Below, piece after piece: positions 1 through 41,737 of a DNA stretch of 41,737 nt. Made by a program: the position numbers and the translations under genes. Source of the stretch: Candidatus Bathyarchaeota archaeon (GTDB taxonomy: Archaea; Thermoproteota; Bathyarchaeia; Bathyarchaeales; DTEX01); NCBI GenBank assembly GCA_018396435.1, contig JAGTRG010000009.1, forward strand, positions 1 through 41,737. Reading direction: 5' to 3'. Under the pieces are notes generated by a model that was given only the letters and a program-made list of their open reading frames with translations, was not told the origin of the DNA and made no database searches. Every line of letters begins with the position of its first letter. Positions within the stretch are counted from its first letter, which is position 1.

Positions 1-77
1 CTCTCCATCAGCCAGTCCAGAAAGGGGGAAGTAAATGCTTCTATAAAGCGTTCCGGGCTCATCCAAAAGTATATAAA

Positions 78-176
78 TGGTGGACCGGGCGGGATTCGAA
101 CCCGCGACCTCCGCCGTTCTCGGCTGAGATCAAGCCGCATGCGAGGGCGGCATTCATGCCACTAAACTACCGGCCC
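78..176 (-). tRNA. tRNA-Ala(CGC) with one intron (about 117-139) and encoded CCA
   Basis: Reverse complement folds as GGGCCGG/CCGGTCC acceptor with G3:U70 and A73, D arm GTTT..GAAT, anticodon arm CCGCC-CTCGCA..C-GGCGG interrupted by about 23 nt after position 37, T arm GCGGG-TTCGAAT-CCCGC, then CCA. Confidence 0.9.
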
Positions 177-283
177 TTCCCTGAGATTCACAGTTTTAAA
201 ATTAACTAGGGACGATTTAATTTTTGCGTAATAAATTTTGAACGAAAAGCATATATTTGTTTTTCACAATTTGATTTTTTGGT

Positions 284-503
284 CGGGCGGTAGCTCAGCC
301 TGGTAGAGCTTCCGAACTAGCCTCTTAAAATCAAACGTGAGGCTGGTGGAGACGCTGTAGGTGCCCACTGCAGGTGGGTGCATTCTCAGCCTACCGGGCA
401 TACAGAAACCGGAGTGTCGCAGGAGAGCTGTGAGGATGAAAACCCCAGCTCGGCGATTTCAAAATGAAGGTTTCACTTCATGAAAGTCCTGCCCGCCCGA
501 CCA
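284..503 (+). tRNA. tRNA-Tyr(GTA) interrupted by four putative introns (about 315-353, 361-407, 424-457, 463-485), encoded CCA
   Basis: Exons reassemble to CGGGCGG TA GCTC AGCCTGGTA GAGC T TCCGG CTGTAGA CCGGA GTGTC GCAGG TTCAA(G)T CCTGC CCGCCCG A CCA (77 nt). C1:G72 plus GTA fits archaeal tRNA-Tyr. Each insert has a bulge-helix-bulge-like fold (e.g. TCCG/TGGA, TGTA/TACA, TCGC/GCGA, TTTC/GAAA). Exact boundaries uncertain by 1-2 nt. Confidence 0.78.
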
Positions 504-561
504 CCAAAAAAGTTTCTCCTTGCATATTTTTTGTAATTATTGTTGCTGTTCAATTGTCGCG

Positions 562-1029
562 TTATGCCCATTTTGTGTAGACCCATGAAGCTACATCGCC
601 TTCCCTAAGAATGAAACTTTCCGCTCCGGTGGGACCAAAATCCCAGCCCTTCTTTGTTGAGTTCCATATGTACCAGAGCCATGCGTGAGTCTGGTTTCCG
701 GCGACATTATTTATTGCTGTTATGAAGACTCCAAATGGATATTTCTCATACGCTACTTCAGCGATAGTTTTTGTTGCTTCGAAAAGGCTGGCTCCCCTAG
801 CAATCGCCGTATTATTATGCCACACGGTTGATCCGTTCCCATAGTCGATCATTATGTTTACGAGGATATACCCGCTGAATTTAGATAATTCCCGCAGTGT
901 TTCGTCGTATAATTGCCGATATTTTTGGGCTTCCATATAGTAATAGACGCTAATGTAGGCTGCAACAATAACTAAGCAAAGGAATCCGGCTGAAACCCAG
1001 ATCCATACGCTCCCACTCTTCCCGCTCAT
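562..1029 (-). CDS. Membrane-anchored DUF4430-like (transcobalamin C-terminal-like) domain protein
   Basis: N-terminal TM segment followed by G.SLFEAT...FGVFITAINNVAGNQTHAWLWYIWNSTKKGWDFGPTGAESFILREGDVASWVYT, which resembles the DUF4430 pattern. Confidence 0.6.
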   Translation of the reverse strand: MSGKSGSVWIWVSAGFLCLVIVAAYISVYYYMEAQKYRQLYDETLRELSKFSGYILVNIMIDYGNGSTVWHNNTAIARGASLFEATKTIAEVAYEKYPFGVFITAINNVAGNQTHAWLWYIWNSTKKGWDFGPTGAESFILREGDVASWVYTKWA

Positions 1030-1616
1030 AATTTTTCACCTCCTTTAAACGCTATTTTCCTAACAGTAACTATCAAAGTATTACATCCAAAAAGGAAGAA
1101 GATGAAATTTGAAACCTCATGCGCAACAGAGAAGGGAACGCCACTTAATATGGCTATCAATGGTGGGAGCCCAGCCACCACTCCAGAAACTATGTTAGTA
1201 AATAAATCATAAATAAATGTTAAAAGAAAACCCAAAATGCCAAACCTCAGATTATAGGGCCTGCCAAAATCGACCAAAGCAATTTTTGCAGATAAACCGC
1301 CAGCTACACCATAAAGAGTCTCACCAACACAACAAGCAACAAGGATAGGAAAAATAAAACCATACGGATTAATAGTCCCATAAACAAGCCACGTCAAAAT
1401 ACCGATAAGCACACCGGGCAAAATGCCTGAAACATATCCGCTAACAAAAACAAACAAATCCATAAATTTAATGTTCGGGATACCTATCATAGCATAATTC
1501 GAAATTAGATTCATCGCCGTCATAAGAACGACGAAACTCATGGTTCTCGTAGAAAGTAAAAACCTAGATTTCGAAGATCTCATCGGTTTAGCTCCATTAT
1601 TTGTATACATTTTCAC
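1026..1616 (-). CDS. ECF-transporter S component-like integral membrane protein (true start may be about 1583)
   Basis: Multi-TM protein with MNLISNYAMIGIPNIKFMDLFVFVSGYVSGILPGVLIGILTWLVYGTINPYGF, typical of ECF S-component-like proteins; overlaps the DUF4430 gene by 4 bp. Confidence 0.6.
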   Translation of the reverse strand: MKMYTNNGAKPMRSSKSRFLLSTRTMSFVVLMTAMNLISNYAMIGIPNIKFMDLFVFVSGYVSGILPGVLIGILTWLVYGTINPYGFIFPILVACCVGETLYGVAGGLSAKIALVDFGRPYNLRFGILGFLLTFIYDLFTNIVSGVVAGLPPLIAILSGVPFSVAHEVSNFIFFLFGCNTLIVTVRKIAFKGGEKL

Positions 1617-1692
1617 TTGGTTGGATTATCCATCCAACAATATAAAGTTTATTATCTTAAAAAGGCATAAATTCGCCATAGACAATTTCGTC

Positions 1693-2574
1693 ATGAATGA
1701 AGTGATGGATGTGGTTGAGGAGCAGAGAAGGAAGCTAGTCGAGCTTGATGGGGAGATTTCAGAATTAAAGGTTGAGATAGACAAGCTTAGCGATGAAGCC
1801 CGCAAATTTGTTGAGAAGAGGAATACTATACATGAAAAGATGAGTGAGTTAAGGCTTGAAGCCACGAAGCTTAAGGGTGAACGCGATGCCTTAAATGATG
1901 AAGTTAGAAACTTAAAGATCATTCTCGGAGAGCTTAAGCAATCATATCACGAGAAGCTGAATGCGCTTAATGAATTAAGGCAGAGGATTAGAAATCACAT
2001 TAAGACCAAACCTGCGGAAAAAGAGGAATACCTAAAGAGGGAGATTTCGGAGATAGAGTGGAAGATACAAACCGCATCATTATCACTTGAGGAAGAAAAT
2101 AGGCTTGTTAAGCGCGTTAAGTTTCTAGAAACCCAGTTAGCGTTTTATCGTAACCTCGAGGAGATGAGATGCGAGGCCATCTTGCTGAAAGGGCAGATGA
2201 AAAAATTGAGGGATGAGATTGACTCCTGTAGGAATAAGATTGCAGAGAACATTGCGAAAAGCCAGAAACTCCACGAAAGGATGATGGAACATTTTAGGGA
2301 GATAGATAAATTGAGGGTTGAGGCCGACTGGATGCACAAAATGTATCTGGAAATCAGGGAAAAAATATCTTCGCTCCGCCTAAAATATGCTGATCTTCTT
2401 GGTCAAATCTCAGCCCTCAAAAAGATTATTCGCGAGGAAGAGGAGAGGAGGAGAACTGAGGCAGCCGCCGCCTTAAGGGGGAAGATTGAGAGAGAAGCCT
2501 TAGAAAAGCTTAAACGTGGTGAAAAAATTTCCTTCGAAGAGTTCAAAATTTTAGCTGAGCAGGGAAAAATATAA
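1693..2574 (+). CDS. Coiled-coil protein
   Basis: In-frame ATG at 1693 inside the longer ORF (1540-2574). The product is almost entirely charged heptad-like coiled coil. The longer upstream extension would overlap the divergent ECF-S gene. Confidence 0.75.
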   Translation: MNEVMDVVEEQRRKLVELDGEISELKVEIDKLSDEARKFVEKRNTIHEKMSELRLEATKLKGERDALNDEVRNLKIILGELKQSYHEKLNALNELRQRIRNHIKTKPAEKEEYLKREISEIEWKIQTASLSLEEENRLVKRVKFLETQLAFYRNLEEMRCEAILLKGQMKKLRDEIDSCRNKIAENIAKSQKLHERMMEHFREIDKLRVEADWMHKMYLEIREKISSLRLKYADLLGQISALKKIIREEEERRRTEAAAALRGKIEREALEKLKRGEKISFEEFKILAEQGKI

Positions 2575-2667
2575 GGGAAGATCTCTGCTTATTAAGTTAA
2601 ATTAAACTTTATTTCTAACAATTACATTATTTTATTTTAAGAAAAGTATAGTTTATAGGAGAAAATA

Positions 2668-3891
2668 ATGTCAGGTCAAGAAGGAGAAAATCTCAGCGCG
2701 GAGCGCATATTGGTAATATGCGTCGATAGAGATAACGATGTCGGTAGAAAAACCGATGTTAAAACCCCAATAATAGGCAAAAAAGAAAATATTGATGCCG
2801 CGCTGAAGCTTATATTAGCCGACCCGGAAGAAGCTGACGCAAACGCAATGTTTGAGGCTGTTAGAATATGCGACAGCCTAGAAAAAGGCGGAACGAACAA
2901 CGTTTCATACCAAGTTGCAACTATCACTGGCTCTGAGCTTGGCGGAATAGCCGCCGACAGAAAGCTCATATCAGAGCTTAATGAAGCGCTTAAAGAGTTC
3001 AAGCCGACAAGCCTAATACTTGTTACAGATGGATTTTCAGACGAGGATATTATGCCTCTCATTCAATCAAGGGTGCCAGTTTCATCCGTAAGGAGAGTTA
3101 TTGTAAAACACAGCGAGACAATAGAGGAAACAGCAGCGATATTCTCCAGATACCTAAAGAAGATTATTGAAGACCCAAGATATTCACGGATATTCATGGG
3201 GTTACCAGGCGTTTTATTGATAACCCTTGGGATACTGTCCTTCCTAGCAACATTCATTCGATATGATATTGGAACATGGGCCTGGATTATTGGACTTATA
3301 ATTGTTGGAAGCTACTTATTTAATAAAGGCTATGGGTTAGACAAGAAAATATCGGCTTTTCTAAGGGCTTCATCACCGTACCGGCTAGTTACTGGCTCAT
3401 CGTTAGTGTTCGGCATCTTATTAATCGCAGTGAGCTTTTATCAGGCATTATCCCAGATAGCGTCAAACCCGGATGTCATTCCCAGTCCGCTTCCAAGCGA
3501 CCCAAACGTTTGGCTAAGCCTAATACCTCGAATTACAGGATTGGTCATCTCAACATCAATAACGGTTGTGGTAATCGGCGTATGTATAATACTAGTCGGC
3601 AGGGCTTTAGGTCATCTTCTCGAGCGCGATCTAAGATTCTGGAGAACCATAGTTTTTCTCGCCGTCTGCGTGTGGTCATGGAAAATCTTTAATGAAGCTG
3701 CAAAAATATTAATTGACCCATCGATACACATCGATGGCTTAATATTATCCATCATCATTGGGATAGGGATAGCTGCGGTATCAGTGCCGATAGTTCACTT
3801 TGCAAGTAAGAAATATAGGGAATTCTTTAAAGAGGATATTAAAGTAAAGGAGGAGCGAAGGGAAGATCTTGGAAGGAGTGAAGAAGGCTGA
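2668..3891 (+). CDS. DUF373 family archaeal membrane protein
   Basis: ILVICVDRDNDVGRKTDVKTPIIGKKENIDAALKLILADPEEADANAMFEAVR motif of DUF373, followed by C-terminal TM helices. Confidence 0.85.
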   Translation: MSGQEGENLSAERILVICVDRDNDVGRKTDVKTPIIGKKENIDAALKLILADPEEADANAMFEAVRICDSLEKGGTNNVSYQVATITGSELGGIAADRKLISELNEALKEFKPTSLILVTDGFSDEDIMPLIQSRVPVSSVRRVIVKHSETIEETAAIFSRYLKKIIEDPRYSRIFMGLPGVLLITLGILSFLATFIRYDIGTWAWIIGLIIVGSYLFNKGYGLDKKISAFLRASSPYRLVTGSSLVFGILLIAVSFYQALSQIASNPDVIPSPLPSDPNVWLSLIPRITGLVISTSITVVVIGVCIILVGRALGHLLERDLRFWRTIVFLAVCVWSWKIFNEAAKILIDPSIHIDGLILSIIIGIGIAAVSVPIVHFASKKYREFFKEDIKVKEERREDLGRSEEG

Positions 3892-4645
3892 AGTGGCGGT
3901 TATAGGCGGAACCGGCTTAGAAGATCTTTTTAAGGATTTTGAAGTAGTTAACGTTGGAACACCTTTTGGGCTCTCCTACGCAATATTTATCGGTGAAGTT
4001 AGAGGTAGAAAAATCGCCTTTTTACCCAGACATGGACGTAAGCATGATACTCCGCCGCATAAAGTAAACTATAGGGCTAATGTTTATGCCTTACATAAGA
4101 TCGGCGTTGAGAGGATAATAGCAACTAATGCCGTTGGAGCGATAAATTTAAACTTTAAACCCGGGGACCTTGTTGTCCCCCATGACCTAGTGGACTTCAC
4201 AAAGCAGCGCCAACAAACATTCTATGATCAAGCGCCAGTTAAACACATAGACTTTACGGAACCCTACTGCCCGGAGATTCGTAGAATTTTGATAAAGGTT
4301 GCAAAGGAAACGGGTGTGGTGCATGATAGCGCCGTATATGTTTGCACAGAGGGGCCGCGATTTGAAACGCCAGCTGAGATACGCATGTTTAGGACTTTTG
4401 GATGCGATGTTGTAGGCATGACGGGTTCCTCCGAGGCTGTGCTTGCACGTGAACTCGGCATATGCTATGCCGCATTATGCTTTATTTCAAACATGGCCGC
4501 CGGGATATCTGGTAAGCTCACATATGAGGAGGTTATGAATGTTTCTAAGTCTGTTATGCCAAGAATCCAAAAAATCATACCTGAATCAATTGAAAGTTTG
4601 CCTAAAACTAGAGGATGCGAATGCTCCTCGCCAACTAATCGGTAA
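3869..4645 (+). CDS. mtnP: S-methyl-5'-thioadenosine/thioinosine phosphorylase (MTAP family)
   Basis: VAVIGGTGLEDLF, LPRHGRKHDTPPHKVNYRANVYAL, TEGPRFETPAEIRMF and DVVGMTG motifs; TTG start. Confidence 0.88.
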   Translation: MEGVKKAEVAVIGGTGLEDLFKDFEVVNVGTPFGLSYAIFIGEVRGRKIAFLPRHGRKHDTPPHKVNYRANVYALHKIGVERIIATNAVGAINLNFKPGDLVVPHDLVDFTKQRQQTFYDQAPVKHIDFTEPYCPEIRRILIKVAKETGVVHDSAVYVCTEGPRFETPAEIRMFRTFGCDVVGMTGSSEAVLARELGICYAALCFISNMAAGISGKLTYEEVMNVSKSVMPRIQKIIPESIESLPKTRGCECSSPTNR

Positions 4646-4663
4646 TCAGAAGGTGAAATTTGG

Positions 4664-5446
4664 ATGCTCAGGTCTCTACTCTCATTGCTGGGCGCATATA
4701 AGATTTATGAGAAATGGCTCTGGCATCAAATTAAGGACCAAGGCAAACCAGACCACATAGCCATAATATTAGATGGAAACAGAAGGTGGGCTCAGGATCG
4801 CTCACTAGAACCTTGGATAGGACATTATTATGGTGCGGATAAAACCAGAGATGTTCTAAAATGGTGCCTTGATCTAGACGTTAAAACTATAACGCTTTAC
4901 GTCTTCTCAACTGAGAATTTCCAAAGGCCAAAAGAGGAAGTTGAGAGACTTATGCAATTATTTAGAGAGAAATTTAGTGAAGCCCTTAAAAGTGAAGAGA
5001 TGCATAAGCATAAGGTTCGGGTTAAAGTTATCGGCAAAATAGACATGTTACCTCCAGATTTACAGGAAATGATCAGAGAAATTGAGGGGGAAACAAAGAG
5101 CTATGATGGGCATTTTCTAAATTTGGCGATAGCCTACGGTGGTAGGGTGGAGATAGTTGACGCTGCAAGAAAAATCGCTCAGAAAGTTGCTGAGAGAGAA
5201 CTCTTGCCGGAAGAGATTGATGAAAAAATATTTGAGCAGCATTTATACACTGCTTTTCTACCTAAGCAGGAGCCAGATCTAATTATAAGAACTTCAGGGG
5301 AAGAACGGTTAAGCGGTTTCTTGCTCTATCAATCAGCCTATAGCGAACTATGCTTCCTAGACGTTTACTGGCCTGAATTTAGGCGCATAGATCTCTTAAG
5401 AGCCGTCAGAACATATCAGAAGCGTAAAAGGAGATTCGGCAAATAG
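4664..5446 (+). CDS. uppS: Polyprenyl diphosphate synthase (cis-prenyltransferase)
   Basis: HIAIILDGNRRWAQ, LYVFSTENFQRPKEEV, LNLAIAYGGRVEIVDA and PDLIIRTSGEERLSGFLLYQSAYSEL motifs. Confidence 0.93.
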   Translation: MLRSLLSLLGAYKIYEKWLWHQIKDQGKPDHIAIILDGNRRWAQDRSLEPWIGHYYGADKTRDVLKWCLDLDVKTITLYVFSTENFQRPKEEVERLMQLFREKFSEALKSEEMHKHKVRVKVIGKIDMLPPDLQEMIREIEGETKSYDGHFLNLAIAYGGRVEIVDAARKIAQKVAERELLPEEIDEKIFEQHLYTAFLPKQEPDLIIRTSGEERLSGFLLYQSAYSELCFLDVYWPEFRRIDLLRAVRTYQKRKRRFGK

Positions 5447-5473
5447 AATGCGCAAAACGCTAGTAGGGTATAT

Positions 5474-6679
5474 CTAAGCTCTTTTTCTGGCGCTTACAAT
5501 AGATATAACATCTCTGTCTTTAAGCATGTATCCCTCTCCAAGCCTCCTCTTGCTTCGTGCGTCCACTGCATATATGAAGCTCTCACCCAGCTCGGTGTGA
5601 ATCATGTAAGCCAGCTCCCGTGCTGTGGTTGTCCTCGGCACAAGTCTAGCCTCCGGCAGAACCCTTCCATAATGATCCGTGAGCTTCTCCGAGTCTTCAA
5701 CAGGATAAACGACTATCATATTTAAGAGGTCTCTGAAGGCCACGTTTATCGCCTCCTGAACTCCTGTTGACCTGTATCTGCGCAAAATTTTCTCTCTTAT
5801 CGCATTTAAAGCATCTTTCTGTCTATCAGTTATCTTCGATGAAGCTGGTATTTCGAATTCTGAATTACCCGGCACGTATTTTATCAAATCCTTTTCAGCG
5901 GCCCTCCTTAAGGCTAACTCAGCCTCGGCGCAACATGGGATAACCAGATAACCTGTTTCCTTAAGCCTCTTAAAGTTCTCCTCAGCGAATGGCAGATCCA
6001 TTTTGTTTGCGGCTATAATCATGGGCTTTGAGGATCTTCTTAACGCATCGACAAATCTGATGAAATCTTCCTCACTCCATCTTGCGGGTTTATCAGCGCT
6101 AAGCTCCGTGATTTTTAGGGCCTCAATTATATGTTTTCTTCTCACCGCAAGTCCGCTTAGTCTATCTTCAAGAAGCGAATAGAAATCCGAACCCCCCGCC
6201 TCAACTGTTCTTGCAATTCTAGGCCATTCTCTTTTTATGATCTGCACAAACCACATTGTAAGCTCTTTCTCAAGAAACTTCACATCCTCTAGGGGATCAT
6301 GCATACCTGGCTTCACCATTCTGCCCTCGGTATCTGTCGAGCCTGACGCATCAACCACATGGATCAGAGCATCAGCCTTCCTTATTTCATCAAGAAATTG
6401 ATTTCCAAGTCCTCTTCCTTGCCAAGCGTCCGGAACAAGCCCGGCGCAGTCTATCAGCTCAACAGGAATCAATCTTACGCCGTCTACGCATACTGAGTTA
6501 ACCGGATTATCTTTCACATTAAATTCTTCGCATACACATTGCGTTCTAAAGTATCCGACGCCTCTATTCGGCTTTATTGTTGTGAATGGGTAACTTGCAA
6601 TCTCAACCATTGCAAGGGTTGCAGCGCTAAAAAATGTTGATTTACCCACATTAGGCTTCCCAACGATGCCAACCATCAT
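5474..6679 (-). CDS. YchF/Obg-related GTP-binding protein with TGS domain
   Basis: G1 GKPNVGKSTFFSAAT, G4 NKMD, DCAGLVP, C-terminal TGS-like YAVDARSKRRLGEGYMLKDRDVISIV. Confidence 0.88.
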   Translation of the reverse strand: MMVGIVGKPNVGKSTFFSAATLAMVEIASYPFTTIKPNRGVGYFRTQCVCEEFNVKDNPVNSVCVDGVRLIPVELIDCAGLVPDAWQGRGLGNQFLDEIRKADALIHVVDASGSTDTEGRMVKPGMHDPLEDVKFLEKELTMWFVQIIKREWPRIARTVEAGGSDFYSLLEDRLSGLAVRRKHIIEALKITELSADKPARWSEEDFIRFVDALRRSSKPMIIAANKMDLPFAEENFKRLKETGYLVIPCCAEAELALRRAAEKDLIKYVPGNSEFEIPASSKITDRQKDALNAIREKILRRYRSTGVQEAINVAFRDLLNMIVVYPVEDSEKLTDHYGRVLPEARLVPRTTTARELAYMIHTELGESFIYAVDARSKRRLGEGYMLKDRDVISIVSARKRA

Positions 6680-7543
6680 GAATATTCATCTCCCTCCAAA
6701 GATATATTGTAGCACCAGCATAAATGAGTATTTCCATGTATTTTTCGCATTTCCATATGATTTTCGCCATTTATTTCATTTATGCTTCCTGAATGCATTG
6801 CGTCGCCCATAATGTCCGCTGATACGCCTGAGATCAGCCTCACATCGCCGACTGAGTAGTAATCCACGAGAAAAAACTAATCGAAGCCCAATTTAAGCCT
6901 AATTAAACAAAATAAAAGGGCTTTTATTGAGTCAGTGTTGCGCAACTTTATCTGCAAGGCTTAAATGTTTCTATAATTTCACCTTCTTTTTGTTGTTGTG
7001 GTTATGTTCTTGGGTTGAGATAGGGTGGAAGGGGTTGGTGGGATGTTTCTAGGCATTGTGGACCTTGCAGCAGGACCTCGAAGGTTACGGTTGCTACACG
7101 CCTTGGAGGTATAAGAGGCTCGAACCTAAAGGTGTAGAGCTCTTCAAGGATGGGCAAAAATCGCAGTCAAGCGACGTTATTTCTGTTGCGTTGATGAGGG
7201 GTGTGGTCGTCGCCTAGCACAAGGTAGAAGTTGACAGGGGCCGTAGCCATGATGTGGAATAAAACTCTGTTTGAACGGCCCAGATAAATGCTGAAAGAAT
7301 GCCAGTGCCCAGTGATTATCTCATAGCCATCTTTGAGGACAATTTGTTGACTTTCAGTTCATTCGAACTCATTGAGGCTTCACGGAGTTAACAGATGAAA
7401 GATGCAGGTGCTGTTACCGGTACCGCTCATAAGTGTTATCGGCCTGCTTTTGCGTTAAGGCAGATGAAAGCCGAAAACTGATATTCATATATTAGGGGAT
7501 TTCATAGAATCTAAAGCGGTAATAGTTTACTGGTGAGAACGGC

Positions 7544-8533
7544 ATGGATTACGCTATAGCAACTGTTGGAAGCCACTCAGCACTCCAAATATTGAGGGGA
7601 GCAAAAGATGAAGGTTTCAAGACGATTGCCGTCTGCATAAAAGATCACACGTTCATATATAAGCATTTTAAGGTGGCGGATGAGATTATTGAAATATCAT
7701 CCTACAAGGATTTTCATACGGTTGAGGATGACCTCTTAAAGCTTAATGCCATCTTGATCCCCCACGCATCGCTTGTAGCTTATGTTAATCTTAAAACAAT
7801 TGAGGATATGAGGGTTCTTTACTACGGCAACAGGAAGATACTTTCATGGGAAAGCGATAGGGATAGGCAGAGGGAATGGTTGCGGAAAGCAGGGCTTAAT
7901 CTGCCCAAAATCTATAATGATTCAGCGGATATAGATGGGTTAGTCATAGTGAAGTTTTATGGTGCAAGGGGCGGTCAGGGCTACTTTCTAGCCAGAAATG
8001 AACGGGAATTTAAGCGCAAAATAGGTTCGGCAAAAGAATATGTAATACAAGAATATATTATTGGAATACCGGTTTATATACATTATTTCCACTCGGTAAT
8101 GCGGAGCGAACTTGAACTAATGGGTTTTGATAGGCGCTACGAATCTAATGTTGATGGAATTGGCAGGATCCCGTACAATCTGCAGCGCGACCTACATGTA
8201 ACATACACTATTGTCGGCAACTTTCCGCTGATGCTCCGCGAGTCGCTTCTGCCAGAGGTCTTCAGAATGGGCCAGAGAATTGTTGAAGCATCAAGAGAAC
8301 TATGCAGCCCGGGGATATATGGACCATTCTGCCTAGAAACAGTTGTAACTCCAGACCTGAAGTTTTATGTTTTTGAAATATCGGCGAGAATCGTTGCTGG
8401 AACAAATGTCTTCATAGAGACATCGCCATATGCGCTTATAAAGCATGGAAAGCCTATGAGCACCGGTAGGAGAATAGCCCTAGAGATAAAGGAAGCTATA
8501 GAGCAGGATAGGCTAAAAGAAATATTGGGGTGA
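7544..8533 (+). CDS. purP: PurP-family formate-dependent IMP precursor (FAICAR) synthetase, shorter paralog
   Basis: ATP-grasp PurP architecture: AIATVGSHSALQILRGAKDEGF, FYGARGGQGYF, VYIHYFHSVMRSELELMGFDRRYESNVDGIGR. Confidence 0.83.
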   Translation: MDYAIATVGSHSALQILRGAKDEGFKTIAVCIKDHTFIYKHFKVADEIIEISSYKDFHTVEDDLLKLNAILIPHASLVAYVNLKTIEDMRVLYYGNRKILSWESDRDRQREWLRKAGLNLPKIYNDSADIDGLVIVKFYGARGGQGYFLARNEREFKRKIGSAKEYVIQEYIIGIPVYIHYFHSVMRSELELMGFDRRYESNVDGIGRIPYNLQRDLHVTYTIVGNFPLMLRESLLPEVFRMGQRIVEASRELCSPGIYGPFCLETVVTPDLKFYVFEISARIVAGTNVFIETSPYALIKHGKPMSTGRRIALEIKEAIEQDRLKEILG

Positions 8534-8559
8534 GAAACTATATTCTTACGGTGGTATGA

Positions 8560-9732
8560 TTGACAATTAAAAGGGACGAAATACAGAAGATAGTTTCAGA
8601 GTATGACCCGGAAAACATCACTATTGGCGTTTTAGGTTCACATTCGGCTGAGGAGGTAGGCGCATCAGCTAAGGCTTTCGGCTTTTCAACAGCGGTTATC
8701 TGCCAGAAGGGCAGGGAGGAACTCTATGCTAAATATAACAGGCACCTCTTCGACCACGTGATTCTCCTAGATAAATTTTCAGACATTATCAGAGAGGATA
8801 TTCAGAGGGACCTATTAGACCTGAACACGATATTTGTCCCTAATAGGTCATTTTCCGTTTATGTTGGGTATGAAAATATCGAAGAAAAATTCTTTATTCC
8901 AATGTATGGAAACCGCTTCCTTCTAAGGGCGGAGGAGAGGAATGCGCCTAGAAATCAGTATTGGCTTCTAGAGAGGGCTGGAATAAAAATACCGAAGAAG
9001 TTTGATAGGCCGGAGGATATAGACAGGCTTGTGATAGTTAAAGTTCAGCAGAAGAAGAAGCCGCTGGAGAGAGCGTTCTTCTACGCTTCATCACCAGAGG
9101 ATTATTACAGGAAATCTGAGGAACTCATTAACAAGGATGTTATAGATAAGGAGGGACTAAAAAAAGCAAGGATAGAAGAGTATGTGCTTGGGCAAAAATT
9201 TAACGCTAACTTTCAGGGCTGGGCATTAAAAGATCCTTTCGGAGATTTTGATTTCCTAGGATTTGACGATAGGAAACAAACTAACCTTCACGGAGTGCTG
9301 AGCCTGCCAGCCAGAGATCAACTAATGCTAGATGTCCCGATCAAGAATGAGGAGATAGGTCATTATGGTCTGACAATGAGGGAGTCCCAGAAGCCCTTAG
9401 TATACGAGGCTGCTGAGAGATTTAGAAGTATATGCGAGGAAGAATATCCGCCTGGAATGATCGGCTTATTTGCCCTGCAGGGCGCGGTCGCCTACGATCA
9501 GGATGATCCGGAGCAGAAAAGGTTGACCTTCTACATCTTTGATGTAAGCCCAAGAATACCTGGAAGTCCATGCGTCGGTCCCACGTCTCCAGAGATGCGC
9601 AGACTAACCCTGAAGCATCGCGATATGCTTAGAAGGTTCAATATTGACAGGGTTGAGGCCCCGATGGATTTGCCAATGCTTGAGATTAAATATGCTGCTA
9701 AGGTTGAAAGACTAGGGGAAACTGTAACATAA
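8560..9732 (+). CDS. PurP-family formate-dependent FAICAR synthetase-like protein, longer paralog
   Basis: IGVLGSHSAEEVGASAKAFGFSTAVICQKGRE; GFDDRKQTNLHGVLSLPARDQL; tandem paralog of the preceding gene. Confidence 0.82.
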   Translation: MTIKRDEIQKIVSEYDPENITIGVLGSHSAEEVGASAKAFGFSTAVICQKGREELYAKYNRHLFDHVILLDKFSDIIREDIQRDLLDLNTIFVPNRSFSVYVGYENIEEKFFIPMYGNRFLLRAEERNAPRNQYWLLERAGIKIPKKFDRPEDIDRLVIVKVQQKKKPLERAFFYASSPEDYYRKSEELINKDVIDKEGLKKARIEEYVLGQKFNANFQGWALKDPFGDFDFLGFDDRKQTNLHGVLSLPARDQLMLDVPIKNEEIGHYGLTMRESQKPLVYEAAERFRSICEEEYPPGMIGLFALQGAVAYDQDDPEQKRLTFYIFDVSPRIPGSPCVGPTSPEMRRLTLKHRDMLRRFNIDRVEAPMDLPMLEIKYAAKVERLGETVT

Positions 9733-9743
9733 AGGGGATACTT

Positions 9744-11018
9744 TTGTCATCCTCAATAGATCTGGTTTTAGGCAAGATTGATGATTTAAAGAATGAACTT
9801 ATCTGTGTTGCTTCCAAACTCATAAGTTTCCAAACAATTTCACCGCCAAGCAACACGTTGGAGTGCGCAGAATATATAAAATCATACTTTGAGAACACTG
9901 GTTTAAAAGTTTCATTCTACGCCAGGGAAGAGGGAAAAGTTAACGTTCATCTTAGTGTTCCTGGAAAACCGGATAGAACCATAATATGGCTAGGTCACCT
10001 AGATGTTGTTCCAGCAGGCTTACATGAGAAGTGGATTCACAACCCCTTCAGCGCCGTGCTTTCAGATGGAAAGATTTATGGCAGAGGAGCAAGCGACATG
10101 AAGGGTTCATGTGCAGCCGCCATGATTGCCGCTAAGGTCTTAAGCGAACTTGAGGATGTAGAGCACGCTGCATTAGATTTATGGTTCACATGCGATGAGG
10201 AGGTCGGCTCGCCAAATGGAACACGCTGGCTTATTAATGAGGGGCTTATACGTGGGGACGCATGCCTAATAGGAGACTCATTGAGCAGGAACCCAAAGGA
10301 AGAGCCTTATATAGACGCTGGCTGTAAGGGCTATTTGCGCCTTCGGCTTAGAGCAACTGGTAAAACTGCGCATGGGAGTATGCCTTTTTATGGCGACAAT
10401 GCGATAGATAAGCTATTGCTGGCTATAGAGCAGGTGAAGAAAGCAGGCAGTTACGCCCTGGATCTTCCAGCCGACATAGAATGTTTGGTTAAAGAAAGCA
10501 TAGAATATTTTTTGAGGGATGAGAAGTTAACAGCCGATCAGGTGGATGCTATAAAGGGGGCTTTTAATCATCCAACCATAAGCCTAACTATAATAAATGG
10601 GGGGATAAAAGTTAACGTTATTCCGGATTATGCCGAGTCCTCCTTCGACATAAGGATAACTCCTGGAGTTAATCCGAGAAATGTTGCGGAAAAAATACGT
10701 GATTTAATCGGGGGATTAAAGATGAAAGGTGTAGAAGTGGAGATTACAGGTTTAGAAGATGGATACTATGAGCGTTGGGATTCAAACTTTGCCCTAAGCC
10801 TAAGAAAAGCCGTTGAAATGTCAACCGGCCTTAAGCCAAAACCGAAAATATTAATGGGCGCAACTGATGCTGTGCCAATAAAAAAGGCTTTGGGAATCCC
10901 ATGCTTAGGTTTCGGTGCGGGCATAGAAGCCTTAGCCCATGCTCCAAATGAATACGTTACAGTCGACGGGGTGATCTCAGCGGCTAAAGTTTATGCTATT
11001 TTACCGCTAATCTTTTAA
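9744..11018 (+). CDS. M20 family metallopeptidase (ArgE/DapE-like)
   Basis: WLGHLDVVPAG, GRGASDMKGSCAA, CDEEVGSPNG, GATDAVP, GAGIEALAHAPNEYV. Confidence 0.88.
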   Translation: MSSSIDLVLGKIDDLKNELICVASKLISFQTISPPSNTLECAEYIKSYFENTGLKVSFYAREEGKVNVHLSVPGKPDRTIIWLGHLDVVPAGLHEKWIHNPFSAVLSDGKIYGRGASDMKGSCAAAMIAAKVLSELEDVEHAALDLWFTCDEEVGSPNGTRWLINEGLIRGDACLIGDSLSRNPKEEPYIDAGCKGYLRLRLRATGKTAHGSMPFYGDNAIDKLLLAIEQVKKAGSYALDLPADIECLVKESIEYFLRDEKLTADQVDAIKGAFNHPTISLTIINGGIKVNVIPDYAESSFDIRITPGVNPRNVAEKIRDLIGGLKMKGVEVEITGLEDGYYERWDSNFALSLRKAVEMSTGLKPKPKILMGATDAVPIKKALGIPCLGFGAGIEALAHAPNEYVTVDGVISAAKVYAILPLIF

Positions 11019-11047
11019 GCTTCGGGAAACAATGGTTTTGCCAGTTT

Positions 11048-12463
11048 TTAATCGCTCGACTTTTTCACATGCTCCTTTTCCCTGCGAATTATTTCATCAG
11101 CCACTATGACGCCGCTTGCGCTCGCCTGAATTAGCCCACGGGTTAATCCGGCCCCATCCCCTATAGTGAAGAGATTTCTGACTTTCGTCTCCAAATGCTC
11201 ATTCAGCTCCAGCCTTGAGGAATAGAACTTTACCTCCACGCCGTATAGTAGCGTATGTTTTGAATGTATTCCAGGCGCAACCTTATCGAGCGCTTCAATC
11301 ATCTCCCTAATATCCATCAAATATCTGTAGGGTAGAACGAAGCTGAGGTCTCCGGGGGTAGCAACCTTCAGCGTGGGCTTAACTACACTTCGACTTATCC
11401 TATCTTCAGTGGATCTCCTACCAATCTCGAGGTCTCCTAAACGCTGTATTATGACGCCGCCGCTGAGCAGATTTGCCAGTCTGGCAATATACTCACCGTA
11501 GGCGATTGGTTCTCTAAAGGGATAAGTGAAGGATGTGCTGACCAGTATAGCAAAGTTTGTGTTCTCAGTTTTTCTCTCAGCGTAGCTTTGACCATTAACG
11601 CTGATAACGCCGCCATATGATTCAGTAATCACTTCCCCATATGGATTAACACAGAATGTTCTAACCTGATCGTCGAAGGCTTTTGAATAATATATAAATT
11701 TCGGCTCGTATAATGCGTTTGTGAGCTCCTCCATCGTTGTTGCTAAGACCTCAACTCTGACACCAACATCAACAGGGTTATTAAGGGTTTTAAGGCCTAA
11801 AGACTGCGATTCGCTCTTAAGCCATTCAGCGCCGCTTCTGCCAGGCGCAACAATAACGTATTTCCCATAGATTTTTTCACCATTAACTGTTTCAACGCCC
11901 TCAGCCAACCCATTCTTTACGAGTAGGCTTTTAACTTCAGTTCTCGTTTTAATTTCAACTTTATTGTTGAGGCTACGGCGCATTTTTTGAAGAACTTCTA
12001 GGCATCTCTCTGTTCCTAGATGACGGATCTTCTGCTTAACCATCACAAGGCCTGCAAGGGCGGCTTTTCTCTCTATTCTCTCTACCTCATCAATGTCTTC
12101 ACCGTAAATTTTCAGTGCGCCTCCATACCTTGCGTATACGCTGTCAACATATTCTATCAATTTCGAAAGATTCTCTTCGCCAACATACTCATTTAGCCAT
12201 CCACCAACCGATGTAGATATCGTTAGCTTACCATCGCTGAATGCACCAGCGCCACCCCAACCGGAGAGCAGAGAGCACGGCTCACAGTTCACGCAGCCCA
12301 AACCCCTAGTAGCCGGGCATTTGCGCTTATCAATATCCGGACCTTTCTCAAGCATCAAAATCTTCAAGTCCGTTTTATTTGCTAACTCAAGGGCTGAGAA
12401 TATGCCAGACGGACCAGTGCCAACAATTATTACGTCATACCGCTCCAAGACCGATCCTTCCAA
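11048..12463 (-). CDS. FAD-dependent dehydrogenase/oxidoreductase (COG2509-like)
   Basis: DVIIVGTGPSGIFSALELA dinucleotide-binding motif; CPATRGLGCVNCEPCSLLSGWGGAGAFSDGKL; C-terminal TIGDGAGLTRGLIQASASGVIVAD. Confidence 0.82.
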   Translation of the reverse strand: MEGSVLERYDVIIVGTGPSGIFSALELANKTDLKILMLEKGPDIDKRKCPATRGLGCVNCEPCSLLSGWGGAGAFSDGKLTISTSVGGWLNEYVGEENLSKLIEYVDSVYARYGGALKIYGEDIDEVERIERKAALAGLVMVKQKIRHLGTERCLEVLQKMRRSLNNKVEIKTRTEVKSLLVKNGLAEGVETVNGEKIYGKYVIVAPGRSGAEWLKSESQSLGLKTLNNPVDVGVRVEVLATTMEELTNALYEPKFIYYSKAFDDQVRTFCVNPYGEVITESYGGVISVNGQSYAERKTENTNFAILVSTSFTYPFREPIAYGEYIARLANLLSGGVIIQRLGDLEIGRRSTEDRISRSVVKPTLKVATPGDLSFVLPYRYLMDIREMIEALDKVAPGIHSKHTLLYGVEVKFYSSRLELNEHLETKVRNLFTIGDGAGLTRGLIQASASGVIVADEIIRREKEHVKKSSD

Positions 12464-12529
12464 AAGGAGATTACATTACTTGACTGGGATAAATGCTTTT
12501 ATTTTTCAGCCTCTCCCGCACATGCTTCT

Positions 12530-13696
12530 TTAAGCCAATATTCTCTCAATTCTTCTGCAAGCTTCTTCTATCCGTTCTTTCGGCTGTGTTATTGAGAACC
12601 TTAAGTAACCTTCGCCATATTTTCCGAAGCCTACCCCAGGCGTTACCACCACATCCACCTCAAGGAGCTTTGAGGCAACCTTTATCGATTCACCTCCGCA
12701 TTTAGCCCAAATATAGAAAGTTGCCAATGGCTTCTCAGCCCTAAAACCAACCGTTTCTAAACCCTTAAGCAGCACGTCTCTTCTCTCAGCGTATATGCCA
12801 TTAACCCATTTAATGTATTCCGGGGGTTCACCGTTAACGTATCTCTCCAACGCTCTAGCAGCCACTTTTTGTACGTAAACCGGTGGACCTGAGTCTATCT
12901 GCGACTTAACTTTCGCTAATCCGCCTATTAGCTCGCTATTTCCAACGGCAAAACCTATTCTGTCACCGGTCATATTGAATGTTTTTGAGCATGAATGAAA
13001 TTCTATGGCTACGTCCTTAGCGCCATCGATTTCAAGTATGCTCGGCGCCTTATAACCGTCAAACGTTATCTCTGAGTAGGCATTATCGTAGCAGACGATA
13101 ACATTCTTCTCCTTAGCAAGATCAACTATGGCTCTAAGCTCCTCCCTGCTAATAACGCTGCTAGTTGGATTATTCGGGTAATTCAGAAAAATCATTTTTA
13201 CACCGTCAAGATTAAGCGAATCTAAATCCGGTTTGAAACCGTTTTCCTCAAGCAGCGGCATAACGACGGGCACACCCTCACTCAGCATTACGCTGCCGAC
13301 AGCATACACCGGATAGGCTGGATCCGGAACCAGAACCCTGTCGCCCGGGTTGACGAAGGCTCGTGAAAAGTTCGCTATACCCTCTTTAGACCCGATCAAT
13401 GCTACAACCTCGCTTTTCGGATCCAAGTCAACCTTAAATCGTTTCTTATACCACTCTGCAACGGCTTCCCTGAAAAATGGTTCGCCTTGACTAAAGGAGT
13501 AATTGTGGTTCTTTGGATTCGAGCTCTCCTCCCTTAATGCTTCAAGAATAAATGGCGGAGGAGGAAGATCAGGGTCACCTATGCTTAGGGATATTAGATC
13601 AGCGCCTTGTTTCTTCTTCTCATTTATTATTTTCTCAAGCTCCGCAAACAGATATGGCGGCAGCCTTTTAACCCTCTCAGAAAGCTGAAAACTCAT
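12530..13696 (-). CDS. dapL: LL-diaminopimelate aminotransferase-like class I/II PLP aminotransferase
   Basis: ISLSIGDPDLPPP, NYPNNPTSSVIS, SCSKTFNMTGDRIGF; start overlaps the dapF stop by 4 bp, consistent with lysine biosynthesis. Confidence 0.78.
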   Translation of the reverse strand: MSFQLSERVKRLPPYLFAELEKIINEKKKQGADLISLSIGDPDLPPPPFILEALREESSNPKNHNYSFSQGEPFFREAVAEWYKKRFKVDLDPKSEVVALIGSKEGIANFSRAFVNPGDRVLVPDPAYPVYAVGSVMLSEGVPVVMPLLEENGFKPDLDSLNLDGVKMIFLNYPNNPTSSVISREELRAIVDLAKEKNVIVCYDNAYSEITFDGYKAPSILEIDGAKDVAIEFHSCSKTFNMTGDRIGFAVGNSELIGGLAKVKSQIDSGPPVYVQKVAARALERYVNGEPPEYIKWVNGIYAERRDVLLKGLETVGFRAEKPLATFYIWAKCGGESIKVASKLLEVDVVVTPGVGFGKYGEGYLRFSITQPKERIEEACRRIERILA

Positions 13697-14562
13697 ACCA
13701 AATCCTCCAATTCAATTAGACCTTTATACACAATTTCGGCTGGTCCAGTTAAAAATATTCCGTTGTCTTCCTCATATTTTACTTTAAGCTCTCCACCTAA
13801 AAGCTGAACCTTGCATTCGCGGTCTGTTCTTCCAATCACGCTTCCAGCTACGACGCTTGCGCATGCGCCGGTTCCGCATGCAAGTGTTTCGCCAACGCCT
13901 CTTTCCCAAACTCTCAACCTTAAAATGTCCTTTTTGACAACTTGAACAAATTCAACATTAGTTCTCTTCGGAAAGATAGGGTGTCTCTCGATTCTAGGAC
14001 CATAATATTCAACCAGGAATTTCTCAACATCATCAACGAAGATTACGCAGTGCGGGTTGCCAACCGATAGGCATGTTGCTTTGAAAATCTTATCATCGAC
14101 ATTGAGTTCTCTATCTATGAATTCGCCTTCACCAACGACAGGTATCCTCGCCCTATCAAATATAGGGCTGCCCATATCCACGGTTACGGCTTCAACCTTC
14201 CCGTTAGCGGTTTCCAACCAGACCTTCTTAATGCCGGCCAAAGTCTCTATTTGAAAGATGCTCTTTGCAACTACACCGTTTTGATAGCAGTATTTTGCGA
14301 GGCATCTTATCCCATTCCCGCACATTTCCGCTTCGCTTCCATCCGCATTAAATATTCTCATCCTAACATCGGCAACGGTTGAATTATAAAGGAGCAGAAG
14401 CCCGTCGGCTCCAATTGAAAATCTTCTTTTACAAAGCTTATTAGCTAGTGGGCCCAAGGCTTCTTCGCTTAACACGCCATCCCTATTGTCTATTAAAATG
14501 TAATCGTTTCCTAAACCATGCGTCTTCCAGAAGCATATCTTAACCATTGCTAATTTCACCAA
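13693..14562 (-). CDS. dapF: Diaminopimelate epimerase
   Basis: KTHGLGNDYILIDN, NADGSEAEMCGNGIRCLAKY, SVGNPHCVIFVDD, RVWERGVGETLACGTGACA. Confidence 0.95.
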   Translation of the reverse strand: MVKLAMVKICFWKTHGLGNDYILIDNRDGVLSEEALGPLANKLCKRRFSIGADGLLLLYNSTVADVRMRIFNADGSEAEMCGNGIRCLAKYCYQNGVVAKSIFQIETLAGIKKVWLETANGKVEAVTVDMGSPIFDRARIPVVGEGEFIDRELNVDDKIFKATCLSVGNPHCVIFVDDVEKFLVEYYGPRIERHPIFPKRTNVEFVQVVKKDILRLRVWERGVGETLACGTGACASVVAGSVIGRTDRECKVQLLGGELKVKYEEDNGIFLTGPAEIVYKGLIELEDLV

Positions 14563-14666
14563 TAAGATTATCGAATACTGCAGACTCTTATATATTCATG
14601 GATCCTTTATGGGAACGTTTATATCCATCATCGCTTCCATAACTATGTTATAGGAGTGATATAATA

Positions 14667-14888
14667 TTGAGAGCAGAAGTGGAGAAGGTGATAAAGGAGA
14701 TTCAGCCCAGCTTGAGGGCTGATGGGGGCGACATAGAATTAGTCGATGTGAACGATGATGGAACAGTTAAGGTTAGGCTTAAAGGCACATGTCTAGGATG
14801 CCCATTCTCGCAGATAACATTGCAGTTGGGCGTAGAAAGATACTTGAAGATGAAAGTTCCGCAGGTAAAAAAAGTGGTAGTTGTCTAA
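14667..14888 (+). CDS. NifU C-terminal-like (Nfu) Fe-S scaffold protein
   Basis: EKVIKEIQPSLRADGGDIELVDV...KGTCLGCPFSQITLQLGVERYL with CxxC; standalone 73 aa. Confidence 0.9.
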   Translation: MRAEVEKVIKEIQPSLRADGGDIELVDVNDDGTVKVRLKGTCLGCPFSQITLQLGVERYLKMKVPQVKKVVVV

Positions 14889-14905
14889 AATTTCAAAGAT
14901 GAAAC

Positions 14906-15838
14906 CTAAACTCTGTAGATCGGCACTCCTTCGCTTGGATCCCGCACGATCTTTTTAAATTCTTCAAGAATGCTTTCAGTGATGGCCCCCATTTTTCCCT
15001 CGCCTATTATCCGCTTGTTCACTTCCCTTATGGGCATTATTTCAGCCCCCGTTCCAGTTAGGAAAGCTTCATCGGCACTGTAAAGTTCAGTAACCGTTAG
15101 ATTTCGCTCAATTACCTCATATCCGAGTTTAAATGCTATTTTCTTTACTACGCTTGCAGTAATGCCTGGAAGAGCCCCGCTTGATCTCGGCGGAGTATAT
15201 AGTCTGCCGTCTTTCACAAGGAATATGTTTTCTCCAGTTGCTTCGCATATGTAGCCATGCGCATCTAAAATTATCGCTTCATCAGCCCCCGCATTATTGG
15301 CCTCTATCTTCGCCAGAATACTGTTCAAGTAGTTTAGGGATTTTATTTCATGGGATGTCGCATCAACAGAATCTCTTCTAGTCCAAGAGACCGTGACACT
15401 TATGCCTCTCCTACGCTTCTCCTCATCATAAAGTTTTAGGGCTGGTACCGCTATAATTACAATCGATGGTTTTGAGCATTTTCTAGGATCTAGGCCTAAA
15501 TCTCCAGCACCCCTGGTGACAATAAGCCTAATGTAAGCGTCCTTCAGGTTATTCCTCCTAAGCGTTTCTAGAACAGCCTTGACCATATCTTCCTTGCTCA
15601 GCGGTATATCGAGCATGATTGCATGGGCTGAAGCGTAAAGGCGATCTATATGCTCCTTAAGCTTAAACACTATACCGTCATATGCTCTTATGCCCTCAAA
15701 AACCCCATCGCCGTAAAGAAAACCATGGTCGAAAACTGAAATCTTCGCCTCGCTTCTAGGATGAAAAACTCCATCAATATAAATTAGAAGTTCACTCTTA
15801 AAGAGGGACAAAGCACGCTCACTCCTCATGTTTAGCAT
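14906..15838 (-). CDS. ilvE: Branched-chain amino acid aminotransferase
   Basis: Fold-type IV PLP: FDHGFLYGDGVFEGIRAYDG, RLIVTRGAGDLGLDP, SLNYLNSILAKIEAN, DEAIILDAHGYICEATGENIFLV. Confidence 0.92.
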   Translation of the reverse strand: MLNMRSERALSLFKSELLIYIDGVFHPRSEAKISVFDHGFLYGDGVFEGIRAYDGIVFKLKEHIDRLYASAHAIMLDIPLSKEDMVKAVLETLRRNNLKDAYIRLIVTRGAGDLGLDPRKCSKPSIVIIAVPALKLYDEEKRRRGISVTVSWTRRDSVDATSHEIKSLNYLNSILAKIEANNAGADEAIILDAHGYICEATGENIFLVKDGRLYTPPRSSGALPGITASVVKKIAFKLGYEVIERNLTVTELYSADEAFLTGTGAEIMPIREVNKRIIGEGKMGAITESILEEFKKIVRDPSEGVPIYRV

Positions 15839-15874
15839 AAAATAGTTTTATATTAAGGATTAAATATATTTGTT

Positions 15875-17755
15875 TTATCCATAAAAACGCGGCCTCTTCG
15901 ATAATGCTGCTGGAAGCGTTAGCGGCTTAAAGGGTTTACCTTTAGCCTCCTCCTTTATTTCGTCTATCAGCTCCTCCAATTTCATCTTCCTTATTTTCCT
16001 TTCTCCCTTCAGACGCCTGTCCCTAACGGCTAAAATTTTTGTTTCAACCTCTTTTTGACCAACGACAATTATATATGGGACCCATTCCATTTCAGCCTCT
16101 CTGATTTTCTTCTGCATTGTGAGGGGTCTATCATCCCAGTCTGCCCTTATATTTTGACCTATAAGCTTGTCGGCTATTTCTTCAGCCTCCTTGAAGAAGC
16201 TTTCGCTTACGGGAATCACCCTCACCTGCGTCGGGGACAGCCAGAGGGGAAGCATGGGCACTTCTCCCGTTTTCTGCATTCCATAGGCTTTCTCAAGCAA
16301 TGCATATACGTCTCTCTCTATGGCCCCGCTTGGTGAGCAATGTAAAATCAAGGGCGCTCTTTTCTCGCCGCTTTCATCAATATATGTAATTCCATATCTC
16401 TCAGCATTTTCAATATCTATCTGGTCTGTCGATAATGCTGAAGCCTTATCAAGGTTATCAACGAAGTTAAATTCCCATTTGAAGACAAAGTAAAAGAAGC
16501 GTTCGTCCCACATTTCGGCGAGAACCGGTTTACCAACTAGGCTGACAAGTGAGATTATAAAGTCCCTGTTTTCTGAAAGGAAATCTCTTGTAAATCTTAC
16601 CGCCAACTCATAGTCGTCACGTTTTAACCCTATGCCCTCAAGCGTTTCCATGCTGAGCTTAAATCTCTTGATAAGCTCCTCCTTCGCCTGCTCCATGTTT
16701 GCGCATAAGGCGTGGCAATCAGGCATTGTGAATGCTCTAAGCCTTCTCAGCCCAGCCAGCTCGCCGCTTTTCTCCCTTCTAAAGCTGTAATGCGTCAGCT
16801 CATATATTTTAAGCGGCAGATGCCTGTATGATATCTGCGCATCATGAAGCATGAGGAATTGTCCAAAGCATGCGCTGAAACGTAGGAATAAATCTTTATC
16901 CTCGGACTTAACGATGTATTGGCGGGCTGGGAACCTATGCAAGTAATTCGCTAGCGCCGGATGCTCAAGGTCGTACATTATTGGGGTTTCAACCTTTAGA
17001 GCGCCGTACTCGATTACCTTGTTAGTGACAAACTCCTCAATCAGCGACTTAATTAAGTTGCCCTTCGGGTACCATCTGAAGTTACCCGGGTCGCTTGCGT
17101 CCTCATAATCGGCAATCTCGAGCTTCCTCATCAACGACACATGCGGAGGAGTCTGCTGAGCGGCTCTGGACTTTGAAATCTCATAGTTAGCAAATTTCCT
17201 CAAGTTTTCATATCCTGTGAAGTCAAATTCCTCAACCGGAACCATGGCTCCATCCGGCTTTATAATGAACCAAGATGATTTTATCTTCTCCTCAGCTTCT
17301 AAAGCCCTTGAAACAACCTCTTTTTTCTCCGCTGCCTTCTCTTTTTCCGGAGAAATGCTTCTGAACTGTTCAGCCAACGGATGGCCTTTAACCGATATTG
17401 AGAACGCTTTACACCAGCCGAACGGCGCTCTATAGGCTTCTATGCCTAGGCTCTCAGCGTAAGCCTTCATTTCATTCAGTATCCTGAGGGCTTCGGAGGG
17501 GCTTGCTAATTCGGCGCTTAAATGCGCATATGGATATATAAGTATGCGGTTGGACTTCACCCGACTAAGAAACTCCTTAACCTCATTTATTGCCACGTAA
17601 GCTGTTTCTAGGCTATCACCGCTTTCAACACAAGTGAAGAGAACAACCAAGTCTTCTAAGCGGTAAGTCCTCTGCTCAATCTCCTCAGCAAGCGAAGACT
17701 CCTTCTCGATCGGCCGATACTCAATAAAGGATGAGTGAAGCTGCAGTATTCTCAA
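15875..17755 (-). CDS. thrS: Threonyl-tRNA synthetase (archaeal type with N-terminal editing domain)
   Basis: N-terminal archaeal editing-like domain MRILQLHSSFIEYRPI; class II motifs FSACFGQFLMLHDAQISYRHLPLKIYELTHYSFRREKSGELAGLRRLRAFTMPDCHAL; C-terminal anticodon-binding domain. Confidence 0.94.
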   Translation of the reverse strand: MRILQLHSSFIEYRPIEKESSLAEEIEQRTYRLEDLVVLFTCVESGDSLETAYVAINEVKEFLSRVKSNRILIYPYAHLSAELASPSEALRILNEMKAYAESLGIEAYRAPFGWCKAFSISVKGHPLAEQFRSISPEKEKAAEKKEVVSRALEAEEKIKSSWFIIKPDGAMVPVEEFDFTGYENLRKFANYEISKSRAAQQTPPHVSLMRKLEIADYEDASDPGNFRWYPKGNLIKSLIEEFVTNKVIEYGALKVETPIMYDLEHPALANYLHRFPARQYIVKSEDKDLFLRFSACFGQFLMLHDAQISYRHLPLKIYELTHYSFRREKSGELAGLRRLRAFTMPDCHALCANMEQAKEELIKRFKLSMETLEGIGLKRDDYELAVRFTRDFLSENRDFIISLVSLVGKPVLAEMWDERFFYFVFKWEFNFVDNLDKASALSTDQIDIENAERYGITYIDESGEKRAPLILHCSPSGAIERDVYALLEKAYGMQKTGEVPMLPLWLSPTQVRVIPVSESFFKEAEEIADKLIGQNIRADWDDRPLTMQKKIREAEMEWVPYIIVVGQKEVETKILAVRDRRLKGERKIRKMKLEELIDEIKEEAKGKPFKPLTLPAALSKRPRFYG

Positions 17756-17855
17756 GGCTTAAACACCACATTGCGCTTAAACCAGCAAGTTTACGATAAT
17801 GATGAATTAGACTAGATAAATAAATATTTTCACGAACTTGAATCATGCTGAAAAA

Positions 17856-18074
17856 TTATGGTATGGAAGTTCTTCTCCACTTATCAATCATTCTATCCTT
17901 CCTAGTTGCCTTCTTATACTCTTTATAGTGCATCTTGCAAAGGTAAACCCTTCGGCCTCCCTTAACCTTTAAGCCAGCTGAATAAACCTTTTCAAAGTCC
18001 AGCGAACGGGCAGCCTCGTTGCTGCATCCTTCAACGCTGCATTTAGCGCCTTTTGAGATTCGCCCCATCGACAC
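17856..18074 (-). CDS. Small conserved zinc-binding protein (CxxxxC...CxxH)
   Basis: CSVEGCSNEAARSLDFEKVYSAGLKVKGGRRVYLCKMHYKEYKK; 72 aa, Cys/His pairs. Confidence 0.65.
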   Translation of the reverse strand: MSMGRISKGAKCSVEGCSNEAARSLDFEKVYSAGLKVKGGRRVYLCKMHYKEYKKATRKDRMIDKWRRTSIP

Positions 18075-18139
18075 ACATCCCTCGATTGCTGCTTAAAGAG
18101 TCCGGCATCCTACATTTGCAGTGCGGTTATCACTTACAT

Positions 18140-19057
18140 TTACAATTGAAGTTTTAAAGTTTTTTCATATATCGGAGCCGCCCGTCTATAAATTTCCCTA
18201 CTACCCCTAAATCCCTTAGGTCCAATTTTCTCTATCACAAAGGATGCTGCTGCGGCACCAACACATGTGCACCATAAAGGATCAGCGTTCCTAAGATATT
18301 CAGCTATGAAAGCCCCTATAAATACGTCTCCAGCGCCGGTTAGATCTAGAATTATCTTAGATTTGGCGGGCGGAACCATGTAGAACTTATTGCCGAACGA
18401 TAGCAGCGAACCTTTTCCACCCATCGTTGCAATTGCCACTTCGATACCGTAGCTTTTAACTTTATCTATGGCTTCGGTAACCCTTTCCCTTCCAGTTAGG
18501 GCCTTAATCTCATTCTCTGAAGACTTAAAAATATTGATGCGCCTAAGAAAACTTAAATCATCTATCATCTGTAAACTCATTTTCCCATCATCATTAAATT
18601 TTCTAAGTAAACCCTGCGGGTCAAGGGAGACGATGGGCGTCATGCTGCTCACCATTTCTATTAAATCAACCGAAATCTCATTAGCTATCGGAGAAACATG
18701 AACAGATCTAGCCTTTATTGAGGGAGATAAATCTTCGGTGCTTATCGGCGGGGCCCTGCTCCTTAGAATCAAATCTCTCTCTCCTCCGTGATAATATTTA
18801 AGCATGAAGCTCGTTGTTTGGGAATTTTCAGATATTTTTAGGCCTGAGAGGTCAACGCCTTGCTCTCTAAGCCATTTAACATATTTCGCCGGGAAATCCC
18901 CTCCGACTTTAGATATAACTGAGACTGATGCGCCCATTTTTTTAGCCGCTAATGATGTGTATGTCGGAGGTCCGCCTAGCGTCTTCCTAGGCCTCGGTGA
19001 ACCTGGAAGGAAAATGAGATCTAATGCGAAATGCCCTATTGTTATTATGTCAAACAT
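18140..19057 (-). CDS. PfkB family carbohydrate kinase
   Basis: GHFALDLIF...GGPPTYTSLAAKKMGA and C-terminal DLTGAGDVFIGAFIAEYL motif. Confidence 0.88.
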   Translation of the reverse strand: MFDIITIGHFALDLIFLPGSPRPRKTLGGPPTYTSLAAKKMGASVSVISKVGGDFPAKYVKWLREQGVDLSGLKISENSQTTSFMLKYYHGGERDLILRSRAPPISTEDLSPSIKARSVHVSPIANEISVDLIEMVSSMTPIVSLDPQGLLRKFNDDGKMSLQMIDDLSFLRRINIFKSSENEIKALTGRERVTEAIDKVKSYGIEVAIATMGGKGSLLSFGNKFYMVPPAKSKIILDLTGAGDVFIGAFIAEYLRNADPLWCTCVGAAAASFVIEKIGPKGFRGSREIYRRAAPIYEKTLKLQL

Positions 19058-19072
19058 TGCTAATCTAGCCCT

Positions 19073-19825
19073 TTACCCCATTAATTCTATAAATAATGGC
19101 AGCAGATAAACGATGATTGCGGAGATCAACAGTGAGGGTAGGAGATTTGCAACCCTTATTTTCTTTATCTCCAGAATATTTATTCCAAGCCCAATTAGGA
19201 TTATGCCGCCTGTAGCGCTGAGCTCGTTTATAACTGCTTCTGTGAAGAATGATCTTGACAGTGATGCCAACAATGTTATCCCACCTTGAAAAAGGAAGAG
19301 CGGTATCGCTGAGAAAAGGACGCCTATGCCTAAAACTGATGCAAGGGATATTGATGCAAAACAGTCAAGCATGGATTTAGCATATAGAATCGATGGGTTC
19401 CCCTTCAACCCATCCTCTATCGAACCAACAATAGTCATTGAGCCCATGCAGAAAATTAGGAAAGCAGTTATGAAGCCCTCGACAAATTTATCCTCTTTAG
19501 AGCTAAGCTTCGATTTAACGAAGTTTCCGAAACCCTCAATGTGCTTTTCAATATCTATGGCTTCGCCTATAATAGCCCCAATTAGCATGCTAAAAAACAA
19601 TGCAACCAAATTGCCGGTTCTTAACGACATATGAAAACCGATGAAAAGCGTCACGAGCCCTATGCCTTGAAAAACGATGCTCTTAATTCTATCGGGAAAA
19701 CTCCCGCGTAAGCCTAACCCTATTAAACTGCCAATTATCACCGCAATGGCATTTACCAATGTTCCTTGCATAGAATAAAATAATTGCGAAAGGATTGAAA
19801 AGATTTTTGAAATTGAAAAGTTCAA
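19073..19825 (-). CDS. DUF554 family membrane protein (probable internal start near MQGTLVNA)
   Basis: MQGTLVNAIAVIIGSLIGLGLRGSFPDRIKSIVFQGIGLVTLFIGFHMSLRTGN; GSMTIVGSIEDGLKGNPSILYAKSMLD. Confidence 0.85.
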   Translation of the reverse strand: MNFSISKIFSILSQLFYSMQGTLVNAIAVIIGSLIGLGLRGSFPDRIKSIVFQGIGLVTLFIGFHMSLRTGNLVALFFSMLIGAIIGEAIDIEKHIEGFGNFVKSKLSSKEDKFVEGFITAFLIFCMGSMTIVGSIEDGLKGNPSILYAKSMLDCFASISLASVLGIGVLFSAIPLFLFQGGITLLASLSRSFFTEAVINELSATGGIILIGLGINILEIKKIRVANLLPSLLISAIIVYLLPLFIELMG

Positions 19826-19828
19826 AAT

Positions 19829-20548
19829 TCACTTGAAGTAAAGCTGCTCGAGGTCCTTTTTCATGAGGAGATTAGCTGAGGAATCGTGGGCTACGATTCT
19901 TCCCCCGGCAAGCACATAGGCTCTATCGGATATTTTCAGGGCGATTTTAGCGTTCTGCTCAACCATAATTACCGTTGTTCCCCGCTCTTTTATTTCCTGG
20001 ATCTTGCCGGCTAATAGGCTTGCCGCTTTAGGCGCCAAACCAGCTGTTGGTTCATCGCACAATAGGAGTTTAGGTCTAAGCATTAATGCCCTAGCGACCG
20101 CAAGCATCTGTCTCTCTCCACCGCTGAGTGTTTTAGCTAGGTTATGTCTTCTCCTCTCTATTTCTGGAAATATTTTAAAGATCTCCTCGATATCTTTCCT
20201 TAAATCTTTGTCCCTTCTCAAGTAGGCGCCGAGCATCAGGTTCTCCTCAACAGTGAAGTTTGGGAATATATTTTGCTGCTGCGGCGAGTAACCTATTCCC
20301 GCATTCGCGATTTTATCGGGGCTTTTACCCCTAATATTTATGCCATTAAATTTTATATCCCCCTCGAAGACATCGGCTAATCCGAATATTGTATTTAATA
20401 AGGTCGTTTTACCCGCGCCATTCGGCCCAAGAAGCGAAACTATTTCGCCATTATCAGCATACATATTTATGTTTTCAAGCACAACCATCTTTCCATATCC
20501 TGATGAAACACTATTTAATTCGAGAAGCACCATCTTAAGCACCACCAA
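19829..20548 (-). CDS. livF: Branched-chain amino acid-type ABC transporter ATP-binding protein LivF
   Basis: Walker A GPNGAGKTT, signature LSGGERQMLAVARALM, DEPTAGLAP; in a liv-type cluster. Confidence 0.9.
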   Translation of the reverse strand: MVVLKMVLLELNSVSSGYGKMVVLENINMYADNGEIVSLLGPNGAGKTTLLNTIFGLADVFEGDIKFNGINIRGKSPDKIANAGIGYSPQQQNIFPNFTVEENLMLGAYLRRDKDLRKDIEEIFKIFPEIERRRHNLAKTLSGGERQMLAVARALMLRPKLLLCDEPTAGLAPKAASLLAGKIQEIKERGTTVIMVEQNAKIALKISDRAYVLAGGRIVAHDSSANLLMKKDLEQLYFK

Positions 20549-21314
20549 TATAAGCTTCTATTACCTTAGGGTCTGAGGCTACTTCCTCAGGGGTCCCCTC
20601 GGAGAGAAGTCTCCCCATATGCAGGACATACACGTAATCCACGTAATCGAATAACAAATCTATCCTATGTTCAATAATAAAGAAGGTTAAATTATACGTC
20701 TTTCTTAGATAATTTATATATTCAAATAGATTTTTTCCCACCGCGTAATGCACGCCCGCCGTCGGCTCATCTAAAAGTATCAATTTAGCTCTTCCAAGTA
20801 TACCCTTACTTGTCTCAACCATCTTAACATGACCCCCAGAAAGATCCGATGCAAACATTTTATAAAGGCCGTCCATATCGAACTCTTTCAGTAAATTCTT
20901 AACCTCATTAGCTAGCTGTATCTCCTCGTTTAACCATGTTTTTCTTAAGGGCGCCTTTAACAGGCTCTCACCCTTCTGGCCTTTAGGGCTCAGCATCATA
21001 TTTTCTAAGGTTGTTAGCGGTCCGAAAAGTCTCGGGGTCTGGAATGTTCTCGCTATCCCCATGTTATATACTTCATCGGGGTTTAATCCGTCTATTCGCT
21101 TTCCCTCAAAATATACGCTGCCGAAGTCTGGCTTATAAAATCCGGTTATGACATTGAAGAGCGTGCTTTTACCGCTGCCATTAGGGCCTATTAGCCCCGT
21201 TACGGAACCCCTTTTAACCTCGAGACTTACATCCTTGAGAGCTTCTACGCCACCGAACTTTTTACTCACGTTTTGAACCCTTAATATCGGGTCCATAACC
21301 TGTTTCCCTCCCAA
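20535..21314 (-). CDS. livG: Branched-chain amino acid-type ABC transporter ATP-binding protein LivG
   Basis: GPNGSGKSTLFNVITGFYKPDFGSVYF, GIARTFQTPRLF, LSGGHVKMVETSKGI, DEPTAGVH. Confidence 0.9.
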   Translation of the reverse strand: MGGKQVMDPILRVQNVSKKFGGVEALKDVSLEVKRGSVTGLIGPNGSGKSTLFNVITGFYKPDFGSVYFEGKRIDGLNPDEVYNMGIARTFQTPRLFGPLTTLENMMLSPKGQKGESLLKAPLRKTWLNEEIQLANEVKNLLKEFDMDGLYKMFASDLSGGHVKMVETSKGILGRAKLILLDEPTAGVHYAVGKNLFEYINYLRKTYNLTFFIIEHRIDLLFDYVDYVYVLHMGRLLSEGTPEEVASDPKVIEAYIGGA

Positions 21315-22404
21315 TCAGCCAATAGATCGCCCTCTTTAAGTAGTTTATTATCCTTAAGATTGCAGCTATTAACTTCCTCCTGGTTTCGCCATATGCTCCA
21401 AAAATCTTCCACGCCTCTGTTTTTATAGGTTTTTCAGCGATTATTCCCTTTGGTTTATACATTAATATTATAACTATTAGAGCTCCAGTTATCATCCATC
21501 TGAAATAATTTGGATCAATTGGTAGATCTGAAAAAAGAAAGTTTAGAATTGATGTTACCCTATTAAGCAGGGAGAAAACTGATGCCCCCAATAGCGCTCC
21601 AAAATTGTTTCCTCTTCCACCAAGTATAACCATGCTCCAAACCTCAAATGTAACGGCTGTAATAAACATATCAGGGGTTACTGCTCCAAGATAGAAAGCA
21701 TAAAGGGCGCCAGCAACACCGCTTATGCCTGAGGCAACAAAGAGGAGCCTGGCCTTAATTTGCGGAACTGGTTTACCAATACATAACGACGCTGTTTCAT
21801 CCTCCCTAATGGATTTTAGAACCCTACCATAGGGTGAGTTGGCCAAAAGTTCAAAGTAGATGAGAACCCCGATTAAAATGGCTAATGTTAAGATTAAGAA
21901 TGAAGTATTTTTTATTGCCGAGTCAGGGATCCACGCGAATGGATGTGGTATTCCAAGCATACCATATGCTCCTCCAGTTGGCGCGAAATGCTTCATAAAG
22001 ACTCTGAGCATCTCCCCAAAGCTAAGTATCGTTATTCCTAAAAAAGCTGGTCCAACTCTTAATGTGGGATAAGAAACTAGATATCCGGCTAAACCGGCTA
22101 TAAGGAAAGCCAAAATCAATGAAAGTATAAATACCGATATATTTAGCCACGGTGTTTTTCCGGCGACCCTTCCCATGGCTATTATGGCTTCTGGGCTATA
22201 AATAGGATAATTATAGCCGTAAATTGTGAGGAAAATTGTTATTGATGTGTAGCCTGCAACGAAGGCACCTATGCCGTAGAAGGCTACAAGTCCAAAGTTT
22301 GCCATGCCAGCGTAGCCGACCTCCATATTTAAGCATAGGGATAGAATCGCATATATCCCGAAGAGTGGAAGCCAAGATATTAAAAAGCTCAAAATGTCAA
22401 ACAT
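21262..22404 (-). CDS. livM: Branched-chain amino acid-type ABC transporter permease LivM
   Basis: LCLNMEVGYAGMANFGLVAFYGIGAFVAGY; SIREDETASLCIGKPV; GGRGNNFGALLGASVFSLL. Confidence 0.9.
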   Translation of the reverse strand: MFDILSFLISWLPLFGIYAILSLCLNMEVGYAGMANFGLVAFYGIGAFVAGYTSITIFLTIYGYNYPIYSPEAIIAMGRVAGKTPWLNISVFILSLILAFLIAGLAGYLVSYPTLRVGPAFLGITILSFGEMLRVFMKHFAPTGGAYGMLGIPHPFAWIPDSAIKNTSFLILTLAILIGVLIYFELLANSPYGRVLKSIREDETASLCIGKPVPQIKARLLFVASGISGVAGALYAFYLGAVTPDMFITAVTFEVWSMVILGGRGNNFGALLGASVFSLLNRVTSILNFLFSDLPIDPNYFRWMITGALIVIILMYKPKGIIAEKPIKTEAWKIFGAYGETRRKLIAAILRIINYLKRAIYWLIGRETGYGPDIKGSKRE

Positions 22405-23374
22405 TCTTCTTTACCTCCCGCTGAAAAACCCTAAATATGCTTCTAAGCCTATATCTGTAAGGTAACCCTCCACCTGCCCCGGCTGGGGGCCTGATTAGTA
22501 TAGTCAGTAACAGAACAAAGAATGATAGGAATGGGCGGAAGCTCAATTCGACCCCCAAATAACGGTTGAGGAAGACTATCAGCAAGTTCTCAGTTGATGA
22601 AATTATTACCGATCCAACGAATGTTATGGGAAGGCTGATTAAGCCTCCGATGACGGAGCATGCGAAAACCTGCAATATAACGTTGTCTCCAGTTTCAGGA
22701 GAAACATAAGCGAACAGTGACCATGCGAAGCCGCCAATGGCCGCAACGCCCCCTGAGATAGCCCATGTCACCAATAGTGTTTTATCTCTCGATATGCCTG
22801 TTATCTGTGCTAGTTCAGGGTTGTCAGCGATCGCCCTAATAGCCATACCAACCTTAGTTTTTGTTAAGAAGAATGCGAGAAGACTGAATGTTGCGGCGGT
22901 TAATGATATAATAAGTATGAGTTTTGCGTCTATATCCATACCCATAAAAGATATTAAGCGAGGAATCTCTAGGTTCGGACTTGTATAGAATATAGGTGTC
23001 ATCCAAGCTTTTTGTAGAGTCCCTAGAACGGCGTAAAACGCGTACTTAATAAAGATCCATAAGCCCATTGAGGCTATCATTAATGTAACCGGTGTAGATT
23101 TCTTCTTAATTAATGGTGAAAAGACAAATGTATGGCTTGCCATGGCTATTATAGCGCCGGTCGCAAATGATGCTGAGACCGCTAGGATGGGAGATATTTT
23201 TATTCCAAAACCTTTAGCTATAAGAACTGGAATATATGCGCCAATCGTCACATATACGCCGTGAGCGAAATTAAGAACCTTACTCGTTCTATAGCTTAGT
23301 GTTAGTGGTACCGCCATTAAACCATAAATGCACGCGTACCATACTGTATTAATTAACTCCGTTGTCATCTCCAA
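22397..23374 (-). CDS. livH: Branched-chain amino acid-type ABC transporter permease LivH
   Basis: LSYRTSKVLNFAHGVYVTIGAYI; GMAIRAIADNPELAQITGISRDKTLLVTWAISGG. Confidence 0.9.
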   Translation of the reverse strand: MEMTTELINTVWYACIYGLMAVPLTLSYRTSKVLNFAHGVYVTIGAYIPVLIAKGFGIKISPILAVSASFATGAIIAMASHTFVFSPLIKKKSTPVTLMIASMGLWIFIKYAFYAVLGTLQKAWMTPIFYTSPNLEIPRLISFMGMDIDAKLILIISLTAATFSLLAFFLTKTKVGMAIRAIADNPELAQITGISRDKTLLVTWAISGGVAAIGGFAWSLFAYVSPETGDNVILQVFACSVIGGLISLPITFVGSVIISSTENLLIVFLNRYLGVELSFRPFLSFFVLLLTILIRPPAGAGGGLPYRYRLRSIFRVFQREVKKNV

Positions 23375-23471
23375 TTAATTCATACCCCGTATGAACAGCA
23401 TATTTATTCGACAAGTCTTCCATTTCATTTGTCATTAAATTCAATAAATAAATGGAGGGGGTTTAATAGTT

Positions 23472-24749
23472 TTATTCTTCTAACGTGATTACTCCTCCGG
23501 AGTAGCTCCCAACATCAACGTACCGATATTCTCCACTAACAAGCTTAACAGTCCACACTGAGTAATCCTGAAACAGCTTATCTCCATTCTCATCAAACAT
23601 TGTTAATCCAGACACTCCATAGTAGTTCTTTGCAACTTCATCTAGGGCCGATCTGATAGCCTCGCCGTCATATACCCCGGCCCTGACAACAGCCCATCCA
23701 GCTAGCATGACAGCATCATAAAGATTTGCTGAGAAAACTGGCGGGTCAATCCCTGTCTTATCTTTATATTGGGAGGCAAACGCATGTAGCAGAGGGTTCT
23801 CTCTGAAGAGCGGCCTAGTTCCTAGAAGATTCGTCTTCTGGATGAAAGTGGCTATATCCTCTCCAAGTAGACCCATCGCCCCATGTATACCCTCGCTTGA
23901 GAACCATTTCAGAGATGCTAGATACGAGTCTTTTCTAGCGTGGCTGAGTATATTAACTCCATCGGTATCAAAAGTTATTATGACAATGCCCTCAACATCT
24001 TCCTGCCTGGCCCTAGCGCTTAATTGAGCAACTTCGCTAGCGAAATCTTCTCTTGTAACATCATACTTCATACCTATTGAAGCGCCGCCCAATGCTGAAA
24101 ACTCTCTTTCGAAGAAGTCCTCGAAGGCTACGCCATATTCGTCGTCCCTATGAAAAACTATCACTTTATTAATTCCCTGAGACTTAACTAGGGCTGCTAG
24201 AGCCTTTGCCTGCCCAGCGTCGGATCCAACAGTTCGGTAGATATAGTCGTCCGGTATCGCTAGGGTTGGGGCTGTTGAAGATGGTGATAAAACAACTATT
24301 TTATTATCATCAACGTAGCTTTTAATTGCTTTAACCTGAAAGCTGGCAGCTGGACCGATTATAACCTTTATTCCGGCTTGATGGAACGTTTGCACATTCG
24401 CTAGCGCTTGAGTATCTGTTGTTTTGTCATCTTGTATAATGGGGGTAAACTTGACCCTCATCCTGTATTTTTGCATTTCCTTATTCAAATCCTCAAAGGC
24501 CATCTCTACGACTGTTCTCCACTGGACCCCAACATCCGTGAGCGCGCCAGTTAATGGTAACGTAACACCTATACTATACTCCACTGTCTGATTCAGTTTA
24601 TTTATTTGACTTTGGAGCTGCGATATTTTCGTATTTAGATCCGCGTATGTTGTACTCATTACCGATGACGTATAAGCGTATGCTACACCGGCGCCTATAA
24701 CTAGACCTATCACTAGAAAGGCTAAAAGCCTAGGCATTTGCGCTGACAT
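23472..24749 (-). CDS. livK: Branched-chain amino acid-type ABC transporter substrate-binding protein
   Basis: N-terminal TM/signal anchor, coiled segment, then periplasmic-binding fold type I: SIGVTLPLTGALTDVGVQWRTVVEMAFEDLN...IIQDDKTTDTQALANVQ. Confidence 0.9.
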   Translation of the reverse strand: MSAQMPRLLAFLVIGLVIGAGVAYAYTSSVMSTTYADLNTKISQLQSQINKLNQTVEYSIGVTLPLTGALTDVGVQWRTVVEMAFEDLNKEMQKYRMRVKFTPIIQDDKTTDTQALANVQTFHQAGIKVIIGPAASFQVKAIKSYVDDNKIVVLSPSSTAPTLAIPDDYIYRTVGSDAGQAKALAALVKSQGINKVIVFHRDDEYGVAFEDFFEREFSALGGASIGMKYDVTREDFASEVAQLSARARQEDVEGIVIITFDTDGVNILSHARKDSYLASLKWFSSEGIHGAMGLLGEDIATFIQKTNLLGTRPLFRENPLLHAFASQYKDKTGIDPPVFSANLYDAVMLAGWAVVRAGVYDGEAIRSALDEVAKNYYGVSGLTMFDENGDKLFQDYSVWTVKLVSGEYRYVDVGSYSGGVITLEE

Positions 24750-24920
24750 TAAATATTTTCCTCCCTCTTTTTCATTTTATTTAAAATTCTTCGGATTTAC
24801 GGAATAGTCTATATAATGTACTAAATATATAAGCTTTCTGCTCGGCTAGAAAAATTAAAAACGTAAGGTATAAGAGGGAAATCTGTCTCTATTTCCGTAA
24901 GCGATTAACTATAGAATGAG

Positions 24921-25208
24921 ATGTGGGATATGCCATTTAAGCGTAAAAGTAGGGGTCGCTCTAAGGGTCAGAAGGGTAAAAGCGATTATGTTCATTGCAG
25001 CGCATGCGGTGAGCTGGTTCCACGCGATAAAGCCAAGAAGGTTACGCGTCAAATATCGCTTGTTGACCCGGTTTTGGCTAAAGAGCTAAGGCAGAAGGGT
25101 GCTTACATATCGAGCCGGACTGAAACGCTATATTACTGCGTATCATGCGCTGTTCACAGGGGCATAGTTAAGGTTAGAGCTAGGGAAGAAAGAAGATTTA
25201 AGGCATGA
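24921..25208 (+). CDS. rps26e: 30S ribosomal protein eS26 (likely start at ATG about 24930)
   Basis: MPFKRKSRGRSKGQKGKSDYVHCSACGELVPRDKAKKVTRQ...YCVSCAVHRGIVKVRAREERR; two CxxC pairs. Confidence 0.92.
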   Translation: MWDMPFKRKSRGRSKGQKGKSDYVHCSACGELVPRDKAKKVTRQISLVDPVLAKELRQKGAYISSRTETLYYCVSCAVHRGIVKVRAREERRFKA

Positions 25209-25229
25209 ACTTAAAATCTTTTAAGCCCT

Positions 25230-25850
25230 TTAAGTCTTTTTTGAAACTCTTCTATGGAAGTATAGTACTCTCTGGGAGACTGTGATGTTTGACGCTATAG
25301 CTAAGATTATCACGCTTATTCTTAATGCTGGAAGGTCATCTCGTATGATGTTTATTATGCTTGCGATGGCAATTATTAAAATTCTCTCAGCGCGCTCTAT
25401 GATGCCCACGGTCTCCATCGGTATATCAGCGGCTTCAGACCTAGCTCTAGCGTAGCTTGTGAGAAGCGAACCTACTAGAGCCAGCAAACCCCATGATTGA
25501 TCGCATAAGCCTCCTAGGATTAATCCGCATATTACTGCAGCGTCAACATACCTGTCAAGCATGGAGTCTAGGAAGCCCCCTAGGACAGTTGTTTGTCCGT
25601 AAAGCCTAGCTAATGCCCCATCTAAAGCGTCGCATAAGCCAGAGGAAAGAAGCGTAATAAGAGCTAGGAGAAGAAGAATTCTATGCATTTGAGCTGGGGA
25701 GACGCCGGCAGCACAATACAGTATGCCGGATAATAAGCCTAAAATCGCTCCTAGAGCGCTCATAGAGTTCGGTTTAAAGCCAGCCTTATGCATCAGCTTG
25801 GCTTCTATGAAAACCCATTCCTGAACCTTATTTTTTAATTTAGTCAGCAT
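25230..25850 (-). CDS. CDP-alcohol phosphatidyltransferase (archaetidylinositol phosphate synthase-like)
   Basis: CDP-OH-P motif: LCDALDGALARLYGQTTVLGGFLDSMLDRYVD (DG..AR...G..D...D); multi-TM. Confidence 0.85.
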   Translation of the reverse strand: MLTKLKNKVQEWVFIEAKLMHKAGFKPNSMSALGAILGLLSGILYCAAGVSPAQMHRILLLLALITLLSSGLCDALDGALARLYGQTTVLGGFLDSMLDRYVDAAVICGLILGGLCDQSWGLLALVGSLLTSYARARSEAADIPMETVGIIERAERILIIAIASIINIIRDDLPALRISVIILAIASNITVSQRVLYFHRRVSKKT

Positions 25851-25877
25851 CTTTTGGTTTCCACGCCGTCACGGAGA

Positions 25878-26780
25878 TTAAGAGCCAATTCTTTTGCCCG
25901 GATATAATATTTTAGCGATATTCTTATTTCTTTCCACCCCGAAATAGCTGGCTACATTCACACATTTAGTTCTAAGCAGAAGCAGATGCGGAACCTTTAA
26001 ATCCATCTCCGTAATTGTTTCAGCGTTTCCCATGCCCTTAGCCACAACGAAATCTGCGGAATCATAAATTTTTAGGAAGCCCATGCTGCATTCAGGGAGA
26101 TAAAGACCCATCATATCCGTTCCGGTTGTAACTACTAAATCGGCCACTTTATCCATCCCAACGAATAGAGCGTCTTCCATAGTTGCATCGTTATAGACCG
26201 GTTCACCCTTAACTCCGACAACAACCCTTTTACATAGATTCCTTAGCTCTCTGACCAGTAATGCGTCAAATGCGATTTCACCAGCGTTGTCCGTTAGATA
26301 AACAACTAGGTTCGCCTTTCTCGCAATACTAAACGCCTCGGAAATGTCGTCTATCGCCAGATCATTCTCAGCTTCGCGGATAAGTTTTCCGAAATCTTTA
26401 AAGCTGAATGCATGTCCGGGAATATTGAATTCCATGATGTTGCCAACTATTGCGATTAGGCATGCTCTTTTAAATCTCAATTCGGGATTAGATTCCTCTG
26501 AAATTATTTTTTCCGCCAATGGAAGAAAATTCATCGCCTCCACATTGCTAGCTCTTTTCTTCTCGGCATATGGATCGGGGTTACAGGTCGCCTGTTTAAC
26601 TATTCTATCACGCATAGTGCCAAGTAAGGTTGGGATGGCATCCGGATTAAAATTTTTCGCCAGCATATCGAACAGCTGGGTTACTGCCTTAAACCTAAGG
26701 TTTGGATCCTCTGTAGCTTCAAGTATCTCCATGTAGCCTCTATGAAATAGGCATAAGGCGCAGTCTACTCCAACCTTCAA
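25878..26780 (-). CDS. DUF89 (ARMT1-like) metal-dependent phosphatase family protein
   Basis: CALCLFHRG N-terminus, YLTDNAGEIAFDALLVREL, GVKGEPVYNDATMEDA, VVTTGTDMMGLYL, DFVVAKGMGNAETITEM. Confidence 0.9.
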   Translation of the reverse strand: MKVGVDCALCLFHRGYMEILEATEDPNLRFKAVTQLFDMLAKNFNPDAIPTLLGTMRDRIVKQATCNPDPYAEKKRASNVEAMNFLPLAEKIISEESNPELRFKRACLIAIVGNIMEFNIPGHAFSFKDFGKLIREAENDLAIDDISEAFSIARKANLVVYLTDNAGEIAFDALLVRELRNLCKRVVVGVKGEPVYNDATMEDALFVGMDKVADLVVTTGTDMMGLYLPECSMGFLKIYDSADFVVAKGMGNAETITEMDLKVPHLLLLRTKCVNVASYFGVERNKNIAKILYPGKRIGS

Positions 26781-26800
26781 GAGACTTCCCGATCCCTATT

Positions 26801-27577
<777 letters not shown>

Positions 27578-27937
27578 TTACCCATAGAACGATGGTTTAT
27601 CGCGTGGAATTTCCTGCATCTGCTGCTCAGCTGATTTCTTTGCATCCTCTAAGAGGCTGTCGAATGTTTCATCCAGCTCAGAGATGTATGATTCAAGGGC
27701 TTCCACGTAAAGCAGTAATGCCCTAATGAAGTCGCTTACGCTGTTGCTGTAATCAAGCACTGCGCTAAGGAAATCTATTTCTTTTTTGTCTTTAATGTTT
27801 ATGTCCTTTCTGATATTTTCAAGCATCTCATAGAAGCATTTTTCCTCGATCTTAAGCAGGTCCGATTTGAGGTTTATGTAAGCCTTCAGATTCTCCAGAG
27901 TTTTCCTTATAGATTTTCTCCCAATTGGCTCCGCCAA
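27578..27937 (-). CDS. Hypothetical helical protein (119 aa)
   Basis: Open ORF upstream of and co-directional with tpiA; no recognised domain. Confidence 0.5.
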   Translation of the reverse strand: MAEPIGRKSIRKTLENLKAYINLKSDLLKIEEKCFYEMLENIRKDINIKDKKEIDFLSAVLDYSNSVSDFIRALLLYVEALESYISELDETFDSLLEDAKKSAEQQMQEIPRDKPSFYG

Positions 27938-28114
27938 GACGGTAACCTTCTATATGCCATTAGGTAGAATCTTGAATAATGGTTGGGTTATATTATTTGC
28001 TAATAGCTCTATGTATCTCCATAAGTTTTTCATATAAAGATGATGGAAGTAAAATAGTTCGAATTATAACATTTTCCATGATGAACCGCATAATTTGAAG
28101 ACGCTTATTTTTAA

Positions 28115-28627
28115 ATGGAAGCTAATCTTATTAGGGTTGAGAAGGGGGATATTTACGGGAAAGGGCAGATGGCGCGTATGGGGAACCGTGCGAATGTTAA
28201 GAGAACCTATCCGGAAATGCCGCTTGTAGGGGTGGGTGCAGTGATTCAGCTGAACGATCGGATTCTATTAATACGAAGGGCGAACGATCCGGGAAAAGGG
28301 CTCTGGTCCATACCTGGAGGGCTTGTTGAGGCTGGTGAGACCCTTAGGGAGGCTGCGAAACGTGAGGTTGAGGAGGAAACTGGCGTAGCGGTTGAAATAG
28401 GCGATCTATTAGACGTTATTGAGAATATTGTTCGCGATGAAAGCGGCAGAGTGAAATTTCATTATATTCTTGTGGATTTTAAGGCTAAACCTCTTTCTGA
28501 GAGTATAGATATAACTCCATCGTCAGAAGCTTTAGAAGCCGGCTGGTTCGCTCCGGAAGAGATCAGAAATTTACCTTTAACTCAAACTGCAAGAAAGCTG
28601 CTTAGAAAGATCGGCATAGAAATATGA
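28115..28627 (+). CDS. NUDIX hydrolase (possible internal start at MARMGNRANVKRTYPE)
   Basis: Complete Nudix box GGLVEAGETLREAAKREVEEETGVAVEIG. Confidence 0.93.
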   Translation: MEANLIRVEKGDIYGKGQMARMGNRANVKRTYPEMPLVGVGAVIQLNDRILLIRRANDPGKGLWSIPGGLVEAGETLREAAKREVEEETGVAVEIGDLLDVIENIVRDESGRVKFHYILVDFKAKPLSESIDITPSSEALEAGWFAPEEIRNLPLTQTARKLLRKIGIEI

Positions 28628-28670
28628 TTTTTATCTGGGTTAACTGGATGCATGGCATTTCTTTATAATT

Positions 28671-28702
28671 TTGTAAAAATTACAAGGTTGTAAAAATTAC
28701 AA
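28671..28702. repeat. Two copies of the imperfect palindrome TTGTAAAAATTACAA separated by GG
   Basis: TTGTAAAAATTACAA at 28671-28685 and 28688-28702; arms TTGTAA/TTACAA around AAA; lies between convergent gene ends. Confidence 0.9.
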
Positions 28703-28728
28703 ATCTGAAGCTGTGTCCATTACTTCTG

Positions 28729-31437
28729 TTACATGAACTGCTCCAGCCTTGTTAACCCTATTATTTCATCGAATTCTAAGTTTAATGCGTCAAGAACTTG
28801 ATCAAATGTTGTTCTCAGGTATCCTATGTATTTGTCGACATCTATCTCTTTAGATGCAGCCAGCTGAACGGGTTTGACAAATGGTTCCCTAGTGATTTTG
28901 ACAAATTTTATCGTGTCGCCAGCCTTAATTTCAATGCCCTTAGCTTGCAGTATTAGGGCTGCCTTTACATGCTGCGGTGTTGTCTTATCGTATGCCTCCG
29001 GAACTTTTCCAAGAACGACCTCGAACGCTAAGTCATTTATGTCCTCCCACTCTCGATTTTTAAGTTTCATGTAGCATTCCCGTATTATTCTTTCAATATC
29101 TTTCTTCGCAACCTCGAATTCCGCTGGTGTTTTCACTCGGCTCAGCCTATCCTCGATTGCATCGAAGTATCTCTTTATGAAGGGCGGTATGTGGCGCTTC
29201 TTGCCCGTGAGCCCCTTAACGTCAACGCCGCCATCCTCAAAGACACCTAAATAATTCTTTTTCCTAGAGCTTAGAACCGTATAGCGATAGATCTTATCGG
29301 CTTCAAGCTCCATTCCCAGCGTTTTCTCAGCCCATTCTACGAGAGATCTAATCTGCTCTCTGTTTGGATTCTTGAGAAATAAGCTGTCCGTGTCGCCGTA
29401 TATCACCTCTATCCCTAATTCGCGCGCTTTATTTATCGTCTGAGTGATTATGTTTCTCCCTATTGCCGATGTCGCTTCAGCCGCGGGTGGGCAATAAAGA
29501 TCGAAGACTTCAGCTCCAAAAACGCCGTAGGATGCATTTAGGATGACTTTTAATGCGCTCTGTATCACGCTATACCAGTTCCGCTGCTCACTTAGAAGAG
29601 ATTTATCTTTAGCCTTTGGCTTATACCATCCGACCCTCAAGTCTCTGAGCGAACCTATAAGGGCGCTTTCAAGAGCCCTATGTTTCTTACATATCCAATG
29701 CGGGGTTCCCGGAACGAGGTTATCCCTGCATTCCTCATGCACGCAACGAACGGTTTGATAACCTAGGTTATAGACTTTAATTATTGATGGGTATAGGCTT
29801 TGGAAGTCCATCACAGCCACGTTAAAGTGAACTCCCGGCATCGGTTTAACAACTATTGCACCCATGTACTTCTTACCCTTAATAATGGCCTTTGTCGCCG
29901 TTGTTCCCCTAGCCTCAATTATATCCTCATCGTTTGGAATAAGCATGTTTCTTCTTCGATGTTCATACTGCATGAAGCTACGGATCCATCTTGAAACACC
30001 CTGTCGGCTCACATCCTCCATGGGCATGCGGCTGATCCTAGTTAAAACCATAAGGAGCTTCATCACTAAGTCGTCGTCAAATGATGTAAGCGCGAAGGTT
30101 ATTTCAGCGTCATTAAGGCAATATTTGGCAAGTTCAGCGTAAGAAACCTCGGAAACCGGCTTCGAAAGCTCCAGCTTCGACCTTCCAATTAAAGCCTCCG
30201 CAACCTCATCTAGGGTTACATTACGGTATTTCTGGGCGAAAGCGTATATTTGAATTGACCTGTTCAGAAAGAACCTATATAGATCTATGTGAACGCTATA
30301 TTTTAATGAGCAGATTTTTTGGCCTTTTTCTATTGGAACCTCGCTTCTTGAGAAGCCTAGGTTTTTAGCCCTATGATATAGATAGTTTAGGTCGAAGTCG
30401 TCCCCATTAAATGTTATAATGAACGGATAATCGTTTAGAACATTAAAAATTGATTGAAGCAAATCCTTCTCTGACTCGTAAAATTCTATGGATGCATCGC
30501 CTAATGAACTCATGTCGCCTTCTTCGATCCCTTCGCGCTTTAACAGCAGAACTCTTTTCCTCCCATCTGAGCTAACTAAGGAGGTGCATATTACCGGTTG
30601 GGAAGCCTCCTCTGGGTCTGGAACACGAGTCGCAACAGGTGAGTAAACTTCTATGTCGAGACTAACACGACGCATTTTAGGAGCAGGATACTCTAGTAGT
30701 CTAGCCCAAAACTCCATGTATGGGGAAAGATCGCTGGGTTCGCTCTTAACGTGAATTAGATTTTCAATAACTTGCTTAACTGCTTTCTCAGACTCTTCAT
30801 GCATGTATGGAATCAGTTCGCCGCTTTCAATTTTATAGAGCATGCCTGGAAGTAAGCCTCTGTCGTAAATGTAACACTGATAATACTTGATTGCTGCTTC
30901 CCAAACCTTTACTTCATTATTATTCCCGAAAATCAAAGGGTAATCTTCAGGTATTATATCCCTTAGACAACCTTTAGGCCGTCCACCTATAGCCAGAGGA
31001 TCTCTAGCGACAACCTTTGTTACCTTAATATTTCTATCGTATAGCGCATCGTATTTCTCGTTAACTTCAAAGTGATCAAAACTCGGATGATTAACCACCC
31101 TCTCCAGCCTTTGGAGTTCTTCAGGCGGAATATTTGTGAAAAGATATGGCTTATGACCAGTATTGTCATGCCAGACGTATATGCGTTGGGAGACGGGCTC
31201 ATAAAGCTTTACATAGGCAGAAGCCCTTGAGCCATCGTAACCGACTGAGACAAGATATGACGGAGGGAGATCTCTAGGGGCGAGATCCTCTCTAGCTATA
31301 ATTTGCTGCTCCTCCATCGATTCTTCAATCTCTTCTTCCCCTACTTCCTCTTGGGATTCTGATGGCGCGCGCTCATTAATTTTCTTATTTCCGCCGCCGA
31401 AGAGGCTGCAGAACTCATCTAGGCTTTTTTGGGGCAT
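28729..31437 (-). CDS. polB: Family B DNA polymerase (crenarchaeal PolB1/Dpo1-like)
   Basis: Exonuclease motif SLDIEVYSP, ITFNGDDFDLNYLYHRA; polymerase motif A VMDFQSLYPSIIKVYNLGYQT; motif B KVILNASYGVFGAE; motif C YGDTDSLF; DNTGHKPY and FDHFE N-terminal region like Sulfolobus Dpo1. Confidence 0.95.
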   Translation of the reverse strand: MPQKSLDEFCSLFGGGNKKINERAPSESQEEVGEEEIEESMEEQQIIAREDLAPRDLPPSYLVSVGYDGSRASAYVKLYEPVSQRIYVWHDNTGHKPYLFTNIPPEELQRLERVVNHPSFDHFEVNEKYDALYDRNIKVTKVVARDPLAIGGRPKGCLRDIIPEDYPLIFGNNNEVKVWEAAIKYYQCYIYDRGLLPGMLYKIESGELIPYMHEESEKAVKQVIENLIHVKSEPSDLSPYMEFWARLLEYPAPKMRRVSLDIEVYSPVATRVPDPEEASQPVICTSLVSSDGRKRVLLLKREGIEEGDMSSLGDASIEFYESEKDLLQSIFNVLNDYPFIITFNGDDFDLNYLYHRAKNLGFSRSEVPIEKGQKICSLKYSVHIDLYRFFLNRSIQIYAFAQKYRNVTLDEVAEALIGRSKLELSKPVSEVSYAELAKYCLNDAEITFALTSFDDDLVMKLLMVLTRISRMPMEDVSRQGVSRWIRSFMQYEHRRRNMLIPNDEDIIEARGTTATKAIIKGKKYMGAIVVKPMPGVHFNVAVMDFQSLYPSIIKVYNLGYQTVRCVHEECRDNLVPGTPHWICKKHRALESALIGSLRDLRVGWYKPKAKDKSLLSEQRNWYSVIQSALKVILNASYGVFGAEVFDLYCPPAAEATSAIGRNIITQTINKARELGIEVIYGDTDSLFLKNPNREQIRSLVEWAEKTLGMELEADKIYRYTVLSSRKKNYLGVFEDGGVDVKGLTGKKRHIPPFIKRYFDAIEDRLSRVKTPAEFEVAKKDIERIIRECYMKLKNREWEDINDLAFEVVLGKVPEAYDKTTPQHVKAALILQAKGIEIKAGDTIKFVKITREPFVKPVQLAASKEIDVDKYIGYLRTTFDQVLDALNLEFDEIIGLTRLEQFM

Positions 31438-31538
31438 TCTCCAATATCCATAATATTATTGAACTAGCATGGATTTAAAACTTCTGAAGCTAACTTTTTA
31501 AGCTCAGAGATCAAAAGATCATTATCGTTGGTGCCAGA

Positions 31539-32186
31539 ATGTTAGGCTATGAAACTGCCCAGCAAGACTTTTCGTGGCTTAAAGAATTAAGCGTTTGGCT
31601 AAATAATTTGGCGATGCAATATGGCTACTTAGGCGTATTCATTGTAAGTTTTTTAGGAGCCGCATCCATACTGATCCCGATACCATACACGATATTAATA
31701 TTTACACTGGGCAAAATATTGGATCCAAATCTGCTCGCGATCTCAGCTGGAGCTGGAGCGGCTGCAGGCGAATTCTTCGGCTACATGATGGGATATTGTG
31801 GAAGAGCCCTTGTGACCGATGAGAGAAGGAGAAAAATGGATTATATGCTGAAGGTTTTCGATAAGTATGGTCCGCTGACGATCTTTATTTTTGCGTTAAC
31901 GCCGCTTCCAGACGACCTTCTCTTTATACCTCTTGGAATAATGCGTTACAGCTTCATTAAGACTTTTATACCATGCATAATTGGGAAAATGGCCATGAGT
32001 TTTATATTGGCCTACGGTGGACGGTTATCCATAAGTTTCATAGAAGCAATTTTCGGCGGTGAAGAAGGCGGCTTATGGACGGCAATGATAACTACGGTTC
32101 TTTTGGTCATAATAGTGGTTGTTATGCTTAAAGTGGATTGGGAAAAAATATTTCCGATTGAAGAGAAAACGAGGGAACCTTCATAA
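31539..32186 (+). CDS. DedA/VTT (SNARE-associated Golgi protein-like) membrane protein
   Basis: YGYLGVFIVSFLGAASILIPIPYTILIFTLG...GAAAGEFFGYMMGYCGRAL...FALTPLPDDLLFIPLGIMRYSF. Confidence 0.8.
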   Translation: MLGYETAQQDFSWLKELSVWLNNLAMQYGYLGVFIVSFLGAASILIPIPYTILIFTLGKILDPNLLAISAGAGAAAGEFFGYMMGYCGRALVTDERRRKMDYMLKVFDKYGPLTIFIFALTPLPDDLLFIPLGIMRYSFIKTFIPCIIGKMAMSFILAYGGRLSISFIEAIFGGEEGGLWTAMITTVLLVIIVVVMLKVDWEKIFPIEEKTREPS

Positions 32187-32332
32187 TTCATAATCGATAA
32201 GCATCTTTTTGAGTCGCAATTATTCTAGGTTAATATTATATATTCATTATACAGATTTAAATATACATAAACTTTATCATTCACAATTATAAATAATTAT
32301 ATTGAGACTTTCAATTTAACAGGAGATTTAAA

Positions 32333-32440
32333 ATGAAAGCAAAATATTTGGTGCCAACAATGATCATCTTTATGTCAGCCGCCCTCCTCATTTCGCCATA
32401 TTTCTTCCTACTCCTCATAGCGTTAGTTGTGGAATCCTAA
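32333..32440 (+). CDS. Putative 35-aa single-pass membrane microprotein
   Basis: ATG preceded by AGGAG about 7 nt upstream; MKAKYLVPTMIIFMSAALLISPYFFLLLIALVVES*. Not in the supplied ORF track because of length. Confidence 0.45.
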   Translation: MKAKYLVPTMIIFMSAALLISPYFFLLLIALVVES

Positions 32441-32758
32441 GAAAAGTGGAGAGATCCTGTTAAAGCGAGGGCGGATGGCGCTACAACGTAAGCGTATTAT
32501 AAACCCTCGTATTTTCTGTTTAGACAATCAATCAAACACACGAGCGACTTAAACCTTAATTTACACCACAAAATCTTATAAGGAGAAGCTACTAAGAATG
32601 TACGATCTTCGGAGAGGGTGAAAAGAGAGAGTTCTATGCGCGACAGCCAAAGCGCAGCTACTATCGACTGTAACCTTTTTCTTTTGCAGCGAGTTGCGGG
32701 TGAAGCATGGGAGCAGCTAAAACAATAAAGTTTGCTAAGCCTGAGCTGTTTTAGATCA

Positions 32759-32797
32759 GAAAACTTCATTCCGCATAAGCGGAAGTTTGAAGGTTTC
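32759..32797. repeat. Long imperfect hairpin GAAAACTTCA-TTCCGC-ATAA-GCGGAA-GTT-TGAAGGTTTC
   Basis: Inner arms TTCCGC/GCGGAA around ATAA and outer arms GAAAACTTCA/TGAAGGTTTC with one mismatch. Confidence 0.6.
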
Positions 32798-32916
32798 TCC
32801 GTTACGGGTTTAAGGTTTTCCAGCAGTCAGTAATTTTATGAAATCCTTCAGTGGAATCCCATTAACACCTCTGGAGGCTTCTTTTCAGCCATCCTTAAAA
32901 CTCTCATCCCTGATTT

Positions 32917-32969
32917 AAAATTGCTACAGTTGTTATCCCTAAGAAAAAAATTGCTACTGTAGCAATTTT
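32917..32969. promoter_or_regulatory. Putative operator: AAAATTGCTAC half-site plus 11-bp-arm perfect inverted repeat
   Basis: AAAATTGCTAC at 32917-32927 and again at 32947-32957 (30 bp apart); second copy is followed by T and its exact reverse complement GTAGCAATTTT at 32959-32969; about 85 bp upstream of the GH36 start. Confidence 0.6.
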
Positions 32970-33051
32970 ATTGGCGCGATTAGCTTATCCCTAGATCTGC
33001 TCAAAATCACTAATCTTTTAAGTGAAAAGGTAATTTCTACTAGTAATAGGT

Positions 33052-35190
33052 GTGAGCATGGATAAATTATCCTTCAGCGTTGAGGACTTAACCATAGAGA
33101 TAAAGTCTGTGACAGTTATCTTCGCTGATGGATCTAAATCAGCCTGCGAACATGATGGATCGCATATAGAGGATAAATGTAAAATTTATAGGTACCGATG
33201 CAGGGAAGCCCTTGTCAATATAAAAGTTGTTGCCGATGGGTCTTTCTGCATCCTCGGCTTTTCAGCAGCTTCCCTAAAGAACCTAAATTATAAGTTTCCG
33301 CTGGAGATTGAGATTGAGGCTGGGAAGCCATCTAAAGTCTTAGCGTTGACAACTCATAAGGACTCAGCCAAATACTACGCAGGTGCATTTGGGTATTATA
33401 ATCAATTTGCCATAGGTAAGGAGCCGAGGGGCCCCAAACCGCCTGATAATCCGGATTATCCCCCAAAGCTGGGTTATGTTGAGCATGAAGAACATATGCG
33501 CGGTTACCCATGCTGGGCTTACCCGGTGCTCTCAGAGGGTTCTGAAGGCGTACCCTACTATAGTATCTTTATGCTGGCTAATTATGGTGACAGATATATG
33601 GCTCTACTTACGCTCACGGATAAAACAACGGCGTATTTAGGACCAGGCTTAAGGCTTAGAATCTTCTCAGGAAAAAGCGCTAAGGATATTGAATTAAGCT
33701 GGATTGCGTCGATATCTGTTGATAAGGACCCCTACAGGGCCGTTGAGAATTGTGTTAACTCCGCATCTTCATTTGTAATATTTAAGCCTAGGAGAATGAA
33801 GAAGCAGCCTACGATAATGGAGAAGATTGGGTGGTGTTCTTGGAACGCTCTATTAACCGATGACTTATCCCATGAAAATATTATTAAAATAGTCAGCGGC
33901 CTGCTGAATAGAGGGCTTCGAATAGGCTGGGTTATGATAGATGATGGATGGCAGGATGAAGTGAGAAGGGAGGGTTGGCCGCGTAGAATTTTAAGGAGAT
34001 TATCCTCAAACGAGCGGTTCCCAGAAGGCATACGCGGCGTCGTTAACAGCCTAAAGGGGCTCGGCGTGGGTTCGGTGGGTTTATGGCACACAATAAACAT
34101 CCATTGGAGCGGCTTCGAGGAGGACTTATCCAAGGAGTTGGGAGTTAGAGGATACTTCTCGAAATTTAATGAAAGCTATGTTCCTCCGCCAAATATGAAC
34201 GAGGCATTTGAGTTTTACAGAAAGTTCTTTTCATGGGTTAAAAGTAATGGCGTAAACCTTGTTAAGGTGGATAATCAATGGGTTATCCACGCGTTATATC
34301 ACGAGGCATCGATGGTTGGAGAATCTGCCAAAAACGTTGAGCTTTCCATGCAGGCAGCTGCATATGCTAACGGTCTGGAAGTATTGAACTGTATGAGCAT
34401 GGTTCCGGAAGATTACAGCAATTTCCTATTCAGCAACATCATGAGGGTTTCAATGGATTACATACCCTTCTGGAAGGCTGATGCAAAGCTTCATACAATC
34501 TTCAGCTCATATAACGCCCTACTGTTCAGCCACATGGCATACCCAGACTACGATATGTTTATGTCATATGATCCATACGCAAAGGTTCACGCTGTTGCCA
34601 GAGTATTCAGCGGCGGCCCCGTCTATATAACGGATAGAGAACCCGATAAGACAGACATTGAACTGCTCAAGCGCTTTGTTCTGCCAGATGGAAGTCTGAC
34701 TAAAGTTGACAGCCCAGCACTGCCAACAAGCGACGTTTTATTCAGAGACCCATACAATGAACATGCGCTTCTAAAGTTAGCCTCGGAGGTTAATGGAAGC
34801 GTATCCGTCGCCGCATTTAACGTTAATAAGATGGGGGAGAAGATAGAGGATTCTATATCGCTTAATGCGCTACCCTTCCCCATTGAGTGCGAAGTTTATG
34901 CTTACTATAAAGTTTTCAGCGACGAGTATGGTCTGCTTAAGCGCAATGAAAAATTGAACTTATCTCTTGGCGAACTTGATGTGGAAGTAGTAAACCTGGT
35001 GCCAGTTAAGGATGATAAAGCGGTTATAGGGTTGAAGGAGTATCTCCTCCCACGATCCCTAGTGAGGGTCTTCCGGATGCCTGATGGAAGAACCATTGTT
35101 GAGAGCTTAGCCCAGGGCACACTTCTATACTATGCTGACGGCGCATTTAACGAGGTTAAAGTCAAAGAGGGCTCTATCACGAAAATATAA
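33052..35190 (+). CDS. GH36-type alpha-galactosidase / raffinose synthase-like (Sip1) protein
   Basis: IGWCSWNALLTDDLSHENIIKIVSGLLNRGLRIGWVMIDDGWQD; GVRGYFSKFNESYVPPPNMNEAFEFYRKFFSWVKSNGVNLVKVDNQ; SMVPEDYSNFLFSNIMRVSMDY. Confidence 0.88.
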   Translation: MSMDKLSFSVEDLTIEIKSVTVIFADGSKSACEHDGSHIEDKCKIYRYRCREALVNIKVVADGSFCILGFSAASLKNLNYKFPLEIEIEAGKPSKVLALTTHKDSAKYYAGAFGYYNQFAIGKEPRGPKPPDNPDYPPKLGYVEHEEHMRGYPCWAYPVLSEGSEGVPYYSIFMLANYGDRYMALLTLTDKTTAYLGPGLRLRIFSGKSAKDIELSWIASISVDKDPYRAVENCVNSASSFVIFKPRRMKKQPTIMEKIGWCSWNALLTDDLSHENIIKIVSGLLNRGLRIGWVMIDDGWQDEVRREGWPRRILRRLSSNERFPEGIRGVVNSLKGLGVGSVGLWHTINIHWSGFEEDLSKELGVRGYFSKFNESYVPPPNMNEAFEFYRKFFSWVKSNGVNLVKVDNQWVIHALYHEASMVGESAKNVELSMQAAAYANGLEVLNCMSMVPEDYSNFLFSNIMRVSMDYIPFWKADAKLHTIFSSYNALLFSHMAYPDYDMFMSYDPYAKVHAVARVFSGGPVYITDREPDKTDIELLKRFVLPDGSLTKVDSPALPTSDVLFRDPYNEHALLKLASEVNGSVSVAAFNVNKMGEKIEDSISLNALPFPIECEVYAYYKVFSDEYGLLKRNEKLNLSLGELDVEVVNLVPVKDDKAVIGLKEYLLPRSLVRVFRMPDGRTIVESLAQGTLLYYADGAFNEVKVKEGSITKI

Positions 35191-35366
35191 GACCTATTCT
35201 TCTCTCTATGCATAAATTTAGATTCCTCGGTCTCTGAGATGTCGCCGAAAAACTTGTTTAGGTTTAGATAAGAAAAGGGAAATTTTACAGATTGTAGAAG
35301 CTGGTGAGGGCAGATGAAATGAGTCTTTAAATCAAAGTTTAAGCTAAATATCCTCGTTGAGAGTTT

Positions 35367-36146
35367 ATGGCGAAACGGGAAATTTATCCAGAAGTTTACG
35401 AAAACCCATTTTATTACGATGTGGCCTTCGGCTTCAGGAACATAGCCAAAGAAGTTGACTTCTTCGAGGAATGTATTAAAAGATTTTCAAAAATTAGGGT
35501 TAAACGTGTTCTTGACATTGGATGCGGACCAAGCCCCTACATGTTGGAGCTTGTCAAGCGGGGCTACTCTTTTGCGGGTTTAGATATAAGCAGGGCTATG
35601 CTAGATTATTCTTTGGAGAGAGGAAGGAGGGCTGGTGTTGAAATAGAGGTTATACATGCGGATATGCGCAACTTTAAAGTTAAGGAGAGTTTCGATTTTG
35701 CCTTTTGTATGCTCGGCTCTTTGAATGTTGAAACGAACAGCGAATTTCTCACTCATCTAGATTCGGTGGCGGCATGCTTGAAAAGGGGCGGCTTATATCT
35801 TTTAGATGGCGGTGTTCATTTTGACTGGACCGGGCTTGGAGGAGAAAGCTGGACTGTTATAAAGGATAGTTTGATTATAAATGTGAATTGGAGCGTTGTT
35901 CCTTTAAGTTATGTGGATCAGAAAGTGGTGGGGAGAATAACCCTTGAAGTAATAGAAGAGGAAAAAACTAAGGTTTTTATGACTGAAGAAGTTGGCAAGC
36001 TGATTTTCCCGCAAGAGTTTCTTGAACTTCTTAATAGAAACGGTAAATTTGAATTTCTCGGCTGGTTTAACAACTTTGACCTGAAACAGCCTTTGGAGAA
36101 GGCGGAAAAATTCAATAGACCAATGACATTGTTGAGAAGAAAGTGA
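35367..36146 (+). CDS. Class I SAM-dependent methyltransferase
   Basis: VLDIGCGPSPYMLELVKRGYSFAGLDISRAML; HADMRNFKVKESFDFAFCMLGSLN. Confidence 0.88.
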   Translation: MAKREIYPEVYENPFYYDVAFGFRNIAKEVDFFEECIKRFSKIRVKRVLDIGCGPSPYMLELVKRGYSFAGLDISRAMLDYSLERGRRAGVEIEVIHADMRNFKVKESFDFAFCMLGSLNVETNSEFLTHLDSVAACLKRGGLYLLDGGVHFDWTGLGGESWTVIKDSLIINVNWSVVPLSYVDQKVVGRITLEVIEEEKTKVFMTEEVGKLIFPQEFLELLNRNGKFEFLGWFNNFDLKQPLEKAEKFNRPMTLLRRK

Positions 36147-36152
36147 TAATTC

Positions 36153-36965
36153 ATGAGGAAAAATATGAAACTTGGAAAAGATGCTTATGTGACTAAAGAC
36201 GACATTAAAAGGGGTCTACAGCAGCTTGGGCTAAAAAGGGGAGATATCGTTATAGTTCATAGCTCATTAAGCAGTTTCGGATTTGTGGAAGGTGGAGCTG
36301 AAACAGTGATCGATGCGCTTCTTGAAACAGTCGGTGAAGAAGGCACCGTTATAATGCCAACATATTCCACAAACCGAAGAAGAGTTAGGCGGAGCAGAAG
36401 AGAGATCGAACTTGGAGTAACTTGGAAATACAAAATCATGCATTATGATCCTAAGCGAACTTCATGCTGGACTGGGATAATTCCCGAAAGCTTTAGGAAA
36501 AGGCATAATGCTTTTAGAAGTCTTAACCCCACACATTCAATTGCTGCCATAGGATCTAGAGCAAAGGAAATAATTGAGGTTGCCAAAAACAGCGCAGATG
36601 AAGGCTACAAAAAGGTTCTTGAACTAGATGGTTATGTACTTCTTATAGGCACTGGATTAGACGTCTGTTCTGCGATGCACTTAGCTGAATCGCGTGTTCA
36701 ACTGCCTAGGAATATACTGGAAAAGATTCAGCCTCCTCAAGAGCTAATAAGAAAGTATGGTGAGGATTTGGGATGGCCAAGATGGGATATAGGCTTTGGA
36801 CCCTACCCGGACTTTGCTAAAATGGAGGAGCCCTGCAGAAAACATGGGATAATGAAAACTGCCAGAGTTGGAAAAAGCGAGATTAAGCTTTTACGGCTAA
36901 AGGAGCTAATAGATTTGTACGCGAAATATTTGGAGAAGAACCCCGATATCTTCTATCATCCTTAA
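36153..36965 (+). CDS. AAC(3)-family (Antibiotic_NAT) N-acetyltransferase
   Basis: LKRGDIVIVHSSLSSFGFVEGGAETVIDALLETVGEEGTVIMPTYS; SLNPTHSIAAIGSRAKEI; LLIGTGLDVCSAMHLAES. Confidence 0.88.
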   Translation: MRKNMKLGKDAYVTKDDIKRGLQQLGLKRGDIVIVHSSLSSFGFVEGGAETVIDALLETVGEEGTVIMPTYSTNRRRVRRSRREIELGVTWKYKIMHYDPKRTSCWTGIIPESFRKRHNAFRSLNPTHSIAAIGSRAKEIIEVAKNSADEGYKKVLELDGYVLLIGTGLDVCSAMHLAESRVQLPRNILEKIQPPQELIRKYGEDLGWPRWDIGFGPYPDFAKMEEPCRKHGIMKTARVGKSEIKLLRLKELIDLYAKYLEKNPDIFYHP

Positions 36966-37102
36966 ATAAACTCCTTATCAGCAAAAGGGTTGTTTAAATC
37001 GAGGACAAGAAAAGTAGGATGCAAAAACACCGAGCTCTTTGACAAATTAGACTTTATTAGAAATCATCTTACCCCCGGAAATTTCCTCCTCTCCAACTTT
37101 CA

Positions 37103-38074
37103 TCAAACTGTTCTATTTACAGCGTCGACCAGACCAACGAAGGATTCTAGCTTTGGACTATATTGGTCATATGCTTCGCCTTCAAAGACGTAGACGGGCT
37201 GAAGATATCCCGCATTATTGAAGTATTGGAGCGTGATCCTTTGCACTGTCAGTTGTGTGAAAGCCCGCATGTTGATGATGCACTCAAGGTTCTCGGGTTG
37301 AGGGGGCGAAGGACTCGTCAAATAGCGCTTCAGAATCACAAGAGCTTCATCGACAGACTTGAGCTTGACGCTTCCATACGCTTCAAATTGAGGCAGATTC
37401 CTTGAGACTGTTACTATTTCTCCACTTTCACCGACCGCTACAAAAATGCCTAGACCGTACGCCTCGTAGCCTCCAATAGCAACCTTAAATGTTACTCCTA
37501 TAGCGAGGGGATCTCCATCAACCATAAGATAAGGCTTTGTCTCCACTTCAACAATATTTTCAGAGTACATGTTGTGAGCCGTAAGCCATCTCTTTGCTAT
37601 TGTGATGCAATCTTGCTCTGAAGGAAGGCTTCGGGGCAGTTGCAGATCGGTTTCCTTTGATAATAGTATGCTTCCATCCAGACCTATCTCTAATCTATGA
37701 GTTTCATTTATGTACGTGTAGACCTCCCTAGTTTCACCTGGATTAAGCGGGATGAGTTCGCCGTCAAAACCAAGCTGTTGAGCCATATTAGCAGCATAGA
37801 CGTCATCAACCTTGGGCTTAATAACCCTATAGATGGTCACTTCACTTGGAAAATCAGGGATTGAGCAGCCAACTACCACCGTTACTGGCGGGGCGTTAAC
37901 GATGCCTAGTTGATGTATCCCCTCGAAGACTGGCGGCAGGGGTGGTTTCTCCTTCTCGGTCGGCATGGATGACAGCTTAGACAAAACAAGAATGCTGGAT
38001 ATGACGACGAACGATAATATCAGAATCGCAAGCGACTTAGGTAGCAGTATTGAAGGAAGCTTCTTGCTTGACAT
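37103..38074 (-). CDS. Membrane-anchored extracytoplasmic protein of unknown function
   Basis: Single N-terminal TM segment followed by an extracellular region with PepSY/YycH-like layout (weak); adjacent to a second exported protein. Confidence 0.55.
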   Translation of the reverse strand: MSSKKLPSILLPKSLAILILSFVVISSILVLSKLSSMPTEKEKPPLPPVFEGIHQLGIVNAPPVTVVVGCSIPDFPSEVTIYRVIKPKVDDVYAANMAQQLGFDGELIPLNPGETREVYTYINETHRLEIGLDGSILLSKETDLQLPRSLPSEQDCITIAKRWLTAHNMYSENIVEVETKPYLMVDGDPLAIGVTFKVAIGGYEAYGLGIFVAVGESGEIVTVSRNLPQFEAYGSVKLKSVDEALVILKRYLTSPSPPQPENLECIINMRAFTQLTVQRITLQYFNNAGYLQPVYVFEGEAYDQYSPKLESFVGLVDAVNRTV

Positions 38075-38076
38075 AT

Positions 38077-38607
38077 CTATTTTACCTCTATTGTTCCTCT
38101 TACATTCAGTTCCTTCCCTTCCACTTCGAACGCCAGAGCGAATGAGTATAATCCTGGAGTGACTTCCACATTACTAGCCGTGGGATTCCTTTTCGCCTCC
38201 CATTCAAGATAGAAAACATAGTCTTGGGGCGGGTTCTCTCCAGCAGCTAGCGTTCTGTGAGGCAGCCAAATATATACATTGTAAACCTTTTCTCCATTGG
38301 AGTTTGCTACAGTAAATCTTGCTAGATTAACATTCCAAGCTTTGGGTCCTGTAAGGTTAACTCTCATCTGGAGCGTTTCCCCGGTTTTCACGCTCGAACT
38401 TGAGAGAACGACATCTACCCTCAAACCCTCCAAGCTACTTGCGAATCTCGGACCGTTTAATTCCGCTGAAACGACAGTAAAAGATTGGTTAAACCTTTTA
38501 AGACTCAGTGCATTGCCAACTCCTATAACTGAGAGTACGACGAGAACTGTAAACGAGACAACCTTTTTCATTTTAGTCTCCATTAGTAGTCCTCTAGAGT
38601 GGGTCAC
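38077..38607 (-). CDS. Exported Ig-like/beta-rich hypothetical protein
   Basis: Signal-like N-terminus KKVVSFTVLVVLSVIGVGNA; VLSSSSVKTGETLQMRVNLTGPKAWNV beta-sandwich-like pattern. Confidence 0.55.
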   Translation of the reverse strand: MTHSRGLLMETKMKKVVSFTVLVVLSVIGVGNALSLKRFNQSFTVVSAELNGPRFASSLEGLRVDVVLSSSSVKTGETLQMRVNLTGPKAWNVNLARFTVANSNGEKVYNVYIWLPHRTLAAGENPPQDYVFYLEWEAKRNPTASNVEVTPGLYSFALAFEVEGKELNVRGTIEVK

Positions 38608-38989
38608 CTTAATTATGTTGATATTTTGTATCCCCCAACTTAATTAACAATTCAAACTTACTTATATTTTTTTGTTCGTTCTCATATGATATATTTTTAA
38701 AGATCCACCTTTCACAGTAAACGATGAGACAGAGCTAACGCCCTAGATAAAGTCTACTCTTCCCCCTTCAAAGTTTGGGATTCAGCTACCTCTTGATTTT
38801 CTTGTGAAGAGTGAGTACGACCTTTTTCTGTCGCTTCTATTGCCAAAAGCCCTTCATAACATTGAGAAGTTGTCTGTCAGCAACTTCCTTTTTCGTATCC
38901 ATGCTATTTTCGCCCGGGATTCTCACGGTTCACGACGCCTAATGTTTTATAAATGAATGCCATAACGTCAGATAGCTCTAATATTTTCG

Positions 38990-39651
38990 TTGTTCGTTTT
39001 GCTCCGGAATCCCGCGGCCGCAGGCGATGAAGTCGTCGAAAACGTTTTGTTTCATCTCTCTCATGACTTTTCTATGCCATTCTTCGCCATATTCTTTACC
39101 ACCTCTAAGGTTGGCAGCCACGAAGGTGCCGTCATCTTCCAAGAATTGTATGACAAGGCTAGAAAGTCGCCTTTCCCATATAACAGATCCCAGCTCTTAG
39201 GTTCTTTCAACTTTCCTAAGTAAATATCGCTCTTTGTCCAGCCGAGACTTACACAAAGCAGAACCTTGCCACCTAGTGAACCTCACAAAGAGAATTGAAA
39301 GTCACTACAGTTGATGTTTCCGAGAAAAAAACATCAATGGTTGATGTTTCATGATAAGAATGACTGCCACTGATCTCTGGAGTCGATCAGGTCGTTCATG
39401 GGCCCATCTGGGGTAATTATTCTTATCTTGAAGCTTCGGTCATCACGCAAAAGAATGAAATGCCCTTTACTGCTTGTTCTAACTAGAAGAACGTAGGGAA
39501 TCATGTAGTAATGTTCGATTCTTAGTCTAAGTTTCTTAGAGAGGTCTTTAAGCTGTTTCCTTGCGGCTTTATTTCTTTCTGAAACCCAATTTTTCAACTT
39601 TGGATGTTGAAGGTTCTTCATCCACAAATAATAATCTGCCATATTAATCAT
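38990..39651 (-). pseudogene. Decayed S9 prolyl oligopeptidase: N-terminal piece (39349-39651) and catalytic-domain piece (about 38990-39223)
   Basis: 39349-39651 encodes YYLWMKNLQHPKLKNWVSERNKAARKQLKDLSKKLRLRIEHYYMIPYVLLVRTSSKGHFILLRDD (POP N-terminus-like); minus strand of 38990-39223 reads LLYGKGDFLAL then, after a frameshift, FLEDDGTFVAANLRGGKEYGEEWHRKVMREMKQNVFDDFIA, a prolyl oligopeptidase hallmark. The propeller and the Ser/Asp/His triad region are missing. Confidence 0.75.
39311..39350. repeat. TTGATGTTTC direct repeat (30-bp period) with intervening inverted copy AAACATCAA
   Basis: TTGATGTTTC at 39311-39320 and 39341-39350; AAACATCAA at 39329-39337. Confidence 0.8.
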
Positions 39652-40033
39652 CGATGCGTCTCTGCTGAATGTTTAACCATTATTCTTCGCTTGCTATTTT
39701 GTAAATTTTGTTTTACTGTAAATTAATATTTTTCTTGTTTAAGTTTTTGTTAGTAGTGATTGCTGAATGGAGCGAATTATAATAATCGGCTTGTTAGAGA
39801 GGTTAACAGTATACCTGACACTAGGCCTCCCAAGTTCTTTCTTCTCAAGGAAAAATTCCATTCAACAATAAAGGAAAGAAAAATGGAATAAATATAATTC
39901 GCGCATAACGAAAGAAATTTAAATGATTGAATCTTAAAAAAGATTTGTAGGATGCTGTGCATCATGATTGTAGAATAGTAGCCCAGATGACCTATTTGCT
40001 CTTTATATAGCGTCCCTTTTTGGGTGATTTTTA

Positions 40034-41263
40034 ATGTTAAAGTATTTAAAGAAAGAGTTTAGCTTCGTGTCTGGAAACGTTTCTTTACTTGTGGTTGTTT
40101 GGGCAGTTACGGATTTCGCCCATCTCCTCCCTGGCACCTATTATTCGCTTTATGTTGAAGCTTTGGGCGCTTCACCTTTCTTAATCGGGGCAGTTTTGTC
40201 CGCATCATGGTTCACGATGGCTTTTCTACAACTTGTTGGTGGTTACTGGGCAGACAAGCGTGGTAGAAGAAGCCTTATTGTGAGTACATGTTTTTTGAGG
40301 GCAATTACATTTCTAATTTTTGCTGCAGCCCCAACATGGCACTATGTCCTTTTCGGCGAAATCTCGGTTGGCATATTGGCTATTTCTCAACCTGCATGGA
40401 TAGCGATCATTGCAGATTCATTACCTCCAGAGAAACGTGGTTTAGGCTATTCTCTTTCCATGCTTGCAGGCATCACTTCGATCTTTTCACCAGTTATCGC
40501 AGGAATATTATATTTAAAATATGGTCTGTTAAACGGCATGAGAACAGCTTACCTAATAGTTTCAGCATGCTGGCTTATTTGCGGATTAGTGCTTCTTAAT
40601 ATGAGAGAAACTTTAAGAGTTGAAGAGACCAGCGTTTCCTCAGAGGGATTATTTAGGGAGTGCCTTAGAGCCTTTAGGGAGTGCATAATTGTTTGGAGAT
40701 ACGTGCCGAAAACTATGCTACATCTTTTCCTTGTCTTTACACCCGTCACATTTTTTGTCCGAATGTGCATGCCTTATTACGTGCTTTATGCGAGAGAAGT
40801 TTTGAAAGTGAGCGAGACCCAATGGGCAATCTTACAGACTTTTTATTCCGCAATCTTTTATTGCCTATTACTTCCTATAGGCAAATTAGTAGACGCCTTC
40901 GGAAGGAAAAAACCTTTGATATTATCTTCTGCGTTCGGTGCTCTCGGAATGGCATTGTTTATACATGGCGACATGGTGGGATTATATATTTTCTTCGCAT
41001 TCTCAGCGATCTGTAACGTCTTGATCTTTACTGCGTATCCTTCCTTGCAGGCTGACTTAACCCCGAAAGAATATAGGGGAAAAGTGATGGGCTTTTCCAA
41101 TTTTACAGATTGTCTCCTGGGTTCCGGAGCGTTACTTTTAGGCGGTTTTCTATACGAGTCTATTTCTCCAGCATCCCCCTTCATTTCACTATTGATCGCA
41201 ATGATCCTTACGTTTGTGGCGACAGCCATTTTCATAAGAGAACCCGAAATAAAGGAAAAATAG
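40034..41263 (+). CDS. Major facilitator superfamily transporter
   Basis: About 12 TM helices; GGYWADKRGRRSLIV motif A and GKLVDAFGRKKPLILS repeat. Confidence 0.9.
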   Translation: MLKYLKKEFSFVSGNVSLLVVVWAVTDFAHLLPGTYYSLYVEALGASPFLIGAVLSASWFTMAFLQLVGGYWADKRGRRSLIVSTCFLRAITFLIFAAAPTWHYVLFGEISVGILAISQPAWIAIIADSLPPEKRGLGYSLSMLAGITSIFSPVIAGILYLKYGLLNGMRTAYLIVSACWLICGLVLLNMRETLRVEETSVSSEGLFRECLRAFRECIIVWRYVPKTMLHLFLVFTPVTFFVRMCMPYYVLYAREVLKVSETQWAILQTFYSAIFYCLLLPIGKLVDAFGRKKPLILSSAFGALGMALFIHGDMVGLYIFFAFSAICNVLIFTAYPSLQADLTPKEYRGKVMGFSNFTDCLLGSGALLLGGFLYESISPASPFISLLIAMILTFVATAIFIREPEIKEK

Positions 41264-41625
41264 GGTTTTTGGTTATGTTAAGGGGGATTTTGGAACATAA
41301 ATGTCTAAAGATGGGAACAAGAGTTACGTTTGCGAGAACAAAAGCTGCGCTGTAACAGAAGCCCCAGAAGCCCGCTTTAGCAAATCAGAGCCCTAGAAAT
41401 CCTAGTGGACGCTGTGAAGCATAGAAAAACTAGGGAGGGGGAACCCCTATGGGTCTCCGTCTCTCTCCATAAGCCGGCACAGAAGAAGACGAGCGGGCGC
41501 CATATATTCCTAGTCTTGTCAAGGAGGTACTGAGGCATGTCTGCGAGAAAGATAGGCCAATGTTTTTCCGAAAGCGTAAATATCTGAAAAGCATATAGAA
41601 ATAATATGAGGGTTAGCGGAAAAGT

Positions 41626-41737
41626 ATGAGAGTCATAGCCGATTTACATATCCATAGCAAGTACAGCAGGGCTACAAGCAGCAATATGGATACGCTTAAA
41701 ATTGCCCATTTCGCTGAGATTAAAGGGTTAAACCTTG
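41626..41737 (+). CDS. PHP-domain protein, endonuclease Q-like (truncated by window end)
   Basis: MRVIADLHIHSKYSRATSSNMDTLKIAHFAEIKGLNL: PHP HxH motif plus the YSRATS..MD pattern of EndoQ-type proteins. Confidence 0.65.
   Translation, partial: MRVIADLHIHSKYSRATSSNMDTLKIAHFAEIKGLNL

Follow-up and report, generated by a model that had tools for sequence, protein, structure and literature searches.

Can a tRNA gene that is interrupted four times, twice within its T arm, still be a working gene, and why would one of its introns be kept while the others come and go? These questions are raised by positions 284-503 of the window, that is, the whole stretch of 41,737 nucleotides of Candidatus Bathyarchaeota DNA analyzed here (contig C84 of its genome). 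A preliminary description had read this locus as a tRNA-Tyr(GTA) gene split by four introns. That reading is borne out: the exons are conserved, relatives without particular introns exist, and a BHB (bulge-helix-bulge) helix is found at each junction.

Structure of the split gene and its conservation

The four introns of the tRNA-Tyr(GTA) gene are located at 30/31, 37/38, 53/54 and 59/60. The parts of the gene are as follows.

284-314 (+): exon 1, tRNA-Tyr positions 1-30, with C1 and the D arm; D-loop positions 15-22 lie at 298-306; identical or nearly so in 50 loci of the order
315-353 (+): intron 1 (30/31), 39 nt; BHB CTTC/GGAG, bulges CG-A and AC-G, 9-bp intron helix
354-360 (+): exon 2, positions 31-37 with anticodon GTA, from comparison with relatives
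361-407 (+): intron 2 (37/38), 47 nt; BHB central helix CTGT/ACAG; in 50 of 50 order loci
408-423 (+): exon 3, positions 38-53, from comparison with relatives
424-457 (+): intron 3 (53/54), 34 nt; relaxed BHB CGCA/GGCG (3 bp plus A.G), intron helix GAGCTG/CAGCTC
458-463 (+): exon 4, positions 54-59 (TTCAAA), from comparison with relatives
464-486 (+): intron 4 (59/60), 23 nt; BHB TTCA/TGAA, bulges AA-A and AG-T
487-503 (+): exon 5, positions 60-73 and the encoded CCA, from the sequence and the ARAGORN call on the spliced product

Removal of 315-353, 361-407, 424-457 and 464-486 leaves a 77-nt product, the length that had been predicted, which ARAGORN calls as tRNA-Tyr(gta) with every stem formed. 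C1 is read at position 284, A73 at 500 and the encoded CCA at 501-503. The product thus has the cloverleaf, the GTA anticodon, C1:G72 and A73 of a tRNA-Tyr(GTA), and every element named in the preliminary description is present.

Introns 1, 2 and 3 lie exactly where they had first been placed, whereas intron 4, first put at 463-485, has to be moved by one base. Since relatives without intron 4, such as L032, read TTCAAATCCTGC, the junction is TTCAAA-intron-TCCTGC, and the boundary 464-486 also yields a perfect 4-bp central helix, TTCA/TGAA. The central helices of introns 1 to 4 have 4, 4, 3 and 4 bp, that of intron 3 being of the relaxed form. The expected exon junctions of introns 1, 3 and 4 are seen in relatives that naturally lack them, although this is a comparison of sequences without RNA data. 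Intron 1 is missing from L054, L057, L064, L067 and L070, in which TTCCG runs directly into GCTGTAG; intron 3 is missing from L024, L025, L032 and others, and intron 4 from L029, L030, L032 and others.

A DNA search of 61 genomes, including the window's own, gave matches in 56, and 50 loci of the order (the window and 49 relatives) were parsed. Family and genus labels (f6, f22, g1 and so on) are anonymous labels of this comparison set. All 50 loci give a nearly identical 73-nt body (C1-G72) with few changes, and their intron sets differ. With presence (1) and absence (0) of introns 1 to 4 written in order, the patterns are 1111 (14 loci), 1100 (25), 1101 (4), 1110 (2), 0111 (2) and 0100 (3), so that intron 2 is the only intron found in every locus. 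In most of the order relatives the central helices are CTTC/GGAG, CTGT/RCAG, CGCA/(G or T)GCG and TTCA/TGAR, of 3-4 bp. Because the tRNA body is near-constant while the intron sets vary, it can hardly be doubted that the introns are genuine insertions and that the gene is functional. A functional tRNA-Tyr gene with four putative BHB introns, two of them in the T arm, is thus the reading that the comparison supports.

The window's own genus contains genes with two, three and four introns. Such relatives within one genus, carrying a near-identical gene, allow the gain and loss of introns to be followed as a natural experiment. In a scan of named genomes, both T-arm introns in this exon context occurred in 20 DNA stretches, all from Candidatus Bathyarchaeota. 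Over all 23 nt, the window's intron 4 matches exactly that of two genomes of family f6 (G044 and G059; L026 and L027), and its intron 3 is 76-82% like theirs. Two genomes of the window's genus, G010 and G001, are 85-93% alike in intron 1 and 60 bp of upstream flank; they have no intron 3, and their intron 4 differs from that of the window. Among relatives of the same genus, intron 4 is either a different one or missing. It is plausible from these sequences that the 3' part of the gene has moved by transfer or gene conversion. The idea that intron 4 moves about in the genome as a mobile element was rejected, as its sequence is present only once there.

The unspliced locus was not detected by ARAGORN, and no Rfam family was found at 240-540, even at E<=1. 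Since both are blind to the unspliced gene, genomes of this group can seem to have no tRNA-Tyr. A locus missed by standard tRNA finders could also be a structured RNA of another kind that merely resembles a split tRNA. We give this next to no credence: an RNA-family match of that kind, named in the preliminary description as a refuting outcome, was not obtained with Rfam, and splicing yields an unremarkable tRNA-Tyr common to relatives with fewer introns. A check that the preliminary description had called for was a search for another tRNA-Tyr(GTA). The genome (1.39 Mb, 91 contigs) is 87.4% complete, and no second tRNA-Tyr was found among its 22 further Rfam tRNA matches, which were inspected by sequence and, where possible, by ARAGORN isotype. 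Within the limits of searches of an incomplete genome, the gene at 284-503 is very probably the only tRNA-Tyr(GTA) of the organism. A missing second copy cannot be excluded at this completeness, and the locus could then be a decaying pseudogene with the real tRNA-Tyr in the unassembled part. This is very improbable, however, because the exons are intact and almost invariant across the order while the introns vary, and all stems pair.

Another tRNA gene, with a 37/38 intron, lies at 78-176 on the minus strand of the window. It was recognized by eye as tRNA-Ala(CGC) with G3:U70; ARAGORN assigned no isotype to it.

Pairing of the anticodon intron with the D-loop

Intron 2, the intron that is always kept in the order, has the following elements.

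361-381 (+): hairpin I, 5'-terminal in intron 2, of about 8-10 bp; two-sided change in 8 of 14 predicted pairs; no K-turn motif seen
387-390 (+): CAGC, complementary to positions 31-34 (GCUG) and adjoining U35
391-399 (+): CTACCGGGC, 9-nt complement of D-loop positions 15-22 (298-306)
402-404 (+): ACA, 2 nt 3' of the D-loop complement

The layout of intron 2 is a hairpin, YAGC in most loci, nine bases complementary to the D-loop, 0-2 nt, and ACA. All nine D-loop pairs can be formed in 46 of the 50 order loci, compared with 1% of shuffled introns. A model of the 37/38 intron and its exon neighbours was used to search genomes of the class and the phylum, and the element was found in 114 of 151 and 120 of 250 of them, respectively. 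Loci were sampled from these matches, and splicing was modelled by aligning each locus to a tRNA-Tyr profile weighted by position, with every intron charged at a fixed cost. Across the phylum (118 loci, 29 families), nine pairs are formed in 95 loci and eight in 15.

The pairing is kept when the D-loop changes. In the 110 loci that form at least eight of the nine pairs, D-loop base 17 forms C-G in 65, U-A in 40 and U-G in 5, and C-A never occurs; base 20 forms U-A or U-G, C-G or A-U, with two A.A as the only exceptions. When D-loops were permuted among 35 family-by-type representatives, the observed pairing was reached in none of 5000 trials. In a separate alignment of 33 sequences, 18 cells had two-sided change against 5.1 expected, none of 500 column shuffles matched this, and sliding the partner along the alignment destroyed the pairing. 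The 99.3% pairing in this alignment is inflated by the way its sequences were selected, all of them from loci with eight or more pairs; covariation and not the pairing percentage is the informative part. Phylogenetic correction was limited to taking one representative per family and D-loop type. Since positions 31-34 are invariant, their pairing with CAGC rests on conservation and not on covariation.

The ACA keeps its place beside the D-loop complement: its offset in the 110 loci is +2 in 94, +1 in 9 and 0 in 4. It is also kept in 41 of 44 introns in which a separate downstream RNAG forms the BHB helix. While covariation demonstrates the pairing of D-loop 15-22 with intron 2, it is only inferred that this helix would exist before splicing.

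Two loci of family f17 (L182 and L183) were seen by eye and stand outside the pairing counts. They have another D-arm, AGCTCAATGG, and the intron complement is changed to match, as CCATTGAGC in L182 and less regularly in L183. In family f7, six loci (L060, L061, L063, L065, L066 and L068) have an extra mini-hairpin between the ACA of intron 2 and the BHB strand.

Splicing order and possible roles of the helix

This genome, like most of its relatives, has two genes for tRNA-intron endonucleases. The alpha protein (L211) aligns over nearly its full length with the catalytic chain of Aeropyrum pernix (3p1z_B) and keeps the active-site Tyr, His and Lys as well as the Lys of the crenarchaea-specific loop (K40, aligned with A. 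pernix K44). The beta protein (L212) is without the catalytic His. Given the residue and subunit roles described in PMC6379350, the genome encodes a two-subunit EndA of the crenarchaeal broad-specificity type; its assembly as (alpha-beta)2 is inferred from sequence.

We propose that a precursor with all four introns is transcribed, that this EndA would cut it at the BHB motifs, and that the exons would then be ligated; cleavage is inferred. Before splicing, 391-399 would pair with D-loop positions 15-22 and 387-390 with positions 31-34, so that neither the D-stem nor the anticodon stem could form. The back-folded conformer would allow for the BHB of intron 1, a motif that involves positions 25-28. 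Removal of intron 1 would rejoin positions 30 and 31, and the predicted fold of the window would then tip by about 1 kcal/mol to a cloverleaf-like form with the BHB of intron 2. The central helix of intron 3 occupies T-stem positions 48-51; this intron should be gone before the T stem forms, an event that would complete the BHB of intron 4 (59/60) in full. Because of these dependencies, removal of intron 1 before 2 and of intron 3 before 4 is inferred to be the likely pathway.

Predicted folds are partly in agreement with this scheme. The D-loop helix crosses the BHB helix of intron 2, which leaves two options, a pseudoknot or a pair of alternative structures. Unconstrained folds of seven loci contain the D-loop helix in the full precursor. 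Under constraint, the back-folded state of the precursor with intron 1 is favoured in 41 of 41 loci, by a mean of 13.5 kcal/mol. After removal of intron 1 it remains favoured in 36 of the 41, by a mean of 3.2 kcal/mol; in the window itself the preference reverses slightly (-55.5 vs -56.5). Taken together, these margins support a switch with intron 1 removed first, while the preference that remains in the 36 loci counts against the model. These energies are nearest-neighbour estimates on computed folds in the absence of proteins. On this modelling, an ordered-splicing switch appears to be the likeliest role of the helix. Given that persistence in 36 of 41 loci, and given that the helix is retained in the five order relatives from which intron 1 is missing, it cannot serve solely to order introns 1 and 2, and a second function is likely. 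The 3-bp central helix of intron 3 in the window is a further point against the model. The preliminary description had suspected that splicing order may matter on account of the T-loop introns. The folding predictions back the suspicion itself, but the strongest case is made by introns 1 and 2, on the D-loop and anticodon side, and not by the T-loop introns alone. Taken as a whole, a functional tRNA-Tyr(GTA) with four EndA-excised BHB introns, a back-fold of intron 2 and the order 1 to 2 and 3 to 4 is an interpretation we hold with good confidence, with cleavage, timing and order inferred and without RNA evidence.

Might intron 2 be conserved only because it makes a good splice-site fold, its D-loop complement stabilizing the precursor and having no further role? 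The complement does lie directly 5' of the BHB strand ACAG. However, the D-loop helix crosses the BHB helix, as a pseudoknot or an alternative state, and so gives it no support, and the ACA stays put when the BHB strand moves downstream. We regard this explanation as possible but rather unlikely.

The same constancy of the ACA is among the points in favour of a different idea, that the precursor acts as an H/ACA-like guide in cis. In such a guide, the D-loop:intron helix would be the lower stem and CAGC the 3' guide on positions 31-34, and U35 would be shown to Cbf5 for pseudouridylation before splicing. Known archaeal H/ACA guides have a lower stem of 7-9 bp and a ruler of 14-16 nt (PMC4652768, PMC7991803). 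The D-loop:intron helix has 9 bp and is followed by ACA after 0-2 nt, as the 7-9 bp stem and ACA/ANA of a guide require; counted from the ACA in the 5' direction, the base opposite G34 is 15 nt away. In addition, Psi35 of Sulfolobus pre-tRNA-Tyr is reportedly made by an H/ACA RNP (PMC7991803). On the other hand, no K-turn or K-loop was found in hairpin I, the presumed upper stem, by inspection of its sequences by eye and without a motif search. The closing pair of hairpin I is 18-20 nt from the ACA, not 14-16, and only the base opposite G34 satisfies the ruler. A standard H/ACA guide is thus rejected for want of two defining features. It had been predicted that a TruD/Pus7-family synthase would be absent, a result that would have spoken for a guide RNA behind Psi35. 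The prediction failed: 57 of the 61 genomes searched encode TruD (aPus7 family), and so does this one. We consider a guide in cis unlikely on this balance. Intron 2 shares with H/ACA guide RNAs the 9-bp lower stem, the ACA just after it and the distance of 15 nt between the ACA and the base that faces the 5' neighbour of U35. It differs in having no visible K-turn, a hairpin offset by 3-5 nt, a 5' stem strand that is the tRNA D-loop itself, and a target in cis. That it may work like an H/ACA guide is a speculative analogy, and we do not class it as a member. The broader proposal that across the phylum pre-tRNA-Tyr guides its own modification in an H/ACA-like manner is likewise doubtful. In this proposal, the guide stem and ACA box would be built jointly from D-loop and 37/38 intron and would present U35 for pseudouridylation in cis. 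If true, it would explain why the 37/38 intron persists while the others come and go.

A box C/D guide was also rejected, as neither the C box RUGAUGA nor the D box CUGA can be read in intron 2 of the window. The box C/D guide in the intron of Haloferax tRNA-Trp (PMC4090602) likewise has conserved intron sequence complementary to its own tRNA; here C/D boxes are missing, and the complementary stretch, which has an ACA after it, is directed at the D-loop. For the retention of an archaeal tRNA intron, the pairing with the D-loop and the nearby ACA would offer a concrete reason, one that can be tested by mutation.

Four and five introns in one gene

Three introns have been stated as the maximum per archaeal tRNA gene (PMC8450103, PMC4390854, PMC6379350). 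The preliminary description had placed four at or beyond the known extreme. Four do exceed the published maximum, but they are not the extreme. Among the sampled loci, four introns also occur in families f11, f18 and f24, and seven genomes of f22, a family of the same class (L186, L187, L200-L204), have five, at 9/10, 30/31, 37/38, 53/54 and 59/60. The central helix of each of these introns has 3-4 bp. The additional 9/10 intron of f22 was recognized by reading the upstream sequence, and loci with merged neighbouring introns (L178, L189, L190 and L199) were left uncounted. No report of four introns in one archaeal tRNA gene was found in the open-licence literature, to which our search was limited, and no earlier such report for the Bathyarchaeota lineage turned up there. 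In Asgard genomes more than half of the tRNA genes have multiple introns (PMC11291895). As the main text of that study gives no per-gene maximum, the priority of four introns is uncertain. With this reservation, the highest reported number of introns per tRNA gene would rise from three to four, and to five in a sister family.

Among the closest known cases are the genes for tRNA-Glu(UUC) and tRNA-Pro(UGG) in Pyrobaculum (PMC4390854, PMC8450103, PMC6379350). There, too, BHB introns occupy canonical and non-canonical positions, genes with two or three introns are served by an (alpha-beta)2 endonuclease, and some introns lie so close together that one must go before the next motif can form. The present gene has four introns (five in f22) against a maximum of three, and it belongs to Bathyarchaeota, not Thermoproteales. 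Atabeyarchaeia and Freyarchaeia of the Asgard group likewise have many non-canonical introns (PMC11291895), and four-intron genes are not excluded there. The permuted tRNA-Tyr(GUA) of Thermofilum pendens (PMC3218864) is of the same isotype and also combines an intron at 37/38 with a BHB junction at 59/60. That junction joins permuted halves, whereas the present gene is collinear and has an ordinary intron at 59/60.

In the f22 loci (L186, L187, L200-L204) a tandem copy of the 5' acceptor strand lies just upstream of the gene, TCCCGCGGATCCCGCGGTAAG in most; the first copy is degenerate in L200. In family f32, a second intron of tRNA-Tyr lies inside the D-loop in L135 and L143, the latter recognized by eye only. 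The D-loop intron of L135 is 54 nt long, is located at 15/16 and has a 20-bp intron helix.
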